A DNA stretch of 64,000 bases from Leptolyngbya sp. FACHB-8 (GTDB lineage Bacteria > Cyanobacteriota > Cyanobacteriia > Elainellales > Elainellaceae). The notes under the pieces were generated by a model, which had not been told where the DNA came from, did not search any database, and saw only the letters and a program-made list of their open reading frames with translations. How positions within the stretch are numbered: position 1 is the stretch's first letter; every line of letters begins with the position of its first letter. The stretch spans positions 1 through 64,000 of the forward strand of contig NZ_JACJOO010000068.1 of the NCBI RefSeq assembly GCF_014695575.1. The letters run 5' to 3'. Below, in pieces: positions 1 to 64,000 of the stretch. The position numbers were made by a program, and so were the translations under genes.

Positions 1-140
1 CCGCCCAGTGCCAGGTAAGCACAGGGAAACAGCAGGATGCCAGACCAGCCGACGAAGACGAATCGGTCACGCTTGAGCCAGTCATCGAGGACGTCAAACC
101 ATCCCCGCTGCTCCTGCGCCCGTCCCATTGCTATGGTCAT
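1..140 (-). CDS. psbD: Photosystem II D2 protein, N-terminal part (truncated by window edge)
   Basis: The reverse strand from 140 reads [20 protein letters not shown], followed by [14 protein letters not shown] and [11 protein letters not shown]. This is the very conserved start of the PSII reaction-centre D2 protein. D2 pairs with D1 to carry the primary electron-transfer cofactors in the thylakoid membrane. Only about 46 residues lie inside the window; the rest, and probably psbC, would be to the left. An AGAGGA ribosome-binding site lies just upstream of the ATG (about 145-155). The gene is divergent from ycf4. It is too short to have been called as a long ORF, but the identity is close to certain from the sequence. 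Confidence 0.96.
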
Positions 141-597
141 TTCATATCCTCTTAATATGGCGTCAAGCTTTTCCTGAAACTGCCGTACCAGAGGCGCGAC
201 AATTTCGAGAGAGACGGTACCCTACCCCCTCAGGTGAGCACCGGACACTAAAACCATTTGCTCGTATTATTCCATAATTTGCCAAGGGCAAACCGGGGTC
301 TGTCGGGGTAGGGATAATTGACTTATATGATAGATAGAGATGAAAAAATTTACAATCCGAAACTTAGATTCTCATTTGGGGAAAGGCATAGGGCAGAAGG
401 CATAGGGCAGAAGGGAAGGCACAGAAAGTAAGCATTTTTGCTTAGAAGTATTTACATTGCTGTCACGATTTGAAAACCGCTCTATTCCTAAATTTGCTTT
501 CCTTCCACCGTCTGCCTTCCATCTTCTGCCTTCTCTACCCCTGGCCTTGTAAAATCTATTGAGAAGCCATTTCGGGCGTACCCAATATCACTGCTTT
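141..597. promoter_or_regulatory. Divergent psbD/ycf4 intergenic region
   Basis: This 457-bp gap lies between two divergent photosystem genes and must hold both promoters. It contains a purine-rich block (about 378-425) and a pyrimidine-rich block (about 498-540) that are roughly complementary, so the region could fold back on itself. I could not assign a specific factor-binding site. Confidence 0.5.
384..411. repeat. Two tandem copies of a 14-bp unit
   Basis: The unit AGGCATAGGGCAGA occurs twice head to tail (384-397 and 398-411), followed by a degenerate third copy. A partly complementary pyrimidine block (TCTGCCTTCC-type) lies at about 508-535. Function is unknown. Confidence 0.7.
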
Positions 598-1164
598 ATG
601 ACTGCATCCACAGTTTCCGAAAATAAAAAAGTTTTACGTCAGACCATTCTGGGGGCTCGCCGTTTTAGCAACTACTGGTGGGCAGCGGTCATTACCGCTG
701 GAGGTGTCGGGTTTCTGCTGTCCAGCCTCTCCAGTTTTCTGCAAGTAAATTTGCTGCCCTTTTCTGATGCGACTCAGTTAATCTTCGTCCCGCAAGGGTT
801 GGTGATGGGGTTTTATGGGGTAGCAGCTTTGCTATTGGCTACCTATCTTTGGCTTGTGGTGGCCTGGGATATTGGCGGCGGCTACAACGAATTTAGCCAG
901 GAGACAGGCCAAGTTCACATTTTCCGCTGGGGCTTTCCTGGGAAGAACCGCAAGATTGATGTGACTCATAAGCTGGAGGACATCCAGGCCATCCGAGTTG
1001 ACTTGCGGGATGGCGTTAACCCAAAACGTGCACTCTACCTGCGTGTTAAGGGCAAGGGCGAAATTCCTTTGACTCGTGTAGGGCAGCCTCTACCCCTTGC
1101 CGCTTTGGAGAACCAGGGAGCAGAACTGGCACGTTTTTTGGGTGTGCCTCTTGAAGGTTTGTAA
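598..1164 (+). CDS. ycf4: Photosystem I assembly protein Ycf4
   Basis: The 188-residue product begins MTASTV and matches Ycf4 end to end: RRFSNYWWA near the N terminus, then a first hydrophobic helix, the FVPQGLVMGFYG motif, a second helix, FRWGFPGKNR, IPLTRVGQPL, and the C-terminal GAELARFLGVPLEGL. Ycf4 is a thylakoid membrane scaffold for PSI assembly. An upstream in-frame ATG at 559 would add 13 residues (MRSHFGRTQYHCF) that are not typical of the family, so 598 is preferred. The family usually has about 185 residues, which fits. It is divergent from psbD. Confidence 0.96.
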   Translation: MTASTVSENKKVLRQTILGARRFSNYWWAAVITAGGVGFLLSSLSSFLQVNLLPFSDATQLIFVPQGLVMGFYGVAALLLATYLWLVVAWDIGGGYNEFSQETGQVHIFRWGFPGKNRKIDVTHKLEDIQAIRVDLRDGVNPKRALYLRVKGKGEIPLTRVGQPLPLAALENQGAELARFLGVPLEGL

Positions 1165-1314
1165 TTTCTCTTTCAATTCAATGCAGGTAGTGCGCAGCAC
1201 AATTCGGCGCGCTATCTCTCTAGTGTTCAGTAGCTAAAGTTTTCTATTTTGCTACAGCGATACTACAAAACTTGATGCCCTACCTTTGGGCTAGCATGGG
1301 GAACGTTGAATTAG

Positions 1315-2088
1315 ATGAGGTCTTTCCGTATGGCCTGGTTGAAGCAAATTCGGGCGTGGCTGCTGCCAGTTCTGGCGATCGCCCTGGTATTAACGGCAGG
1401 CTGTTCTGTACAATCGGCAAAGTCAACCTCCGATGGAGCATCGCCGAGTCCAGTGGCTTCTTCTACGTCTTCTCAGCAACCCTATGCCAATCTGCCGTCT
1501 CTGGCGGGTGAGGCAACTGTCGAAATGATTGTGAAGGGTTCGCCTATTACGATCAAGGTCGATGGCACCAATGCCCCTGTCACGGCCGGAAATTTTGTGG
1601 ATCTGGTTAACCGGGGTGTCTACAATGGGTTGGTTTTCCACCGCGTGGTGCGGGAGCCTCAGCCCTTTGTGGTGCAAGGGGGCGACCCACAGGGCAGCGA
1701 TCCGAATGTTCCGGCCAGCCGTCTGGGTACAGGTGGGTTTATTGACCCAGAAACCTCTAAAGAGCGTTCTATCCCCCTGGAAATTAAACCTCAGGGGGCG
1801 GATGCACCAGTTTATAGCCGTACGTTTGAGATGGCTCGGATTAGTTCGCCTCCAGTTCTGCGTCATACCCGTGGGGCGGTAGCCATGGCTCGTTCTCAGA
1901 ATCCGGATTCGGCTTCGGCGCAGTTTTACTTTGCCCTGGCAGATTTGGGTTTCCTGGATGGTAGCTATGCCGTGTTTGGTTATGTGACCAACGGCATGGA
2001 TGTGGTTGATGGGATTCAGCAGGGCGATCGCATTGAATCTGCCCGTGTAACAGCCGGTTTGGAAAATCTGCGAACTCCTGGTTCTTAA
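1315..2088 (+). CDS. Peptidyl-prolyl cis-trans isomerase, cyclophilin type, lipoprotein
   Basis: The 257-residue protein has an N-terminal signal with a lipobox (LTAGC, Cys30), then a Ser/Thr-rich linker and a cyclophilin domain from about residue 60 to the end. Cyclophilin hallmarks are visible: FHRVV, FVVQGGDPQG, AMARS, SAQFYFAL and FGYV. It should isomerise X-Pro bonds in exported or thylakoid-lumen proteins while anchored in a membrane by lipid. Between the GGDPQG motif and the AMARS motif there is an insertion of about 50 residues, usual in cyanobacterial and lumenal cyclophilins. A second ATG at 1330 (MAWLKQ) is an alternative start; both keep the lipobox. Confidence 0.9.
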   Translation: MRSFRMAWLKQIRAWLLPVLAIALVLTAGCSVQSAKSTSDGASPSPVASSTSSQQPYANLPSLAGEATVEMIVKGSPITIKVDGTNAPVTAGNFVDLVNRGVYNGLVFHRVVREPQPFVVQGGDPQGSDPNVPASRLGTGGFIDPETSKERSIPLEIKPQGADAPVYSRTFEMARISSPPVLRHTRGAVAMARSQNPDSASAQFYFALADLGFLDGSYAVFGYVTNGMDVVDGIQQGDRIESARVTAGLENLRTPGS

Positions 2089-2707
2089 AACCCTTTTCCA
2101 ACCATAGTTTCTACTGACGTAGGGGAAGGTTTAGCCGGATTTTTGGAAAATAGCAATAACTCTCAATCAGAACTTGCCTTTTTACGGTTTTGTTGAGGAT
2201 ATAGGAAGTGGCGTGACGCTTTGTGTTGCGCCATTTCTTTTGAGTTTCCGTTGCAGTATTTAAAGCGCTGTGCAGGTTAATTAAGTACGGTGGTGTGGGG
2301 CACTTCATGCCCCACACCACCGTTTCTGTACTTAAGCACTTGCACATTGCTATAAGTTGATTGAGAGGGAGTGTGTTACGTAACGCCATACTTCTTCTAA
2401 ACCAAGCGACACGATGCTGTAGTACGTTGGGCACTTTGCTGGCTTAGTTGAAGATCTGGATTAGAGGCGCATCGCCCAGCAAACTTCCCGGTCGGTGGGC
2501 GGCGGCCTGTCCTCCAGGCCCCCTTGCCCCAGGAGGTTTTGCATAGGTGTTGTTAGGCCGCTTGGCATTACTGAAGTTTTGAAGCAGGTTTATAAGCCTA
2601 TCTGAAAATCCAATTCTGAGAGGGCTTGGTGCGTCTGTACCGAGCTCTCCCAAAATTGGGTTGAATGCGTAATCTTTGGAAGTGTGGCGTTACGGGGGCT
2701 GGAAGTT
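2089..2707. other. Non-coding gap with a palindromic element
   Basis: No convincing gene is seen in these 619 bp. The right third is GC-rich. The main feature is the family A palindrome at 2260-2356. Confidence 0.5.
2260..2356. repeat. Family A palindromic element, copy 1
   Basis: The core at 2281-2335 is a 55-bp hairpin starting and ending TTAAGTAC/GTACTTAA, with the GTGGTGTGGGGC stem and a CACTTCATG tip. Weakly paired outer arms (AGCGCTGTGCAG on the left, CTTGCACATTGCTATAAG on the right) extend it. The same layout recurs at 47189-47285 and 52611-52709, and a collapsed version lies at 37993-38029. Confidence 0.85.
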
Positions 2708-4258
2708 ATGGGCTTGACGGAGACGATTTTGGGGCAGATGCCGGGGCAACCGTTGCAGGGATTGCAGGGGGCCGATCGCCTCTGGCAACAGTATCGGCAG
2801 GGCACCCTACCTGTATCTGAGGTCATTCGGTGGAGCCTTAAAAAGATTGGGGACGTGGAATGGGATGTGGTGATCGCTGGCGGGACGTTGGGGATTCTTT
2901 TGGGCGCAGCGCTGGTGCAGCGGGGATGGCGGGTGTTGCTGCTGGAACGAGGGCAACTGCGGGGGCGAGAGCAGGAGTGGAATATTTCCCGCCGCGAGTT
3001 ACAAGAGTTGGTTGAACTGGAATTGCTGACTCCGGAGGAATTGCAGGGGGCGATCGCCAGCGAGTACAACCCCGGACGCATTGCATTCCATGGAGGGGCT
3101 GAGTTTTGGGTGAAGGATGTACTGAATGTGGGGGTCGATCCAGTGATGTTGCTGGAGACCCTGAAAGCAAAGTTTTTGGCAGCGGGTGGAGTGCTGAAGG
3201 AGCATACCGGGTTTGAGGGGGCGATCGCCTACCCCGATGGCGTCCAGGTAAAAGCCAGAGAAACCTATACAGCCCGGCTTCTGATAGATGCCATGGGACA
3301 TTTCTCACCCATTGCTCGGCAAGCTCGGGGGCAAACCCGACCCGATGCAGTCTGTATGGTCGTAGGCACCTGTGGTACTGGGTTTCCGCAGAACGAGACA
3401 GGAGATTTATTTGCCTCTATTACGCCACTCAGCGATAGCCAGCAATACTTCTGGGAAGCATTTCCGGCACGGGATGGCCGCACGACCTATCTATTCACCT
3501 ATGGTGACACTCACCCCGATCGCCCTTCCCTGGAGACCTTATTTGACGACTACTTCCGGCTGTTACCGTCTTACCAACAGGTGGATTTAACAAACCTGAA
3601 CTTTAAACGGGCACTGTTCGGCTTTTTTCCTTGTTACCGTCAAAGTCCGTTAGCATCGACCTGGGATCGGATACTGCATATCGGTGATAGTAGCGGGAGC
3701 CAATCTCCTCTAAGCTTTGGCGGTTTTGGGGCCATGATCCGGCATCTACACCGCCTCACAGATGGAATTGACGAGGCCCTTCATGCCGATGCCCTGGGGA
3801 AGAAAGATTTGTCTTTGCTACAACCCTATCAACCCAGCTTGTCAGTCACCTGGCTATTTCAGCAGTCTATGAGCGCCAGGGTTGGCCAAGCCGTAAATCC
3901 GGAACAGATCAACCAGTTACTTTCGGCTGTATTTACCGAGATGAACGCCCTGGGTGAACCAGTGCTGAAGCCGTTTCTGCAGGATGTGGTGCAGTTTATA
4001 CCTCTAGCCCAAACGCTGGCTCTCACAACAGTAAATCATCCTGGTTTGGTCCTAAAAATTTTGCCGCAGGTGGGCATTCCGGCCGTGACGGAGTGGCTAT
4101 GGCATTACGGCAACTTGGGGCTTTACACAGGGTTGCACGGGTTGGGGCGATCGCTCCTCCCCTGGATTCATACTCGTCCTCCTGCTAAGCAGTACCGCTG
4201 GCATCGCCGCTTAGATGCCTGGACTTACGGTTCGGGCTCAGACTATCGCGATGAGTAA
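2708..4258 (+). CDS. cruP: CruP, FAD-dependent lycopene-cyclase paralogue
   Basis: The product (about 516 residues from ATG 2708) has a Rossmann FAD motif at about residues 53-82 (DVVIAGGTLGILLGAALV, then LLLERG). The CruA/CruP-type segment GDSSGSQSPLSFGGFG lies near residue 330. The N-terminal lead-in (ILGQMPGQPLQGLQGADRLW) resembles cyanobacterial CruP rather than CruA. In cyanobacteria and plants CruP is reported to limit beta-carotene epoxide rather than to be the main lycopene cyclase. A GTG at 2684 would add eight residues; the ATG is preferred because GGAAG lies just before it. Which substrate it acts on is inferred from the family only. Confidence 0.85.
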   Translation: MGLTETILGQMPGQPLQGLQGADRLWQQYRQGTLPVSEVIRWSLKKIGDVEWDVVIAGGTLGILLGAALVQRGWRVLLLERGQLRGREQEWNISRRELQELVELELLTPEELQGAIASEYNPGRIAFHGGAEFWVKDVLNVGVDPVMLLETLKAKFLAAGGVLKEHTGFEGAIAYPDGVQVKARETYTARLLIDAMGHFSPIARQARGQTRPDAVCMVVGTCGTGFPQNETGDLFASITPLSDSQQYFWEAFPARDGRTTYLFTYGDTHPDRPSLETLFDDYFRLLPSYQQVDLTNLNFKRALFGFFPCYRQSPLASTWDRILHIGDSSGSQSPLSFGGFGAMIRHLHRLTDGIDEALHADALGKKDLSLLQPYQPSLSVTWLFQQSMSARVGQAVNPEQINQLLSAVFTEMNALGEPVLKPFLQDVVQFIPLAQTLALTTVNHPGLVLKILPQVGIPAVTEWLWHYGNLGLYTGLHGLGRSLLPWIHTRPPAKQYRWHRRLDAWTYGSGSDYRDE

Positions 4259-4590
4259 TCACGATAAATCTAGAAACGAAATTGGCTCCATGGGTAAAAA
4301 CTCGCGTAGCTGACTTTTCAACTCATGCAATCCGCAAAGCCAGGGATCAATGGGTATGGTGACAATATTCCCTGAACAGCGGCTGCAATCGGTGGAAGGT
4401 TTATTGCGAATGTTTTCACTCCTTTTAGCATCGGGACGGTTTTCAAACTCTCTCGGTATGCTGAAAGAGCAAATGGCATTATTTAGCCGACTCCACAGCT
4501 TCAGAGCTACAGGCTGTTGCAGCGCTGGTTCTGCCCCTTGCTTGACCTGCCGCCCCCCATTCACCTTGGGTACCTACGTAAGTTAAACGC
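4259..4590. other. Non-coding gap
   Basis: This is 332 bp between cruP and the cNMP-binding gene. A 78-codon plus-strand frame (4350-4586) ends just before the next gene but has no recognisable domain or convincing ribosome-binding site. I see no structured element. Confidence 0.4.
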
Positions 4591-5121
4591 ATGAGAAAAG
4601 CACTATATCTCCTGGCAGCCTTGAATGACCGGGACTTTGAATGGATTCTCAAGAATGGCAAGCGCACCCAGATTCCGGTGGGCAACACGTTGATTATTGA
4701 AGGCCAACGCATTGATGCGTTGTACATTGTTCTGGCAGGAATGTTTTCGGTTTCGGTACAGGCAAAAGGCGGCATGGAAATTGCTCGCATTGGTGGTGGG
4801 GAAGTGTTAGGGGAAATTTCTTTCATTGATTCTCGTCCTCCTTCCGCAACCGTAATGGCACAAGCAGATTCAGCAGTTTGGGTTATTTCCCGCTCTCAGC
4901 TGAATATGAAATTATCCCAGGACGTGGCGTTCGCATCGCACTTCTACCAGGCGATCGCCACTTTCCTCTCCGACCGTTTGCGCAGCACCGTTAACCTGCT
5001 GGGAGATAACAAAAGCTCTGAACCCGTTGTGGCCGAAGATACGCAAGACAGCCTGAATCCTCAGGTCGCCAACAAGCTGGAACTGGCAAAAGCCCGATTG
5101 GAATGGTTAATGAATCAGTAG
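4591..5121 (+). CDS. Cyclic-nucleotide-binding domain protein
   Basis: The protein has 176 residues. Residues about 8-125 form one cNMP-binding beta-barrel of the Crp type: IPVGNTLIIEGQRIDALYIV, then GGGEVLGEISFIDSRPPSATV (the GE-(S/F)-x-RPPSAT phosphate-binding cassette), then a helical segment. There is no helix-turn-helix after it, so it is not a Crp-type DNA-binding regulator. It could sense a nucleotide or simply use the fold. The C terminus (NPQVANKLELAKARLEWLMN) is probably helical. It ends 9 bp before the next gene, with GGAGGGAGGG between them, so the two are probably co-transcribed. Confidence 0.88.
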   Translation: MRKALYLLAALNDRDFEWILKNGKRTQIPVGNTLIIEGQRIDALYIVLAGMFSVSVQAKGGMEIARIGGGEVLGEISFIDSRPPSATVMAQADSAVWVISRSQLNMKLSQDVAFASHFYQAIATFLSDRLRSTVNLLGDNKSSEPVVAEDTQDSLNPQVANKLELAKARLEWLMNQ

Positions 5122-5130
5122 GAGGGAGGG

Positions 5131-5964
5131 ATGAACGGAGTAGAGGCCCGACAACGGTTTTCTCAGGAAATAGAGCAGCCCGAGGATGAAATCAGCTTGG
5201 CTCGGGCAGCCCTATACATCGCTGCGGAAGAATACCCAGAGTTGGATACTGACGAGTATCTCAATGCCCTGGATACGATGGCGGCAGAGGTATCAGAGCG
5301 ATTGCCTGCAGAGCGTTACCCCCTCAAAACGATTCAAGCCCTTAACGGTTACCTGTTCGAAGACCTGGGCTTCGTGGGTAATACCAAGGATTACTATGAC
5401 CCACGCAACAGCTACCTGAATCAAGTCATTGAGCGCCGCACAGGTATTCCCATCACGTTGTCACTGGTGTATTTGGAGGTGAGCCAGCGGATTGGCTTTC
5501 CTATGGTAGGGGTAGGGATGCCAGGACATTTTTTGATTCGGCCTACGGTAAATGAGATGGAGGTGTTCGTCGACCCATTCCACCATGGAGAAGTGCTATT
5601 CCCTGAGGATTGCCGCGATCGCCTGAGCCAGATCTATGGTCGTCCTGTAGAGTTACGGGCAGAGTTTTTACAAGCAGTCAGCCCTCATCAATTCCTCATT
5701 CGGATGCTGACTAATCTGAAGATGATCTACCTGAAGCAAGGCGATTTGGATCGAACCCTGGCATCCGTCGAGCGAATTTTACTCATCGCACCTGATGCGT
5801 TGAGCGAACGGCGCGATCGCGGCCTCCTCTACTACGAGCAGGGCCGTTGGGATGACGCTATCGGCGATCTGGAGTTTTATCTCCAACAAGTACCTGTCGA
5901 GCAGGATCAAACAACAATTCGGCGAATTCTAGACATTATGTACGAGCGCGATCGCGAAAGCTAG
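5131..5964 (+). CDS. SirB1 family protein: transglutaminase-like domain plus TPR
   Basis: The 277-residue product has the SirB1/transglutaminase-like core at residues about 30-190. Visible motifs are NSYLNQVIERRTGIPITLSL, VGMPGHFLIR and VDPFHHGE. A C-terminal TPR-like helical repeat section follows (LKMIYLKQGDLDRTLASVER, RDRGLLYYEQGRWDDAIGDL). The family is widespread; no biochemical role is firmly established. A strong GGAGGGAGGG ribosome-binding site precedes the ATG, and it follows the cNMP-binding gene by 9 bp. It ends in a HIP1-rich stretch coding DRES. Confidence 0.88.
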   Translation: MNGVEARQRFSQEIEQPEDEISLARAALYIAAEEYPELDTDEYLNALDTMAAEVSERLPAERYPLKTIQALNGYLFEDLGFVGNTKDYYDPRNSYLNQVIERRTGIPITLSLVYLEVSQRIGFPMVGVGMPGHFLIRPTVNEMEVFVDPFHHGEVLFPEDCRDRLSQIYGRPVELRAEFLQAVSPHQFLIRMLTNLKMIYLKQGDLDRTLASVERILLIAPDALSERRDRGLLYYEQGRWDDAIGDLEFYLQQVPVEQDQTTIRRILDIMYERDRES

Positions 5965-6050
5965 AACATGCTTGTGGCAGGCCTGATGCACACACCACAA
6001 GCAGGCATCAGTCCTAATCTTGCCAGTGCCGTGTTGTTATATCATGTCGG

Positions 6051-6101
6051 GTTCAATGCCGATATAAAAAGTGGTGCGGCCTTTTTATATCGGCATTGAA
6101 C
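6051..6101. repeat. 51-bp palindrome, 21-bp stem
   Basis: GTTCAATGCCGATATAAAAAG is followed by a short loop and its perfect reverse complement. It lies 86 bp after the SirB1-family gene. There is no T-run, so it is not a textbook terminator. Confidence 0.88.
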
Positions 6102-6112
6102 CTTACTTGTTA

Positions 6113-6167
6113 TTAGGGCATCAGGAGCGAGCGGGAGCAGGTTTCCCACTCGCTCCTGATGCCCTAA
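6113..6167. repeat. 55-bp palindrome, about 24-bp stem
   Basis: TTAGGGCATCAGGAGCGAG pairs with CTCGCTCCTGATGCCCTAA around a GGGAGCAGGTTTCCCA tip. It begins 11 bp after the previous palindrome and ends next to the family G element, making a cluster of four hairpins in 220 bp. Confidence 0.88.
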
Positions 6168-6168
6168 C

Positions 6169-6294
6169 TAACCTGAGTTCGGGTTAAGGGTGTTTTCGAG
6201 TGCCGCGCAACGTGCGGCACTCGAAAACGCTCATTTTGGCGTGCGCTTTGCGCACGCCAAAATGAGCACTTCAGCTTATCCCAAACTGAGGTTA
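6169..6294. mobile_element. Family G double-hairpin element, copy 1
   Basis: Terminal inverted repeats are TAACCTGAGTTCGGG (left) and the reverse complement of TAACCTCAGTTTGGG (right). Between them are two perfect hairpins, X (GTTTTCGAGTGCCGC arms) and Y (CTCATTTTGGCGTGCGC arms). The same modules occur in inverted orientation at 18858-18967. It looks like a MITE-type non-autonomous element; the target duplication is ambiguous. Confidence 0.8.
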
Positions 6295-6406
6295 ACTAAC
6301 TTGACAAAGACTATAGAGAACAAATGGAAGAGGCTCGCCGCCTCATGGGAGGAGCAACGAGCCTCTTGTTTCATATTCATGTGACTAATGGAGTGTGACT
6401 CCAGTT

Positions 6407-6595
6407 CTACTCTTCAGCTTGCGCCATCATGGCTTGCAGGTTATCCGGATCAACATAGTGGCAGGTGGCTTCATCAATGCAGATCAATGCCCAACCGGAT
6501 TGATCGATGCCCATGAATTTGTAATCACCTTCTTGAACAAAGAAGCCACGATGGTTACGAGTATCAGGCTTAACTTGTACGTCGTTAGAAAACAT
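6407..6595 (-). CDS. Small conserved cyanobacterial protein
   Basis: The product is 62 residues, starting MFSNDVQVKPDTRNHRGFFV and ending DNLQAMMAQAEE. AAGGAGAG lies 6 bp before the ATG at 6595, which decides this start over longer readings up to 6730 whose extra sequence looks non-coding. The sequence is soluble and acidic, with FMGIDQSGWALICIDEATCH in the middle and two Cys residues. I think similar proteins are common in cyanobacteria but cannot name a function. Confidence 0.8.
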   Translation of the reverse strand: MFSNDVQVKPDTRNHRGFFVQEGDYKFMGIDQSGWALICIDEATCHYVDPDNLQAMMAQAEE

Positions 6596-6852
6596 GTTGA
6601 CTCTCCTTGGATGACCGAATGACCGAAAAATCAACGATAAGGTGTACTCATCGTTGATTTCACAAAATCTTATCATTCGTTTTTTCTGAGCCATCATTAA
6701 ATATCTTGTGTAATCATTGCGATTGCTCAATATTCTCCATCCTGAGGTTTAGTTTCTTTTGATCCCCGTGATCCCTGCGATAGACGGATTCGACGGATTT
6801 GTCCTCCGCGATCTCACGGGGATGCAATTGTTAACTGATTGTAAAGCGCGAC

Positions 6853-7281
6853 TTATTCTTCTTCGAACAACCACCGTTTAATGCGGGTTAAGCTTTTCCA
6901 CTCCGGTTTACGAGAAAGGCCGTCCTCAATATTTTGTTGCACTTCTTCCTGAAGTTCCGGAACTGCCATGATTAGTTGTGAAGCTATATCAATGTGCTCT
7001 CGGACGCCGGTTTTGGCGGTTTCTAGCATCGCGACCGCTAGATTTACCCGCGCCTGAGGATCCTGTGGGTTTAACTTCACAGCCTTCTGAGCAGCTTTAT
7101 ACGCTTGCGAAGGTTTATTGTCCAACAAATAGAGCCAGGCCAAGCAGGTCCATGCTGGGCTGCTCTTGGGTACGCGATCGCACAAATCCTTAAAGGTTGG
7201 AATTAAGCTAGCTGGGCTTTCTCCTGCCCGGTAACGCTCTAAACCCTGGTCAAACTGGGCTTCAGCGGTCAACTCACTCAT
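6853..7281 (-). CDS. TPR-repeat protein
   Basis: The 142-residue product has two to three TPR motifs between residues about 10 and 85: QFDQGLERYRAGE, AWTCLAWLYLLDNKPSQAYK, and AAQKAVKLNPQDPQARVNLA. The last part (about 90-142) is a different helical segment, ending RIKRWLFEEE. Such small TPR proteins act as protein-binding adaptors. It is upstream of no obvious partner: the next gene on the same strand (6407-6595) starts about 258 bp away. Function unknown beyond the repeat. Confidence 0.85.
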   Translation of the reverse strand: MSELTAEAQFDQGLERYRAGESPASLIPTFKDLCDRVPKSSPAWTCLAWLYLLDNKPSQAYKAAQKAVKLNPQDPQARVNLAVAMLETAKTGVREHIDIASQLIMAVPELQEEVQQNIEDGLSRKPEWKSLTRIKRWLFEEE

Positions 7282-7436
7282 AACGACTCAGATATTCCCA
7301 ATCGCACAACCTAAAAAATATAACTCACCGGGTTCTGTTCTAGACCTGTAGACTTCCTGCGTAAGTGGTCACCTACGCCCTCAAAAACCGATTCATGCAA
7401 GAAGTCTTGTGATTACTGGTTAACCGGAGTTCAAGT

Positions 7437-7487
7437 GTATTCGTGTTGTGGGTGGGGTGCGAAGCACCCCACCCACAACACGAATAC
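7437..7487. repeat. 51-bp perfect palindrome with GCGAAGC tip
   Basis: The stem is about 24 bp (GTATTCGTGTTGTGGGTGGG and so on) closed by GGTGCGAAGCACC. The right side is flanked directly by GTAAGTCCTGG (7488-7498), matching the inner end of the CAGGACTTAC family seen at 41507-41595. It lies between sufA-like and TPR genes, both on the minus strand. Confidence 0.9.
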
Positions 7488-7542
7488 GTAAGTCCTGGTG
7501 AATGTACAGAGTACGCTCAACTAGACGCACAGCGACCAGCTA

Positions 7543-7605
7543 AAGAACCTCAGAAAGGAATGTGCCCAGCGCTAAGCACTGGGCACATTCCTTTCTGAGG
7601 TTCTT
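7543..7605 (-). terminator. 63-bp hairpin after the IscA/SufA-family gene
   Basis: A 27-bp perfect stem (AAGAACCTCAGAAAGGAATG and on) lies 12 bp after the stop codon of the minus-strand 7618-7971 gene. Transcription of that gene would run into it, so it can act as a terminator or 3' stabiliser. It is also part of the window-wide palindrome set. Confidence 0.75.
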
Positions 7606-7617
7606 TCAGGAATTGCT

Positions 7618-7971
7618 TTAGGAGAAGGACTTACCGCAGCCGCAAGTTTGGGATGCGTTGGGGTTGGTAAATTGGAAGCCACCGCCAATCATTGAATCGC
7701 TATAGTCGAGCACCAGACCATAGAGATACAACATGCTCTTGGGATCACACAACACTTTGAAACCGTCGTAGTCAAATACCTCATCGTTCGGCTGCATATT
7801 GTTGGGGTCTTCAAAGTCCATTGTGTAGGACATGCCCGAGCAGCCGCCTTGTCGGACGCCAACCCGCAAGCAAAGGTCCCTGCCCTGCTTCTCCCGCAGT
7901 GCCATGACCTGCTTGATGGCAGAATCCGTCATCATAATGCCCCGTTGCTGAGAAGATGCCGTCTGTGTCAT
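7618..7971 (-). CDS. sufA: HesB/IscA/SufA family iron-sulfur cluster carrier
   Basis: The 117-residue protein has the A-type carrier pattern: [15 protein letters not shown] (Cys44), then the C-terminal CGCG (Cys110 and Cys112), with [21 protein letters not shown] between. These three cysteines are the expected Fe-S or iron ligands. A-type carriers pass [Fe-S] clusters to target apoproteins such as those of PSI. The gene stands alone, not next to suf genes. SufA and IscA paralogues cannot be told apart with confidence from the sequence, so the symbol is tentative. The next ATG (residue 13, MMTDSAIK) is an alternative start. Confidence 0.92.
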
Positions 7972-8258
7972 GGGGGTTCAACGCTCCTTGCTACTCAAAA
8001 TCTCGATGCAAAAGCCAAGGAATAAAAATTGGCGATCGCGTTATCCTATCTCGATGGTAGCGGATAAGTAATATTAACAACCTATTTCTCCAGGGTTCGA
8101 TAGATTGAAGATATGCGATGTATCGCATCAACCCAGTTAGGGTTAGGGTATCTAGCGTTGGTTGATATGTGCATGAGGGCAGCTAAGATGGATCGGCTCA
8201 ACTGCCACTCAATGCTCAACGCTAGATTTTTGGTAAACGAAACCTTTGGGGTTTGTGT

Positions 8259-9893
8259 ATGTCTGGTCTTACGCCCGCTACCCGCCGCCGTCTCAAGAAA
8301 TTGCGTCAGGTGCCCAGTGTTTGGGAAGGCGATCGCCGTCTGCTAGCCACCGATGGGCTAGGTGACTTGGTGGCAGATTCTAACCTCTCAGGTGACTGCA
8401 TCCTCTGGGTGGATGGGGTTGATGAAGCTGTACGCGCCATGGATATGGTCCCCCCCGATAGTGGCCCCGAAGCTTTGGTCAGAACGCTATTACGGGCCAT
8501 GGAAGCCCCAAGCGGCGCGCAAATCCAACCGGCACGGCCCCAGAGAATTTTGGTGCGCGATCGCGAAGTGCAATTCTTTCTACGTGGGGTTCTACAAGAC
8601 CTGGATATCACGGTGGATTACACCCCCGACCTGCCACTGATTGACGAAATCTTTCAGAGCCTCCAAGAAGTTGCCAACAAACGGCATCCTCATCTACCTG
8701 CTGAAGACGCTGATGCCCTTACCGAGGTTGCCCTCAACGTCTGGAAAGAGGCCCCCTGGCAAAATTTGGACGAAGAAAAGATTATCTCCATCAAACTCAA
8801 CTACGAAGATATAGACACGTTGTATGTCTCCATCCTGGGCATGTTGGGTATGGAGTATGGAATTTTGATGTATCGCTCGGTAGACTCCCTCAAGCGGTTC
8901 CGGCAGGAGGTGTTGAGTGCCGAAGACAACCCCAAAAACCTTGAGCATGCCTTTCTGCAACAGGATTGCTTTTTTGTAACCTACGACCAGAGCACCGCCG
9001 AAAGTAATGGTCATGGGCGCGACGGTTTGCCCCCCATTGAACCCGCCTTTGGCAGCCTCCACCCGCTGGAAGGCATGCGCCCTATTTTGCATGAAGAAGA
9101 AGCCAGCGTCATGCTCGTAGCACTGCAGGCGCTATATCGATTTTTTCAGGATCATTTAGAAGAAATTGACATGGCAGAGTTTCCCCCTCTGACCAGCCGG
9201 TACCGCATCGCAGATCCACAACAGCAGGGAAAAAAGGTTTCGGTTACCGTCGCCACCCTTCCTGACCTGGCAGAGGAACTGGCGGAAATGACTGAAGACT
9301 TCAGCCTGGATGACGACCTGGAAGCCCTGGAGTTTGACGTTGTCCCGGTTTTACGGGATGACCTGATTCCTCGTGACTCGTTCTACAGCTTGGGAGCTAT
9401 GCCATTCCAAGTGTTGGAAGAATTGCGTCAGTCGGTTAAAGTACACCAGCCTTCAACGACTGAGCTACCCAAAAAACTGGAATGGTTCCCCATTGTCCTG
9501 ATTCAAACGACTCGTCCCAAAGCAATGAGTTTGATTGAAGGGCTCCAGGCAGCAGGCGGGCTAGAAGCCATCTGCTTCAATCCCGGAGAAGACCCCATTA
9601 ATGAAATTCACTATGATTTGGGCATTCTCAAAACCCTAGATGGTGATTTTCACCTCTTTGGTGAGTTCGATGAAGAAGATCCCATTCATATTGAAGCTCG
9701 CAAAAAGTGGGATCAGCGCTGCAAGAAAACCAAAGGCCAATGTGGCCTGGTGATTGCTAAAGGATCCACGGGAGCTAGCCGCGGTAATCCCACTATGAAG
9801 GACATGCTGGCCTTTTTTGAAGTGCGATCGCTCTCTCCCAACGAGATCGGGTTAGGGCCACTAGAACTAACACATCAATTCGATGAGCTTTAG
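8259..9893 (+). CDS. Large acidic conserved cyanobacterial protein
   Basis: The product is 544 residues from ATG 8259 (MSGLTPATRRRLKKL). It is soluble, with no signal peptide or membrane helix, and strongly acidic. The N terminus (about 1-60) is basic and contains VPSVWEGDRR; the middle has LNYEDIDTLYVSILGMLGMEYGILMYRS; the C-terminal domain (about 380-544) begins WFPIVLIQTTRPKAMSLIEG and contains GLVIAKGSTGASRGNPTMKD. I recognise it as a family widespread in cyanobacteria but know no function. A TTG at 8253 is in frame; the ATG is preferred. It is followed by a good terminator. It lies upstream of psaD but separate from it. Confidence 0.75.
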   Translation: MSGLTPATRRRLKKLRQVPSVWEGDRRLLATDGLGDLVADSNLSGDCILWVDGVDEAVRAMDMVPPDSGPEALVRTLLRAMEAPSGAQIQPARPQRILVRDREVQFFLRGVLQDLDITVDYTPDLPLIDEIFQSLQEVANKRHPHLPAEDADALTEVALNVWKEAPWQNLDEEKIISIKLNYEDIDTLYVSILGMLGMEYGILMYRSVDSLKRFRQEVLSAEDNPKNLEHAFLQQDCFFVTYDQSTAESNGHGRDGLPPIEPAFGSLHPLEGMRPILHEEEASVMLVALQALYRFFQDHLEEIDMAEFPPLTSRYRIADPQQQGKKVSVTVATLPDLAEELAEMTEDFSLDDDLEALEFDVVPVLRDDLIPRDSFYSLGAMPFQVLEELRQSVKVHQPSTTELPKKLEWFPIVLIQTTRPKAMSLIEGLQAAGGLEAICFNPGEDPINEIHYDLGILKTLDGDFHLFGEFDEEDPIHIEARKKWDQRCKKTKGQCGLVIAKGSTGASRGNPTMKDMLAFFEVRSLSPNEIGLGPLELTHQFDEL

Positions 9894-9896
9894 ATG

Positions 9897-9925
9897 AAAA
9901 AATGGGGGTTAAGCCCCCATTTTTA
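9897..9925 (+). terminator. Rho-independent terminator
   Basis: AATGGGGGTTAAGCCCCCATT followed by TTT forms a compact GC hairpin with a U-run starting a few bases after the stop codon at 9893. Confidence 0.9.
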
Positions 9926-10053
9926 ATAGAAAAATAACTAAGAAATGTAAATCACAAAGAACTGTAACAGTTCCTGAACAATTCACTAATGCGGCTCAAA
10001 CGGAGTGATACCATCCAGAAAAATGTTCAGGCAACCTTTTCAGGGAAACATTC

Positions 10054-10482
10054 ATGACAGAAGCGCTTACTGGACAAACTCCTCTTTTCGGTGGCAGCAC
10101 AGGTGGTCTCCTCACCAAAGCTGAGACCGAAGAGAAATATGCCATTACCTGGACTAGCCCGAAAGAGCAAGTTTTCGAAATGCCTACAGGTGGTGCTGCC
10201 ACCATGCGGGAAGGCGATAACATTCTCTATCTGGCTCGTAAGGAGCAGTGCATCGCCCTGGGTGGCCAGCTTCGCTCGAAGTTCAAGCCCCGTATCGATA
10301 ACTACAAGATTTACCGGATTTTCCCCAACGATGAAACCCAATATCTGCACCCTGCAGACGGTGTCTTCCCCGAGAAGGTAAACCCAGGCCGGGAAGCTGT
10401 AAACAGCGTTGGCCGTAATATCGGTAGCAACCCCAGCCCTGCGACAATCAAGTTCAGCGGCCGTAGCACTTTTGATTCCTAA
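10054..10482 (+). CDS. psaD: Photosystem I subunit II (PsaD)
   Basis: The 142-residue protein matches PsaD throughout: [16 protein letters not shown] at the start, [57 protein letters not shown] and [10 protein letters not shown]. PsaD is the stromal PSI subunit that docks ferredoxin and stabilises PsaC. The gene has its own terminator and a gap of about 160 bp upstream. It is followed by trpE, an order also found in Synechocystis (from memory: slr0737-slr0738). GTAACAG-type sequence upstream suggested light-response sites, but spacing does not match (see rejected items). Confidence 0.98.
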
Positions 10483-10841
10483 ATCAAATCTGTTACCTGT
10501 TTAACCACTTAAGTTCATTGAAGGAGTAGGGTAACCCTACTCCTTTTTTGTTCTTTTAGTGAAGATGGGGATCCCGCTGCGTGCCACGTCATCACTTCTG
10601 TACGTCGGGATCTCAATTGGGAATAAGCCCATGTGCCCGTTTTGATCTGCGCAAAGCGCACCCCTCGAAACAGCCCTTCACCCGAACTCAGGTTTCACAC
10701 AGTCGTGCTACCCCGGACAAGCTATCCTGTTCAAATGCCCCGGCAACAGATAGCGTTTCTCATTCCGCTGTTCATCCTCAGTTCAGAATGAGCATTGCTG
10801 GCAGTGATATCCCTTGTAATTTTCTAGATGCATCCACGTCC
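10483..10841. promoter_or_regulatory. psaD-trpE intergenic region
   Basis: This gap holds the psaD terminator, then about 290 bp of leader before the trpE start. The leader is open in the trpE frame from 10581, but the sequence there does not look like protein. GATCCCGCTGCGTG and TACGTCGGGATC (about 10570-10610) can pair. No Trp-rich leader peptide was recognised. Confidence 0.4.
10521..10549 (+). terminator. Rho-independent terminator of psaD
   Basis: AAGGAGTAGGGTAACCCTAC followed by TCCTTTTTT is a perfect stem with a U-run, 38 bp after the psaD stop. Confidence 0.93.
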
Positions 10842-12386
10842 ATGATTTTTCCCGACTTTGAACAATTTTCCAGGCTGTCAGAACAGGGTAACTTTGTTCC
10901 GGTATACCAGGAGTGGGTGGCAGACCTGGATACACCCGTGTCGGCCTGGTATAAGGTATGCGCGGGGCAACCCTACAGCTTCTTGTTGGAGTCGGTGGAA
11001 GGGGGCGATCGCATCGGTCGCTATAGCATGGTGGGCTGCAATCCTTTATGGGTACTTGAAACATGGGGCGATCGCACCACCCAAACTTACCGTGATGGCA
11101 CTCAACGCCAACTACAGGGCGATCCCTTCAACGTCCTAGCGGAATGTCTGGAACCCTACACCCCGGTTACGCTGCCGCAACTTCCCGCTGGCATCGGTGG
11201 CCTGTTCGGATTCTGGGGCTATGAGCTGATTAATTGGATTGAGCCTCGTGTTCCGGTCTACGCAGCCGGGGAAGGTGACTTGCCGGATGGGTTATGGATG
11301 CAGGTGGATCAACTGCTGATTTTCGATCAGGTGAAGCGGAAGATCTGGGCGGTGGCCTATGCAGATGTACGCGATTCAGGAACGGATCGGCAGGTTGCTT
11401 ATGAGCAGGCGTGCGATCGCGTCCGACAAATGGTCGCCAAGCTCCGACTTCCCCTCTCAGGCAATGACACGGTGTTGGAGTGGACACCACCCACTTCAGA
11501 CCGGGCAACCACTTCCCCCGTCAACTTCACCAGCACCGTAACCAAAGAGCAATACTGCGCCAACGTTGAGAAGGCAAAGGAGTACATCAAAGCTGGAGAT
11601 ATTTTTCAGGTTGTTATTTCTCAGCAACTCACCGCCCCCTATGAAGGGGATCCGTTCTCGCTATATCGCTCTCTGCGCTTAATCAATCCATCGCCCTACA
11701 TGGCTTATTTCCACTTTGGCGATTGGCAAATCATTGGCTCTAGCCCTGAAGTCATGGTCAAAGCAGAGAATTCTGCGGATAGTCGCGATCGCGTTGCAAC
11801 ACTACGCCCGATCGCCGGAACTCGCCCCCGAGGCAGAACCACCACCGAAGACAACGCCTATGCCGAAGATCTGCTCAAGGACCCCAAGGAAGTTGCTGAA
11901 CATGTCATGCTCGTAGACCTGGGCCGTAACGATCTGGGCCGCGTCTGCCAGATTGGCTCGGTCAAAGTCGATGAGTTGATGGTGATTGAACGCTACTCCC
12001 ACGTGATGCACATTGTCAGCAACGTGGTGGGCCAACTTCCCCAGGAGCGTTCGGCCTGGGATTTGCTGAAGGCCACATTCCCGGCTGGGACCGTCAGTGG
12101 AGCTCCTAAAATCCGCGCGATGGAAATTATCCATGAACTGGAGGGTTGCCGCCGAGGGATTTATTCGGGGGCCTATGGGTACTACGACTTTGAGGGGCAG
12201 TTGAACACGGCGATCGCCATCCGCACCATGGTCGTCCGTAGTCAGCCCGATGGCACTTCGACTGTCACCGTTCAGGCTGGGGCAGGCTTAGTTGCCGATT
12301 CCGTTCCCGAGACTGAATACCAGGAAACCTTAAATAAGGCACGGGGAATGTTAGAAGCAATCCGCTGTTTGGGATCGGAAAGCTAA
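10842..12386 (+). CDS. trpE: Anthranilate synthase component I
   Basis: The product is 514 residues from MIFPDFEQFSRL, which is how cyanobacterial TrpE proteins begin. The N-terminal part has VADLDTPVSAWYKV and SFLLESVEGGDRIGRYS (tryptophan-feedback region). The chorismate-binding domain has SSPEVMV, LRPIAGTRPRG, DLGRNDLGRVC and FPAGTVSGAPKIRAMEII. With a TrpG glutaminase encoded elsewhere, it makes anthranilate from chorismate in tryptophan synthesis. The frame is open to 10581, but the added 87 residues do not resemble the family. It has a strong terminator. No trpG follows it here. Confidence 0.95.
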   Translation: MIFPDFEQFSRLSEQGNFVPVYQEWVADLDTPVSAWYKVCAGQPYSFLLESVEGGDRIGRYSMVGCNPLWVLETWGDRTTQTYRDGTQRQLQGDPFNVLAECLEPYTPVTLPQLPAGIGGLFGFWGYELINWIEPRVPVYAAGEGDLPDGLWMQVDQLLIFDQVKRKIWAVAYADVRDSGTDRQVAYEQACDRVRQMVAKLRLPLSGNDTVLEWTPPTSDRATTSPVNFTSTVTKEQYCANVEKAKEYIKAGDIFQVVISQQLTAPYEGDPFSLYRSLRLINPSPYMAYFHFGDWQIIGSSPEVMVKAENSADSRDRVATLRPIAGTRPRGRTTTEDNAYAEDLLKDPKEVAEHVMLVDLGRNDLGRVCQIGSVKVDELMVIERYSHVMHIVSNVVGQLPQERSAWDLLKATFPAGTVSGAPKIRAMEIIHELEGCRRGIYSGAYGYYDFEGQLNTAIAIRTMVVRSQPDGTSTVTVQAGAGLVADSVPETEYQETLNKARGMLEAIRCLGSES

Positions 12387-12395
12387 GTTGTCATG

Positions 12396-12426
12396 AAAAA
12401 GGGGTGGGCATTGCTCACCCCTTTTT
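12396..12426 (+). terminator. Rho-independent terminator of trpE
   Basis: AAAAAGGGGTGGGCATTGC then TCACCCCTTTTT forms a GC-rich hairpin with A and T tails, 9 bp after the stop. Confidence 0.93.
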
Positions 12427-12515
12427 CGTTTATGGATCTATCAATGGAGGGTTACCGCGATCGCCTGACCATTTCACCATGAAGTTGATGGGTTGAGAAT
12501 GGGAGGGCGATTGCT

Positions 12516-13157
12516 GTGGCAAAACGAGAGCATTTGGCATTATTCAAGCGGGATGTCATTCTGTGGAATCGCTGGCGCGAAAAAAATGCCAAAGTCAGAC
12601 CCGACCTCACCCATGCCGACTTTAGTGGACAAGATTTACGCGGCCTCGACCTGAGCCAGGCAGATTTGATGGAGGCAGATTTCTCAGACGCTAACTTGAT
12701 CCGCACAAATTTCATGGAAGCCAATTTGAGCGGGGCGAATCTGAACAATGCAATTCTAATGAAGGCTGAACTCAACAATGCAGTTCTGCGGGGGGCCAAC
12801 CTGAGTGATGCAGATCCATCCAAAGCCGATCTGAGAGATGCAGATCTGCAAGGAACTCAGATGATTAATGCTGACGCTGAACAGGCTAATGGGGTCGGAG
12901 CAAATTTGAGCAATTCGGACCTGACAGGCTCCAATTTTAGGAAAGCCAGTCTCATCCGTGCCAACCTGAGCCAGTCCGATCTGAGCAATGCTGATTTCAC
13001 AGAAGCCGTCCTGGTACGCGCAAATTTGCAAGGAGCAACGCTCACAGGCAGCAATTTCACCAAGGCCAATCTATCAGGGGCCGATCTAACCGGAGCCGAT
13101 CTGACAGGTGCCATTCTCAAAGGGGCAACCATGCCCAATGGCGCTATTCACCAGTAG
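12516..13157 (+). CDS. Pentapeptide-repeat protein
   Basis: The 213-residue product has a short basic N terminus (MAKREHLALFKRDVILWNRW) and then about 32 tandem A(D/N)LXX pentapeptides from residue about 30 to the end, such as ANLSGANLNNA and ADLTGADLTGA. Such proteins fold as a right-handed quadrilateral beta-helix. Start is GTG at 12516, with GGGAGGG upstream. There is one break in the pattern around TQMINADAEQANGVG (residues about 110-130). Pentapeptide proteins are very common in cyanobacteria and their functions are mostly unknown; DNA mimicry is known only for a few (Qnr, MfpA). Confidence 0.88.
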   Translation: MAKREHLALFKRDVILWNRWREKNAKVRPDLTHADFSGQDLRGLDLSQADLMEADFSDANLIRTNFMEANLSGANLNNAILMKAELNNAVLRGANLSDADPSKADLRDADLQGTQMINADAEQANGVGANLSNSDLTGSNFRKASLIRANLSQSDLSNADFTEAVLVRANLQGATLTGSNFTKANLSGADLTGADLTGAILKGATMPNGAIHQ

Positions 13158-13221
13158 ATAACAGGGCTTATGTAAGTCCTGGTACATGCTTATGGGTTGT
13201 AGTGTGCGGAACACACTACAA

Positions 13222-13353
13222 CAGCAATTCTCATTTTGAAATCAGGCCCGAAAACTGCGCGCCGAAGGCGCACAGTTTTCGGGCCTCAAAGCCAAGAGTT
13301 CACGCCCTACGGGCGTGAACTCTTGGCTTTGAGGCCCATACTGAGAATTGCTG
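13222..13353. mobile_element. 132-bp double-hairpin MITE-like element, copy 1
   Basis: The element has perfect 12-bp inverted ends CAGCAATTCTCA / TGAGAATTGCTG. It contains two hairpins: one with CCCGAAAACTGCGCGCC arms and one with CAAAGCCAAGAGTTCACGCC arms. It is flanked by the 9-bp direct repeat ACACTACAA (13213-13221 and 13354-13362). Confidence 0.9.
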
Positions 13354-13362
13354 ACACTACAA

Positions 13363-13494
13363 CAGCAATTCTCATTTTGAAATCCAACCCGAAAATAGCC
13401 CGCCTTCGGCGGGCTATTTTCGAGCTTCAAAGCTGAGAGTTCGTGCCCTTCGGGCGTGAACTCTTGGCTTTGAGGCCCATACTGAGAATTGCTG
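13363..13494. mobile_element. 132-bp double-hairpin MITE-like element, copy 2
   Basis: It has the same 12-bp inverted ends and length as copy 1, in the same orientation, flanked by ACACTACAA (13354-13362 and 13495-13503). Its first hairpin has different but still mutually complementary arms (CCCGAAAATAGCCCGCC) compared with copy 1. Confidence 0.9.
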
Positions 13495-13647
13495 ACACTA
13501 CAACCCATAAATACTGCGTCAGTACACCCTGTGATACACTAGAAAAGTTGTCTAAATCGCACATCCGGGCTTTCGGGTGTCCTGAGTATTAAATTACTCA
13601 GTGATACTGCCGGATGGAGGATAAACCCGAAAGGAGCGTCACAATTC

Positions 13648-14424
13648 ATGCCCGTTGTTTCATTGGCTCAACTTTTGGAGTCTGGGGTTCACTTTGGCCA
13701 TCAGACCCGCCGTTGGAATCCCAAAATGTCGCCTTACATCTACACGGCGCGTAATGGGGTTCATATTATTGACCTGGTGCAGACTGCTGAACTCATGGAA
13801 GAGGCTTACGACTACGTTCGTACCGCTTCTGAGGCTGGCAAAAAGTTTTTGTTTGTTGGCACCAAGCGTCAGGCCGCTGGCATCATCGCTCAAGAAGCTT
13901 CTCGCTGCGGTTCCTACTATATTAACCAGCGCTGGCTGGGTGGAATGCTGACCAACTGGGTCACCATCAAATCTCGCGTCGAGCGCCTGAAGGAACTGGA
14001 GCGTCGCTACGAGACGGGCCAGTTCGATCTGCTGCCCAAGAAAGAAGCCGCGGTACTGCGTCGTGAGCTGGAGAAGCTGCAAAAGTACCTGGGTGGCATC
14101 AAGTCCATGCGTAAGCTGCCTGATGCCGTCGTTATCGTTGACCAGAAGCGGGAGTACAACGCTCTGCTGGAATGTCAAAAACTGGGCATCCCCATTGTGT
14201 CTCTGTTGGATACCAACTGTGACCCCGATATGGTGGATATTCCCATTCCTGCGAACGATGATGCGATCCGCTCCATTAAGCTGATTGTGGGCCGTCTTGC
14301 CGATGCTATCTATGAAGGTCGCCATGGCCAGCTAGATGGTGAAGAAGACTTCGAAGATTACGATGGTGCGGAAGAGGACGTCGATTACGACGGTGACTAC
14401 TCCGAGGAAGAAACTGAAGAATAA
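13648..14424 (+). CDS. rpsB: 30S ribosomal protein S2
   Basis: The product (258 residues) starts [20 protein letters not shown] and has the S2 signatures [32 protein letters not shown] and [14 protein letters not shown]. After residue about 230 it has a very acidic tail ([19 protein letters not shown] and on), an extension seen in cyanobacterial S2. GAAAGGAG precedes the ATG. The leader (about 13510-13647) contains the hairpin CTGAGTATTAAATTACTCAG (13581-13600), possibly part of S2 autoregulation as known for rpsB-tsf operons. tsf follows at 207 bp. Confidence 0.97.
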
Positions 14425-14446
14425 ATAGCCTTTTGGGCTAGCATTC

Positions 14447-14480
14447 CCACCAGCAAAGAGAATATTCTCTTTGCTGGTGG
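14447..14480. repeat. 34-bp perfect palindrome between rpsB and tsf
   Basis: CCACCAGCAAAGAGAAT is followed at once by its exact reverse complement. It has no U-run, so it may be a processing or attenuation site rather than a full terminator. Confidence 0.85.
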
Positions 14481-14631
14481 CAAATCTGAAGAATAGATAG
14501 ACTTCTGGGTAGAACGGGGGCGCTTGGCTACGCCCTCCTAGCGGGATTGCCCGTCCGGGTTGATTGGGAGTCTGCCCGAACTCCGTTCTGCCCATGACCG
14601 ACTACTGTTGTAGAAACTGGGATTAAACGAC

Positions 14632-15291
14632 ATGGCAGAGGTATCGGCAAAACTAGTTAAGGAACTGCGCGATCGCACTGGCGCAGGGATGATGGACTGC
14701 AAAAAAGCCCTGGCAGAAAACGATGGAGATCTAGAAAAATCCATCGACTGGCTGCGGCAGAAAGGTCTTGCCTCCGCCGGAAAGAAAGCAGGTAAAACCA
14801 CCGCAGAGGGGTTGGTTGGGAGCTATATCCACACCGGTGGACGGGTAGGTGTACTGGTAGAAGTGAACTGCCAGACCGACTTCGTAGCCCGTAACGAAGC
14901 CTTCCAAGATTTGGTGAAGGATGTAGCGATGCAGATTGCAGCATCGCCTAACGTTGAGTACGTCTCTGTAGAAGAAATTCCCGCCAATGTCGTCGAGCGG
15001 GAGAAGGCCGTTGAGATGGGTAAAGATGACCTTTCCAGCAAGCCTGCTGCCGTACGTGAAAAAATCGTTGCTGGCCGCATCGATAAGCGCCTGAAAGAGC
15101 TGGCGTTGCTGGAGCAGCCCTACATTCGTGATCAGAGCATCACGGTTGCACAGCTTGTGACCGAGCGTATTGCGACCCTCGGCGAAAACATTCGTATCCG
15201 TCGCTTTGTGCGCTTCGTTATGGGTGAAGGCATCGAGAAAGAAGAGAGCGATTTCGCAGCTGAAGTAGCGGCTCAAACCGGCCAGAAGTAG
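14632..15291 (+). CDS. tsf: Translation elongation factor Ts
   Basis: The 219-residue protein shows the UBA-type start ([20 protein letters not shown]) and the EF-Ts core ([19 protein letters not shown]). It is the short form usual in cyanobacteria. EF-Ts exchanges GDP for GTP on EF-Tu. It lies downstream of rpsB as in most bacteria. The C-terminal [15 protein letters not shown] segment is typical. A hairpin with a short U-run follows at 15378-15404. Confidence 0.97.
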
Positions 15292-15377
15292 GCATTCTCG
15301 TGGTGTGTAGTTGCTATATGACCACACACCCACGCCCCAATCCGCGCGTACAGCGCTATAACATGGAATTAAATTAG

Positions 15378-15404
15378 GGCAGGTCAGAACATTCGTTTGG
15401 CCTG
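15378..15404 (+). terminator. Probable terminator after tsf
   Basis: GCAGGTCAGAAC and GTTTGGCCTGC pair with a small mismatch, followed by TTTTG. Confidence 0.6.
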
Positions 15405-15424
15405 CTTTTGTGTCTAATGGAACC

Positions 15425-16351
15425 ATGGCAAGAACCGTCGAACGCATTGAAAAAGATCTGGCCGCTTTAGAAGAAACCCTGGGAGCGATCGCCCAGGAAT
15501 TTGAGCAGGTCTACACGGACTATTTGCAAGATTTAAGCGAGGCTGTGTCCCGTCAACTGATCCTGGCTACCTATCATCTCTGCACCCAGGGATACCCTGA
15601 GCCTTTTCTGGCGCTTTCCCTGCAACAGCGACAGGATTTACAACAAGGAGTACGCCGACTAGCCAACACCAGTTCTGAACAACTGCTCGCCCTCCTTCAC
15701 CCCCCAGAGGAAACGACGGAAAGCGAAGTCCCAGCTCCCGAAGCCGACTTACCCTTTCCCGGTGAAGAGGAGCAGGATGAGGCAAGCGACGAAGAGTTAC
15801 CGCTCCTGCCACCTGCCCTGCCCGCACCGATGGGACCTGAAGAAATGATGGCATTGCTGACGATGGAGTTACCCATCCCTGAACCCTCGTCCGCAACCGC
15901 GTCAGACGACCCACTGAACCGTTTAGTGCAATGGCAGCAACGGGTGGAGGAAGGCATCGTGGAGGTGCTGCATCGCCTCTCCCATGGAACCAACCGAATT
16001 TTACATCAGGCTCACGTTCTGCCTCATCAGTTGCCAGAGCCGGTTTTAGAAGTAGCGGTAAAGTCAGGCATGATGACAGAGCCAACCCCGGGTTCGCCAA
16101 ACCTGATTAATTTAGTCATTGAATCCCAGTCCGAAGAGAAAAAAGCGTCTGATGTGATTCGGGTCGTGGCTATCCGCTTGCGGTTACCTGAAGTAGAATT
16201 CGCCAACCCAATCTTGTCGAATTGGCGATCGCGCCTTCGGGCCATCAATGGCCGCCTCAGTCAGGTGGGTAAAGACTACCGCAAAAACCAGAAGGAGCGG
16301 GCGATCGCCCAGGCCGAATTAGCCTGGCGATCCAGCTGGTACGAAGACTAA
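15425..16351 (+). CDS. Conserved cyanobacterial hypothetical protein
   Basis: The product is 308 residues from ATG 15425 (MARTVERIEKDLAALEE). Residues 1-40 look coiled-coil. Residues about 95-150 form an acidic, Pro-rich disordered linker (VPAPEADLPFPGEEEQDEAS). The C-terminal half (about 160-308) is helical, with ILHQAHVLPHQLPEPVLEVA and a basic end (GRLSQVGKDYRKNQKERA). It has no membrane segment and no domain I can name. It ends 21 bp before recG, so the two are probably co-transcribed. The frame is open from 15410 but the ATG is the natural start. Confidence 0.75.
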   Translation: MARTVERIEKDLAALEETLGAIAQEFEQVYTDYLQDLSEAVSRQLILATYHLCTQGYPEPFLALSLQQRQDLQQGVRRLANTSSEQLLALLHPPEETTESEVPAPEADLPFPGEEEQDEASDEELPLLPPALPAPMGPEEMMALLTMELPIPEPSSATASDDPLNRLVQWQQRVEEGIVEVLHRLSHGTNRILHQAHVLPHQLPEPVLEVAVKSGMMTEPTPGSPNLINLVIESQSEEKKASDVIRVVAIRLRLPEVEFANPILSNWRSRLRAINGRLSQVGKDYRKNQKERAIAQAELAWRSSWYED

Positions 16352-16372
16352 TCTCCGCCATCAACCGCTGCT

Positions 16373-18805
16373 ATGGACTGGTCTCGCCTGCAAAAAGCAC
16401 TAGAATTGGAAGCTGATCGAGGGTTTGGCGATCTGGTGGGCCGAGAGCATCGGTTCAGCGAATTTTTGCACTTGAGTTTGAAGGAACCACCTTCAGAATT
16501 GGCACAACCTGAACAGGAACGCTTACGGGATATGGCGTCCCGGTTCAGCCGCTACCCCGATTTGTCAGAAGGTCAACGGCGGCATCTGGTCGCAGAGACA
16601 CGGCGGGTGTTGTATGAGTCGCGGCGATCGCTCGACCCACCTGCCCCTGAACCTGCACCCAAATCGCCCAAAACAACACCGCTCGTTGATAAAAAACGCC
16701 GGGTTGAGTTGGAGCAAGCCGTTACATACCTCCCTGGTATCGGTCCCAAAAATGCCGAAAAACTGAGCAAACTGGGGATTTATACAGTCCGTGACTTGCT
16801 GTTCTACTACCCCCGTGACCACATTGATTATGGTAATCAGGTCAATATCCGCCAGCTAAAAGCCGGAGAGACTGTAACCCTGGTAGCCACCGTGAAGCGG
16901 TGTACCTGCTTCGTCAGTCCCAAAAACTCTAAACTCACCATCCTGGAATTGGTGGTGCGGGATTCTACCGGGCAACTCAAAATCAGTAAGTTTCTAGCTG
17001 GAAGTCGCTTTAGTAGTCGGGGCTGGCAGGAACAACAAAAGAAACAATACCCCCCTGGTGCTGTGATTGCGGCTTCGGGCCTGGTGAAAGAAGGGCGCTA
17101 CGGCATTACCCTGGACAATCCTGAAATTGAAGTCATTGACCACGTTGGCGCGTCCATCGAATCCAACAAAGTAGGTCGGGTACTGCCGATTTACCCCCTG
17201 ACAGAAGGGGTAGCCGCGGATCTGGTGCGTAAGGCTGTGATTGGTGCATTGCCAGCAGTCACACAAATCATCGACCCGCTCCCGGAACCCCTGCGGGAGA
17301 AATATGACTTGATGGGATTGCAGGATGCCATTAGCCAAATTCACTATCCTCCTTCCGGTGAGGCTTTGGCAGAAGCTCGACATCGCTTAGTTTTTGACGA
17401 ATTCTTCTATCTACAACTGGGGTTGCTACAGCGTCGTCAGGCTCATCAAGAGCGCATGACTGGGGTCGTGCTGCCGCCTACTGGAGCGTTGATCGATGAG
17501 TTCTACAAGGTATTGCCCTTTAGTCTGACTCAGGCCCAGCAGCGAGTTGTCAATGAAATTTTGGCGGACTTGCAGAAGCCTACGCCCATGAATCGCATTG
17601 TTCAGGGGGATGTGGGTTCTGGTAAGACCGTTGTGGGGGTAGTGGCAATTCTCGCCGCCATTCAAGCCGGTTATCAGGCGGCCTTGATGGCCCCCACAGA
17701 AGTGTTAGCAGAGCAGCATTACCGCAAACTGGTGAGCTGGTTCAACCTGCTCCACCTGCCTGTAGAGTTGTTGACTGGCTCGACGAAAACCAGCCAGCGC
17801 AGGCCGATGCTAGCTCAGCTGGCAACAGGTGAATTGCCGTTACTTGTAGGCACCCATGCGCTAATCGAAGACCCCGTACAGTTTGCCCGGTTGGGATTGG
17901 TGGTGATTGACGAGCAGCACCGCTTTGGAGTGCAGCAACGGGCACGACTCCAGCAAAAGGGCGAAAACCCCCATGTGTTAACAATGACGGCCACGCCAAT
18001 TCCTCGCACTTTGGCTCTAACCCTGCATGGGGATCTGGATGTGAGCCAGATTGATGAGTTACCGCCAGGCCGAAAGGCGATTCAGACGACCGCGCTGTCT
18101 GGGAGAGAGCGATCGCACGCCTACGACCTGATCCGCCGCGAAGTTGCGCAGGGCCGTCAGGTCTACGTGGTACTGCCCCTGGTCGAGGAATCCGAGAAGC
18201 TGGATCTAAAATCAGCGATCGAAGAACACCAACATTTGCAAGAACTGGTCTTCCCTGAATTTTCAGTGGGCCTGCTTCATGGACGCATGACCTCTGCCGA
18301 GAAGGACGATGCCATCAATCGCTTCCGCAACAACGAAACACAACTGCTAGTGTCCACAACAGTGGTGGAAGTTGGGGTTGACGTACCCAACGCCACTGTC
18401 ATGCTGATTGAACATGCAGAACGGTTCGGGCTCTCCCAGTTACACCAGTTGCGGGGACGTGTTGGTCGAGGAGCCGAGCAGTCCTTCTGTCTGCTGATGT
18501 CCAGCACGAAATCGGAAACCGCTCGCCAGCGACTGAAAGTGCTGGAGCAATCTCAGGACGGCTTCTTCATCTCTGAAATGGATTTGCGCTTCCGGGGGCC
18601 AGGGGAAGTGCTAGGCACCCGGCAGTCAGGACTCCCCGATCTAGCCCTCGCGAGTCTGGTAGATGACCAGGAGGTGTTACAACTGGCACGCCAGGCTGCT
18701 GAACGGGTAATGGAACTTGACCCAACCATTCAACGCTGGCTGCCCATGAAGGAAGAGTTGCGCCGCCGCTATGCCAAGCTCATGGGTGGAGCCATCCTGA
18801 CCTGA
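16373..18805 (+). CDS. recG: ATP-dependent DNA helicase RecG
   Basis: The 810-residue protein has a helix-hairpin-helix-like start of the wedge region (LPGIGPKNAEKLSKLGIYTV, residues about 123-142), an OB-fold wedge domain, and a superfamily 2 helicase core. Walker A is GDVGSGKT (about 413) and Walker B is DEQH (about 514), followed by TATPIPRTLALTLHGDLD, the helicase C motif QLHQLRGRVGRG and the C-terminal RecG motif FRGPGEVLGTRQSG. It reverses stalled forks and processes Holliday junctions and D-loops. It is about 115 residues longer than E. coli RecG because of the N-terminal extension (1-115), as in other cyanobacteria and plants. Confidence 0.97.
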   Translation: MDWSRLQKALELEADRGFGDLVGREHRFSEFLHLSLKEPPSELAQPEQERLRDMASRFSRYPDLSEGQRRHLVAETRRVLYESRRSLDPPAPEPAPKSPKTTPLVDKKRRVELEQAVTYLPGIGPKNAEKLSKLGIYTVRDLLFYYPRDHIDYGNQVNIRQLKAGETVTLVATVKRCTCFVSPKNSKLTILELVVRDSTGQLKISKFLAGSRFSSRGWQEQQKKQYPPGAVIAASGLVKEGRYGITLDNPEIEVIDHVGASIESNKVGRVLPIYPLTEGVAADLVRKAVIGALPAVTQIIDPLPEPLREKYDLMGLQDAISQIHYPPSGEALAEARHRLVFDEFFYLQLGLLQRRQAHQERMTGVVLPPTGALIDEFYKVLPFSLTQAQQRVVNEILADLQKPTPMNRIVQGDVGSGKTVVGVVAILAAIQAGYQAALMAPTEVLAEQHYRKLVSWFNLLHLPVELLTGSTKTSQRRPMLAQLATGELPLLVGTHALIEDPVQFARLGLVVIDEQHRFGVQQRARLQQKGENPHVLTMTATPIPRTLALTLHGDLDVSQIDELPPGRKAIQTTALSGRERSHAYDLIRREVAQGRQVYVVLPLVEESEKLDLKSAIEEHQHLQELVFPEFSVGLLHGRMTSAEKDDAINRFRNNETQLLVSTTVVEVGVDVPNATVMLIEHAERFGLSQLHQLRGRVGRGAEQSFCLLMSSTKSETARQRLKVLEQSQDGFFISEMDLRFRGPGEVLGTRQSGLPDLALASLVDDQEVLQLARQAAERVMELDPTIQRWLPMKEELRRRYAKLMGGAILT

Positions 18806-18857
18806 GCAGATGAACGTGAGTTACTCGTTCAATCGGTTGCAGTGCGACCCAAGATAC

Positions 18858-18967
18858 TAACCTAACTGCAGTTCGGGATAAGCTGAAGTGCTTATTTTGG
18901 CGTAAGCGTTTTCGAGTGCCGCGCAATGCGCGGCACTCGAAAACGCCCTTAACCCGAATTGAGGTTA
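18858..18967. mobile_element. Family G double-hairpin element, copy 2
   Basis: It is an inverted relative of 6169-6294. AGTTCGGGATAAGCTGAAGT lies on the left, a truncated Y arm (TATTTTGGCG) follows, then an intact X hairpin (GCGTTTTCGAGTGCCGCGC arms, 18905-18945), then CCTTAACCCGAATTGAGGTTA. It is non-coding and lies between the recG and DUF4230 genes, which converge. Confidence 0.8.
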
Positions 18968-18970
18968 ACC

Positions 18971-19020
18971 TAACCTCAATTCGGAATAAGCTAAAAGGCC
19001 CTTAACCGGAACTGAGGTTA
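18971..19020. mobile_element. Family G element, hairpin-less copy 3
   Basis: TAACCTCAATTCGGAATAAG, a short spacer, and CCTTAACCGGAACTGAGGTTA form the two ends of family G with both internal hairpins missing. The final TTA is the stop codon of the minus-strand gene 19018-19986. Confidence 0.75.
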
Positions 19021-19986
19021 GCCTAAGGGTGGGTTGGGTGCTGTCTGGGGCAATGGATTGGAGGGATTTGCAGGCAGGGGTTCCGCAGGCAGGGGTTGAG
19101 AGGATGGTGAGGATGGAACTGTAGAGTTGGCCGGAGCCTGAGTTGCTGGGGCTACCGAAGGAGCTGCCACCGAAGGAGCTACCGCCGGAGGAGCTGTCGC
19201 TGGAGGAGGAGCTGAGGGGGCTGTCGGGGTTGTGGCTGCGGCAGGTGCTGTAGGCGATGGCGCTACGCAGGAACCCGGCGGTGGTGCCTGGGTCAGAACC
19301 GTCACAGCGCCGTAGCCTGTTGTGGTGAGGAGCTGCCGAATAGCGAGTTCAGCACGGGTATTGGCTTCCTGCAAAATACCTTCGTTACAGGCAGCGGAAA
19401 CAACCTGTTGAAGGGTTTGTTGTTGCGCTAGTTGTTGCAGTTCGGGAGCTGCATCGGGGCCAAGGCCGAGGAAGCCGCGATCGTAATCGTACACCTGAGA
19501 GCGGTTGACATCAATTTTGCTATCTAAAATCTTGGGGGGTGGCAACTGAATGGTGAGGGCGTTGTTGTCGGCCAGTTGCACGTTCTCGCGCGTTATTTGA
19601 GAGAGGTCAATTCCCGCCCTCACTTCTCCATGGGCGATGTAGAGGAGAGTAGTGGAACCGACCCTATATCCAGCAAAGGTGCGATCGCGCGATGTTGGCA
19701 CCACGGCCTGCATCGTAAACTTTGCTGTCGTTAACTCACTCATGCCCTGCACCTGCTGAACCACGACGGACTGCACATCCACCTTGGGCTCAGACTCCTG
19801 CACAGGGTTCTGCAACGGGGGTAGAACTCGCCTTACTCCCCCTAATAGGCTCGCTCCATCCCGCAATAGACCAGAACCGATCAGCAACCCCGTAATGACC
19901 AGCCCTCCCGTCAGCATGAGTGACAGATTGTAGAAGAAACGAGAAGCCGGATGGGAGGAGTTTGGCGGGCGGGAATTCTGTTCCAT
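19018..19986 (-). CDS. DUF4230-like membrane-anchored protein
   Basis: The 322-residue protein starts MEQNSRPPNSSH, then has one membrane helix (about 18-42: NLSLMLTGGLVITGLLIGSG). A domain of about 150 residues follows that resembles DUF4230 (SVVVQQVQGMSELTTAKFTM, GEVRAGIDLSQI, LPPPKILDSKIDVNRSQVYD). The last 80 residues are Pro/Ala-rich, low complexity and probably disordered (APSPTAPAAATTPTAPSAPP). It should sit with the domain outside the cytoplasm, or in the lumen. Its stop codon TAA is also the first three bases of a family G element, so the element may have changed the C terminus. Function unknown. Confidence 0.8.
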   Translation of the reverse strand: MEQNSRPPNSSHPASRFFYNLSLMLTGGLVITGLLIGSGLLRDGASLLGGVRRVLPPLQNPVQESEPKVDVQSVVVQQVQGMSELTTAKFTMQAVVPTSRDRTFAGYRVGSTTLLYIAHGEVRAGIDLSQITRENVQLADNNALTIQLPPPKILDSKIDVNRSQVYDYDRGFLGLGPDAAPELQQLAQQQTLQQVVSAACNEGILQEANTRAELAIRQLLTTTGYGAVTVLTQAPPPGSCVAPSPTAPAAATTPTAPSAPPPATAPPAVAPSVAAPSVAPATQAPANSTVPSSPSSQPLPAEPLPANPSNPLPQTAPNPPLG

Positions 19987-20137
19987 CGGTTGTCTAGGGC
20001 GTGAGCCACTACCTGAGCGTTGTTTCTATGATGACGCTTGGAAGAATCTTTGGGTTCGATGCAAGGGCTGATCTACGATAACGTAGGTCAAGCCAGTAGA
20101 ATGGCAGTTAAGTTTCGTTTCGCACGACACCCTAACC

Positions 20138-20479
20138 ATGTTTAAGTCCACCACCCGCCATATTCGTATCTTTTCTGCCGAAATCCAGAACGACGAACTG
20201 GTGCCCGTCCCTGACAAGCTCACGTTGGATGTCGACCCAGACAATGAGCTGAATTGGAATGATACGGCGTTGCAAGCGGTCTATCATAAATTTGACGAGC
20301 TGGTGGCCTCCTATGACGGAGAAGACCTGAACGACTACAACCTCCGTCGTATTGGCTCAGATCTAGAGCATTTTGTGCGATCGCTCCTCCACGAGGGCCA
20401 AATCACTTATAACCTACAGAGCCGTGTCCGTAACTATAGTCTCGGCATGCCTCGGGTTGCGGAAGACATCAACGTCTAA
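20138..20479 (+). CDS. ndhM: NAD(P)H-quinone oxidoreductase subunit M
   Basis: The product (113 residues) matches NdhM: MFKSTTRHIRIFSAEIQNDE, LTLDVDPDNELNWN, YDGEDLNDYNLRRIGSDLEH and FVRSLLHEGQITYNLQSRV. NdhM is a peripheral, oxygenic-phototroph-specific subunit of the thylakoid NDH-1 complex that joins cyclic electron flow and CO2 uptake. It is divergent from the DUF4230 gene, with about 150 bp between. Confidence 0.95.
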   Translation: MFKSTTRHIRIFSAEIQNDELVPVPDKLTLDVDPDNELNWNDTALQAVYHKFDELVASYDGEDLNDYNLRRIGSDLEHFVRSLLHEGQITYNLQSRVRNYSLGMPRVAEDINV

Positions 20480-20513
20480 TCTCTGTCGGTCATTCAATTG
20501 AGTGAAACGATCC

Positions 20514-20544
20514 GTTGTGTGGGGCACCTTATGCCGCACACAAC
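20514..20544. repeat. 31-bp palindrome
   Basis: GTTGTGTGGGGCA and TGCCGCACACAAC pair with one mismatch around a CCTTA loop, 34 bp after ndhM. It belongs to the GGGGCAC-tip group. The rest of the 325-bp gap to the PP2C gene has an inverted pair CATTCTGGTA/TACCAGAATG (about 20608-20654) and no convincing gene. Confidence 0.8.
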
Positions 20545-20804
20545 TTGTTTTTTCAAGACTATGCAGAGTTCATCGTTCTAGGGCTTATGGAAGTCACTAT
20601 CCATGGGCATTCTGGTAAATGAGTTCGGTGCTATCCACCACATCTACCAGAATGTTCAAACCCGATTGTCGTGCAATACATCCCAAAAAAATTCAATCCT
20701 ATTGATAGAAAACCGATCTTCGCAGGAAATTAGCGCCATCTTGAAAGGGCTAGGCTATCCTGATAAGACCGATTCCTGTGGTATTCAGGTGCCACGCCCG
20801 GTTC

Positions 20805-23132
20805 ATGCTGTATTGCCCCAATCCAACTTGCCAAACCCTTAACCTTGAGGGAACTCGTATTTGCCAGCAGTGTCATTCGCCGCTGCCCTATCGTTACCTA
20901 TGGGCCGCAGGTCTGACATCCCCTGCACCCGAAGCAGGCCGTTTGCTGGGCGATCGCTACCTTAGCAAAGGTAACGGTATCTTCCTCGATACCCTACCCG
21001 GCTATCCTCCCATCGCCAGCATTGAAGAGTTGCCAGATTTTCTTCTGGCTTATCTGCGACTTGCGGCCCTGCGGCTGCACATCCCCCTGGCCTATGACTT
21101 GATTCCTCAAGACCCAACCTCCGGGAACGCAAACTTGCTGTTGCTGGAGGAAGCCGCCCTCTGGCAACCTGAGCGTTCGGTCAGCAGCTCTAAAGGAAAT
21201 CCCTCAACAGTTGCTGTGCTTCCGGCGATCACGCCACTCTGGGAAAAGGTATCCGGACGACGGCAACTGTCCTGGCTCTGGCAAATCGCGAATTTGTGGG
21301 AACCGATGGTCCGTGAGGGAGTCGGCTCTACATTACTCACACCAGAGTTGCTGCGGGTTGAGGGCTGCCTTTTACGCATCTTAGAATTACGCTCAGACCA
21401 CCCCGATCAGCCTGCTACATTGGCCCATTTAGGGCAGCTTTGGCAAACCTGGCAACGCAGCGCTCAACCTGACATTGCAGCATTTCTCAATACGTTAAGT
21501 GCAGGCCTGCTGGAGGGTAGAATCAACAGCTCGATCGCCCTGATCGAAGAACTCGACCAGCAGATTGCGATCGCCAATCGAGGTAAGCCACGCCACATTC
21601 ACATTGCGACTCAGACTGATCAGGGGCCAACGCGATCGCGGAATGAAGATGCGTGCTACCCCGCCAGCGGCACACTTCAATCTGAGATTTTACAAAGTGG
21701 GCAACCCTCCAGCCCGCTGGCTATTGTGTGTGACGGGATCGGCGGGCATCAGGGCGGCGATGTGGCATCTAATTTGGCCATCGCAGCTGTTTACCAGAAG
21801 CTTCAGAACTTACCCGTCGTCACCCTGAGCCCTGAAGCAATCGCCTATGCCATCGATGAGAGTGTGGCGATCGCCAATGACCGCATCAGCCAGCGCAATG
21901 ACGACGAGCAGCGGCAAGACCGCCAGCGCATGGGCACAACCCTGGTTATGGGACTGATCAAACATCAGGAGCTTTATGTCGGCCATGTGGGGGACAGCCG
22001 TGCGTATTGGATCACCCCCTGGGGGTGCCACCAGATTACCCTTGACGATGACGTGGCATCTCGCCAAATGCGGCTGGGTTACAACTTCTACCGGCAGGCT
22101 CTACAGCACCCCAATGCAGGGTCTCTGGTGCAAGCTCTGGGGATGAGTGGCTCCAGCCTGTTACACCCAACCGTACAACGGCTGCTGATTGATGAGGACA
22201 GTGTGCTGTTGTTCTGCTCGGATGGGCTCAGTGATGGCGATCGCGTCGAGGAGTATTGGGATACCAATCTCCTGCCGGTGTTGCGAGGGCAGGCCGATTT
22301 AGTGGGCGTCAGTCAACGGCTGGTTGAGCTTGCAAACACCCTCAATGGTCACGACAACGTTACCGTTGCTGTCGTTCATTACCAGGTACCCGATGCATCC
22401 GCAGATCGGGAGCTGATTACGAATTATATGAGTTCGACTTTAGGCGACGTGCCGATTCCAGTGGCCAAGGAGCCTCAAGCAGTTTTGTCTGCTCCGTCGC
22501 CGACTACGACCCCAACGGCTACCCAGGTCGTTGCGCCCACAGCGACAGTAGTCGAGCCGGCCCCTCGTCGCCCCGTGCCGCTGTTTCTCAGCCTGGTCTT
22601 TGCTACTGTGCTGGTAGGGGTGCTGGCCTATCTGCTCCTACCCATATTGAGGGGGGCCGGTTTCCTGGCATCTGATCCATCTCCTACATCTACACCTCAG
22701 CCATCACCAAGCTCGACAGCTCCCTCTCCTTTAGCCCCATCTGCTGTGATTCAGGTTGGTCGCGTAAATACGAGCAATCCTGCACCCCTGGGGCTATTTC
22801 CACAACCTCAATTAGGCGATGCTGCGGGGAAATCCATCACACCTGGGACTGTGCTTCAAGTCATTGAGAAGCCCTCTATCGAAGGCACACCCTGGCTACG
22901 GGTGCAGGTGTGCTCTCTGGGTTCCGAATCGACGGCTGCCCCTCCTCCAACGGAAGTGGCCAGCCTAACCCTTGTGCCACAACTTGGAGAAGAAGGATGG
23001 GTGCAAGAAGCTGAGCTGTTGCCCCGAGCCATGCCGGTAGCAACAGAAGCGATCGCTGGCTCACCCTGCGGCCCCACCGCTACCCCCCTCTCACCTCAAA
23101 CCCCGACCCCAACTCCTCCTCCTCTCGGCTAG
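20805..23132 (+). CDS. PP2C-type Ser/Thr phosphatase with zinc ribbon and membrane segment
   Basis: The protein has 775 residues from MLYCPNPTCQ. Cys4, Cys9, Cys20 and Cys23 form a zinc ribbon. A helical region (about 40-260) is followed by a PP2C domain (about 263-528). Its metal-binding residues are present: RNEDACYP (Glu281, Asp282), VCDGIGGHQGG (Asp310), YVGHVGDSRAY (Asp397), LFCSDGLSDGD (Asp473) and GHDNVT (Asp517). A Pro-rich linker, one membrane helix (about 590-615, FLSLVFATVLVGVLAYLLLP) and a C-terminal SH3-like segment follow. It should dephosphorylate Ser/Thr in the cytoplasm. The next genes carry FHA domains, which read phospho-Thr, so it may reset that signal. An upstream start would add nine residues. 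Confidence 0.9.
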   Translation: MLYCPNPTCQTLNLEGTRICQQCHSPLPYRYLWAAGLTSPAPEAGRLLGDRYLSKGNGIFLDTLPGYPPIASIEELPDFLLAYLRLAALRLHIPLAYDLIPQDPTSGNANLLLLEEAALWQPERSVSSSKGNPSTVAVLPAITPLWEKVSGRRQLSWLWQIANLWEPMVREGVGSTLLTPELLRVEGCLLRILELRSDHPDQPATLAHLGQLWQTWQRSAQPDIAAFLNTLSAGLLEGRINSSIALIEELDQQIAIANRGKPRHIHIATQTDQGPTRSRNEDACYPASGTLQSEILQSGQPSSPLAIVCDGIGGHQGGDVASNLAIAAVYQKLQNLPVVTLSPEAIAYAIDESVAIANDRISQRNDDEQRQDRQRMGTTLVMGLIKHQELYVGHVGDSRAYWITPWGCHQITLDDDVASRQMRLGYNFYRQALQHPNAGSLVQALGMSGSSLLHPTVQRLLIDEDSVLLFCSDGLSDGDRVEEYWDTNLLPVLRGQADLVGVSQRLVELANTLNGHDNVTVAVVHYQVPDASADRELITNYMSSTLGDVPIPVAKEPQAVLSAPSPTTTPTATQVVAPTATVVEPAPRRPVPLFLSLVFATVLVGVLAYLLLPILRGAGFLASDPSPTSTPQPSPSSTAPSPLAPSAVIQVGRVNTSNPAPLGLFPQPQLGDAAGKSITPGTVLQVIEKPSIEGTPWLRVQVCSLGSESTAAPPPTEVASLTLVPQLGEEGWVQEAELLPRAMPVATEAIAGSPCGPTATPLSPQTPTPTPPPLG

Positions 23133-23144
23133 AGTTCTATCAAC

Positions 23145-23185
23145 TTATTGCAAAAGCGCTGATGTCACCGGCGTTTTTGCAATAA
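23145..23185 (+). terminator. Hairpin after PP2C gene
   Basis: TTATTGCAAAAGCGC and GCGTTTTTGCAATAA pair over 15 bp, 12 bp after the stop codon. It may act as a weak terminator or a stabilising hairpin between the PP2C and CHAT-FHA genes. Confidence 0.65.
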
Positions 23186-23357
23186 TTGCGACTGAACCTT
23201 ACAGGAAGCGCAAAAGTAGCGCAAACTGAAGCAAACTCTTCATTACTGAAGAGCGCTACCGGGATTCTATGGATTTCGGGAAAGAACCGGATAAACTAGA
23301 GGGTAATCCGAATCATCGTCTGTTTTCGACGGCTGAGCAGTCCACAGTCTTCCCTTC

Positions 23358-24971
23358 ATGCCTGAAAATCCTTGTTTAAGACTGGCGATCGACCGCCTCA
23401 ATGCCACCGCCCAGTCCAACCACTACGCGATTTGGGTGATTCAGGCACCCCATCAGGCGGGCTATGCTCATAACGATCAAACCTGGACTGAACCTCTAAA
23501 TAAATCCTGGCAAGCATGGCAGGCTTTGTTTTCGTCACAACCATTACCCGACGTTCAAAATTTACCCCGGTTGCAATTTCCGACCCCTGAGGGCAATGAG
23601 GAAATTCCAACCAACTACACCAGTCGCTTGATGCAATACCTGGGCATTATGCTCTGGGAGTGGCTGTTTGATGGACCGATTCAGAATAGTCTGGATCAGA
23701 GTCGAGGCATTTCCATGGGGATGGAACAACCCCTGCGGCTCCGTCTGGAAATTCGAGATCCGAACCTGGTGACGATTCCCTGGGAAATTATGCAATCTCG
23801 CCCGGGGCAACGGGCTATGGGTCTGCACCATGAGCAATTACTGTTTAGCCGTACGACCTACGACGTTGATCCCCTAGTGCTGGGGGAGGAGGATCGGAGC
23901 TTAAACATTTTGCTGGTGCAAGGGGTCAAGGCCCTCGGCACAGAGTCGCCCTTTGAGGTAGAGAAGCCACTGAACCTGGAAGCCGAGGCGGAGGCGATCG
24001 CCCAGGCCTTCCGGAGCGGCAGCGACATCTCTATCGGCGCAAACTGGCGCAATTCTGCCCACTGTGAAGTCGATATTTTGGTACAGCCCACCCCGGCAGA
24101 GTTGACGCGCTATTTAGAACGCAAACACTATAACGTATTGTTCTACAGCGGCCACGGGATGCCAGGGCCAGATGGTGGACTGCTCTATCTCCGCCCCGAT
24201 GCCACGTTAAATGGCACCGAACTGGCCCAATTGCTGACCCGCTGTCGTGTCAAGCTAGCCGTGTTCAATGCCTGCTGGGGGGCGCAGCCCGACATGCGGA
24301 ATGGGGCATTTATTCCTCGCAGCAGTTTAGCCGAGGTGCTCATTCACCATGGTGTTCCGGCAGTGCTGGGGATGCGCGACACCATTGCCGATAACGAAGC
24401 TTTGAGCTTTATTCAGCGGTTTGCGCGATCGCTCTCCGATCGCTCTCCCATTGATGCGGCCGTTGCTGTGGCCCGGCAACACTTACTTACGCTCTACCGC
24501 TTTAATTCCCCAGCCTGGAGTTTGCCGGTGCTGTATATGCACCCAGAATTTAACGGCGAGCTCCTCAGGCCAGTGCATGATTCTGCGACGACGCAGATGC
24601 CTCCCGACACGCCATCGCACATGATGGGTTTGCAAATTCCTCCGGCTTATTTGCGATCGCTTGAGACCATTGAAACTCCCTGGCCCATCCAGGGTGGCCG
24701 GATGCGCATTGGCTCCCTCGATAACAATGACCTGGTCTTAAGGGGGGCAGGGGTTTCTCGCCGCCACGCCGAAATTTTCTATCGGGATGCTGCGGATGGA
24801 GGAGAGATGCAGTCCGGCTACTTCCTACGAGATTTTTCGCGATTTGGAACGTTGATGCTACGGTCGGACAACCGATGGTATAAGATTCATCAACAGGAAG
24901 TTCCCCTTAGAAGCCGCACCCAACTGTGTTTTGGAACTCACAAAGTTGAGTTTCTCGTTGACGAGATGTAA
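23358..24971 (+). CDS. CHAT-domain caspase-like protease with C-terminal FHA domain
   Basis: The protein has 537 residues. Residues about 120-400 form a CHAT (caspase HetF-associated) domain: LEIRDPNLVTIPWEIMQ, the histidine motif FYSGHG (His266) and the cysteine motif FNACWG (Cys306), so the catalytic dyad is intact. Residues about 445-535 form an FHA domain with RIGSLDNNDLVL (Arg450), GVSRRHAEI (Ser467, Arg468, His470) and FGT (as in the usual N-G-T). Residues 1-115 are an unassigned N-terminal region. There is no signal peptide. It probably is a cytoplasmic peptidase recruited by phospho-Thr peptides. It is 225 bp after the PP2C gene. Substrate unknown. Confidence 0.9.
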   Translation: MPENPCLRLAIDRLNATAQSNHYAIWVIQAPHQAGYAHNDQTWTEPLNKSWQAWQALFSSQPLPDVQNLPRLQFPTPEGNEEIPTNYTSRLMQYLGIMLWEWLFDGPIQNSLDQSRGISMGMEQPLRLRLEIRDPNLVTIPWEIMQSRPGQRAMGLHHEQLLFSRTTYDVDPLVLGEEDRSLNILLVQGVKALGTESPFEVEKPLNLEAEAEAIAQAFRSGSDISIGANWRNSAHCEVDILVQPTPAELTRYLERKHYNVLFYSGHGMPGPDGGLLYLRPDATLNGTELAQLLTRCRVKLAVFNACWGAQPDMRNGAFIPRSSLAEVLIHHGVPAVLGMRDTIADNEALSFIQRFARSLSDRSPIDAAVAVARQHLLTLYRFNSPAWSLPVLYMHPEFNGELLRPVHDSATTQMPPDTPSHMMGLQIPPAYLRSLETIETPWPIQGGRMRIGSLDNNDLVLRGAGVSRRHAEIFYRDAADGGEMQSGYFLRDFSRFGTLMLRSDNRWYKIHQQEVPLRSRTQLCFGTHKVEFLVDEM

Positions 24972-25102
24972 GACTCGGATTAATTCTATAAGTTACTAAA
25001 TCGGGTGATTTCGAGAAAATTTTTCAGCCAGTTGCGGAACTGCCACAGAAAACCCTGTAGTCAGGGATGGCGATAACGCCCGGCGCATTAGAAATTTGGA
25101 GC

Positions 25103-25723
25103 ATGGTCCCTATGGCAAGCGATTCTGTCCGTCCCCTATCGATTCCATCTCAGGCTGTAGCAGAGTTAGAACTGATTGAGCTACTGCTCGATCAAACCTC
25201 CCCCACCTACCCCTGGAATCCTGCTGACCCCGATGTATGGTCTTACTGTGAAGCCCTGGAGCAGGAAATCGCCGATACGTGGTCGACAGAAGAGTTTCAG
25301 CCCTATGTAAGCAGCCTATCTGACCAATTTGACCAACTTTGGGAAACGGCTTCACCCGCTGTTGATTTGGGCGTTATTTTCCCAACTGAGATCTTCCAGC
25401 GGTTCTCCGCTCAGGTTCCCAGCAACTTGCTGGAAGGGATTGTGCGTCGTGCTCGTCAGGTATTGGCTGATAACCTGGCGCTGGCAGACCAACTGGTACT
25501 TTGCGTTCAAGATCTGCTTCCTACCTGGGCCGATGATGACCTCTATGTTCTGGCTCGTCCCTTTGCGGTCGCCATGCGGAGTGGAGATTCCACTATTTTG
25601 GAAGGCACTCTGCAATCTGTACGCTGCGAAGCTTGGGAGGCGCTCTCGGAGATTGAGCAGGCTCGGCTTAGCTTGGCGATCGCCCGCTACGTCCTCAATC
25701 AACAGTCTCATCCTGGCGCCTAA
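25103..25723 (+). CDS. Conserved hypothetical protein of the FHA/CHAT cluster
   Basis: The product is about 206 residues from ATG 25103 (MVPMASDSVRPLS); ATGs at 25067 and 25112 are alternatives. It is soluble, acidic and mostly helical, with WNPADPDVWSYCEALEQEIA near the start and LLPTWADDDLYVLARPFAVA in the second half. I recognise no domain. It lies between the CHAT-FHA and FHA-PrsW genes, 131 bp after the first, and converges with the second. A role with its neighbours is only inference. Confidence 0.65.
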   Translation: MVPMASDSVRPLSIPSQAVAELELIELLLDQTSPTYPWNPADPDVWSYCEALEQEIADTWSTEEFQPYVSSLSDQFDQLWETASPAVDLGVIFPTEIFQRFSAQVPSNLLEGIVRRARQVLADNLALADQLVLCVQDLLPTWADDDLYVLARPFAVAMRSGDSTILEGTLQSVRCEAWEALSEIEQARLSLAIARYVLNQQSHPGA

Positions 25724-25738
25724 AATACTGGCCTCATG

Positions 25739-25796
25739 AACCCCCATTACTGCTGCAGCGACGTTGCTTTTCGTTCCTACAACAGCAATGGGGGTT
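25739..25796 (+). terminator. Terminator-like hairpin
   Basis: AACCCCCATTACTGCTG and CAGCAATGGGGGTT pair with one bulge, followed by TTCC, 15 bp after the stop codon. The loop is long (about 25 bases). Confidence 0.65.
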
Positions 25797-25806
25797 TTCC
25801 ATTTGG

Positions 25807-25863
25807 CAGGATTTACGCGTTGGTGGGGTGTGCGACGCACACCCCACCAACGCGTAAATCCTG
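25807..25863. repeat. 57-bp palindrome with CAGGATTTAC ends
   Basis: CAGGATTTACGCGTTGGTGG and its perfect complement flank a GGGTGTGCGACGCACACCC tip. The ends resemble the CAGGACTTACGCA family. It fills the gap between two convergent genes and stops 1 bp before the stop codon of the FHA-PrsW gene. Confidence 0.88.
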
Positions 25864-25864
25864 A

Positions 25865-27175
25865 TTAATCCGACGAAGGGGGCTTGAATCGAGTCGCAAA
25901 ATTATTCGCACGATCAGGGGAGAGCGATCGCGCCTGTAAGATAGCGGCTCCCAAGAACGCGTAGGAAAGGCTACCTACCACTGCCAGAGCAATGGGACTG
26001 ACCAAACCACTGACATTCCAGAGAGTATGGAGAAGGGCAGCTGTGAGTAAGCCGGTGCCCAGAATGCGAGGGGTGTGCGATCGCTTTAATACACTCAAGC
26101 CAATGAAATACCCGAAGGTTCCGCTATAGGCCAAGTGGCCAGAAATCGACCCCAGTACTCGGGCAATCAATACTTGCATCCCCGACAATTGCTCTAGCTC
26201 TGAGCCACTTTGAATCATCGAGGGGACATAGTAGCCAAGGCTCTCAAACAGGGTAAAACCAACAGCAGCGGCCGTCCCCAGTAGGATACCGTCAAGGGGT
26301 TCCCAGACACCAATTTGAGCCGCGAGGGAGCGAGGGGACGAGGGCGTAGAGGGGCGCAGAGCCCAACCAATGAGCCAGAATAGGAGAATAGGTAACGCTT
26401 TCAGCAGTTCCTCCATAACTCCTGTACCAATAAACATTTGGAGGAGAAACCAGAGAGGCTGTTGGGCAGCGGTACTGGGATTAGCACTGCCCGGTAGCCA
26501 GACACGGAACACCTGTATAAACCCATTCAGTACAGGGCTACGCAGAATGCCAGCCATTAGCAGAGCCGTCACGACAGGTAACCAGAGCGGCTTATGCTTG
26601 CCACACAACTGGTACACCACGTAGTAAGCAGCCAGAGCTAGATAAAGGGCCAGAACGCCATTAAAGAGACCCACATTTCCTACAGCCATGAAGAGCACAA
26701 CGGCTACTGTCACAGTGATGATGCCGGGAATCAAATAAGCTTTATGCTCCAGATCACCCGCCGTAGAGAAGATGGGGAAGAGTTGGCTAAAGGTGACCGG
26801 GTCGCTAACGGGTCTTTGGACTGGCGTAGGAACTGGAGCATTCGCTTCTGTAAATACAAATTGCGGACCGTGGTGACCTAAACGGATGCGATCACCCACT
26901 CTCAACATCCGGCATCCTTGCAGCCGATGACCATTTAAGTACGTACCATTGGTACTGTTGAGGTCGCAAAGCTGCCAGCCCTCGGAATCGGAACTAAATG
27001 TCAAACGAGCATGGAAGCGAGAAACGCCACCATGCTCGAAGGGTAGAGAAATTTGACAGCTTGGGTCGCGCCCAATTAAAAAATCTCTTTGGGTCGCTAG
27101 GGGATATAGAGTGGCCGTTCCTTCAGCTGGATAGACCTGCTGCAAAACCGCTGAGGTCGGTTCGGAGCCAGCCAT
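25865..27175 (-). CDS. FHA-domain fused to PrsW-type intramembrane metalloprotease
   Basis: The protein has 436 residues. Residues about 20-105 form an FHA domain: FLIGRDPSC (Arg36), GVSRFHARL (Ser52, Arg53, His55) and NSTNGTYLNG (Asn73-Gly77), all the phospho-Thr-binding residues. Residues about 140-412 have 8-9 membrane helices with PrsW motifs: MEELLK (Glu255, Glu256), FTLFESLGYY (Glu311), SISGHLAY (His347) and LLHTLWN (His383). PrsW proteases cut membrane proteins; in Bacillus PrsW cleaves the anti-sigma factor RsiW. The fusion suggests a protease controlled by phospho-Thr recognition in the cytoplasm. It converges with the hypothetical gene at 25103. Confidence 0.92.
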   Translation of the reverse strand: MAGSEPTSAVLQQVYPAEGTATLYPLATQRDFLIGRDPSCQISLPFEHGGVSRFHARLTFSSDSEGWQLCDLNSTNGTYLNGHRLQGCRMLRVGDRIRLGHHGPQFVFTEANAPVPTPVQRPVSDPVTFSQLFPIFSTAGDLEHKAYLIPGIITVTVAVVLFMAVGNVGLFNGVLALYLALAAYYVVYQLCGKHKPLWLPVVTALLMAGILRSPVLNGFIQVFRVWLPGSANPSTAAQQPLWFLLQMFIGTGVMEELLKALPILLFWLIGWALRPSTPSSPRSLAAQIGVWEPLDGILLGTAAAVGFTLFESLGYYVPSMIQSGSELEQLSGMQVLIARVLGSISGHLAYSGTFGYFIGLSVLKRSHTPRILGTGLLTAALLHTLWNVSGLVSPIALAVVGSLSYAFLGAAILQARSLSPDRANNFATRFKPPSSD

Positions 27176-27202
27176 ACCGCCTCCCCAATGTGAAGGGTTG
27201 GT

Positions 27203-27400
27203 TTACTGGTTTGCGCGGGCGTCTTGCACCGCTGCCAAAAAGCTACCAATGGTGACCGGAATGCTAAGGGCCAGAATGACAGAGGTAACGGGGGCTCCGA
27301 GCTGAGGTATCCCAGAAGATAACTCAAATACAGAACCAACGGCGGCGATCGCTGCCACGCAGGAAACCGCTAAAAACAGGCCACTTTTTGGGGTCATCAT
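27203..27400 (-). CDS. Small two-helix membrane protein
   Basis: The 65-residue product starts MMTPKSGLFLAVSCVAAIAA and has a second helix (PVTSVILALSIPVTIGSFLA). It ends DARANQ. It lies upstream of the FHA-PrsW gene on the same strand, 27 bp before it, and probably shares a transcript. I think homologues are common in cyanobacteria, without known function. ATG is preferred, but a shorter start at the second Met is possible. Confidence 0.75.
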   Translation of the reverse strand: MMTPKSGLFLAVSCVAAIAAVGSVFELSSGIPQLGAPVTSVILALSIPVTIGSFLAAVQDARANQ

Positions 27401-27531
27401 AAAGGTTTTGCCTCTCGCTCCTCACCACATTATCAGGCGATGGGTACAGTTCTATGATTTATAGAAATGAGCTAGGTTCATCTCTATGAAGCAAACTGTA
27501 CCATTCAAAAATGCCTAAAAATTTTCAAAAA

Positions 27532-27570
27532 GGCTCATTTTCCGTGGACTTCGCCCACGGAAAATGAGCC
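27532..27570. repeat. 39-bp palindrome
   Basis: GGCTCATTTTCCGTGG and CCACGGAAAATGAGCC pair around ACTTCGC, just before the end of def (minus strand). It can act as a terminator for def. The CTCATTTT/AAAATGAG arms recall the Y hairpin of family G. Confidence 0.85.
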
Positions 27571-27579
27571 CTTAGGGCT

Positions 27580-28188
27580 TTACTCTTCGACGGGTTTAAC
27601 CGCTTGCATTGAGAAGCCGTGCTTGTCCAATTCCTGATTGAGAGCCAGGGCATTGTCTACCCGATCGACGAACATGACACCGTTCAGGTGATCCATTTCG
27701 TGCTGAATTACTCGGGCCAGCAAATCTGTTGCCACAAGTTTCTGGGGCCGCCCGTTCTCATCCTTGTAGGACACTTCAATCTCGTCAGGACGGGTCACAT
27801 CCAGAAATACACCGGGAATGCTGAGACAGCCCTCCTGAATCACACATTGTTCCTGACTCGCACGAACAATGGTGGGGTTAATCATAATCAGGGGAGGCTT
27901 GGCGGGATCATCAAGCTCGATATCTACCACCAACAGTTGCTTGTTAACACCGACCTGAGGCGCAGCTAAACCAATGCCATCGTTGCTGTACATGGTTTGC
28001 AGCATATCCCGCGCCAACTGACGAATTTCGTTGTCAATTTTTGTGATGCGCTTGGCGGGCTGACGCAACACGCGATCGCCCAAATAGTGCAGTTCTAAAG
28101 GCGGTTTTGCCAGCTTTTTCTTCTCGACTAGAATTTGAGCAGTCATGAGCAGTTGCGCCAGGTTGTCATCTTTCTCTACACTTTCCAT
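27580..28188 (-). CDS. def: Peptide deformylase
   Basis: The 202-residue protein has all three deformylase motifs: GIGLAAPQVG, EGCLSIPG and QHEMDHLNG, with Cys and both His as metal ligands. It removes the formyl group from the N-terminal Met of new proteins. The N-terminal 25 residues (MESVEKDDNLAQLLMTAQIL) are longer than in many homologues. No clear ribosome-binding site supports this start, so an internal ATG at 28146 is possible. No fmt lies next to it. Confidence 0.95.
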   Translation of the reverse strand: MESVEKDDNLAQLLMTAQILVEKKKLAKPPLELHYLGDRVLRQPAKRITKIDNEIRQLARDMLQTMYSNDGIGLAAPQVGVNKQLLVVDIELDDPAKPPLIMINPTIVRASQEQCVIQEGCLSIPGVFLDVTRPDEIEVSYKDENGRPQKLVATDLLARVIQHEMDHLNGVMFVDRVDNALALNQELDKHGFSMQAVKPVEE

Positions 28189-28289
28189 CTTAATAAATTT
28201 ACCGCCCGAATAGGAGGATCATCTCCCCTCTATGATCAAGTCGGACATCTGTTCGGGCCACGCTTCTCAAATCCGGTAGTGTTCTAGAC

Positions 28290-28350
28290 GTGTGGATGGG
28301 GTGTGGTGAAAGGGGCACGAAGTGCCCCTTTCACCACACCCCATCCACAC
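28290..28350. repeat. 61-bp perfect palindrome, 29-bp stem
   Basis: GTGTGGATGGGGTGTGGTGA and on, with a GGGGCACGAAGTGCCCC tip. It lies in the divergent gap between def and ftsX, so it is not a terminator for either. It belongs to the shared-tip group. Confidence 0.92.
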
Positions 28351-28570
28351 ATTTGAAACATGCCGAATTCGGTTGTGAACCCCATATGAAAATTTCTGCT
28401 AGTCCGGATGGGTAGACGGACGGACGAAAATCAGTAGACTGTAGAACAATTAATGTCAACGTCAGACATTCAACGGATTAGGACGGTTCTGCTCAGGCTC
28501 GCCTGCACCGACTTTCCATTTGAAATCACCCACTTGCTTAAGAAAATCGTCGTCGCTCTCCCCGCCCGCC

Positions 28571-29473
28571 ATGCTGAAACTGCTGAACAAATCTGACTAC
28601 TTACTACGCGAAACCTTCTTGGGCCTCAAGCGAGGCGGGTGGATGAACTGGGCCGCCGTCAGTACGGTAACTGTACTGCTCTTTCTGTTTGGCATCAGCC
28701 TACAAGCTTCCTGGCAGTTAGAAGCACTACTCAACCAATTCGGAAGCCAACTCGAAATTTCGGTTTTTCTAGACACGGGAGTACAGGCTGACACCATCGA
28801 ATCTGTCGTTCGGCAATATCCCTCGGTCACTGACATTCGTATCACGCCTAAAGAGCAAGCCTGGGAATCGTTGGTGCAGGAGATGGGCATCTCCGATATT
28901 CAGGGGGCGACGGCGCAACTGAATGGAAACCCACTGGTCGATCAGATTACAGTCAAGGCACAGGAGCCCGAACAGGTATCCGGGTTAGCCATGCAGATTG
29001 GCCAAATTTCAGGGGTCGATGAGGTGCTGTATGTGGCAGAAGCGGTACAGCGCATTTCACAGTTAAACCGAGGGTTGAATTGGGTCAGCCTGGGGTTAAT
29101 CTCCATGCTGTCGTTAACGGCGATCGCCGTCATCTCCACGACCATTCGCCTCATCGTTATGGCCCGTCGTCGCGAAATCGAAGTTATGCAGCTGGTGGGA
29201 GCTACCGCCACCTGGATTTATTTCCCCTTTATCCTTCAAGGCATCACCTTTGGCATTGTAGGAGCGCTCATGGCTTGGGGGCTGATCACCGGTGTGCAAG
29301 AGTTTCTGCAAGGCTTGCTAGCTCAACAGGCTGATTTCATCCAATTTCTGGCGAACGGCCTGAAGCTGAGCCCTGATAAGGCCGTGCTGCTTCCCATTTC
29401 TTTACTGAGCCTGGGCAGTTCTGTCGGCTTGATGGGAAGCTTGTTCGCCGTACGGAAGTTTGCGCTGCGTTAG
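28571..29473 (+). CDS. ftsX: FtsX-family permease-like cell-division protein
   Basis: The product is 300 residues from MLKLLNKSDYLLRETFLGLK. It has an N-terminal membrane helix (about 20-45), an extracytoplasmic domain (about 46-165) and three more helices ending VGLMGSLFAVRKFALR. The FtsX signature region IRLIVMARRREIEVMQLVGA is present. FtsX normally works with the ATPase FtsE to activate peptidoglycan hydrolases at the septum. ftsE is not next to it in this window. The frame is open from 28520 but the family start fits 28571. Confidence 0.9.
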   Translation: MLKLLNKSDYLLRETFLGLKRGGWMNWAAVSTVTVLLFLFGISLQASWQLEALLNQFGSQLEISVFLDTGVQADTIESVVRQYPSVTDIRITPKEQAWESLVQEMGISDIQGATAQLNGNPLVDQITVKAQEPEQVSGLAMQIGQISGVDEVLYVAEAVQRISQLNRGLNWVSLGLISMLSLTAIAVISTTIRLIVMARRREIEVMQLVGATATWIYFPFILQGITFGIVGALMAWGLITGVQEFLQGLLAQQADFIQFLANGLKLSPDKAVLLPISLLSLGSSVGLMGSLFAVRKFALR

Positions 29474-29505
29474 TCGTTGAATGAGGCCTATCATGGCCCC
29501 CAAAT

Positions 29506-30093
29506 TCAACAAAACTTTTTCGGCTGCTTCAATGCCGTTTTCAACAACTGTCCGTACTCTTTGTTGTTCACAATGTAGGCCCCAAAGCGTTCCAAATGAG
29601 GGTTCATCATTTGAGCATCGAAGAGAACGAACTGGCGCGATCGCAACCATTCCACCAGCTTCACTAACGCCACCTTTGAGCCTTCAGGTATGCGATAGAA
29701 CATCGACTCCCCAATAAACGCGCCACCAATGACGAGACCAAGGACGCCGCCTGCCAGTTCATCTCCCTGCCAGGTTTCGAAACTGTGGGCAATACCGGCT
29801 CGGTGCAAATCCCAGTAAATTTCCTTCAGTTCATCTGAAATCCAGGTGGACTCGCGATCGGCACAACCTTCCACCACAGCGGAGAAGTCACGATCGATGG
29901 CAACCTGAAACCGTTCCTGGTTAAGGGCACGGCGGAGCGATCGCGGATAGCGAAAGCGTTCATCCAAGGGAATCAGCGTGCGTTCTCGGCTACTGTACCA
30001 GCCCAGGTTACGGCCTGTTTCGTCTGCCATGAGGAAGTAGCCACGGGCATAGTTCTGCACGATGATGGCGATATCGTAACGACTCGAAATCAT
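29506..30093 (-). CDS. aat: Leucyl/phenylalanyl-tRNA-protein transferase
   Basis: The product is 195 residues from [20 protein letters not shown]. It matches Aat: [76 protein letters not shown] and ESMFYR. Aat adds Leu or Phe to N-terminal Arg/Lys, making Leu N-degrons read by ClpS-ClpAP. The frame is open to 30180, but the extra 29 residues do not fit the family. It converges with ftsX, 32 bp away. Confidence 0.93.
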
Positions 30094-30282
30094 TGCAATC
30101 CACAACGAGAGGCTAGGGAGTGATTTAAGGCTGGCTGTAGGAATGGTTGCTTTTGTGCGCGGTTTGCGTAGACAAAACAACTTCGAAGACAGAGGCTAGC
30201 TTCTCCAGGGTGGCATAGACTCCGGGATTTCGTACAATGCTGATCACTCGTACGTACTGGCCTCATCGTTAAGGTGCTCCTT

Positions 30283-30612
30283 ATGGTAGAACCCATTCAA
30301 CCGATTACCTTACCCCCCGCCACCAATGCCCCTCAAGAGGGGATTTGGCTTCAGCAATCCCTGCATCGCTGGCTCGATGATGAGTTTATCCCAGAGGCCG
30401 TCAACGCCTCCATTGCCGAACGGGCTGCCCAGGTCTACGTCAGACAACGGTTGGAAGGGGAAAACGATCTAGGTTCCCTTGTGATTGCACTGGTCACAGA
30501 GATGCAGGGATTTGATTTCTCCCGTAGCTTCTTTAGTGAATTTGCGGTAGCGAACGCTGTCAGTGAACTGTTATTAGACAGTTTAGGTATCGATCGATGC
30601 TGCGGGCAGTAA
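30283..30612 (+). CDS. Conserved hypothetical protein
   Basis: The 109-residue protein starts MVEPIQPITLPPATN at 30283 with AAGGTGCTCC upstream. It is soluble and probably helical after residue 25 (LQQSLHRWLDDEFIPEAVNA, IAERAAQVYVRQRLEGENDL). It ends SLGIDRCCGQ. I recognise it only as a cyanobacterial-type hypothetical. It is divergent from aat. Confidence 0.65.
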   Translation: MVEPIQPITLPPATNAPQEGIWLQQSLHRWLDDEFIPEAVNASIAERAAQVYVRQRLEGENDLGSLVIALVTEMQGFDFSRSFFSEFAVANAVSELLLDSLGIDRCCGQ

Positions 30613-30955
30613 CTGCTGTTACTGCGTTTTTCAGGTTGTGAAGTAACAAGAGATGGATGTGGGATAAAGCTGCACATCTACTTATGCCCTATAAATCGAA
30701 ACGGGTTATAGGGTTTTTCCAAAACCTTACTTTGGGTATATAAAAGTTGCGCATAGTAACCTCAAAAAACTTAAGATCGGAGTAACAATCTATTGACGAA
30801 GACAACATTCTGTGGAGGCTGTTACTCCACTTTTACAGGTTTCTAAAAACCGGATAAAAATAACGAAAAGGATAGTTGTGAATGAATTGTCCTTTGATAG
30901 AATCGGCATAAATCGCGTCAAATGTAATCTTCACAACATTCCCGAGCATTAATTT
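30613..30955. promoter_or_regulatory. Leader region upstream of the two-component genes
   Basis: 343 bp without a gene. The right half is AT-rich, with TTGACG and other possible promoter boxes that I cannot confirm. It presumably drives the response-regulator operon. Confidence 0.35.
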
Positions 30956-31708
30956 ATGTTGACCCTTGAGGCGGCTAATCCCTTTCAACCAGCTCTGACC
31001 CTGGGACGTGTTCTTGTGGTTGAAGATGAGGATGTGATACGCGATACCATCGCCCTTGCCCTTCAGGAAGAAGGGTACGAAGTGTTCGTGGCCGAAGATG
31101 GGCGGAGCGCCATGGACATTGTGTGCCATCCCGGTGAGGATTCAGGTAAAACGTCGATTGATCTGGTCATCCTCGATCTGATGCTGCCCTACGTCAATGG
31201 GTTAGATCTGTGCCGCCTCATCCGTAATCAGGGAAACCGAGTCCCTATTCTGATGCTCAGTGCTAAGGGCAGCGAGACTGACCGAGTGGTTGGTCTGGAA
31301 GTGGGTGCAGATGATTATTTGACCAAGCCCTTCGGCATGAAAGAGTTAGTCGCTCGGTGTCGGGCGTTGTTGCGCCGACATCGTTATGTCGAGCCGACTG
31401 CCTCAGAGGAGCGGGCTTTGCGTTTTCAGGACATTATCCTCTATCCTCAAGAGTGTCGGGTGCTCGTACGGGGCGAAGAGATTAACCTTTCCCCGAAAGA
31501 GTTCCGCATCCTGGAGTTGTTCATGACTCACCAACGGCGCGTATGGTCTCGGGAGCAACTCATCGAGCGCATCTGGGGCCCCGACTTTATGGGGGATAGC
31601 AAAACCGTTGATGTGCATATCCGCTGGTTACGGGAGAAACTAGAACAAGACCCCAGCCGGCCTGAATATTTGACGACAGTACGCGGGTTCGGCTATCGCT
31701 TTGGCTGA
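30956..31708 (+). CDS. sphR: OmpR-family response regulator, SphR-like
   Basis: The 250-residue protein has a receiver domain (about 17-135): the acidic pair in VVEDED, phospho-acceptor Asp74 in LVILDLMLP, Ser102 and Lys124 in YLTKPF. A winged helix follows (about 150-250): LSPKEFRILELFMTHQRRVW, TVDVHIRWLREKLEQD and TVRGFGYRFG. The next gene, 9 bp later, is a PAS histidine kinase, so this is a two-component operon. The domain details and pair layout resemble cyanobacterial SphR-SphS (phosphate limitation), but the ligand is not shown by the sequence, so the symbol is tentative. No Pho box was sought beyond reading. Confidence 0.85.
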   Translation: MLTLEAANPFQPALTLGRVLVVEDEDVIRDTIALALQEEGYEVFVAEDGRSAMDIVCHPGEDSGKTSIDLVILDLMLPYVNGLDLCRLIRNQGNRVPILMLSAKGSETDRVVGLEVGADDYLTKPFGMKELVARCRALLRRHRYVEPTASEERALRFQDIILYPQECRVLVRGEEINLSPKEFRILELFMTHQRRVWSREQLIERIWGPDFMGDSKTVDVHIRWLREKLEQDPSRPEYLTTVRGFGYRFG

Positions 31709-31717
31709 GGCTCAAAT

Positions 31718-33061
31718 GTGTTGATCGGGATAATCGACTTTTTGCTAGGCCTATCCGTTGGCATTGCTCTGTTTTTATGGCAGCGATCGCGGCTCCTCCG
31801 ACGGCTCCAAGGCTTGTTACGAGAAGTTCGACTTTCCCCCAATACCGATAACATCTATGGCACGGCTACCCAAATGGCTCTGGCCATTACACGGCAGCAG
31901 CGCATTCAAGCCAGTTTAAGTGAGCAAGTCGAACAGTACCGAACGATTCTGAATGGAGCCCCCATTGGGTATCTCCAACTGGATGACGAGAATCGTCTGG
32001 TTTGGTGTAACAATCAGGCGCGCTTGCTCTTGGGTATCCAACAATCCCCTGAAAATGCCCCTCGGTTATTGCTAGAGGTCGTGCGCTCCTATGAATTGGA
32101 TGAATTGGTAGAGCAAACCCGCGAAACTCGACAGCCCTGCCAGCAAGATTGGACTTTCTATCCCGTTAGTCCCGATCCAAACCAACTCTCGCGTCAATTT
32201 GGGCAAACCTTGCGGGGTATTGGCTATCCCCTCAGCGATAATCAGGTGGGGATTTTTCTGGAGAGTCGTGCTGAGGCAGAGTTATTGAAACAGCAGCGCG
32301 ATCGCTGGGCCTCCGATGTTGCCCACGAGCTAAAAACTCCGCTGACCTCGATTCGACTGGTGGCTGAGACCTTACAGAGCCGCGTTGAGCCGTCCTTGCA
32401 AGGATGGGTGACTCGGCTACTCAACGAAACCATTCGGCTCTCCAACCTGGTACAGGATTTATTGGATCTCGCCCAGCTGGAGCGTAGCCTACCAGAATCC
32501 CTTGCAGCCGACACCGTTCAATTACCCGAACTCATTCAGTCGGCCTGGTTAAACCTGGAGCCATTGAGCCGCAAAAAACAGGTGCAACTTGACTACAAAG
32601 GCCCTACCCACTTTACGGTTCATCTAGATCAGGCCCGGATGTACCGAGTGCTCATTAACCTATTAGATAACAGTATTAAGTTCAGCCCTCCTCTAAGCAC
32701 TGTACAGGTCACCCTGCAACAGGAAGCCTCTACTGAAGAAGCACCGGATGGCTGGATAGTGCTACAGGTTATTGATGCAGGTCCCGGCTTTCCGGAAGAA
32801 GATTTGCCGTTTGTGTTTGAACGGTTTTATAAAGCTGACCCGTCGCGTTCGCGCAAATCTCTCCACTCCTCGCCCTACGCAAACAGCAGCAGCCCCTCTA
32901 CTAATGACCCTGAGATTCAGGAATTGCAACGGCGAAATAGCACAGGCTTGGGATTAGCGATTGTGCGGCAGATTGTTGAAGCCCATCGGGGCCAAGTCTC
33001 CGCCCAAAACCATCCCCAAACTGGTGGAGCCTGGTTAACGGTCCGACTACCACAGGTTTAG
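31718..33061 (+). CDS. sphS: PAS-containing sensor histidine kinase, SphS/PhoR-like
   Basis: The 447-residue protein begins with one membrane helix (about 5-22: IIDFLLGLSVGIALFLW), then a helical linker, a PAS domain (about 72-185, IGYLQLDDENRLVWCNNQA) and the HisKA domain with phospho-acceptor His203 in SDVAHELKTPLT. The ATPase domain has LLDNSIKFS, DAGPGFPEEDLPFVFERFYK and STGLGLAIVRQIVEAH. The start is GTG at 31718; the nearby ATG at 31716 is out of frame and stops after two codons. A Ser-rich insertion (about 375-395) sits in the ATP lid. It lacks a periplasmic sensor, as SphS does. The phosphate role is inferred. Confidence 0.87.
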   Translation: MLIGIIDFLLGLSVGIALFLWQRSRLLRRLQGLLREVRLSPNTDNIYGTATQMALAITRQQRIQASLSEQVEQYRTILNGAPIGYLQLDDENRLVWCNNQARLLLGIQQSPENAPRLLLEVVRSYELDELVEQTRETRQPCQQDWTFYPVSPDPNQLSRQFGQTLRGIGYPLSDNQVGIFLESRAEAELLKQQRDRWASDVAHELKTPLTSIRLVAETLQSRVEPSLQGWVTRLLNETIRLSNLVQDLLDLAQLERSLPESLAADTVQLPELIQSAWLNLEPLSRKKQVQLDYKGPTHFTVHLDQARMYRVLINLLDNSIKFSPPLSTVQVTLQQEASTEEAPDGWIVLQVIDAGPGFPEEDLPFVFERFYKADPSRSRKSLHSSPYANSSSPSTNDPEIQELQRRNSTGLGLAIVRQIVEAHRGQVSAQNHPQTGGAWLTVRLPQV

Positions 33062-33139
33062 CCTTAGACACGTGAATTTTACAAACACCTGCGTCCACCT
33101 TCTAATTTAGAATCACAAATCAAACAATCTGTCATTTTT

Positions 33140-33177
33140 TTTGTAGGAGTGGGGGCAAAGCCATCACTCCTACAAAG
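33140..33177. repeat. 38-bp palindrome
   Basis: TTTGTAGGAGTG and CACTCCTACAAA pair around a 14-base loop, 79 bp after the kinase gene. The arms resemble the inner part of the hairpin at 48526-48594. Confidence 0.8.
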
Positions 33178-33233
33178 GTTAAATGCAGGATCCTTAGCAA
33201 TCACTACGCACAACGCGATAAGGAGAAAAGCTC

Positions 33234-33974
33234 TTGGTTACGATTCGGTGCCGTAATACGCAGTTTTCAAATATTGCTGCGGTTGTCTTTGATAAGGACG
33301 GTACTCTGGCAGATGTTGAGAGGTATTTGCGATCGCTCACCCTGCGACGCTGTCAATTGCTCAATGAGGAGCTTCCGGGTCTAAAAGATCCCCTCCTGCG
33401 AGCCTTTGGGGTTGAGGGCGATCGCCTGAACCCGGCCGGCTTGATGGCAGTTGGCTCTCGTCGTGAGAATGAAATTGCTGCTGCGGCCTATGTCACAGCT
33501 ACAGGTTGTCCCTGGCTAGACTCCTTACGTCTGGTACAGCGCTGCTTTCGTCAGTCTGATCAGGACTTAGCCCACCGCGCCTCCCAAACCCCTCCGTTGC
33601 TGGGTATTCCAGCGCTGATTCAGCAACTCGCAGACGCCGGGCTCAAGCTAGCTGTGTTGTCCTCTGATACGCCCCCCAATATTCGCGACTTTCTAGAAAC
33701 CTATCAGCTTCATGCCTACTTTCAGGTACTGGGAGGCGCGGAACCAGGCAAACCTGAAAAGCCTGACCCTACCCTGCTCGACACGATCTGTGAACAGCTC
33801 GCGGTTACTCCAGTCCAAACGATCATGATTGGTGATGCTCAGGGTGATTTAGCGATGGCGGCAGCATTAGGAGCCGGAGCTATTGGGGTACGATGGGGTT
33901 GGCCAGGCTTCCCACCCCCTTTAGAAGGAACTGTGGTCGTGGATCGGCCTGAGGAAATTGAAGTTGTGGGATAG
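33234..33974 (+). CDS. HAD-superfamily hydrolase
   Basis: The 246-residue protein has HAD motif I at residues 19-25 (FDKDGTL), motif II LAVLSSDT, a lysine in GKPEKPDP and motif IV IGDAQGDLAMA. The cap-type and fold suggest a phosphatase like Gph (phosphoglycolate phosphatase); the substrate is not known. The start must be TTG at 33234. A stop codon lies 12 bp upstream in frame, AAGGAG is 8 bp before TTG, and the next Met would lose motif I. Confidence 0.87.
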   Translation: MVTIRCRNTQFSNIAAVVFDKDGTLADVERYLRSLTLRRCQLLNEELPGLKDPLLRAFGVEGDRLNPAGLMAVGSRRENEIAAAAYVTATGCPWLDSLRLVQRCFRQSDQDLAHRASQTPPLLGIPALIQQLADAGLKLAVLSSDTPPNIRDFLETYQLHAYFQVLGGAEPGKPEKPDPTLLDTICEQLAVTPVQTIMIGDAQGDLAMAAALGAGAIGVRWGWPGFPPPLEGTVVVDRPEEIEVVG

Positions 33975-34845
33975 GGCGATCGCATCAACCCGGTTGAGTC
34001 TCCAGTTAGCACCGTTTAGCCAGCGAATAAGGCGGGAGTAAAGCGTTGTTGTTCCATATACAATTCGCTTTACAATTCCTTCACCTGGAATCATTTTTTT
34101 GCGGGTTTTGCGCTCAAGTGAGTTCTATAAGCTGCAAAACACTCTCAGGAGAAGCATTTCAAAATTTGACAGATAACGTTAGGTGAGGATTTAACCGGGA
34201 AAACTCAGGACACAGTACCGGGAGGATTTGCACGAACCTTGAAAATTCCACAACCGTTTAGCTAGGTGTCAGCAGTAAAAACGACTACACATAACACCTC
34301 TGCTACGGCCAGGGCCATTCTTCGATAACGGCTGTCACGTATCATGGTTCTTTAGACAAGGGGATTCTGTTGCGCTCAGCGCCCTCTAAATAACGATTCA
34401 TATTTCGCTGTATTGAACTAGTAGGCTGCGGCCTAAGTTCGCAACCTATGTTTTGTGTAGGGTGCTTCGCACCCCACACAAAACATAGGTGATGGATTTC
34501 CAGCCTCAGCGTACTAGTAGTTCTTCATGCCGCTTTGCGCACGAAAAAACACCCCTTCTAACGAGCTTTAAAACACGTCCTTGTTAGAAAAGGTTTTTGG
34601 AGTTTGGCAGAAAGCAGACGCCAAGCAGGGGATGACTCATCAAGTGGCATAGCGCGACAGTGCAAGTGCAAACAAGCATGTATCAAAAAATACAATAATT
34701 ATTTTTAGATAGAAATTTATAAACTATTTTAATGAGGCTTCATGGTGTCTTCATACCTAGCCAATCCGATCCCGATCTATGCTAAATTCCCTGAATTAGT
34801 TAAAGACGTGCAACGCAAACCCATCGTTGAGCAGAGGTCAGTCCC
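33975..34845. other. Long non-coding gap upstream of metK
   Basis: 871 bp without a convincing gene. It holds the palindrome at 34445-34489 with outer inverted arms. I looked for a SAM riboswitch before metK and recognised none of the known classes. The stretch 34000-34400 is not repetitive and could hold an RNA gene or a long leader, but I cannot support either. Confidence 0.4.
34417..34520. repeat. Palindrome with outer inverted arms
   Basis: The inner hairpin (34445-34489) is CCTATGTTTTGTGTAGGGTG-CTTCG-CACCCCACACAAAACATAGG, almost perfect. Outside it, AACTAGTAGGCTG (left) and CAGCCTCAGCGTACTAGTAG (right) are loosely inverted. The tip is the complement of the GCGAAGC tip seen elsewhere. 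Confidence 0.8.
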
Positions 34846-36108
34846 TTGTCCCGTCGATATCTTTTTACCTCCGAGTCGGTTACGGAAGGACATCCCGATA
34901 AAATTTGCGATCAGATTTCAGATACTATCCTGGACGCATTATTAACCCAGGACCCTCGTAGTCGTGTGGCAGCTGAAGTCGTCGTTAATACGGGTCTCGT
35001 GCTGCTAACTGGCGAAATTTCTTCCAGCGCGACCGTTAACTTTGTCGATCTGGTACGCAAGAAGATTACTGAGATTGGCTATGTCGATGCTGGCAACGGC
35101 TTCTCTGCAGAAAGCTGCTCCGTCCTGGTCGCCCTAGATGCTCAATCTCCGGACATTGCTCAGGGGGTAAACCAGGCCCACGAGCAACGGGCACAATCCA
35201 GCGATGAGGAATTGGATGCGATCGGAGCAGGCGACCAGGGTTTGATGTTTGGCTATGCCTGCAACGAAACTCCTGAATTGATGCCTCTGCCTATTAGCTT
35301 GGCGCACCGCGTTTCCCGGCAACTATCGGTAGTCCGGAAGAATGGAACGCTCCCCTACCTCTGCCCCGATGGGAAAACTCAGGTAACAGTAGCCTATGAA
35401 GATGGCAAGCCCGTCGGCATTGACACCATTCTAATTTCCACCCAGCACACAGCAACAATCGGCGACATCACTGATCCTGCCGCTGTGCAAGAACAAATCC
35501 GCAAGGATCTGTGGACGGCTGTAGTACAACCTGTGTTCGCAGACATTGCCATTCAACCCGATTCAGAGACCCGGTTCCTGGTCAACCCCACTGGCAAGTT
35601 CGTGATCGGGGGCCCTCAGGGTGACGCTGGTTTAACCGGACGGAAAATCATCGTTGATACCTATGGAGGTTACTCCCGTCATGGTGGTGGTGCCTTTTCA
35701 GGTAAGGATCCCACAAAGGTTGACCGTAGTGCCGCCTATGTTGCCCGCTATGTGGCCAAGAACATTGTCGCTGCAGGCCTAGCCGAGAAGTGCGAAGTAC
35801 AACTCAGCTATGCCATCGGGGTTGCCCGTCCAGTAAGCGTCATGGTAGATACCTTTGGTACAGGCACCGTATCTGATGAGCGATTGCTGGAGCTGGTTCA
35901 GGCTAACTTCGAGATGCGCCCGGCTGGCATTATCCAAACCTTCAATCTGACCCATCTACCCGCTGAACGGGGTGGCCGCTTCTATCAAGATGTGGCTGCC
36001 TATGGTCACTTCGGTCGCCCAGATCTAGATTTGCCCTGGGAACAGACTGACAAGGCTGAGTTGCTGAAAGAGACAGCAGGCCGTGTATTGACAAGCGTTC
36101 TGAATTAA
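34846..36108 (+). CDS. metK: S-adenosylmethionine synthetase
   Basis: The 420-residue protein starts [20 protein letters not shown] and has [32 protein letters not shown] and [19 protein letters not shown]. It makes AdoMet from Met and ATP. The start is TTG at 34846. An in-frame TGA lies 6 codons upstream with no other start codon between, and AGAGG lies 8 bp before TTG, so the rare start is forced. The family's conserved start agrees. A terminator follows at 36122-36146. Confidence 0.97.
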
Positions 36109-36121
36109 CGATCACAGTGAA

Positions 36122-36146
36122 AAAGAGGGGATGCATCCCCTCTTTT
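36122..36146 (+). terminator. Rho-independent terminator of metK
   Basis: AAGAGGGGATGCATCCCCTC followed by TTTTT, 13 bp after the stop codon. Confidence 0.92.
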
Positions 36147-36152
36147 TCAAGA

Positions 36153-36183
36153 GAGGTGCGTGATGCAAAGCATCGCGCACCTC
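36153..36183. repeat. 31-bp palindrome
   Basis: GAGGTGCGTGATGC and GCATCGCGCACCTC pair with one mismatch around AAA, directly after the metK terminator. Confidence 0.75.
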
Positions 36184-36251
36184 CTACTTTCTATAGCCTC
36201 TTTTAAAGAACTACGCTCCTTGTGGCTCTTTAAAAATAAACTTCCTGTTTC

Positions 36252-36311
36252 TAACGAAAGACCGATGTGGGTAGGGCGTGTGCGTACCCTCCCCACATCG
36301 GTCTTTCGTTA
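36252..36311. repeat. 60-bp palindrome between convergent genes
   Basis: TAACGAAAGACCGATGTGGG pairs with its complement at the other end, with an imperfect TAGGGCGTGTGCGTACCCT tip. It lies 23 bp past the end of the minus-strand gene 36334-37644. Confidence 0.85.
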
Positions 36312-36333
36312 AATTCTAGGAACGTAACGCTTA

Positions 36334-37644
36334 TTAACGCCCCAGGCGATTGGGAATACCTTCGCAACCCCCGGGGATAGTTTCTCGGGTCTTGGAACCA
36401 CACCAGGCACAGCAGTAACGGCGCTGCTCCTCAGACATACGCTTGGCGTCTGTGAAGTCTACCCCTTCAACTACGGCACCCGTATATTCGCCCGTCGTGT
36501 AATTGGGAAAGGTACTGCGGCTGCGGGGAGTAGCTTGCTCTAAGGTGCCATAGAACAAACGAACCCCCTGCAGATCGGCCCCAGACAAATCGGCGTCTAC
36601 CAGGATCGTGCGGGCCAGGTTAGCTTTAACCAGGTCACAATGGCGCAGGTTAGCTCGAATCAGATTGGCTTCACTCAGGTCAACCCAGCGTAGGTCGGTA
36701 CCCTCCAGGTTTACGCCGGTGAGGATGATTCCCAGATCAATGACTCGCATGCCATCATCCCGGTCCTCCTCGTACCCCCCGGAGCCGTCAAGGATAGCGC
36801 GCCCCAGGAGGCGATCGCGCTTCAGAGGTGTCAGTAACTTCGAACGCGAGAGAAATCGCAATACCTTTGCTTTCCCTACGGCATCGACACTACTGAGAAT
36901 AGAAGCGGTGCGGGCTTCGGCGATCGCCCGCTCCTGGGGCCAATCCTCCAGCAACCCTTCGTCATCCAGTACAAGCTCTGAAATTCCTTGAAAGAAGGAA
37001 TCAATGGTTTGCTGCTGGGTAATCAAATTCTGCTGAATAGTCAGATCTCGTGAAATGATGTACTGCCGCCAAGCCACATAAACCGCCAGGACAGCAATCA
37101 AAATTTGCCCTACGGCACCGATCACCTCGCCCGTAGCCCCAATCGCGTCCCAACTCAGACTGAGATACCAGGTTCCCAGAGCCTGCCCTGCTCCGGTAAA
37201 TCGCAACAGGCTGATAATGGCGACAACCAGGCCAATGATGGCCAACAGCGTCACACGCTGCCGCGCAGACAACAGCTCATTCAATGCCGCACGAATATCC
37301 AGCCAGAGCACCCGCCCCGTGAGAATGAGCAGCACAATGGCGGCGGTAATTCCCATCCAGGCCAGATCAAAGATAAGACTTGTAATACCCAGGGCGATCG
37401 CTGTCAAAAAGACCAGCGCAATGGGGGGCTGGGTTGTATTGTCAAACGGCTTACGGCGACCACCACCGGGCTCGGCATAGCCAACGCTCTGTAATTCATC
37501 GACAGAGCCACGTTGGGGGGTCATGGGAAATTCGTCATCAGGCTCAATATTGAGCCAGGGTTTTGTAGGAGCGATCGCCCCATTATCGCTGCTGGGGCGC
37601 GCAGTGGAAGAATTAGGGTTTGAAGGGCTTGGCTCTGGAGTCAT
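36334..37644 (-). CDS. Membrane protein with pentapeptide repeats
   Basis: The protein has about 436 residues from ATG 37644 (MTPEPSPSNPNS); ATG 37671 is an alternative. The first 85 residues are disordered. Four membrane helices lie at about 75-200 (PIALVFLTAIALGITSLIFD, AIIGLVVAIISLLRF, IGAVGQILIAVLAVYVAW). A helical linker (ILSSVDAVGKAKVLRFLSRS) leads to about ten pentapeptides at 310-375 (VNLEGTDLRWVDLSEANLIR and on). A small Cys motif follows (RYCCAWCGSKT) and might bind zinc. Function unknown. Confidence 0.82.
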   Translation of the reverse strand: MTPEPSPSNPNSSTARPSSDNGAIAPTKPWLNIEPDDEFPMTPQRGSVDELQSVGYAEPGGGRRKPFDNTTQPPIALVFLTAIALGITSLIFDLAWMGITAAIVLLILTGRVLWLDIRAALNELLSARQRVTLLAIIGLVVAIISLLRFTGAGQALGTWYLSLSWDAIGATGEVIGAVGQILIAVLAVYVAWRQYIISRDLTIQQNLITQQQTIDSFFQGISELVLDDEGLLEDWPQERAIAEARTASILSSVDAVGKAKVLRFLSRSKLLTPLKRDRLLGRAILDGSGGYEEDRDDGMRVIDLGIILTGVNLEGTDLRWVDLSEANLIRANLRHCDLVKANLARTILVDADLSGADLQGVRLFYGTLEQATPRSRSTFPNYTTGEYTGAVVEGVDFTDAKRMSEEQRRYCCAWCGSKTRETIPGGCEGIPNRLGR

Positions 37645-38227
37645 GGACGATAAGAGTATTGAGGGAAGCACAGATATAGGCAGGCAGCCAATCCAGTCAC
37701 CCGTGATGTTTTGTAAACGCGTTGGCTACGCTAGCACTCTCACATTATCCTGTCGTGATCCGAAGAGCATGGCTCCTTCTGGTTGAAGGATAGGCACGTG
37801 CCCCGATTATGCTGCCTGCCTGAACAAAACTCAATGATAGATACAGTGCCGAGCCTAATGCTTCGGGATTGAGACATAGGCTGACTCTAAAACTGGAGAC
37901 AAGATCCAGAAGATCGCAAACATTAAGGGTACTCAGAGCCTTAAATTCTTGAGGAATCCGGGAGTTTAGCAGCCACTGGTTTTTATGCGGTACATAGCGC
38001 TGTACTTAACGAACTTGCACATTGCTATGAAGTGAGCAATGCCAGATTTACACCTCACAAAGCTTAGAAATTCTAAAAATTGGTCTAAAGCCTGGGTAGA
38101 AAAGGAAAACAGTTGCTTCGTAGGGGGTTTCCTGAGGTAAACTTTGGGAAAATTTCTAACGAGAACAAACGTAGAGCCACAGAACATAGGCTGTTGGCTC
38201 ACACCTGGGGAGTGAACACGGTATCTT
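37645..38227. other. Non-coding gap before the CapA-family gene
   Basis: 583 bp. The plus-strand frame 37523-37786 overlaps the start of the pentapeptide gene and is not convincing. The only structured piece is the collapsed family A copy at 37993-38029. Confidence 0.4.
37993..38029. repeat. Collapsed family A element
   Basis: CATAGCGCTGT is joined directly to ACTTAACGAACTTGCACATTG and GCTATGA. These are the outer left arm and the outer right arm of the 2260-2356 type element with the 55-bp core lost. It looks like a scar from precise removal or deletion of the core. Confidence 0.65.
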
Positions 38228-38269
38228 ATGGACTACCTGGAACATGTATCGCAGCCTTCGACCGTTCAA

Positions 38270-40525
38270 ATGGCACGGTTGGGAGATTTTCGAGCGATCG
38301 CCTACTGGCTCAACGCCTGCCTGGTGCCGCAGGGAATCTACGCTCGGGTTGCCGCAGATCGCCCTGGCGTTCTGCTGGTTCTGCTAGAGTTCATGCGACT
38401 GCCTCGACGGGATTGCCTTAATAGCATTGTCTGCCACCGCCTCTGCCGCCTCAATTCAAAGGTGATTCGTGGTGTTCGCATTCTGGCAAGATTTGCGGAT
38501 GATCCCGAAGTTTTATGGGATACGTCTGTCCGTCTGGTGATACCGGCTCACCGCAAAAAAGCCCTGCGTTCTTCTCGACGTTCTCGTCCCCAACGACATT
38601 CCGCCCCTCGCTCCCACCCTCCCAAACAGCCCGCTCCCGCAGCCCAAAACCGAGCTAAAGATTTACGCCGAATTCAGGCGCTCATCTCGGATACCCCTGC
38701 CGCGAAGCCCCTACCCGCACCCCCGAAAGTGGCCACCTTGCCACCCGCGCGTCAGCCTGCCCCGGCCCCTCGCCGTCGCCGTCGTGTGACTCCGCCGCCC
38801 CCTGCCCTGCGCATTACCCCCAAGTTTTTGCAACGGATTAGCAGTGCCGCTGCCGCTATTTTTGTGCTGGGGTTGGGGTTGGAAACCTGGAAGCAGTTAG
38901 ATGCAGGAGCAGTCATCAGTGACTGGATGAACAACCGCACCACCATTCGGACGGCGTCTGGACGTGTTCCTGTAATTGAAGGTGGGCGTAATTCTAACAA
39001 CCCGATTGTGACGCTCACCTTCGCCGGAGGTGCCCCCATTTCGCCGGGTACGAAGCCCAAAACAAGTGCCTCTCAACCCGAGCGGCCAGCCGGCACGTCC
39101 CTCCCCCGCACCGCTCAAGGGGAAACGAGCCGCCCCACGACTGCATCTACCCAGGCATCAGAGTCCACCATCCCTCGGTCTCAGCGGCTCCTGCCTCGCT
39201 CGGATGTGATGCTTGCGAACTTGAACCAGCCGTTGGCGATCGCCAATCCCGACAATGCACCCACCAACCTCAAGAGCACAGACAGCACTAGCATTCGGCT
39301 GGTTAATGTGTCAGGCAAAGGCGTAGCCGGAGCAGGAGCTACCCAACTGGAAGAGACCCTGAAAAGCTTGCAGCAGGTTGGAGCCCACCCCGTGGGCGCA
39401 GGCCGTAACCGGCAGGAAGCACGCCGCCCTGACATTGTGGAGGTGCGAGGCAAGCGGATTGCGTACCTGGGCTATTCCGACGCGGATGATTTTGCGGCTG
39501 GGCGCTGGCGGCCTGGTACCAACCCCGCCTTCAAGGAGCAAATGGCCGAAGATATTGCTGCCATTCGCAATCAAGTTGATTGGGTCATTGTGAATTATCA
39601 CTGGAGCCAGGATCTCGCCAGTTACCCAGCCGATTGGCAAACTCAAATGGCCCACTCTGCCATTGACCAGGGTGCAGATCTGGTGGTGGGTTACCATCCT
39701 GAGGTATTGCAAGGAGCTGAAATTTATAAAGGCCGCGTCATTGCCTACTCCCTGGGCAATTTCATCTTTGCTGACCAGCCCCAAAGCGCTCAAAGCAGTT
39801 ATGATTCCGCTGTTTTGAAGGTGTCGTTGAAGGATGACCGGATGCGGTTAGAGTTTATCCCGGTTGAAGTGCAGGATAATCAGGCGGCGATCGCCACTGG
39901 GCAGAAAGCCAAAGACATTCTCACGTATATCGAACGCTCGTCGGCCCTATTCCCTCAGCCCATGAAGTCGCCCACCATCCTGGATCGACTGGCGCTGGAT
40001 CCCAACAAGCCGGCACCTCCCTCAGAATTCAATCCTCCCGCAGAATCGAACGCCCAGCCCTCCCCCTCTCCTGATTCCTTCATCACCTATCCCAATGGAA
40101 CGGAAGACACTCAGGAGGCTCCTCAAAAAGCAGTTCCTCAAGAGAATCTAGAGCCTCAAGCACCCACAGACGCTACGCCAACGTCCCAGGATCTGGAATC
40201 CAATAACTCAGAATCTAATAATCCAGAACCCAGTAGTCTAGAACCCCAGGAGGCTACCCCTGAGGCCCCAGAACCTAAGGTATTAGAGCCCGAAGCGATG
40301 CTGGTGCCCGAAACTACCCCAGAACCTGAGAATCTACCCACCGAGACTTCCATCCCTGAGGAGGTGACCGATACGGTGGAGAAGCCGATTGAGGCCATTG
40401 CCAAACCAGCACCAGAGCCCTCAGACCTGGCAAGCAACGATGTGAAACCAAAGAAGTTAGAGGCTGAGACGTGGGCCTCTCAGGACCAGCCCGCTGCGAC
40501 CCCAACGGAGGAAGCGGCTTTGTAA
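38270..40525 (+). CDS. CapA-family protein with degenerate catalytic motifs
   Basis: The product is about 751 residues from ATG 38270; ATG 38228 would add 14. An N-terminal domain (about 1-105: DFRAIAYWLNACLVPQGIYA, LDW-type DPEVLWDTSVRLVIPAH) resembles one I associate with other cyanobacterial proteins. A basic Pro-rich linker and one membrane helix (about 205-225) follow. The CapA-like domain (about 330-560) has VGAGRNRQEARRPDIVEVRG, VDWVIVNYHWSQDL, DLVVGYHPEVLQGAEIYKGR and IAYSLGNFIF. The usual metal-site motifs are altered (no NNH; GYHPE for GHHPH). The last 190 residues are disordered and Glu/Pro-rich. Family members act in poly-gamma-glutamate or capsule synthesis; this one may not be catalytic. 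Confidence 0.82.
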   Translation: MARLGDFRAIAYWLNACLVPQGIYARVAADRPGVLLVLLEFMRLPRRDCLNSIVCHRLCRLNSKVIRGVRILARFADDPEVLWDTSVRLVIPAHRKKALRSSRRSRPQRHSAPRSHPPKQPAPAAQNRAKDLRRIQALISDTPAAKPLPAPPKVATLPPARQPAPAPRRRRRVTPPPPALRITPKFLQRISSAAAAIFVLGLGLETWKQLDAGAVISDWMNNRTTIRTASGRVPVIEGGRNSNNPIVTLTFAGGAPISPGTKPKTSASQPERPAGTSLPRTAQGETSRPTTASTQASESTIPRSQRLLPRSDVMLANLNQPLAIANPDNAPTNLKSTDSTSIRLVNVSGKGVAGAGATQLEETLKSLQQVGAHPVGAGRNRQEARRPDIVEVRGKRIAYLGYSDADDFAAGRWRPGTNPAFKEQMAEDIAAIRNQVDWVIVNYHWSQDLASYPADWQTQMAHSAIDQGADLVVGYHPEVLQGAEIYKGRVIAYSLGNFIFADQPQSAQSSYDSAVLKVSLKDDRMRLEFIPVEVQDNQAAIATGQKAKDILTYIERSSALFPQPMKSPTILDRLALDPNKPAPPSEFNPPAESNAQPSPSPDSFITYPNGTEDTQEAPQKAVPQENLEPQAPTDATPTSQDLESNNSESNNPEPSSLEPQEATPEAPEPKVLEPEAMLVPETTPEPENLPTETSIPEEVTDTVEKPIEAIAKPAPEPSDLASNDVKPKKLEAETWASQDQPAATPTEEAAL

Positions 40526-40538
40526 TTGGAGTTCTCCC

Positions 40539-41411
40539 GTGTTTTCGATTACAACAGAGCAGCGACAATACATCACCTACATCCTGCGAGATGAGCAAGC
40601 CCCCGCACGGTTGGAGGTGGTGCCCGAGCGGGGTGGTATTGTAACGCGGTGGTCGGTGGGCGATCGCGAACTCCTCTATCTCGATGAGGAACGGTTTGCA
40701 GACCCCAACCTCAGCATTCGGGGCGGTATTCCTATTTTGTTTCCGATTTGTGGCAATCTGCCGAATGATACCTACACCCACAACGGCCAGAGCTACAGCT
40801 TGAAACAGCATGGGTTTGCGCGGAATCTACCGTGGGCCGTGACCACGCAATCTACTGAAAATCAGGCATCCCTCACACTGGAACTGAATAGCTCTGAAGC
40901 AACCCGTGCCGTTTACCCCTTCGACTTTCAACTGCAATTCAGCTACCGGCTCCAGGGCATGACACTGGCGATTCACCAGGAGGTGACCAATCTCGGCCCA
41001 ACTCCTATGCCGTTCTCCCTGGGACTGCACCCCTACTTCCAGGCAAGCGACAAGCGTGCGCTTCAGTTCGAAATTCCCTCGGCTGAATTTCGCTCCCAGC
41101 AAGACGGCCAGGTACAAGCCTTTGCCGGCAGCTTTGACCTGGAACAGCCGGAGATTGATGTGCTGTTCGGAGAGTTATCGAGGCAACAGGCCACAGTTGT
41201 AGACCCATCTCGGGGAACAAAACTAACCCTCGACTATACGGCTCCCTACACCATGCTGGTGTTCTGGACTCTTAAAGAGAAGGATTTTTACTGCCTGGAG
41301 CCCTGGACGGCGGCGAGAAATGCCCTGAATACAGGCGATCGCCTGATCAACCTCGATCCTGAAACAACCATTGGCACAACTGTGCGCCTCACAGCCTCAA
41401 GCCTGGCTTAA
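40539..41411 (+). CDS. Aldose 1-epimerase/mutarotase-like protein
   Basis: The 290-residue protein has the galactose-mutarotase superfamily pattern: RLEVVPERGGIVTRW, GGIPILFPICGNLPND, YSLKQHGFARNLPW (catalytic-type His), SLGLHPYFQ (second His) and the C-terminal YCLEPWTAARNALN with a conserved Glu. It is close to the YeaD/glucose-6-phosphate 1-epimerase-like branch. It interconverts sugar anomers. It starts 13 bp after the CapA-family gene, so the two are probably co-transcribed. A terminator hairpin follows. Confidence 0.9.
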   Translation: MFSITTEQRQYITYILRDEQAPARLEVVPERGGIVTRWSVGDRELLYLDEERFADPNLSIRGGIPILFPICGNLPNDTYTHNGQSYSLKQHGFARNLPWAVTTQSTENQASLTLELNSSEATRAVYPFDFQLQFSYRLQGMTLAIHQEVTNLGPTPMPFSLGLHPYFQASDKRALQFEIPSAEFRSQQDGQVQAFAGSFDLEQPEIDVLFGELSRQQATVVDPSRGTKLTLDYTAPYTMLVFWTLKEKDFYCLEPWTAARNALNTGDRLINLDPETTIGTTVRLTASSLA

Positions 41412-41438
41412 CAATGCTCATAAAATTTGCTGACGATT

Positions 41439-41473
41439 AGAAGCCGCAGTTCTTGAAGAACTGCGGCTTCTAT
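41439..41473 (+). terminator. Hairpin terminator after the epimerase gene
   Basis: TAGAAGCCGCAGTTCT-TGA-AGAACTGCGGCTTCTA is a perfect 16-bp stem, 27 bp after the stop codon. No strong U-run. Confidence 0.75.
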
Positions 41474-41506
41474 GGCCTATCAAGTCTTGAGGCGTGATAA
41501 AAAACA

Positions 41507-41595
41507 CAGGACTTACGCATTTATGTTGTGGTGGGGTGCGAAGCACCCCACCACAACATAAATGCACTATGGATAGCAGGCTTGCGTAAGTCCTG
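41507..41595. mobile_element. MITE-like element with CAGGACTTACGCA ends
   Basis: The 89-bp element has perfect 13-bp inverted ends CAGGACTTACGCA / TGCGTAAGTCCTG. Inside is a hairpin with GCATTTATGTTGTGGTGGGG arms and a GTGCGAAGCAC tip, then an unpaired TATGGATAGCAGGC. It is flanked by AAACA on both sides (41502-41506 and 41596-41600), possibly a 5-bp target duplication in an A-rich site. The best-matching relative is 59372-59457. Confidence 0.88.
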
Positions 41596-41674
41596 AAACA
41601 GATTCTTTTAAAAATGTTAGTAAATATTTCCCCATTATGTTAGGTTAGTAATTGTGCCTGAAAGGCAAGTGAGC

Positions 41675-41746
41675 GGGTCGCTAGCTCAGCGGTAGAGCAC
41701 TCGGCTTTTAACCGATTGGTCCTGGGTTCGAATCCCAGGCGACCCA
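41675..41746 (+). tRNA. trnK: tRNA-Lys (UUU), copy 1
   Basis: GGGTCGC pairs with GCGACCC as acceptor stem; the D arm is GCTCAGCGGTAGAGC; the anticodon loop is CTTTTAA with anticodon TTT at 41707-41709; the T arm is CTGGGTTCGAATCCCAG. It is 72 nt with discriminator A; CCA is not encoded. Confidence 0.97.
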
Positions 41747-41827
41747 TCTTTCAGGAAAGCTCTTAAGAGGGGCGTTATGGCAACGCCATAATGTCTGAGG
41801 TTACCGACGCCTGAAAGGCAAGCGAGC

Positions 41828-41899
41828 GGGTCGCTAGCTCAGCGGTAGAGCACTCGGCTTTTAACCGATTGGTCCTGGGTTCGAATCCCAGGCGACCCA
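41828..41899 (+). tRNA. trnK: tRNA-Lys (UUU), copy 2
   Basis: It is identical over 72 nt to the copy at 41675-41746, 153 bp downstream. A further 20 bp upstream (GCCTGAAAGGCAAG-GAGC) is shared with one substitution. The anticodon is at 41860-41862. Confidence 0.97.
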
Positions 41900-41998
41900 T
41901 TTTTACATTTTTAATAAATAAAATTTTTCAGGATATAGGGTGTGCCCATAGAGCATCCAAAGTCTTGAAAATTTTTTAGTTTAGGCTCACTAAAACAA

Positions 41999-42059
41999 CC
42001 TGTAATTCTTCGTGTGAGAGGGGATGCAAAACTGCCCCTCTCACACGAAGAATTACAGG
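41999..42059. repeat. Family E palindrome with CCTGTAATTC ends, copy 1
   Basis: CCTGTAATTCTTCGTGTGAG and its complement form a stem of about 25 bp around GGATGCAAAACTGCC. The ends CCTGTAATTC/GAATTACAGG match those of 48526-48594. It is 270 bp upstream of fba, in the same gap as the tRNAs. Confidence 0.88.
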
Positions 42060-42332
42060 TTATTCAACGCACGCTTCTTATGAACTGGCAAGACAGCTCA
42101 TAAGTACCAAAAGCTTATCCGGCAAAGGGTTGAGGAATCTTACGAAAGAAGCTTCAACAAATTTAATGAAAGTCCATCTAAAGAATCAGAAAAACAAATA
42201 GTGATTTTTGCTTATTCTCCTGTTGAGATAGAGGGGTATCTCTGATTTAATGCGGCAAATTACCTTAAGATTATCCTAAGGATTGACTCTGCCTACTAAA
42301 ACTAGCTCACCCGAAGTCCAGGAGGATTTTTT

Positions 42333-43415
42333 ATGGCGCTTGTACCAATGCGGTTGTTGCTGGATCACGCAGCCGAAAACGGTTACGGCATCCCCGCATT
42401 CAACGTCAACAACATGGAGCAAATCCAGGCGATTATGCAGGCTGCCAACGAAACCGACAGCCCTGTGATCCTGCAAGCTTCTCGCGGCGCTCGTAACTAT
42501 GCCGGTGAGAACTTCCTCCGTCACCTGATTCTGGCTGCGGTGGAAACCTACCCTCATATCCCCATCGTGATGCACCAGGATCACGGTAACGAGCCAGCAA
42601 CCTGCTACTCCGCTCTGAAGAACAACTTCACCAGCGTCATGATGGACGGTTCTTTGGAAGCTGACGCTAAGACCCCCGCTAGCTACGAGTACAACGTGGC
42701 TGTTACCAGTGAAGTTGTGAAGGTAGCCCACGCTATTGGCGCTTCTGTTGAAGGCGAACTGGGTTGCCTGGGTTCTCTCGAAACTGGTAAAGGCGAAGCA
42801 GAAGACGGCCACGGCTTCGAGGGTGAGTTAGATCACTCCATGCTGCTGACCGACCCCGACGAAGCGGTAGACTTCGTTGAGCGGACTCAAGTGGATGCTC
42901 TGGCCGTTGCCATCGGCACCAGCCACGGCGCTTACAAGTTCACCCGTAAACCCACGGGTGAAATCCTGGCGATCAGCCGTATTGAGGAAATCCACAGCCG
43001 TCTGCCCAACACCCACCTGGTGATGCATGGTTCCTCCTCCGTTCCCGAAGATCTGATTGAGCTAATCAACCAGTACGGTGGAACGATTCCTGAAACCTAT
43101 GGCGTACCCGTCGAGGAAATCCAAAAGGGTATTAAGAGCGGTGTTCGTAAAGTGAACATCGACACCGACAACCGTTTGGCGATCACCGCTGCGGTTCGGG
43201 AAGCTCTGGCTGCCAACACCAAAGAGTTTGACCCCCGCCACTTCCTGAAGCCTTCCATTAAGTACATGCAGAAAGTATGTGCGGATCGCTATGTGCAGTT
43301 CGGAACCGCCGGTCAAGCTAGCAAGATCAAGCAAGTTGGCATGGAGATCTTCGCTGCTAAGTATAAGAAAGGCGAACTGACTCAAACCAGCGTTAAGAGC
43401 GCTGTTAAGGTCTAG
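42333..43415 (+). CDS. fbaA: Fructose-bisphosphate aldolase, class II (Calvin-cycle type)
   Basis: The 360-residue protein shows the class II zinc-aldolase pattern: [33 protein letters not shown] (zinc His), [48 protein letters not shown] (zinc His), [13 protein letters not shown] and [13 protein letters not shown]. It acts on fructose-1,6- and sedoheptulose-1,7-bisphosphate in the Calvin cycle and glycolysis. AGGAGG lies 8 bp before the ATG, and codon use looks like a highly expressed gene. A terminator follows. Confidence 0.97.
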
Positions 43416-43456
43416 TCTCTAATTACTGCTCAGATTTCTGCATAAAGTTCTGACAC

Positions 43457-43484
43457 AAGAGCCGGGCAATGCCCGGCTCTTTTC
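43457..43484 (+). terminator. Rho-independent terminator of fbaA
   Basis: AAGAGCCGGGCAATGCCCGG then CTCTTTT, 42 bp after the stop. Confidence 0.92.
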
Positions 43485-43552
43485 TCTATTGATGCCGTGT
43501 AAGGAGCACTTTACCCCGTTACACACAACCATTCATACGTCTGAAACACAAC

Positions 43553-44092
43553 CTACGGCATGATAGTTTTCGGTACATCCTCGTCTCGGCGCTGTAAGTC
43601 CACCACCATTAGTAGATAAGGACGCGGATCCGGGGGCGTGTAGGGGTGAGATCGCACGAACCCTGCCTTCTCATAGGCCCGAATCGCAGCGGTATGATGT
43701 GCAGGCACTGCCCCTTTCACAAGGGGAATGGATGGATCACGGCGGAGTTCTCCCAGGAGCAGGCGTAATGCCCGTGGCCCAATGCGTTGCCCTAATCGAG
43801 GTGCCTCTCCAATTAGGAGGCTGACAGCGATAGATCCAGCCGGAATGTGATTTAAACGGGCTTTTGCCAGACTGTTCGCGGACGCCCGTTGCCAGTAGAC
43901 GTAGCCTACTGCTTGCTCATCGACAGTAATGATCGCTTGCTGGTGAGAGGAGGGAGGTTTGAGCGCGATCGCCAAATGCCGTTCTGGATGTTTCCACCAT
44001 TGTGCTACATGGGGAGCCAATAACCAGTTCTTCAACAATGCCTCATGCTGTCGGCCATCGAAAGATTCTAACGCCACACGACTCTGCATCAT
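43553..44092 (-). CDS. GNAT-family N-acetyltransferase
   Basis: The product is 179 residues from ATG 44092 (MMQSRVALESFDG), with AAGGAGCACC directly upstream; the frame is open to 44146. It has the pattern of the AAC(6')/IucB-RhbD branch: LLKNWLLAPHVAQWWKHP near the start, VDEQAVGYVYWQR, SIAVSLLIGEAPRLGQRIGP (acetyl-CoA site with R/QxxGxG/A-type loop), then NPxN-like HTAAIRAYEKAGFV. It may acetylate an aminoglycoside, an N-hydroxy-lysine or other amine. The substrate cannot be read from the sequence. Confidence 0.85.
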   Translation of the reverse strand: MMQSRVALESFDGRQHEALLKNWLLAPHVAQWWKHPERHLAIALKPPSSHQQAIITVDEQAVGYVYWQRASANSLAKARLNHIPAGSIAVSLLIGEAPRLGQRIGPRALRLLLGELRRDPSIPLVKGAVPAHHTAAIRAYEKAGFVRSHPYTPPDPRPYLLMVVDLQRRDEDVPKTIMP

Positions 44093-44218
44093 GGTGCTCC
44101 TTCCTGGGTCGGTATGAGTTTTGTACACCGGACTTGAGAGAGACAAGGGGCGATCGCTCTCGGGGCAACTCTATTCTCTCTCAAGGTAAGAAGTTTCCAA
44201 TCGGTCGCTTCTGCTTTC

Positions 44219-44267
44219 ACTTCTTAGGTAAGAGTGACACTGTGAGCATTACTCTTACCTAAGAAGT
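44219..44267. repeat. 49-bp palindrome, 17-bp stem
   Basis: ACTTCTTAGGTAAGAGT and ACTCTTACCTAAGAAGT are perfectly complementary around a 15-base loop. GTAAGAAG also occurs just to the left at 44187. It lies in the divergent gap between GNAT and the reductase. Confidence 0.88.
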
Positions 44268-44381
44268 AGATATTTCTTGGCCCCTGTAAGAGCACAAAAT
44301 CTCTCTATAAATCGGTAGACAGTTTTACCAAGCAACGATTATATAGAACAGAGCCATCACGTCAGGAGTGACTGTTCCACC

Positions 44382-45506
44382 ATGTACGACTGCATTATTG
44401 TAGGCGCAGGACCAGCAGGAGGCAGTGCTGCCTACCACTTGGCAAAGCGCGGGCGATCGGTGCTACTGCTGGAAAAAGCTACCCTACCGCGTTACAAACC
44501 CTGCGGTGGCGGTGTCTCTCCTCAAGTGGCGGAGTGGTTTGACTTCGACTTTAGCCCGGCTATCTCTCTCAAAATTGACACCATTCGCTACACCTGGGAC
44601 ATGGAAGACCCGGTAGAAGCAAAGCTCGATTCTCTGCAACCTATCTGGATGGTACGTCGGGATGTTTTTGATCACTTTCTAGTCAAAAAAGCCCAGGAGC
44701 AGGGTGCAGAACTGAAAGATGGGACAGAAGTGACCAGCATCAGCTTCCAGTCCGATCATTGGCAGGTTAATACCGGAACCGATCAGTTTCATGGACGTTA
44801 CCTGATAGCAGCTGACGGAGCCAAGGGTTTAATGTCCCGATGGCTGGGTTTTAAGGATCGCAAGCGCCGGATGGGCGGTGCTCTGGAAGTCGAGGCTGAT
44901 GTACCCATCGAGCGGCCCGACACCGTTCACTTCGAGTTTGGCATGGTGAAGAACGGCTACATCTGGAACTTCCCGAAAGCGGATGGATATTCCATCGGCA
45001 TAGGGGCCTTCCGAGGTGGAGAATCTCAGGATTTTAGAGCAATTCTTACAGAATATGCTGCCTCCTTTAAGGTTGACCTGAAGGAAACTCGGCAACATGG
45101 CCACCCCCTCTGCCTCTGGGATGGCGATCAAGTTTTGCATACTCAAAATGCGCTTTTAGCTGGGGAAGCCGCTTGTGTGGTGGACCCAATGACGGCAGAA
45201 GGCATTCGTCCGTCAATCTTTACAGGGGTGAAGGCAGCGGAGGCGATTGACCGGGCTGTAGGGGGCGATCGCAACGCTTTAGAAAACTATACGGCTATCA
45301 TTCAACAGGAGTGGGGCCGAGAAATGGCCTGGGCCCAAAAGCTAGCTGGCGCGTTCTACAAGGTTCCCAAGATTGGGTACAAGCTGGGAATTAAACGCCC
45401 GTCAGCCACCCAGCGGATGGCGGAAATTCTTGCTGGCAAAGTAACCTATGGAGATGTAGCGAATCGGGCTATTCGTCGACTAACAGCTGGTTTAATCTCA
45501 GGCTAG
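44382..45506 (+). CDS. Geranylgeranyl-reductase-family FAD oxidoreductase
   Basis: The 374-residue protein starts YDCIIVGAGPAGGSAAYHLA (Rossmann FAD motif) and has the family's YKPCGGGVS motif, WMVRRDVFDHFLV, LIAADGAKGLMSRWLG, and GEAACVVDPMTAEGIRPSIF (second FAD motif). It belongs with the geranylgeranyl reductase/ digeranylgeranylglycerophospholipid reductase family. It is not ChlP itself, whose N-terminal sequence is different. It may reduce a polyprenyl chain; the substrate is open. A long palindrome begins on the last base of the stop codon. Confidence 0.88.
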   Translation: MYDCIIVGAGPAGGSAAYHLAKRGRSVLLLEKATLPRYKPCGGGVSPQVAEWFDFDFSPAISLKIDTIRYTWDMEDPVEAKLDSLQPIWMVRRDVFDHFLVKKAQEQGAELKDGTEVTSISFQSDHWQVNTGTDQFHGRYLIAADGAKGLMSRWLGFKDRKRRMGGALEVEADVPIERPDTVHFEFGMVKNGYIWNFPKADGYSIGIGAFRGGESQDFRAILTEYAASFKVDLKETRQHGHPLCLWDGDQVLHTQNALLAGEAACVVDPMTAEGIRPSIFTGVKAAEAIDRAVGGDRNALENYTAIIQQEWGREMAWAQKLAGAFYKVPKIGYKLGIKRPSATQRMAEILAGKVTYGDVANRAIRRLTAGLISG

Positions 45507-45578
45507 ATTTTTATAAGAGCAATACAGAGTGGGCGGCGCGTAATGCGGTGCCCACTCTGTATTGCTCTTATAAAAATC
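45506..45578. repeat. 73-bp palindrome with 29-bp perfect stem
   Basis: GATTTTTATAAGAGCAATAC and on pairs perfectly with its right arm ending TATAAAAATC. The first base is the last base of the reductase stop codon (TAG 45504-45506). It could work as a terminator, but the stem is far longer than needed. Confidence 0.92.
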
Positions 45579-45671
45579 TGCGCAATCTGGTAGGACAAGT
45601 TTATTAGACCTCCTGCATAAAGCGGGTTTTGAGGGCGTGCGTTGCCCAGCTTTGCTGCGCAACGATTCACG

Positions 45672-45729
45672 CAGGAATTTTGTTTTGAAAAGCTTTGCTC
45701 ATCAAGGCTTTTCAAAAACAAAATTCCTG
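45672..45729. repeat. 58-bp palindrome with CAGGAATTTTG ends
   Basis: CAGGAATTTTGTTTTGAAAA and its complement (one extra A in the right arm) enclose GCTTTGCTCATCAAGGC. The TTTTGAAAAGC part is shared with the hairpin at 52517-52553. It is in the gap upstream of argG. Confidence 0.85.
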
Positions 45730-45882
45730 GTTCTGAGCGCGCAGCGCTATAAAAGTGAGCCTTGCTATATTTCTTTCACGAAGCTGTGACAATTTCGTTT
45801 TATCTGTCCGTACTTGGTGAACAGAATTTGTGCCAATTCATTTGATAATGGGAAGGTTGTATTTCTCTCAGGTTCAGGTATC

Positions 45883-47085
45883 ATGGGTCGCGCCGAAAAG
45901 GTCGTACTGGCATATTCGGGTGGGGTGGACACCTCCGTTTGTATTCCCTATCTCAAAGAAGAGTGGGGTGTGAAAGAAGTGATTACCCTGGCGGCAGATC
46001 TGGGTCAGGGAGAAGAATTAGGACCTATTCAGAAGAAAGCCGAAGATTCTGGGGCATCTATTTCGTTGGTTGCGGATGCCAAAGCGGACTTCATTAAGGA
46101 CTACGCATTCCCTGCGATCCAGGCGAACGCTCTGTACGAGAACCGCTATCCTCTTTCAACAGCTCTAGCCCGTCCTTTGATCGCAAAGCTGTTGGTAGAG
46201 GCCGCCGAAAAGTACGGTGCCGATGCCGTAGCTCATGGTTGCACGGGTAAAGGAAACGACCAGGTGCGCTTTGACGTATCCATCGCGGCCCTTAACCCTA
46301 ACCTGAAGGTACTCGCCCCCGCACGGGAATGGGGTATGAGCCGGGAGCAAACCATTGCGTATGGTGAGCAGTTTGGCATTCCGGCTCCTGTTAAGAAATC
46401 GTCTCCTTACAGCATTGACCGCAACTTACTGGGCCGCAGTATTGAAGCTGGTCCCTTAGAAGACCCCTGGACAGAGCCTCTGGAAGAAATTTATGCGATG
46501 ACGAAGGCGATCGCCGACACCCCCAACGAGCCCGACTATATCGAGATTGGCTTCGAGCGTGGCATTCCCGTCAGCCTGAATGGCCAGTTCTTAGCACCAC
46601 TGGATCTGGTAGGTCAGTTGAATGAGCATGTGGGTAACCATGGCGTCGGCCGCATCGACATGGTTGAAAACCGTCTCGTAGGGATTAAATCTCGCGAGAT
46701 TTATGAAGCTCCCGCTCTGCTGGTGCTAATCCAGGCGCACCGCGATCTGGAAAGCTTAACTCTGACAGCCGATGTTAGCCACTACAAGCGTGGTATCGAA
46801 GAAACCTATTCTCAGTTGGTGTACAACGGCCTCTGGTATAGCCCCCTAAAGGGTGCACTGGACGCCTTTGTTCAACAAACCCAGGAGCGGGTTTCGGGTA
46901 CGGTGCGAGTGAAGCTGTTTAAGGGCAATGCCACCATTGTCGGTCGTAAGTCTGAAACATCTCTCTACACCCCTGACCTGGCAACCTATGGTGCTGAGGA
47001 TCAATTCGATCACAAGGCCGCCGAAGGCTTCATCTACGTCTGGGGCCTACCCACCCGTGTATGGTCTGAAAAGATGCGAGGCTAA
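45883..47085 (+). CDS. argG: Argininosuccinate synthase
   Basis: The product is 400 residues from [20 protein letters not shown] (P-loop type AYSGGVDTS). It also has [55 protein letters not shown] and [13 protein letters not shown]. It joins citrulline and Asp with ATP in arginine synthesis. The frame is open from 45814, but the family begins at 45883, with CAGGTTCAGG upstream. A shared terminator is at 47286-47315. Confidence 0.97.
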
Positions 47086-47188
47086 ACCTATTGGGAAGAT
47101 GTATTTTTCGTATCAAACAAGTATGAAAAATACGCCTTTCAAGACTGCCTTTTTAGAAGAGTAAGCCTCCTCTTAAAGCGTCCGTATA

Positions 47189-47285
47189 TATAGCGCTGTG
47201 AACGTTGATTAAGTACGGTGGTGTGGGGCACCTCGTGCCCTACACCACCGTTGCTGTACTTAACGCACTTGTATATTGCTATAAG
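47189..47285. repeat. Family A palindromic element, copy 2
   Basis: The core (47209-47263) starts TTAAGTACGGTGGTGTGGGG, has a CACCTCGTG tip and ends GCTGTACTTAA. Outer arms are TATAGCGCTGTGAACGTTG and CGCACTTGTATATTGCTATAA. It lies just downstream of argG and before its terminator. Confidence 0.88.
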
Positions 47286-47315
47286 AAAAAGCCTCGGAGA
47301 ATCCGAGGCTTTTTT
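47286..47315. terminator. Bidirectional terminator
   Basis: AAAAAGCCTCGGA and TCCGAGGCTTTTTT form a stem with A- and T-tails. It can serve argG on the plus strand and the DUF2795 gene on the minus strand. Confidence 0.9.
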
Positions 47316-47382
47316 GCTCTTTGGGAAGGGTTGAATTTTAATTCAGTCGCGTCTATAGCAATTCGAAGTGACAGGGGAAAAG

Positions 47383-47574
47383 CTAACGAACTTCACTGTA
47401 AGCGTGCTCAACATCTCGCATGGTTTCATACTGTTGGTCAGGCAAGCGCTTCAGCAGATCCAGCACTTCTTTATCTACTTTTTTTCCATTAGCATGATCC
47501 ACGAGTTCTTGCTTAGATGCGGGAAAATCCATGCCACCTAAAGCCTTCGTAATGTCAATTGGAGAAACCGCCAT
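47383..47574 (-). CDS. DUF2795-family small protein
   Basis: The 63-residue product (MAVSPIDITKALGGMDFPAS, then KQELVDHANGKKVDKEVLDL and LKRLPDQQYETMRDVEHAYS) fits DUF2795, a short helical domain common in bacteria, sometimes of photosynthetic groups. The function is not known. It converges with argG. The ATG is the only start. Confidence 0.85.
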   Translation of the reverse strand: MAVSPIDITKALGGMDFPASKQELVDHANGKKVDKEVLDLLKRLPDQQYETMRDVEHAYSEVR

Positions 47575-47941
47575 CGCTGTAAGCTCCGTGTGGTCTGTAC
47601 AGAAACAGTCTAAGAACTGCTATTATCAAACTCCTCTTTCAATAGTCGTAAAATCAATGCCCATAAAATCAAATATCCGTTCTGAAAGAGCAATGACCAC
47701 TCACTCCATACATCACTCCTCTGAAGTACGCCAATAGGCGTTCCCCCTGGCAGGATCTCTAGAAATACCCGAATTTAGAAGGATAATTTTCAGGGCAACT
47801 ATATAAGCCTTTATCCCTAGCAAAATTTACAAACAGCATGCACAGTCTATAAAGTACAGGAGGAGGTGTGAAACGAAGTCTCACAGCCCTCTCATACTTT
47901 ATTGAATCGGGAAATGCTGCAGAAAAATAGAGTTAACTATC
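47575..47941. promoter_or_regulatory. Divergent DUF2795/NUDIX gap
   Basis: 367 bp of AT-rich sequence between divergent genes. AGTACAGGAGGAGGTGTGAAA at about 47855 is a purine-rich run, too far from the NUDIX ATG to be its ribosome-binding site. No element was recognised. Confidence 0.4.
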
Positions 47942-48508
47942 ATGGCAAAATTAAGCCCAATAATTCGCCAGAGGTTAGCGGAGGCGATTCAACACCATAT
48001 CCCTGCAAACGAGATAGAAGCCAGTCATCAAGACACTATTTTGCAGTTAATCGAAACCTGTGACGATCCCCTGGATCGCGATCGCTATTCTCCAGGTCAC
48101 ATCACTGCAAGCGCCTGGGTTGTGGCAGTAGACACTCGGCAGGTCGGCCTCATTTTTCACAAGGGCTTACAACGGTGGTTGCAGCCTGGAGGCCATGTTG
48201 ACCCTGGCGAAACAGATATTCTTGCCGCCGCCCTTCGAGAAGTGGCAGAGGAAATGGGATTGGCCGTCGCCTCATCTCGTGCTCAGCTTTTCGATGTGGA
48301 CGTCCATCCTATTCCGGCCAGACCGCCCTACCCTACCCATCAGCACTTTGACATCCGCTATCTGTGTCTGACGGAATCACAACCTATCGTTCCCGCAACG
48401 GATGTAGAGCAGGGACGATGGTTTTCCATTGAAGAATTGACACCAGACATTCTGGATAGCAGCATGCAACGGATGCTAGACAAGTGCTTTAGTGCCGGGA
48501 TTCTATAG
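47942..48508 (+). CDS. NUDIX hydrolase
   Basis: The 188-residue protein has the Nudix box GGHVDPGETDILAAALREVA followed by EEMGL (about residues 82-105), so GX5EX7REVXEEXGU is complete. The N-terminal 45 residues are helical. The C-terminal part has QHFDIRYLCLTES and WFSIEELT. It should hydrolyse a nucleoside diphosphate linked to another group; the substrate is unknown. It stands alone and is followed by a palindrome. Confidence 0.9.
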   Translation: MAKLSPIIRQRLAEAIQHHIPANEIEASHQDTILQLIETCDDPLDRDRYSPGHITASAWVVAVDTRQVGLIFHKGLQRWLQPGGHVDPGETDILAAALREVAEEMGLAVASSRAQLFDVDVHPIPARPPYPTHQHFDIRYLCLTESQPIVPATDVEQGRWFSIEELTPDILDSSMQRMLDKCFSAGIL

Positions 48509-48525
48509 AATTGTGCATTTAATAG

Positions 48526-48594
48526 CCTGCAATTCCTTTGTGGGAGTGACGGCAAAACCGTCACTCCCACAAAGGAATTACAGGGTGTTTTATT
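48526..48594. repeat. Family E palindrome with CCTGCAATTC ends, copy 2
   Basis: CCTGCAATTCCTTTGTGGGA and on pairs with a right arm ending GGAATTACAGG, with one mismatch (C-A) near the base; stem about 27 bp and loop CAAAA. It starts 18 bp after the NUDIX stop and can terminate that transcript. Compare 41999-42059. Confidence 0.88.
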
Positions 48595-48743
48595 TGTGGT
48601 CCTTAGGGGCTTTGGTACGAGACGGATTCATTTAAGCCAAGGCATAAGCAAATTTCGGTTTGGAAACGTCCCTACCTAAACCAAGGGGTTGGGGTTAATC
48701 CCCAACCCTTTCCTGATGTTCTAAATGTGAACAGCGATCGCGC

Positions 48744-48917
48744 TTAAGGCTCTTCCATGGCCTCTTCGTTCTTATCCTCAACCCGTGGGTTTGTAGGAGA
48801 ACTCTGGCGAATGTCTTGCCGTAGTTCTCGATCCTCTACAGCTCCTGATTCGGGCTGCACAGCTTGAGATTGGGACTCGTTTTGAGTAGAGCGATCGTCC
48901 CCTTGAGTAGTATTCAT
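48744..48917 (-). CDS. Small hydrophilic protein (57 residues)
   Basis: This is a short gene on the minus strand: MNTTQGDDRSTQNESQSQAV, then QPESGAVEDRELRQDIRQSS and a Glu-rich end (EEAMEEP). AAGGAG lies 8 bp before the ATG at 48917, which is the main support. It starts 17 bp after the end of the baeRF pseudogene on the same strand, so it may have been the second gene of that transcript. It is disordered and highly charged. I recognise no family. Confidence 0.6.
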   Translation of the reverse strand: MNTTQGDDRSTQNESQSQAVQPESGAVEDRELRQDIRQSSPTNPRVEDKNEEAMEEP

Positions 48918-48933
48918 TTAGGATTCTCCTTGA

Positions 48934-49561
48934 TTAACAACGAAGGACAGCAGCCACAGATGTGGCATCGGGCACCTGTTCGGGTGAAACGGCATACACA
49001 GTTCCACCATTTAGCAGGGTTTAGGTAGCAGCATTGAGCAAATTTTCATGACCAGGTTCTGCTTCGTTGTGAACAGTCAGCTCGTTGTTGTCGGAGCCAA
49101 AACGGCCCCGTTGTTACACCGACTGCTACCAACAACTCCTCAATGCGCCTGAACAAGGCACATGAAACGGTTTCTTTCAGGTCAGTAGAGGTACAACCCG
49201 TGTTAGTGAGTTCGAAGTAGTGGGCGATCGCTACCTCTCGATCTTGCTCAAAAAATGTTATTGGCAAACAGTAATACCGGAAGAAATTAGACGCAATAAA
49301 AAGCGCAAGTCCTTCATTTTGACGCTCCTAAAATTCTAAGCGATCTAAATCTTGGGCTGGCTCCAAAGGATTATTGATATCTGTAGAGCGAAGGCTATAG
49401 GCTTGCAAATCGGTGTCTGCTTACCGCAGTAAATTCTTAAAGCGAATGGGATTTTGAAGCACTTCCGCACTAGCCCGATAGGTCGACATAAAAATAGAAA
49501 TGTATGGGCTTTGTGATTGTGTAGCAAGTGTCTTGGGTTCATCAAGAAACATGAGGCTCAT
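48934..49561 (-). pseudogene. Decayed baeRF (bacterial eRF1-like) family gene
   Basis: From ATG 49561 one frame reads MSLMFLDEPKTLATQSQSPY, ISIFMSTYRASAEVLQNPIR and FKNLLR, then a TAA (49421-49423). It continues in the same frame to ...PAQDLDRLEF, a TAG (49328-49330), then NEGLALFIASNFFRYYCLP. It then jumps in frame to the far C-terminal part (YFELTNTGCTSTDLKETVS, ALFRRIEELLVAVGV). One extra base near 49113-49117 shifts the frame. After that, GRFGSDNNELTVHNEAEPGH, another TAA, and TLLNGGTVYAVSPEQVPDAT, ending at 48934. The order and motifs match the cyanobacterial eRF1-domain (baeRF) family. A usual length of about 370-380 residues implies that about 190 were lost. The TAA and TAG positions fit single changes from CAA and TGG. 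Confidence 0.85.
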
Positions 49562-49909
49562 GAATAAGTCAACCCCCCACTCACTGACTCACCGATCCTA
49601 AAAAGTCTACTATTAACTTTCGTCTGTCTAATGGAAGCGATAACTTTAATTCAGGTCTGCCTAAGGAAAGGATCAATTATTTTGCATTTAGGCGAAATAG
49701 TAACTCAGTCAAAAGAATGAGGATTTTAAGGGGGCTTTAGTGAGACTCTTAAGCCAAGCTAATCTGAAGAATTAGCCTACGAGGCCGTTTGAAAAGACAC
49801 CCTGACAGGGTTGTTTTTCGTGCGTGTAGAGAACGAAATACACACTTTTCAAACACCCTCTATGTTGCATCGGATTAGACACTGATTATTCAGATGACGA
49901 GGTGGACCC
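49562..49909. other. Non-coding gap
   Basis: 348 bp. GTTTGAAAAG (about 49788) and CTTTTCAAAC (about 49846) enclose an imperfect hairpin. The rest is AT-rich and presumably holds the hemerythrin promoter. Confidence 0.4.
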
Positions 49910-50392
49910 ATGGCTAAATCACAAGCAGCAACTGATATTCTTTCCCTGATCGAAGCTGATCACCGGCAAGCTGAACAACTTTTTGAGCAGGCTGAAAAGG
50001 CAAAAGGGAAAAAACTACAAGATTGCTTTAAGCAAATCTATAAAGCATTAAATCTTCACGCCCAGGCTGAAGAAGTTGTCTTCTATCCAGCAATGCGGGA
50101 GTTCGAAGAAACTGCCCAATACATCGAAGAGGCAGAGGAAGAGCATACCTCCGTCAAAGTTATGTTGGAGCAGATGAAGGCAATGGAACCCGGCGACGAA
50201 GATTTCGCTGACATGATCATGGATCTGAAAGATGCCATGATGCACCATATCGAAGAAGAAGAAAGTGAGATCTTTGACACCATTCGCGAATGTATGGATG
50301 AAGACCTGCTGCAAAACCTGGGCCAGGAATTTCAGCAGACTAAATCTAACCTGGAAGCCGATATAGAAGCGCTTCTTGCCAATAATAGTTAG
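49910..50392 (+). CDS. Hemerythrin HHE-domain protein
   Basis: The 160-residue helical protein has the HHE cation-binding pattern: LIEADHRQAEQLFEQAEKAK (first His), LNLHAQAEEVVFYPAMREFE (HxxxEE), EEAEEEHTSVKVMLEQM (His) and DAMMHHIEEEESEIFDTI (HHxxEE). These residues can hold a di-iron centre. Family members bind oxygen or act in iron or nitrosative stress. It is very acidic, soluble and stands alone. The ATG follows GGTGGACCC, a modest ribosome-binding site. Confidence 0.9.
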   Translation: MAKSQAATDILSLIEADHRQAEQLFEQAEKAKGKKLQDCFKQIYKALNLHAQAEEVVFYPAMREFEETAQYIEEAEEEHTSVKVMLEQMKAMEPGDEDFADMIMDLKDAMMHHIEEEESEIFDTIRECMDEDLLQNLGQEFQQTKSNLEADIEALLANNS

Positions 50393-50443
50393 CGTCCTAT
50401 CAATTTTTAGTACCGGGTATCCAGTGCTAAGTAGCTCAGCCTA

Positions 50444-50510
50444 ATTAATAGGACCCAAAAGGCTATGCCGCCCACGACGCGGGCGGCATAGCCTTTTGGG
50501 TCCTATTAAT
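50444..50510. repeat. 67-bp perfect palindrome, 30-bp stem
   Basis: ATTAATAGGACCCAAAAGGC and on, with a GCCGCCC-ACGACGC-GGGCGGC tip and no mismatch. It lies 51 bp after the hemerythrin gene. It is the longest perfect stem in the window. Confidence 0.93.
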
Positions 50511-50658
50511 TCTAATTACCTACCCAAAAAGTTGAGTTTGTTTTTTTGTAGGAGCTACGACCTTACAAAAATTCTGGTAGCTATTCATTAACATAAAACC
50601 CAAATATAGGATGTGCATAACGCTAAGAGTAAACGCATTCTAAAGCGTTTTCCGATCT

Positions 50659-50699
50659 AATAAGGTACGAAGGATGTATATGGAACTTCGTACCTTATT
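50659..50699. repeat. 41-bp palindrome, 14-bp stem
   Basis: AATAAGGTACGAAG and CTTCGTACCTTATT around a 13-base loop. Confidence 0.85.
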
Positions 50700-51297
50700 G
50701 TAAGAGTTATGTGTTTAGGTCTATTCACTCTCTTTTTTGCTATCTCTAGTAACAGAAAAGAGGATATTCAACTTGCACTTCCCACAAAAAACATAATCAA
50801 AGATTAATGCTCTACACTAAATATTGCCGAAATTTTCAGGGAAAATAGCCTTAAATTGTGAACAACGAAACCTGAGGCTGGGCTAAGTTTTTTGGCGAAC
50901 GTGAGCTGCACAGCCATAAAAACTGTTTCTGCGTATGCTTTGCGCATACAAAAACAGGCCATTTAGCTGATTTGAAATTGACGCTGATGTAAGGTATGTT
51001 TTGTTCTTAGGCAGTAGGAGGTGCGCTTATTTAGCTATATTCCTCGTTTTTGAAGCAGGAACTCCTGGGGTGTATAGAATAAAACAGTAAGTTTGAACTT
51101 ACCTATGGGGAAGGGCGATCGCACGTTCTTGCCAGGAGACCTCACGAAATTTTACAGAATATTACAGTTCCGTTGGCTGTGTTATAGTCGTAGCGTAAAG
51201 ATGGTTTTGGGTTCTGGAACTCCAATTTGTTTATTACAGCAAATGTTGTTTTCTCCGGATCTAGCTTCTCTACACTCTCTTGATTCGGAGGAATCTC

Positions 51298-51612
51298 ATG
51301 TCGATTTACGTTGGAAATTTGGCCTACCAAGTTACCCAAGAAGATCTTGAACAGGCATTCGCAGAGTACGGCACGGTTAAGCGTGTTCAGCTCCCTATGG
51401 ATCGTGAAACCGGGCGATTCCGCGGTTTTGCATTCGTAGAAATGGAAACAGAAGCTCAGGAAGCCAGTGCGATCGACGCATTGGATGGTGCTGAGTGGAT
51501 GGGCCGCGATCTAAAAGTTAACAAAGCAAGACCCCGGGAAGAGCGTGGCTCTTCTGGCGGCGGCTGGAGTGGCGGTGGCGGCGGAAATCGTCGTAACGAC
51601 CGTCGCTACTAA
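51298..51612 (+). CDS. rbp: Cyanobacterial RNA-binding protein with one RRM
   Basis: The 104-residue protein is one RRM plus a Gly-rich tail. RNP2 is IYVGNLAY (residues 3-10) and RNP1 is RGFAFVEM (about 42-49). The tail has [26 protein letters not shown] lies 6 bp before the ATG at 51298, which decides the start. Such proteins bind RNA and, when Gly-rich, are induced by cold. rpsU follows, an order known for Anabaena rbpA1-rpsU. Confidence 0.95.
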
Positions 51613-51623
51613 GCTAAAGTTTT

Positions 51624-51697
51624 GAGCCAAAAGGGAAGGATTACTGCCTTGGAATTGGGTAAAATACCCGACAAGCGGTCTCCATCTCTTTTGGCTC
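51624..51697. promoter_or_regulatory. Hairpin between rbp and rpsU
   Basis: GAGCCAAAAG (51624) and CTTTTGGCTC (51697) pair around a long loop. A second hairpin AGTTATAG/CTATAACT is at 51711-51735. They may attenuate or process the rbp-rpsU transcript. Confidence 0.55.
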
Positions 51698-51779
51698 TAG
51701 TTCTGTTGGTAGTTATAGGCTTTTAAGCTATAACTTTCACGTGACCGCTGTTAAATGTTGATTCGGAGGAGGATGCAGA

Positions 51780-51971
51780 GTGACCCAGGTAATTTTGGGA
51801 GAAAATGAAGGAATTGAGTCGGCACTACGACGCTTTAAGCGTCAAGTTTCTAAGGCTGGGATTCTTCAGGACGTCAAGAAAAAGAGACACTTCGAGACTC
51901 CGCTAGAGAAAGCTAAGCGGAAAGCCGTGGCAAAGCATAGACAGCGGAGACAACGTTTCCGCTACCAGTAA
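51780..51971 (+). CDS. rpsU: 30S ribosomal protein S21
   Basis: The 63-residue product matches S21: [20 protein letters not shown], then [20 protein letters not shown]. It is small and very basic. The start is GTG at 51780 with GGAGGAGG upstream. It follows rbp by 167 bp, as in other cyanobacteria. Confidence 0.95.
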
Positions 51972-52004
51972 GTTTTGTTCGCGCCGAATCTTTGAGCTAT
52001 CCCA

Positions 52005-52388
52005 ATGAATATCCACGAGCTTTTAAGCCGATATGCCGCAGGACAGCGTGACTTTAGTCGGCTCAACTTGATTGCTGCCCGGCTCAGAAACGCGAACCTG
52101 AGAAATGTAAATTTCAACGGGGCTAATCTAACCAGCGCAAACTTGAGTTGTTCTAACCTGAGCGGCGCAGATTTTCGAAATGCAACGTTGGGAAATGTAG
52201 ACTTCAGTCACTCAAACTTGACAGGGGCTGACTTCACCGGAGCCGTCTTGATTGGGGCTAATCTGACTCATGCAGATTTAACCTCTGCAAACCTCTCCAA
52301 AGCTAATTTAGATAGAGCAAACTTGGAGCAAGCTTGCTTAGATCAAACCGCTTTGGCCGCTGTAGGTACAGCTGAAGGTATTGCTTAA
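52005..52388 (+). CDS. Short pentapeptide-repeat protein
   Basis: The 127-residue protein has an N-terminal stretch (MNIHELLSRYAAGQRDFSRL) and about 17 A(N/D)LXX repeats (LNLIAARLRNANLRNVNFNG, ANLTSANLSCSNLSGADFRN and on) to residue about 115. It follows rpsU by 33 bp and may share its transcript. This MNIHELLxxYAAGxRDF lead-in is common in cyanobacterial members. Function unknown. Confidence 0.85.
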   Translation: MNIHELLSRYAAGQRDFSRLNLIAARLRNANLRNVNFNGANLTSANLSCSNLSGADFRNATLGNVDFSHSNLTGADFTGAVLIGANLTHADLTSANLSKANLDRANLEQACLDQTALAAVGTAEGIA

Positions 52389-52516
52389 CAATCCTCTGTT
52401 TCTTGAAGTCAATCAGTCTGCAAATTGTAGTTCTTTTTGTGACACCTCTTTAAGGGGTTTAGCAAAGGGAGCTACATTTGTTTTTGAGGCTGTTTAGTCA
52501 TGTTTCAAACCCTTTA

Positions 52517-52553
52517 TTTTTGAAAAGCTGTGCAGAGCACAGCTTTTCAAAAA
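52517..52553. repeat. 37-bp palindrome
   Basis: TTTTTGAAAAGCTGTGC and GCACAGCTTTTCAAAAA around AGA. Compare 45672-45729. Confidence 0.87.
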
Positions 52554-52610
52554 TTGAACTCTCTTAACAAGCCTGAGTTTGGCTTAAGAGAGTTGAGGTT
52601 AACCAGATTG

Positions 52611-52709
52611 TATGTAGTACAGTGCACGTTGATTAAGTACGGTGGTGTGGGGTACGAAGTGCCCCACACCACCGTTGCTGTACTTAACGCATTTGCACAG
52701 CGTTATAAG
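52611..52709. repeat. Family A palindromic element, copy 3
   Basis: The core (52633-52687) starts TTAAGTACGGTGGTGTGGGG, has a TACGAAGTG tip and ends CTGTACTTAA. Outer arms are TACAGTGCACGTTG and CGCATTTGCACAGCGTTATAAG. It is just beyond the end of the minus-strand TPR-CHAT gene. A looser hairpin (AACTCTCTTAA/TTAAGAGAGTT, 52556-52595) lies to its left. Confidence 0.88.
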
Positions 52710-52736
52710 GCTATAGGGCCAGAAAATGCTGTAGGG

Positions 52737-55247
52737 CTATAGCCAGTTACCCACCAGGACAAAGGCACTCCAGTAGTATGGACGGCTGAAGATAACCAGG
52801 TTGGGGTCGTGGATCATCGCAACTTGTGCTTGGCGTAGGGCTTCTGCTTTCGTGATGCCCCCCTTCGAGAGTTCTTGATAAAAGCGCACCATTAGGCGTG
52901 AGGTTGCTTCGTCGCTGACATACCACAGCGAGGCGAGGGTGCTTCTGGCGCCAGAACGGACGGCTACCCCAGCTAAGCCAAGGGCAGCGCGATCGTCTCC
53001 GACTGCCGTACGGCAAGCACTGAGCACGAGCAGCTCAATAGGGCGGCGATGATTGAGATCGGTTGCTTCCAGCAACGTATTCATTTCATTGATGTTGAGG
53101 CGATCGTTCCAGGTGAGGATGAACGTATCTTCCTCAGTCGAGCCGAATTCGCCATGCGTAGCCAGATGTACCACTGGGAAGTCCACTGCATCCATCGCCG
53201 CCCGCAATTCTTCATCAGTAAATGCTTCATCTAGAATGACTTCTCCTGGAACAATCGCGTGCAATTGAGACAGCTCATCCTTCACTCCCGGCAATGGAGA
53301 GAAGCCCTGGCGCGATTGGCTCAGGCCTCCCATCAATACTGTCAGGGGTTCCTTTGACAAAGAACTCGCCTCCAGCAATTGCAGGGTAGGGGCCAGAGCC
53401 ACAGCATAGTCTTCAATCAAGTAACGATCGCTATTTAACAACGCCCCCATCGGAATGCTGCGCAGCAAACCATCCGACACAAACACGAGGGTTTGAACCT
53501 GATTGACCCGCAGATCCTCCAGAGCTGGACGAATCAGCCAGTCAAACACCTGCTGGCTATCGGGGCCGGTGCGCTGGCTGAAGCGTGGGTCACGCAACTG
53601 GCGAACATAGCGGGTGATGAGGGCATTAACCTCAGTTGCAGAAATCGGGGTGGAGTAGTGGCGTAGGGGTTGAGCAGGAAGAGAAAGAATAATCTCCAGG
53701 CGATCGCTCAAGATAATCGGGTAAAACACCGCTGCGTGGGAGTCGATCGCATCAATCTGCACCTTCCGAGCATTCAGACAAGCTTCGCGGAAGAAGTTGT
53801 CCAGCTCTGCCAGTTGCAAGGATTCAATGGTGAACCGGGCCTGTTCCAGGTCTGTCTGGGTCGGTGTGGCGTCGGGAGCCAACAGCAGCGACACCAATTC
53901 TCGATGGATGGGTTCCACACTGTCGCGGAAGGAAAACTGCGCTTCTGGGTTAATGGCGGATAGGTCACGGCGCACCACTTGAAGCGTATCGATCGCCTGG
54001 GTATAAGCCGCGATCGCCCCAGAGCGATCGCCCTTTTGCTTGAGGATTTGGCCCAACTGCCACTCCCAGCGGTAGCGCAGTTCCGGAGCGTTGACCTGCC
54101 CTCCCAATAGCAAAGCCCGATCGGTGAGGGTCTGGGCTTCGTCCAGTTGCCCCGTCTTCTGGTAAAGGGCTGCCAACGTACCCAGGGCATAGGACTCAGC
54201 CCGCTTATCCTGTAAATTCTCGGCCTGCTGAGCAGCCGTGGCAAGCGATCGCGCCACAGCCTCCAGATTCTGGGCATTGGGCAAGCGGAGTTGACTATGG
54301 CTCAGACTGACACGGGCATCGATGGCGGCGCGACTGGTGGGCATTTGGTCCACCTGCTCTGCCAGCATAGGAATGAGGGCTTGAGCCTCGGCCCACCGTT
54401 CCAGATCTAACAGGACGTGCAGTTGATTGAGTTCTGCCTGAGTGCGCAGAGTCAGATTGGAAGTGGAGCTTGCCTGCTGATAATGAGCCAGAGCAGTTTT
54501 GCGATCGCCCCGAGATTGATAGGCATTACCGAGACTCAGGTGAGCACGGGCGATCGCCTCGGTTAGAGACAACCGCTCGGCCATGGTCAAACTCTCCTGC
54601 AAAACGGCTTCTGCCTGTTGGAGATCGCCTGCAACCCGCAGGGAATCTCCCAGGTTGCGGAGAATTGCCATCTGCTGGGGGGAATCTGGTTGGCTCACCT
54701 GGGATTGCCGTAGTTCGGTCAGGTATGCCACTGCTCGCCGATACATCCCCATAGCCTGCATGGCTTCTGCCTGATTGAGCTGGGATCGGAGAGCCGCCTC
54801 ACCATTGCCCTCAGCCTTATAGAGAGCTGCTGCCTGTTCCCAAGTTGCCAGAGCGGCTTCAACCTGGCCTTGATGGAACTGGAGCTGTCCCTGAACCTCT
54901 AACACCTGAGCTCGGACTGCCGTTTCTTCAGGTAGAGCTTGCAGGTGTTCTAAGCTGGTGGCGATCGCGCGTTCAGCCGCTTCCCACTGGCCCAGATGCT
55001 GATAAATGAGGGAAAGGTTACTGAAGGTGATCGCAGCAGCCAGCCCATTGCTTGACTGGGATAGGGGTTCTAGCAAAGCAGCTGCTTCCGCATAGCGTCC
55101 TGCCTCGTAAAATTGACGACTCTGGGTTAATGGGTCAGACGGTTGGGCTGCAAGATTTTGAGTCGGTGAAATTTGAGCAAGACCCGGTAGGGTGAGGCAA
55201 AGCACTGCTGTGAGAATTGCCAGCCAGGAATAAAGGAGCGATCGCAT
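52737..55247 (-). CDS. Secreted TPR-CHAT protein
   Basis: The product is 836 residues from ATG 55247 (MRSLLYSWLAILTAVLCLTL), a signal peptide with likely cleavage after GLAQ. TPR repeats (about 30-430) include AVAYLTELRQSQ and QAEAVLQESLTMAERLSLTE. The CHAT domain (about 560-836) has HLATHGEFG (catalytic His) and LSACRTAVGDDRAALGLAG (catalytic Cys), then GARSTLASLWYVSDEATSRL. It may be an exported peptidase or partner of the large exoprotein upstream. The frame is open to 55295 and that version would overlap the upstream gene; 55247 leaves 29 bp. Confidence 0.9.
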   Translation of the reverse strand: MRSLLYSWLAILTAVLCLTLPGLAQISPTQNLAAQPSDPLTQSRQFYEAGRYAEAAALLEPLSQSSNGLAAAITFSNLSLIYQHLGQWEAAERAIATSLEHLQALPEETAVRAQVLEVQGQLQFHQGQVEAALATWEQAAALYKAEGNGEAALRSQLNQAEAMQAMGMYRRAVAYLTELRQSQVSQPDSPQQMAILRNLGDSLRVAGDLQQAEAVLQESLTMAERLSLTEAIARAHLSLGNAYQSRGDRKTALAHYQQASSTSNLTLRTQAELNQLHVLLDLERWAEAQALIPMLAEQVDQMPTSRAAIDARVSLSHSQLRLPNAQNLEAVARSLATAAQQAENLQDKRAESYALGTLAALYQKTGQLDEAQTLTDRALLLGGQVNAPELRYRWEWQLGQILKQKGDRSGAIAAYTQAIDTLQVVRRDLSAINPEAQFSFRDSVEPIHRELVSLLLAPDATPTQTDLEQARFTIESLQLAELDNFFREACLNARKVQIDAIDSHAAVFYPIILSDRLEIILSLPAQPLRHYSTPISATEVNALITRYVRQLRDPRFSQRTGPDSQQVFDWLIRPALEDLRVNQVQTLVFVSDGLLRSIPMGALLNSDRYLIEDYAVALAPTLQLLEASSLSKEPLTVLMGGLSQSRQGFSPLPGVKDELSQLHAIVPGEVILDEAFTDEELRAAMDAVDFPVVHLATHGEFGSTEEDTFILTWNDRLNINEMNTLLEATDLNHRRPIELLVLSACRTAVGDDRAALGLAGVAVRSGARSTLASLWYVSDEATSRLMVRFYQELSKGGITKAEALRQAQVAMIHDPNLVIFSRPYYWSAFVLVGNWL

Positions 55248-55276
55248 CGCTCGCCTTAACCGGAATCGGACCCACT

Positions 55277-58200
55277 TTAATGCACTTGAGGACACGTGCC
55301 CCCCCTTTCCGCCAAGGACGGTAGGCCCAGAGCGGCCCCAGCAACGAGGTAGATGTTACCCTGAGCATCCCGAACCCAACTTTCCGCTTCGGTGATTGCG
55401 GGTGTGGGTTGAGTAGAGTGAGGTTCTGGGGTGGGCATAGAGGGGCGATCGCGCACCTCATCCTGAGACACCCAACCTGCTTCGACTTCATCAGATTCCA
55501 AAGGGTCTAGAGGGCTGGGAGGCAATCCACCACGACCCGTGACCACAAAACGCCCCAGCCTCTCTGCGGCGGCTGGCCCCGTGGGGCACACCTGACCGAT
55601 CTGGTCAGAGGCATCCACGACCCCACTCGGTAATGCGACCAGGCCTTGAACTGGATCGATACCGGGAGTATCCACCACAACCGTCCCATCTAAGCCAAAG
55701 CGAGAGCTGGCTGTAATGTCACTCAGCTCAGTCAGCTCAGGTCGATATTCCAGGCCGAAAATGCCCTGAGTTGCGATGGCAATATTTCCACCACTTCCTT
55801 CGAAGGCATTGGCAACAATATCACTGTTTTCTTGAGGGATGCCCACCACAAAATCGGCGTCAATGAAGATGTCGCCGCCATTGCCCGAGCCCTCTGCCCG
55901 TCCGGCTTCTGTGGAAATTAAGCTGCCTCGTCGCAGCACCAGCGCTCGATCCACCGCTAACGCAATGTTGCCGCCATTGGTGCTGTTAGTTTGTGTGCTA
56001 ATGGTGGATTCATCGTCCAGAACTAGATGATCGGCGGCGATCGCAATCTGCCCCCCCCGGCCCGTTCCCAGGCTCTCAGCGGAAATGTTGCCACCGGTCA
56101 AGGTCAGATAGCCAACAGTGGCAATAATATTGCCCGCATTGCCAGAACCAAACGCCCGTACTGCCAGGGCACCTCCATCCCGAATATCCAGAGAATCTGC
56201 CGAAATAATCACATTTCCCCCATTGCCACCTGCGTTACCGAAGCCCTCGCTGAAAATGGCGCTGCTGTTGCCGCTGATGGGGTTAGTGCCGATCACACGC
56301 AACGGCCCTTGAGTTTCGATGATCACATTGCCCGCATTACCGTCGCTTTCGGTGTCGGCCACCAGTCGGCCTCCATTCTGGAGAGTCAGCGAACCTGCCT
56401 GGATGGCTACATTGCCGCCATTACCGTTGGCACCTTCCGCCACACTCGTAAAGGCGCCGCTGAGCAACTGCCCATTTGGGCTGGCTCCATCAAACTGCAC
56501 CGGCCCCCGTATTTGCAGAAACACGGCCCCCGCATCTCCCGTCCCGAGGGTATCGGCAATCAATTGCCCCCCTCCCGTCACACGAAGAGACTCAGCACTG
56601 ATGAATACGCCGCCCCCCTGACCGACAGCGGTTTCCCCAATTCGGGTAAATGCAGCACTAGCGAAGCTGCCGTCAGCACTGGCCCCGTCAAAGACCACAT
56701 TTCCCCGTGCGTTAATTAAGATAAATCCTGCATTTCCCATGCCTTCGCTCTGGGCGATGACCTGGCTTCCTTCCAGGACATGCAGGTTTTCTGCGTCAAT
56801 AATTACGTTGCCAGCATTACCCATGCCCCGGGTCTGAGCCAAAACTCGGCTTTCGTTGCGCAGAGTGAGATCGCCCGTACCGATGACAACATTCCCCCCC
56901 TGGCCCCGCCCTGTCGATTCCAGTTCACTAGCCAGGGCAGCATTATCAAGCAGAATGCGATCGCTCACCCCCAAAATCACACTTCCGGCATCCCCAGTAC
57001 TCGCATTGCTAGCGGTCAGCGAAGCCCTATCTCGCAACTCCAGAGTATTCGCCAGAATGCCAATATTGCCGCTGTGACCCACCCCTTCCGGATCTACATC
57101 TGTAAAGGCGGCACTGGCAAGCTGACCATTGGGGCTGGTGCCCTGAAAGAGGACGCGATCACGGGCCTGAATAAAGACATTGCCTGCATTTCCTCGCCCC
57201 TGGCTATCCGCAATCAATTGAGAGCCATTGAGTACCGTCACCGAGCCACTGACGATCGCCACATTACCACCTTCCCCCACCCCCGCACGGTTCACCCGGC
57301 TGAAGGCAAAGGCCTGGTCAAAGAGCACATTATCCCGTGCCTGAATCAACACATCTCCGGCATCCCCCTGGCTAAAGGTGGTTGCACTCAGTTGAGCATT
57401 ATTCAGAACTCGCAGCGACCCTGTGGCAATGGAGACATCGCCTCCATCACCCTGAGCATTGCCACTCACTTCACTATTCAACGAGCTATTATCGATGACC
57501 GTGCGATCGCCTACCAACACCTGAACAGCCCCCCCATCCCCCGTACCAAAGCTGCTGGAAGACAGAGCGGCACCATTGACAACCCAGAGCCGATTGGCAG
57601 CAATTCCCACATTTCCGCCCTGCCCCACGGCTCCATCCATCAGCTGACTGGAGACAGTGCTGTTATCGATACGAATGCGGTCGCCTCCAATCAACTGAAC
57701 GGTGCCTGCACTTCCAGCACCGTACATATTGGTATTGAGTTGCACACCCTCAAGCACATTCAGGTTCTGCGCCACAATGGTGATATCTCCAGCATCCCCT
57801 CGAGCGCCCGCCTGAACGTCAGCTACGATACGCGTATCCGGCCCCACTACCCTGACCGTTCCTGTGGCATTGATGGTGATATTGCCCCCTCTCAGGTCAG
57901 GCAACGCCGACCCCGGTGTGAGAGCGGAGAGCAGCGCACTCCCCTCCAAAATGTTGATATTGCCCCCATAGAGGGCGATCGCCCCCTGAGTTTGAGCCCG
58001 AGCATCCAGGGTTGAACCATTGGTCATGGTAATTCTGCCCCGCTCCAGCCCTGTAGCAGGAGGACGCAGAGCCAGGTTATGGCCTTGCACCCGTAATGGC
58101 AGAACCCCCGCCCCACTCACAGAACCTAATTCCAGCCTTCCTCCGTTGGGGAACTGAAAGGCCAGAGACGAACCATCCAATCGTACGGCTCCACCAGCCA

Positions 58201-58846
58201 GCACCAGACTGCGGCCTGAATCCACCGCTAAAAATGTGGCATAGCTGGTGATGTTGCCAGGGCGATCGCCATATTGCAACCCAATCGGCGCACTCACACT
58301 TAACAACCCCGGCGGTTGCGGATTTGATGCGCTGAAATTATCCCGATTGGCAAAGAGAAAACCCTCTGCCGTACTAGCCAGGAACGATCCTCGCAAATCC
58401 AACTGAGCATTGGGGCCTAAGAGAATACCATTGGGGTTGAGCAGAAACAAATTTGCATTACTACCCACTACCCCCAAAACACCTCGGATTTGGGAACCAT
58501 TGCCACCTGTAACCCGAGTCAAGATGTTAGCGACCCCTGCATCCGTCCCGAAGTAGACACTTCCTCCCTCACTGACATTAAACTCACGGAAGCTATGAAA
58601 GAGGTTAGAACCGCGGCGATCGCCTCCAACAATGCCAAAGTCTATCGGTGAAAAGGGAACCACCTGGCTTGGATTATTCAGAGTGTTATCGGCTTCTAAA
58701 GGAAGTTGAGCGATAACAGCGGTTCCAGGGAAAAAACATCCTCCCAAAACCACCAACAATCCAGAAAACTTACAAAGCTTATCCAGGCCAAAGAACCGCC
58801 GCCCACAAGCGACACCATCCTTAGCTCTTATTTTTTTTAAAGACAT
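55277..58846 (-). CDS. Filamentous-haemagglutinin-type exoprotein (TPS family)
   Basis: The product is about 1189 residues from ATG 58846 (MSLKKIRAKDG); ATG 58924 is an alternative. A signal region (FSGLLVVLGGCFFPGTAVIA) precedes the TPS domain, which has SNLFHSFREFNVSEGGSVYF, NGSQIRGVLGVVGSNANLFL and LNPNGILLGPNAQLDLRGSF. After residue about 280 there are 14-18 imperfect beta-helix repeats (GNAGNVIIDAENLHVLEGSQ, GEGGNVAIVSGSVTVLNGSQ). The C-terminal 150 residues are Pro-rich and not repetitive. TPS proteins leave the cell through a TpsB beta-barrel. No TpsB lies in the window. It is followed by the TPR-CHAT gene, an order I recall from other cyanobacteria. Confidence 0.9.
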   Translation of the reverse strand: MSLKKIRAKDGVACGRRFFGLDKLCKFSGLLVVLGGCFFPGTAVIAQLPLEADNTLNNPSQVVPFSPIDFGIVGGDRRGSNLFHSFREFNVSEGGSVYFGTDAGVANILTRVTGGNGSQIRGVLGVVGSNANLFLLNPNGILLGPNAQLDLRGSFLASTAEGFLFANRDNFSASNPQPPGLLSVSAPIGLQYGDRPGNITSYATFLAVDSGRSLVLAGGAVRLDGSSLAFQFPNGGRLELGSVSGAGVLPLRVQGHNLALRPPATGLERGRITMTNGSTLDARAQTQGAIALYGGNINILEGSALLSALTPGSALPDLRGGNITINATGTVRVVGPDTRIVADVQAGARGDAGDITIVAQNLNVLEGVQLNTNMYGAGSAGTVQLIGGDRIRIDNSTVSSQLMDGAVGQGGNVGIAANRLWVVNGAALSSSSFGTGDGGAVQVLVGDRTVIDNSSLNSEVSGNAQGDGGDVSIATGSLRVLNNAQLSATTFSQGDAGDVLIQARDNVLFDQAFAFSRVNRAGVGEGGNVAIVSGSVTVLNGSQLIADSQGRGNAGNVFIQARDRVLFQGTSPNGQLASAAFTDVDPEGVGHSGNIGILANTLELRDRASLTASNASTGDAGSVILGVSDRILLDNAALASELESTGRGQGGNVVIGTGDLTLRNESRVLAQTRGMGNAGNVIIDAENLHVLEGSQVIAQSEGMGNAGFILINARGNVVFDGASADGSFASAAFTRIGETAVGQGGGVFISAESLRVTGGGQLIADTLGTGDAGAVFLQIRGPVQFDGASPNGQLLSGAFTSVAEGANGNGGNVAIQAGSLTLQNGGRLVADTESDGNAGNVIIETQGPLRVIGTNPISGNSSAIFSEGFGNAGGNGGNVIISADSLDIRDGGALAVRAFGSGNAGNIIATVGYLTLTGGNISAESLGTGRGGQIAIAADHLVLDDESTISTQTNSTNGGNIALAVDRALVLRRGSLISTEAGRAEGSGNGGDIFIDADFVVGIPQENSDIVANAFEGSGGNIAIATQGIFGLEYRPELTELSDITASSRFGLDGTVVVDTPGIDPVQGLVALPSGVVDASDQIGQVCPTGPAAAERLGRFVVTGRGGLPPSPLDPLESDEVEAGWVSQDEVRDRPSMPTPEPHSTQPTPAITEAESWVRDAQGNIYLVAGAALGLPSLAERGGTCPQVH

Positions 58847-59059
58847 AGAAACCAGACTTCCCGGCTGGAAAGCTGACAGCAAAAGAACACGAGGTAGCAG
58901 CAACCCTGAGGCGCGGGAGGTCACAACTCCAGGTTTAGGTTGAGAAAAATCCCCAGGCCGGTGAAAAACTAATGCGATTGTTCAAAGCTCTATATTGCAT
59001 CGATTTCCCCTAAATGTCATGGGCACCCAAATTCCTCGCCCACAACTATTTCTGAGACA

Positions 59060-59096
59060 GAAGAGAGTGTAGGAGCAAAGCTTCCACACTCTCTTC
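59060..59096. repeat. 37-bp palindrome
   Basis: GAAGAGAGTGTAGGA and TTCCACACTCTCTTC pair with one bulge around GCAAAGC. Confidence 0.78.
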
Positions 59097-59371
59097 CAGC
59101 GTTATAAAATTCATCCCACAAAAACTCCGTACCAACGGCGCATAAACCTAATTTAAAACCCACTGATGCAAAGCGCCACATTCACACACACCGATATTCC
59201 CTTGCGCAAGGGGGTCTGGGGAACGGCGCTTTGTCCTCCAGCTTGGGGGTTTAGGGGGCAGAGCGCCCCCAAGCGACAGATTTCCCTAAGACCCCATCAT
59301 CCAGACACACCCATCCGAAAGGGTTGATTTTCCATGCTCAAAGGCACAAAAAACAACCCTCTTAATAACTT

Positions 59372-59457
59372 TAGAACCTACGCAAGCTCACCATATTTGA
59401 CGCATTTATGTTGTGTGGTTGCTGCGCATATCACACAACATAAATGTATAAGTCCTG
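59372..59457. mobile_element. MITE-like element, relative of 41507-41595
   Basis: Read in reverse of the first copy it has TAGAACCTACGCA (10 of 13 bases match CAGGACTTACGCA), GCAAGCTCACCATA, a hairpin with GCATTTATGTTGTGTG arms, and TATAAGTCCTG at the right end. The tip differs (GTTGCTGCGCATAT). It is 28 bp past the stop of the glycosyltransferase gene. Confidence 0.8.
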
Positions 59458-59485
59458 AACTTCTTAAACAACCTCAAAACGCGGC

Positions 59486-61051
59486 CTAAGCTGCCTTCCG
59501 CTTAAAAATCCGCAGTTGAAATTGACTTGTATCTAACCGAGCATTCGTCTCATACCAGCCCCCCCCAATTTGCTCAAACAAATTAATATCCTGATAATTT
59601 TTATGCTCCTGAGTCAGCTCCAAAAGCAACGTTGTCAACTGTTGCTTGTCCTCATCTGACATCACATCCAAATAAGACGGAAATAACACCGTATCCACCC
59701 GCTTCCGAATCGCGTAATAAGGCGCAAAATCACTATAAACAACCTCATCCGCCGCAATATTCGCCTGCACAAACTGCTCAACGCGTTGATAATCGCGATC
59801 CTGCCAATGCAATAGCCCCGGCACTAACCGATTTGGCAACCCCGGAATACTCGAAGCGATCAACAGCACAGCCACCCACAAAATCCCAGGCTTCTTCAAT
59901 GCAGAACCCCGCACCCCAACCAACGCCGCGCTTATTCCAATCACCAACGGAATAATTCCCATCCAACCATAGTATTTGGGATAGTTGCGCACCAAACCCA
60001 TCAATAAGGGAACCACAACTCCTGCCAACAACCCAAACCCCAAAGGCGATCGCCAATAAAACGTCTGGTTAATTCGCTGAATTGAAGCCAGAGCGATCGC
60101 CCCAGCCATCAACAACACAAAACTCCCATCCTGGAAATACCATTCCCCAATGCCCGCGAATCGGCTTACCAAAATCGGCCCCAGATTCGTCAGAGCAAAC
60201 ATCATTTTTTGGCCCACACCGGCATCCTTTGCCGAATCAGGCACCACGTCAAGACCACCCAACGTATGCCCACCTAACGTCTCAATAAAGGTATCCAGAA
60301 CACCCTGTTGTGCATAAAGAAAAACCGTTGCGCCCAATCCCAACACCATGCCAACGCCAATCGGAATGCCTGCCTTAAGAACGGGTTTTCCCAAAAAGGG
60401 AAACAGTAACGCCGCCAAAATGACCCCATAAGGAAGCAGATGAAAACCAGCCAATGGAATCAAAAATCCAATCCCCAAAAACACAGCCGTTCGAGGCAGC
60501 GATGATGGAAACGTATAGGCCAGCATCAAGCCTGAAAAGAGAGCGATCGCAAGACAGTCATAACGGCCTGACAGGTAAGTAAAACTTACTCCATAGCTAC
60601 AGAGAATGAGGGCAATTAGGATGAAGCGATCGCGCGTAGTCGAAACCAGGTTGAGCCGATACACAGCGCACCAGATCAAGACCATCGAAAGTGATATAAG
60701 GACGTAATTTAATAAACGAGTTGTCGCGACCTGTAGCCCAAATACTTTAAGCCAGGGAAACAACAACAGCGCATAAAGTGGCGCATTACAGGCCCAAACC
60801 TCATCCCGCGTTTGGTAATACCAGGCAGACGAAGTAAACCCATTTCCTAAGAACAAATTAGCTGCTGGGTCAGTCAACAACACCTCATCCATCCACACAG
60901 GCCAAAGCTGCGCAGACAGCATCGTTATAACCCCAAGAAAACCTACCAGAATCAATGCAAGTAACCCAAACTCATGACGAGCTGTAATCGTATTGATGCC
61001 CCGATAAAAGGCACCTTTTTTACGGTTCGAAAGAATAGACTCCAAAACCAT
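59486..61051 (-). CDS. Membrane glycosyltransferase, GT39/ArnT-like
   Basis: The product is 521 residues from ATG 61051 (MVLESILSNRKKG), with AGGAG 8 bp before it; the frame is open to 61165. It has about 11 membrane helices. The first loop has PVWMDEVLLTDPAANLFLGN with the acidic pair DE typical of GT-C polyprenyl-phosphate enzymes. The C-terminal soluble part (about 415-521) includes VYSDFAPYYAIRKRVDTVLF. It should transfer a sugar from a lipid carrier outside the membrane. It lies divergent from a decaprenyl-phosphate phosphoribosyltransferase homologue, which may supply such a carrier. Confidence 0.83.
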   Translation of the reverse strand: MVLESILSNRKKGAFYRGINTITARHEFGLLALILVGFLGVITMLSAQLWPVWMDEVLLTDPAANLFLGNGFTSSAWYYQTRDEVWACNAPLYALLLFPWLKVFGLQVATTRLLNYVLISLSMVLIWCAVYRLNLVSTTRDRFILIALILCSYGVSFTYLSGRYDCLAIALFSGLMLAYTFPSSLPRTAVFLGIGFLIPLAGFHLLPYGVILAALLFPFLGKPVLKAGIPIGVGMVLGLGATVFLYAQQGVLDTFIETLGGHTLGGLDVVPDSAKDAGVGQKMMFALTNLGPILVSRFAGIGEWYFQDGSFVLLMAGAIALASIQRINQTFYWRSPLGFGLLAGVVVPLLMGLVRNYPKYYGWMGIIPLVIGISAALVGVRGSALKKPGILWVAVLLIASSIPGLPNRLVPGLLHWQDRDYQRVEQFVQANIAADEVVYSDFAPYYAIRKRVDTVLFPSYLDVMSDEDKQQLTTLLLELTQEHKNYQDINLFEQIGGGWYETNARLDTSQFQLRIFKRKAA

Positions 61052-61844
61052 AGCGCAGCTCCTGGTCAAGGGGAAAAGCAGTTGAGAGTTCGAAAAACAC
61101 AACAAACCGAGAGCGTTAAAAACCACCATAAACAGTAGTTTCCAGGCTAAGCTTGGACAAGCCATCAGGTGAGTATTTGCAACACGTTGCAGCTCTACAG
61201 AAACAACACGATCAATGCAAGACCATCACCTGAAGTTTCTTAAAAACTTAGCTTTCAATCTTAAGCCAATGCAAATTCCAACCAGCGAACCAAACAACAG
61301 GCACTAACGCCAACATTTAGAACACTCTTCATCTAACGGCAGATATTGGATACTCACTACCCGCTAAAACGGTTTGATGCATCGTAAGCAGCCTATTTTT
61401 TATTGTCAATAGTTTTTTAGATGTGCTTTATAAGGAATTCACAATAAAAATTCAGAATGATTGTGTTTTAAGGGACTACAAAAACAATTTGCATATCGAC
61501 CAGTAACATCACAAACACCCTTAAATTTTCTATGTTTGAGCGTTACCATCTAAGATTTTGTATCAAAAACAACTTAATCATCTTTTTGCTTGAATTTTAG
61601 AATGAACTATTTCATTAAAACCAGCAGTAAAACTTTGTACGTATTGCGCAAACCCTTTGTCTTACAAAGCTTTCGACTCAACCGGATCTTCTTGCAATAC
61701 CACCTCATCTCTAAGTAAAAAGTTCTGTTGGCAACAAATTAGCGCCTTAAAAACTTTCCTTAAAAGGATATAGAAGCTACTTTTTTATGCATAGGACGAA
61801 CTAAAAAGTAACCATTTTTTCCCTCACCTGTTTTTGAAGATTAC
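61052..61844. promoter_or_regulatory. AT-rich divergent gap
   Basis: 793 bp without a gene and clearly more AT-rich than the rest of the window from about 61380 on. It must hold promoters for the divergent glycosyltransferase and UbiA-family genes. I saw no strong palindrome here, unlike nearly every other long gap. Confidence 0.45.
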
Positions 61845-62927
61845 ATGAAGCTGCGCAATACCGTTGGATCTCTTTCGGGGAAATTACGTAGGCTATTGAG
61901 CAAACAAAACAGGGGGTTCCGACCTATGGTTTCCTCAAAACCTAAAGGTTCGCTGCCGAGTTCAGAAGATCCTCAACCAAGTCACAAGAAGGTCTATGCC
62001 TCTGGTATCTGGGTGGCTTATCTCAAGGCGCTCAGACCACGCCAATGGACTAAAAACCTCATTATCTTTGCCGCTCCTTTGTTTGCCTTTGCAATTAATT
62101 GGCGAACCATTTCTGGAAGCCTTCTCGCATTTACCCTCTTTTGTTGCATCTCAAGTAGCTTTTATCTGATTAACGACCTGATGGATGTCGAAGCTGATCG
62201 TCGGCATCCCGTCAAATGCAAACGCCCTATTGCCGCTGGCTTAATCAGCATTCCTACCGCCATCACCATGGCCATTCTTTTGATGGGCGGAGCGTTGCTG
62301 GTTGGCGGTCTCTACACACCTATGCTCTCGGTGGTGCTGGCCTGCTATGCCGTTTTGCAGGTGGCCTACAATCTGCGGCTGAAGCACACCGTTGTGTTGG
62401 ATGTGATTGCGATCGCCAGCGGCTTCGTTTTACGGGCCTTAGCAGGAGGGGTTGCAACGAGCATCACCCTCTCCTCCTGGTTCCTGCTCTGTACTGCCAT
62501 GTTGGCCTTGTTTCTTGCAATTGAGAAGCGCAAGGCCGAGATGCGATTGGCGGTTGCCAAGGGTGGCAGTTCCCGTGCTGTACTGCGCCGCTACTCCCTA
62601 TTTCTGTTGCAGCGAATGGAAGGTGTTGTAACCGCCGGGGCCATTCTTACCTACACTCTCTGGAGTTCTGGCCCTGAAGTGGGAGGTGCATCGACATCCT
62701 GGATGTTGCTCACCGTACCCTTTGTTCTCTACGGCATTTTCCGGTATCAGTTTCTCAGTGACCCTAAGGAAATCCGGCGGCGGCAACGGCTTGAGGGCAG
62801 CATTTCTGCCCGTACCGAGCGCCCTGACGAGGTTTTACTGAGTGATCTGCCAATTCTACTGACCGTTGTTTCCTGGATTGTGGTTACAACGGGAATTTTA
62901 GCCCTTGCCAAAATGGGTGTTCTTTAA
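61845..62927 (+). CDS. UbiA-family decaprenyl-phosphate phosphoribosyltransferase homologue
   Basis: The 360-residue protein has a basic N-terminal tail (about 1-55) and nine membrane helices. The prenyltransferase motifs are LRPRQWTKNLIIFAAPLFAF, LINDLMDVEADRRHPVKCKR (NDxxDxxxD-type, first Asp motif), and YNLRLKHTVVLDVIAIASGF (second Asp motif). This pattern fits the DPPR synthase branch (as Rv3806c), which joins polyprenyl phosphate and PRPP. It could supply an activated pentose for a surface glycan. The internal Met (residue 28) is another possible start. Confidence 0.88.
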   Translation: MKLRNTVGSLSGKLRRLLSKQNRGFRPMVSSKPKGSLPSSEDPQPSHKKVYASGIWVAYLKALRPRQWTKNLIIFAAPLFAFAINWRTISGSLLAFTLFCCISSSFYLINDLMDVEADRRHPVKCKRPIAAGLISIPTAITMAILLMGGALLVGGLYTPMLSVVLACYAVLQVAYNLRLKHTVVLDVIAIASGFVLRALAGGVATSITLSSWFLLCTAMLALFLAIEKRKAEMRLAVAKGGSSRAVLRRYSLFLLQRMEGVVTAGAILTYTLWSSGPEVGGASTSWMLLTVPFVLYGIFRYQFLSDPKEIRRRQRLEGSISARTERPDEVLLSDLPILLTVVSWIVVTTGILALAKMGVL

Positions 62928-62948
62928 CCAGTTCCCAATACCATCCTT

Positions 62949-63563
62949 ATGCGTCTCTTTCGTCCTTTTCGTAACGCGAGTTGCGCAGGTATCCCATACC
63001 GTTTTTTCCAGCGGCCTACGCTGGCTACCAGCACGCCAAGTTTTGCCCCAACGGTCGCAGACATCGACATTAACGATCTCGTCCGCTCTGGAATTCAGGG
63101 CATCATTCTAGACTTGGATAACACTATTGTGACTGAGGACGATCGCTACCTCTCCCCGGGTATTGAGAATTGGATTCAACTGGCTAAACAACGAGGGCTG
63201 CGCTTTTGCATCCTCTCCAATGGCAAGCGCCGCCACCGCATCAATTACTGGATGCTGCGCTTAGACATACCGGCCCTTAGCCCAGCGCGTAAACCTCTGC
63301 CCTGGGGCTTCTGGAAAGCTCTTAAGCAGATGGGGCTTCGATCTCGGGCTGTTGTGGTGATTGGGGACAGCCTTCACACCGATTTGATTGGAGCCTGGTT
63401 TGTAGGGTGCCGTACCATTCAGGTCGCCTCCCTACCCCACGATCCCCACTGGTGGGAAACCTTGGCCGGGCAATGGCTGCACGTGCCCTACCCCACCCCA
63501 GAACAGCTTCAGGCCATTGAGGTTGACTTTAGTGCAGCACCCCCATCCCTGAAAGCATCCTGA
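62949..63563 (+). CDS. YqeG-family HAD phosphatase
   Basis: The 204-residue protein has HAD motifs: IILDLDNTIV (about 54-63), FCILSNGKR and VVVIGDSLHTDLIGAWFVGC. It is the YqeG type (HAD IIIA), similar to phosphatidylglycerophosphate phosphatase-like proteins of plants and yeast, but the substrate is not shown. The start at 62949 is 21 bp after the UbiA-family gene, so the two are probably co-transcribed. Residues 1-30 form an unusual basic lead-in (MRLFRPFRNASCAGIPYRFF). A terminator follows. Confidence 0.88.
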   Translation: MRLFRPFRNASCAGIPYRFFQRPTLATSTPSFAPTVADIDINDLVRSGIQGIILDLDNTIVTEDDRYLSPGIENWIQLAKQRGLRFCILSNGKRRHRINYWMLRLDIPALSPARKPLPWGFWKALKQMGLRSRAVVVIGDSLHTDLIGAWFVGCRTIQVASLPHDPHWWETLAGQWLHVPYPTPEQLQAIEVDFSAAPPSLKAS

Positions 63564-63579
63564 GCAACGCTAAAAGTCA

Positions 63580-63616
63580 AAAGGCACCAGCCTCTAAACG
63601 ATGCTGGTGCCCTTTA
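63580..63616 (+). terminator. Terminator after the YqeG-family gene
   Basis: GGCACCAGC and GCTGGTGCC pair around TCTAAACGAT, followed by CTTTATTTA, about 20 bp after the stop. Confidence 0.75.
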
Positions 63617-63738
63617 TTTATAGAGAGAGGTAAAAGTCAGGGTCTTTATAAAGGATGACCCCGTATTAACTTTTTATAGATTGCAGCAATTTGTGAACAT
63701 ACTCGCCAGCTTTAATGTTTTCTTCCGTTTTCAGTCGT

Positions 63739-64000
63739 TCATCGCTCAGAGGTGGCCTTTTCCCGTTCTTTGCGGGCGATCGCTCGATCTACTTTCGCCA
63801 ACCAGACCATTAGAGCCACAACCCCCACTTGTAGGGCGAAATTAGGAAGCGCCCCCATCACATCTCGACCTGCCAGGATTTGGGCCAGAAACACCAGCCC
63901 ACCCACAAATCCGGAGAGACCAAACACAAGGTACATAAACATCCGCAAGCCCCGGTAAGGAGCACGAGCTTCTTCCCGCAAACGGGCATACTTTTCAGGA
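63739..64000 (-). CDS. DUF3493-family membrane protein (N terminus outside window)
   Basis: The reverse strand from the right edge reads PEKYARLREEARAPYRGLRM, then FMYLVFGLSGFVGGLVFLAQ, LAGRDVMGALPNFALQVGVV and ends KEREKATSER. The frame stays open past 64000, so the gene is cut by the window. It has two membrane helices. The YARLREEARAPYRGLR segment is the DUF3493 signature of cyanobacteria and plastids. Function unknown. Confidence 0.87.
   Translation of the reverse strand, partial: PEKYARLREEARAPYRGLRMFMYLVFGLSGFVGGLVFLAQILAGRDVMGALPNFALQVGVVALMVWLAKVDRAIARKEREKATSER

Follow-up and report, generated by a model that had tools for sequence, protein, structure and literature searches.

Upstream of the genes for ribosomal protein S2 and its neighbour tsf, the stretch of DNA analyzed here (the window; 64,000 nucleotides of Leptolyngbya sp. 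FACHB-8, contig NZ_JACJOO010000068.1) carries two 132-bp elements, E1 and E2, accompanied by three copies of a single 9-bp sequence. This raises the question of how two elements came to share one target site, that is, whether one insertion was doubled in place or the site was struck twice. We consider it about 80% probable that E1 and E2 are MITEs, non-autonomous and mobilized in trans by the cut-and-paste DDE transposase of a 1.42-kb cyanobacterial IS family with a 9-bp duplication and a Tn5-like predicted fold, and that an element of subfamily B arrived first, one of subfamily A inserted at its edge, and conversion followed later. In what follows, we describe the evidence for this reading and weigh it against the alternatives.

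Two elements within an older hairpin

A pentapeptide-repeat gene precedes the array and rpsB-tsf follows it, with 144 bp separating the end of the array from the rpsB ATG (Table 1). The tandem 132-bp elements, their perfect 12-bp ends and the three 9-bp repeats reported in the initial annotation are all present; E1 and E2 have the same orientation, perfect inverted ends CAGCAATTCTCA/TGAGAATTGCTG and a period of 141 bp. When the outer flanks are joined with one ACACTACAA kept, they form TTATGGGTTGTAGTGTG-CGGAA-CACACTACAACCCATAA, a perfect stem with a 5-nt loop. The stem had been given as 16 bp and in fact measures 17 bp, but the proposed insertion into an older palindrome is borne out by this rejoining of the flanks.

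Table 1. Features of the array and its flanking genes (window coordinates)
Feature	Positions	Strand	Remarks
Pentapeptide-repeat protein gene, flanking	12516..13157	+	PF00805 E 1.2e-51
Hairpin, left portion	13190..13221		left arm 13190-13206, loop CGGAA 13207-13211, first 10 nt of right arm 13212-13221; pre-dates elements
9-bp target repeat copy 1, ACACTACAA	13213..13221
E1, 132-bp MITE, subfamily A, ends intact	13222..13353	+	97% to L013 copy
E1 hairpin 1	13246..13284		loop GAA 13264-13266
E1 hairpin 2	13281..13337		27-bp perfect stem, loop TAC 13308-13310
9-bp target repeat copy 2, ACACTACAA	13354..13362
E2, 132-bp MITE, B/A mosaic	13363..13494	+	left 82 bp B, right 50 bp A
E2 hairpin 1	13390..13422		loop TTC 13405-13407
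E2 hairpin 2, imperfect	13424..13476
9-bp target repeat copy 3, ACACTACAA	13495..13503
Hairpin right arm, final 7 nt	13504..13510
rpsB (ribosomal protein S2), flanking, then tsf	13648..14424	+	PF00318 E 3e-98

A tandem array of elements of this class in Pseudanabaena sp. Roaring Creek (L132:6681-6989, NZ_LIRE01000258.1) is likewise situated a short way upstream of rpsB, ending 149 bp before its ATG as against 144 bp for the window array (13213-13503). Both the 9-bp repeat and the interior differ between the two, which are independent arrays in the same place.

The MITE family in the genome

A search of the 6.9-Mb genome that allowed up to one mismatch gave 193+202 occurrences of the end CAGCAATTCTCA versus 9+10 for a reversed control, so the element ends are not due to chance. 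At least 150 matches were obtained with a covariance model of 22 copies, and at least 140 full-length copies could be delimited by both ends, 114 of them exactly 132 bp long. Among 140 copies, the flanking 9-bp repeats are perfect in 89 and agree at 8 of 9 positions in another 30. The element ends and target length initially deduced from the window hold, with 119 genomic copies having a duplication of at least 8/9. A lack of other copies of the ends had been named as part of the observation that would speak for tandem duplication alone; instead, the genome holds the hundreds of ends and full-length copies counted above. Variants with one hairpin only, 82-96 bp long and likewise flanked by 9-bp duplications, were also found.

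The elements are short (132 bp, where MITEs measure less than ~600 bp), non-coding, numerous, bounded by terminal inverted repeats and flanked by a target duplication of fixed length, all features by which MITEs are recognized. A further such feature, ends common to an autonomous IS, was found in relatives and not in the own genome. The family is thus a known kind of bacterial MITE, unusual in its habit of inserting so that ends abut. It is absent from the sister species, where the ends occur only 1+2 times at 0 mismatch. The Rfam search gave no match above the gathering score, and a literature search with the end sequence returned unrelated matches only.

Some further observations concern the spread and decay of these elements. 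Contigs C14, C32, C48, C51 and C73 of the draft begin within elements, i.e., the MITE breaks the assembly. In a decayed element (L138:944-990), hairpin 2 has seemingly been swapped for an unrelated perfect palindrome, AAAAATGAAAAGCGCGGC ACTTCAT GCCGCGCTTTTCATTTTT. MITEs in other genomes (L085, L083, L099) have the same ends, quite different interiors and again two neighbouring hairpins, an architecture kept without sequence similarity.

E1 and E2 entered separately

E1 and E2 belong to different subfamilies and are only 85% identical. The nearest relative of E1 is a subfamily-A copy in L013 (97%). E2 is composite: 81 of its left 82 bp agree with a subfamily-B copy (L056:611), 49 of its right 50 bp with subfamily A (E1 and others), and the switch from B to A falls near 13444/13445, immediately before the loop of hairpin 2. 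Hairpin 2 of E2 is imperfect because its arms derive from different subfamilies. The partners of tandem pairs in the genome are likewise 64-85% alike, with their nearest relatives elsewhere. Since each element is closest to a copy elsewhere and the two resemble each other at only 85%, they represent separate insertions at one site and not a tandem duplication.

If slippage at the 9-bp repeats, or unequal crossing-over between them, had doubled a single insertion whose copies then diverged, the shared orientation and the exact 141-bp period in the window would be accounted for. Such an origin could apply to the Pseudanabaena pair, which is 91.5% alike, and the same odd right end in both L044 copies also fits it. 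However, the identities of E1 and E2 to copies elsewhere, the similar behaviour of the other pairs in the genome and the existence of three pairs in opposite orientation make it very unlikely; for E1/E2 it is refuted unless different family members later overwrote both copies.

The mosaic structure of E2 is also relevant to a third route, in which the A element was brought in not by transposition but through homologous recombination, or gene conversion, with the resident B (e.g., through a circle or a template switch). The B/A mosaic, together with the end changes common to both L044 copies, shows conversion between neighbours. A single-crossover circle, on the other hand, predicts B/A followed by A/B and a foreign spacer, whereas an intact A element, the local 9-bp repeat and B/A are seen, and opposite-orientation pairs would be left unexplained. 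We thus regard this route as highly improbable. Instead of local conversion, the insertion of an element that was already mosaic could lie behind E2, as in principle could an effect of assembly.

Abutment of elements in a 9-bp register

We then looked beside each of the 140 copies for the next element end at spacings of 0-160 bp. Eight junctions were found at 8-10 bp and at most one at any other spacing in this range; L044 provides a ninth junction. Because all spacings besides 8-10 bp are near zero, insertion seems to be directed to resident ends. For random landing with insertions confined to 15% of the genome, the Poisson tail is ~3e-12, a rough estimate from 340 ends and three allowed spacings that indicates the order of magnitude only. 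As a rule, a well-preserved partner adjoins one that has decayed or belongs to a different subfamily. Relative orientation could be assigned in seven of the nine junctions: it is the same in the window, L010, L023 and L044, and opposite in L024, L138 and L181.

The exact abutting arrangement, in which the 9-bp duplication of the resident is re-used, recurs. Outside this genome it was found in G013 (L083), in Pseudanabaena (L132/G151), whose array has three copies of CTTTAATAT, in a Chlorobiaceae MAG (L134) and probably in a Verrucomicrobia MAG (L133). A scan of 390 genomes with gaps of 0-30 bp gave 9 as the commonest non-palindromic spacing. The palindromic 9-bp spacers in G170, G255 and G272 were rejected as element junctions, being ordinary hairpins. 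At L063 near 1490 (G000:C86:47645), downstream of a tRNA-like sequence, an element lies within the terminal repeat of an older copy, and its duplication AATTGCTGT consists of 8 bp of the older end plus one base.

The contigs that begin inside elements would be compatible with an artefact in which the short-read assembler fused two different copies. A chimeric join would not give three identical 9-bp repeats and a perfect restored hairpin, however, and independent assemblies show the same arrangement, so that we consider this the least probable of all explanations.

Target choice and empty sites

A hairpin is touched by 14 of 125 insertions, but coverage by hairpins is raised to an equal degree at the insertion point and throughout the +/-100 bp around it. 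Contact with hairpins hence reflects intergenic location, where such palindromes are dense. The palindrome was accordingly rejected as a preferred target, and its use by E1/E2 is incidental. Many long perfect palindromes with stems of 16-36 bp, unrelated to the MITE, lie between genes (e.g., L001:1430-1490 and 2455-2540, L004, L006, L038, L141, and L166). The target consensus is symmetric and very weak (~0.1 bit per position or less), and among 119 sites no duplication sequence is repeated except that of the window.

These data bear on a hot-spot explanation, according to which the 9-bp sequence or the hairpin is preferred and was struck twice without any role of the resident end. The hairpin contacts and the weak symmetric bias would agree with it, but neither the flat hairpin coverage nor a bias of this size does, the window's duplication is the sole repeated one, and every re-hit is at a resident end. 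We therefore judge it unlikely, though the strongest of the competing explanations.

An empty form of the hairpin, which the initial annotation had proposed to look for in a related strain, was not found in the sister species and 40 relatives examined. Specifically, the hairpin motif is absent from the 40 relatives; the rpsB leader of the sister species is alignable only from about window position 13530, with no hairpin there, and the region of the window's upstream gene was not found in that species. Gene-internal insertions were sought as proof of empty sites, and there are almost none. Five hairpin insertions (L014, L015, L141, L166, and L205), in which removal of the element and one repeat yields stems of 19-26 bp, serve as internal empty sites.

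The source transposase

A search for an autonomous IS sharing the ends and the 9-bp duplication had been proposed; such an IS exists in related cyanobacteria and was not found in the own genome. There (assembly 99.5% complete), none of 7 PF01609 matches is a partner transposase, and a search with the transposase of relatives gave no match to the source family. In relatives, a 1.42-kb IS has ends of the CAGCAATTCTCA type and encodes a transposase of ~440 aa; of the 390 genomes of the class, 108 contain a match. Exact 9-bp duplications flank 11 fetched IS copies with identical or closely related ends (L103, L110, L111, L113, L119, L120, L122, L124, L126, L128, and L131). Where the ends are identical to those of the MITE, the duplications are CCTACTGTC (L103), GAGATTTAT (L110), ACCATCGAC (L111), and GCCAGATAA (L113). 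A 2.1-kb pair of ends in G013 (L082) was rejected as an IS, as it contains host genes. The sequences L081 (586 bp) and L087 (435 bp) have the same ends and retain pieces of the transposase gene; these internal-deletion derivatives could be steps from IS to MITE.

The transposase of relatives has an alignable D-D-E triad (conserved D127, D216/217, and E336/338). PF01609 matched 11 of 22 members weakly (best E 2.6e-5), the match to PF13808 was weak with the first transposase member under cut-offs, IS4/IS701 models gave only weak matches, and none of the curated family cut-offs was passed. In a confident structural model (pLDDT 85.7), the only significant fold match was to Tn5 transposase, which filled the top five Foldseek entries (E 1e-10 to 4e-9). 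The exact 9-bp duplications at the 11 IS copies fall within the 9-12 bp typical of the IS4 family. The IS4 signature Y-(2)-R-(3)-E-(6)-K, read by eye in the transposase alignment, is not present: R332 is nearly invariant and E336 invariant, but the Y position is occupied by G and the K lies at +8, not +7. The autonomous IS is a DDE, IS4-like element that passes no curated family cut-off. IS200/IS605 elements lack terminal inverted repeats and target duplications and use an HUH transposase; membership was rejected in view of the inverted ends and 9-bp duplications here and the DDE transposase in relatives; this, with the predicted Tn5/IS4-like fold, upholds the earlier assignment of the 9-bp duplication to a DDE group. 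Because the own assembly lacks a transposase of the family, we infer mobilization here from the relatives; the source transposase has presumably either been lost or acted transiently.

A possible course of events

Under our preferred reading of two transpositions, a subfamily-B element would have been the first to enter the hairpin, giving rise to the duplication of ACACTACAA. Insertion of a subfamily-A element would have followed exactly at the left edge of B, where a staggered cut over the same 9 bp would generate the third copy. The transposase or transpososome may recognize, or be tethered by, the resident terminal repeats, with the flank junction serving as the target. The positions of the junctions suggest such guidance by resident ends, since the target consensus is far too weak for a return to the same 9 bp. 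Gene conversion by an A element may later have replaced the right 50 bp of E2, and template switching would keep the internal hairpins near-perfect and flip their loops.

For the family at large, we see even odds that a Tn5-fold, cut-and-paste-type family sends a sizeable minority of its insertions (9 junctions among ~140 full-length copies in this genome) to the 9 bp flanking its own resident ends, giving arrays in which target duplications and elements alternate (duplication-element-duplication-element-duplication), in either orientation and in several phyla.

Internal hairpins

In an alignment of 22 sequences, 19 of 52 base pairs have changed on both sides with pairing kept. Double stem changes in 43 subfamily-A copies are of 13 kinds, every one of them Watson-Crick and 0 mismatched, and single-side stem changes are common. 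Each loop is found in either orientation, at close to 1:1 (TTC/GAA 30/22, TTT/AAA 27/23, GTA/TAC 33/27). Concerted changes of arms together with flipped loops are the footprint of replication template switching (PMC8794818), and both internal hairpins carry this signature. Because arms and loops fit this footprint, the covariation need not mean selection on RNA. As a set, the 114 aligned 132-bp copies form a naturally occurring archive of template switching at palindromes.

Relation to known elements and significance

IR-directed insertion is a property of IS911, IS30 and IS21, in which a new copy joins beside a resident terminal repeat at duplication-length spacing. These elements form copy-out circles with spacers of 2-4 bp, and to our knowledge register-locked insertion beside a resident end is known only from copy-out elements with such short spacers. 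The arrays described here share with them the joining beside a resident terminal repeat at duplication-length spacing, but the predicted fold suggests Tn5-like cut-and-paste and the spacer is 9 bp. Targeted insertion of IS911 is cited in PMC2909936 and PMC7780238. No description of register-locked abutment for a Tn5-fold element was found in the literature searched, which included few older primary papers. The resemblance to Tn5/IS50 (IS4 superfamily, DDE) lies in the predicted transposase fold (Foldseek E 1e-10, probability 1.00, TM ~0.5) and the 9-bp duplication; in contrast, identity is 14%, and the transposase of relatives passes no curated cut-off and lacks the canonical Y-R-E-K spacing.

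MITEs with 9-bp duplications are already known. MITEAba12, a bacterial MITE of 111-114 bp (PMC6382973), is likewise short, non-coding and intergenic, with perfect terminal repeats, 9-bp duplications and mobilization by an IS with the same ends. Unlike the window family, it has co-resident ISAba12 copies; the window family has other ends, no source transposase in the genome, two covarying hairpins and neighbours that abut in a 9-bp register, an arrangement that a text search of the MITEAba12 paper did not reveal. Nezha, a cyanobacterial MITE cited in a review (PMC10969869), and the Anabaena MITEs are likewise cyanobacterial non-autonomous elements.

The array in the window defines a large MITE family, unnamed in curated protein libraries, by its exact ends, target length and source family. 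If the proposed mechanism is true, a cut-and-paste-type transposase that inserts in this register-locked way would be a novelty, and one that lends itself to a simple assay.

Follow-up and report, generated by a model that had tools for sequence, protein, structure and literature searches.

A CHAT-FHA protein and its near-obligate helical partner in a conserved cyanobacterial phospho-signalling neighbourhood

In the window (the whole stretch of 64,000 nucleotides of Leptolyngbya sp. FACHB-8 that was analysed), a CHAT protein with an FHA tail is encoded next to a small protein with which it forms a near-obligate pair across Cyanobacteriia. A membrane PP2C is a frequent partner of this locus and an FHA-PrsW protease a looser one (Table 1). 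The gene group has the appearance of a housekeeping signalling switch rather than of a system for defence or suicide. In the reading that we put forward, to which we give about an even chance, CHAT-FHA would be a HetF-like regulatory protease under phospho-control, with the neighbouring protein as its dedicated substrate or inhibitor.

Table 1. Genes of the CHAT-FHA neighbourhood, in window coordinates
Feature	Coordinates	Strand	Remarks
NdhM (NDH-1 subunit M)	20138..20479	+	conserved housekeeping neighbour, non-member
Membrane PP2C, 775 aa	20805..23132	+	
CHAT-FHA protein, 537 aa	23358..24971	+	CHAT ~aa 98-382, FHA ~aa 450-526, no TM helix
Near-obligate CHAT-FHA partner, 218 aa	25067..25723	+	all-helical, no known family
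FHA-PrsW glutamic-type intramembrane protease, 436 aa	25865..27175	-	canonical FHA, convergent, looser linkage
Small membrane protein, 65 aa	27203..27400	-	two helices; neighbour, judged non-member
Peptide deformylase	27580..28188	-	conserved housekeeping neighbour, non-member

Across 289 Cyanobacteriia genomes, CHAT-FHA and its partner occur together in 149, are both lacking in 137 and are found one without the other in only 3; in the first genome set, the co-occurrence counts were 31/0/1/17 (Fisher p 3e-12, computed without tree correction). The two genes adjoin in 67 of the 74 loci with enough flank, and for the five CHAT-FHA loci without a nearby partner, the latter was found elsewhere in the genome every time. 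In Laspinema, the partner has been relocated upstream of CHAT, still adjacent, and in ~31 genomes both genes are retained though far apart. Their distances also show the best correlation among all gene pairs (r 0.81). Regarding the other neighbours, PP2C adjoins CHAT in 20/31 genomes and 42/64 testable loci, PrsW-FHA in 18/31 genomes and 34/68 loci, deformylase in 27/63 loci and NdhM in 25/57. Among full-flank loci, the PP2C-CHAT-partner set is kept without NdhM or PrsW in 8, and CHAT and its partner stand alone in 7.

The preliminary description had proposed that five neighbouring genes, from PP2C to the small membrane protein, constitute a phospho-signalling protease module. All five open reading frames are present in the window, and Pfam returns the domain content then assigned to them (PP2C, CHAT with FHA, PrsW with FHA). 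The gene order is indeed kept far outside close relatives, and the catalytic residues are kept in orthologues; the loss of order or of residues that was to speak against the proposal was thus not observed. The neighbourhood is therefore conserved, but not as a single five-gene module, since the near-obligate pair comprises CHAT-FHA and its partner only. Moreover, PrsW, the small membrane protein and deformylase lie on the minus strand and converge on PP2C, CHAT-FHA and the partner, so that the group is not a single operon.

The CHAT domain (Pfam E 1.5e-21) carries the His266/Cys306 dyad previously assigned to it, invariant in 27/27 and 81/81 homologues, and CHAT-FHA is, judging from its sequence, a putative cysteine protease. 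Its nearest curated family is HetF (NCBIfam NF045509, E 4e-48), with a score well below the equivalog cut-off (164 bits vs 1200). CHAT-FHA resembles HetF (Alr3546 of Anabaena PCC 7120) in that both are cyanobacterial, their His and Cys columns align and they share 31-37% identity over the CHAT region. However, HetF has TM and TPR parts (PMC8406250), whereas no TM helix is predicted and no TPR is found by Pfam in CHAT-FHA, which possesses instead an FHA tail and a fixed partner gene. A separate paralogue is encoded in the same genome (G000:C65:91658-92683). HetF is located in the divisome (PMC8406250) and is able to cleave PatU3 (review PMC12288457). In our search of the literature, no paper joining CHAT and FHA was found.

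The FHA domain of CHAT-FHA is non-canonical by its residues, and the earlier view of two phospho-Thr readers in the locus had overlooked the absence of Arg and Asn. In the window copy, Ser453 occupies the phosphate-binding Arg position and Phe496 that of the Asn preceding Gly-Thr. Across the family, Arg is present in 59/81 sequences and Asn in 5/81, while Ser and Gly are found in 81/81 and His in 80/81; the canonical phospho-Thr-binding set (Gly-Arg, Ser, His, Asn-Gly-Thr) is hence incomplete.

The partner evolves faster than the protease, with 29-54% identity to the window copy as compared with 46-58% for CHAT-FHA. Its open reading frame opens at 25067, one candidate start, and position 25103, from which it had been annotated, is an internal Met. 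Pfam gave no domain match for its 218 residues, sequence searches returned nothing convincing, and Foldseek against the PDB produced no match under E 0.5 with a moderate AlphaFold model (pLDDT 74, pTM 0.50). Two motifs are conserved, YPWNP and DL.VLARP.A..MR, the latter, the core motif, being located within a predicted helix. The partner was also considered as a phospho-Thr ligand of the FHA domain; this is unsupported because no Thr position is invariant and the single majority-Thr column, T47, is Thr in just 20/30 sequences. In one genome (G005), the partner is retained while CHAT is reduced to a stop-ridden remnant, and in another (G346) it is present without CHAT, which suggests that it may also function apart from CHAT.

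The conserved start of the PP2C lies at 20805 (MLYCPN), and a GTG at 20778 could give a longer form. The protein retains all metal residues, as had been noted, the metal Asp being invariant in 35/35 homologues. It shares the PP2C core (~aa 263-528) and these residues with cyanobacterial PP2Cs (NCBIfam PRK14559, tPphA-like PP2C), but differs from them by a 4-Cys prefix of the kind carried by cyanobacterial kinases, a probable degenerate kinase-like domain, a TM helix (~aa 597-620) and a C-terminal domain with SH3b-like motifs. The single TM helix near residue 597 and this C-terminal domain were absent from the preliminary description. Residues ~28-257 probably form the degenerate kinase-like domain: HRD and DFG motifs were not found, the aligned positions reading GVGSTLL and ILEL. 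Profile comparison of this N-terminal domain with kinases of the same genome gave 95-97% probability with the 4-Cys prefix, only 14-23% without it and <1% in the reversed control, and the model topology fits a kinase fold. In Foldseek searches, PP2C entries fill the PDB lists and viral kinases rank after them (E ~0.1), so that the kinase-fold reading rests on the profile comparison and model topology. The earlier statement that a kinase is missing thus holds for an active kinase, but leaves out this probable degenerate domain and its kinase-type prefix. A Ser/Thr kinase travelling with the locus was looked for and rejected: only 5 kinase matches were obtained in 80 loci, all >6 kb off, and none of the 28 kinases of the genome itself lies in the cluster. 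That PP2C and FHA proteins are encoded close together recalls the PpkA-PppA-Fha1 threonine phosphorylation pathway of type VI secretion, which differs by its active kinase and T6SS genes, none being conserved nearby here, and the FHA proteins of the present locus are putative proteases.

In the PrsW protein (Pfam E 6.8e-32), the expected EE, E, H and H motifs were recovered, with E255/E256, E292, E311, H347 and H383 invariant in 24/24 homologues, and its canonical FHA residues (Gly-Arg, Ser, His, Asn-Gly-Thr) are found in 35-36 of 36 sequences per position. It resembles known FHA-PrsW signalling proteases, in which PrsW is fused to a phosphopeptide-binding FHA (PMC3482391), and scores far below the cut-off of the anti-sigma protease equivalog NF033739 (23.9 bits vs 225). 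In the literature searched, no description was found of its genomic association with CHAT-FHA, the partner and PP2C. Of 49 Cyanobacteriia genomes, 47 encode the small membrane protein, usually away from the locus, and it is therefore considered a non-member; this near-universal presence, including in many genomes without PrsW-FHA, weakens the idea that it is a dedicated PrsW substrate.

How might these proteins function together? CHAT-FHA would be a soluble paralogue of the divisome protease HetF acting in a functional pair with the helical partner, a likely substrate or inhibitor whose cleavage would be the output, as for PatU3 with HetF. Ser/Thr phosphorylation would set the site and timing of the pair's action: the protease may dock through its FHA arm on a target that is phosphorylated or mimics this state, and the mark may be removed by the membrane PP2C under the guidance of two of its own parts, the degenerate kinase-like domain and the sensor-like C-terminal domain. 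FHA-PrsW could be a parallel FHA-guided protease of the same network in many, but not all, species. The genes, their catalytic residues, co-occurrence, adjacency and the relation to HetF are established here; protease activity, the partner as substrate and phospho-control are inferred. With an FHA domain that is non-canonical in many CHAT-FHA proteins and a partner devoid of invariant Thr, phospho-docking is uncertain; it also counts against this explanation that the partner persists in G005 and G346 and that PP2C adjoins CHAT in no more than roughly two thirds of the loci and PrsW in half. It is possible, though rather doubtful, that the partner is instead a subunit, activator or adaptor of CHAT-FHA (folding, oligomerisation or target choice): near 1:1 co-occurrence and matched divergence are as compatible with a complex as with an enzyme and its substrate, and a conserved motif inside a helix would be more expected at an interface than in a cleavage loop, while the persistence of the partner without CHAT and its faster divergence argue against it. 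A real possibility, a little short of even, is that the functional link is limited to CHAT-FHA and the partner, and that ancestral gene order keeps PP2C, PrsW, the small protein, NdhM and deformylase nearby. Two genes that are unlikely partners, NdhM and deformylase, remain beside CHAT almost as frequently as PrsW does; in addition, the small protein is almost universal and close PP2C paralogues are present elsewhere. However, PP2C remains with the pair in the 8 loci without NdhM and PrsW, PrsW presence goes with that of CHAT (25/31 genomes with CHAT vs 5/18 without, p 6e-4, uncorrected), and CHAT-FHA, PP2C and PrsW-FHA all carry phospho-signalling domains.

CHAT proteases such as the TPR-CHAT of Craspase and those activating gasdermins are examples from immunity and cell death. 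On this general ground, the locus had been viewed as a stress, defence or cell-death switch in which phosphorylation gathers proteases that cause cell death or set off a membrane effector, a view that we now hold to be very improbable. PADLOC models gave no convincing score on the locus (best a partial BovA match, E 0.001), CHAT-FHA has no TPR, and neither the partner nor neighbouring window genes matched gasdermin families. The conserved neighbours are NdhM, PP2C, PrsW and deformylase, with no gRAMP as in Craspase, and distances track NdhM and deformylase. The context is thus housekeeping (NdhM, peptide deformylase), without defence signature, the nearest CHAT family is HetF, and roughly half the Cyanobacteriia sampled have the pair. 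The CHAT-FHA system would serve cell physiology under mainly vertical inheritance, and not be a mobile defence module.

Most of what is known of CHAT proteases comes from immunity; in cyanobacterial cell biology, the one characterised example that we found is HetF, whose substrate is defined. A second, putative CHAT protease that has a near-obligate gene partner and is this widespread among Cyanobacteriia makes a direct test possible. That CHAT-FHA and a dedicated substrate form a widespread second HetF-type proteolytic pathway, gated by Ser/Thr phosphorylation via a membrane PP2C fused to a pseudokinase domain, is, on balance, unlikely; if true, a phosphatase-pseudokinase sensor would control a caspase-like protease. 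Likewise, a PP2C with a degenerate kinase-like domain would, if confirmed, represent an uncommon type of sensor, with possible relevance to its near-universal cyanobacterial paralogues.

The CHAT-FHA protein and the protein coded directly downstream of it, hereafter the partner, almost never occur in a genome one without the other. A single set of 117 genomes of the phylum was searched with each of the five proteins of the cluster, counts being read from the result tables. With presence of CHAT-FHA set at E below 1e-100, it was identified in 31 genomes and the partner in exactly these 31 plus one further genome, G005, in which only a fragment of the CHAT gene, interrupted by stop codons, is left. 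Among 289 Cyanobacteriia genomes, CHAT-FHA occurs in 150, the partner in 151 and both together in 149 (two lists compared by eye); the Fisher p-values for co-occurrence ignore the tree and are indicative only. CHAT without the partner is restricted to G263, with the CHAT gene at the edge of a contig; the partner without CHAT is confined to G005 and G346. In about 31 of these genomes with both genes, the pair is on separate contigs or far apart and both members are retained, while for the five named loci checked that had no partner near CHAT, it was coded elsewhere in the genome (5/5). In Laspinema, the partner is located upstream of CHAT. As the pair withstands such rearrangements, plain inherited synteny is a poor explanation for its co-occurrence. 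Regarding the G005 locus (L069, G005:C16), the remnant sits between the PP2C and partner genes with a KIHHQEVPL-like tail visible, and PP2C, the partner, PrsW and the small protein all persist at this locus; it is an instance in nature where only the protease has been lost.

Genes of the cluster and its immediate neighbours
Feature	Position	Strand	Remark
NdhM	20138-20479		upstream of cluster
PP2C, membrane	20805-23132	+	
CHAT-FHA protein	23358-24971	+	
Partner, 218 aa, without family match	25067-25723	+	
FHA-PrsW protein	25865-27175	-	convergent with plus-strand trio
65-aa membrane protein	27203-27400	-	convergent with plus-strand trio
Peptide deformylase	27580-28188	-	convergent with plus-strand trio

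The genome is 6.9 Mb, and a scan of sequenced genomes gave filamentous cyanobacteria as best named relatives. Upstream of NdhM, a DUF4230 protein (19018-19986) is near the cluster in 12/80 loci. On the same contig, the closest Ser/Thr kinase identified (G000:C65:64889-65662), just beyond the window end and ~40 kb from the cluster, bears a 4-Cys prefix.

As the preliminary description had proposed, the three enzymes possess their catalytic residues, and these are intact in aligned homologues: the CHAT His/Cys dyad in 81/81, the PP2C metal Asp in 35/35 and the PrsW motifs in 24/24. Among curated families, HetF is closest to the CHAT protein, and the His and Cys of HetF share alignment columns with the dyad. 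Unlike HetF, CHAT-FHA is devoid of TM and TPR parts and ends with an FHA domain, and is thus a paralogue of HetF rather than HetF itself. In most CHAT-FHA genomes the second match is a HetF-like protein, coded here on the same contig, ~67 kb further on. The partner is predicted, with moderate confidence, to be all-helical, and neither sequence nor fold comparison gave a convincing hit in Pfam, NCBIfam or PDB; its invariant residues concentrate in YPWNP and DL.VLARP.A..MR.

FHA residues have generally known roles, such as the Arg contacting phosphate. The FHA domain of the CHAT protein is unusual: across 81 aligned sequences Gly, Ser and His are retained, the phosphate-contacting Arg is present in 59 (Ser in the window copy) and the Asn before Gly-Thr is replaced by an aromatic residue in 74. 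All canonical residues are kept in the FHA domain of the PrsW protein. PrsW-FHA fusions were noted earlier as signalling proteases (PMC3482391).

The membrane PP2C opens with the 4-Cys prefix that is elsewhere a feature of cyanobacterial kinases. The following 220 residues are collinear with own-genome kinases (95-97% probability with the prefix, a weak 14-23% without it; reversed kinases and unrelated families gave ≤2%), and the AlphaFold model (pLDDT 86) has the kinase order of a small beta lobe, long helix, loop, short hairpin and more helices. With GVGSTLL and ILEL at the HRD and DFG positions, this is probably a degenerate kinase-like domain. One TM helix follows, then a C-terminal domain with repeated WLxLxVC and GWI motifs, SH3b-like by eye. 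Besides the window copy (20805-21600), a paralogue is encoded at G000:C74:51233-52831, and further paralogues with this prefix and N-terminal domain exist across cyanobacteria; the architecture is hence broader than this locus.

All five genes had been considered as one module, a view that holds for CHAT-FHA and its partner, in part for PP2C and PrsW, and fails for the small protein. PP2C adjoins CHAT in 20/31 genomes (42/64 loci with enough flank) and is retained in 8 full-flank loci without NdhM and PrsW. PrsW-FHA adjoins CHAT in 18/31 genomes (34/68 loci); five genomes of the class have it without CHAT, and six the reverse. Since NdhM and deformylase are retained near CHAT almost as often, adjacency by itself argues only weakly for PrsW. 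The uncharacterised two-helix 65-aa protein, which lacks an NCBIfam model, is a core cyanobacterial protein, present in 47/49 Cyanobacteriia genomes (56-76% identity), mostly at other sites. The module had also been read as a stress, defence or cell-death switch, which finds no positive support: no PADLOC model fits, TPR and gasdermin are both absent, the surrounding genes are of housekeeping type, and protein distances follow those of NdhM and deformylase.

A HetF-like CHAT protease carrying an FHA domain and having a near-obligate partner is a variation on a known type; no paper joining CHAT and FHA was found in the literature searched, most subscription journals being outside it. The HetF-PatU3 analogy suggests, as the simplest reading, a regulatory protease with a dedicated partner, which would be either substrate or regulator. 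Beyond the genes, residues, co-occurrence and homology observed, we infer partner cleavage, docking, dephosphorylation and any division link, with Ser/Thr phosphorylation as the input that may reach the protease through its FHA arm and the membrane PP2C.
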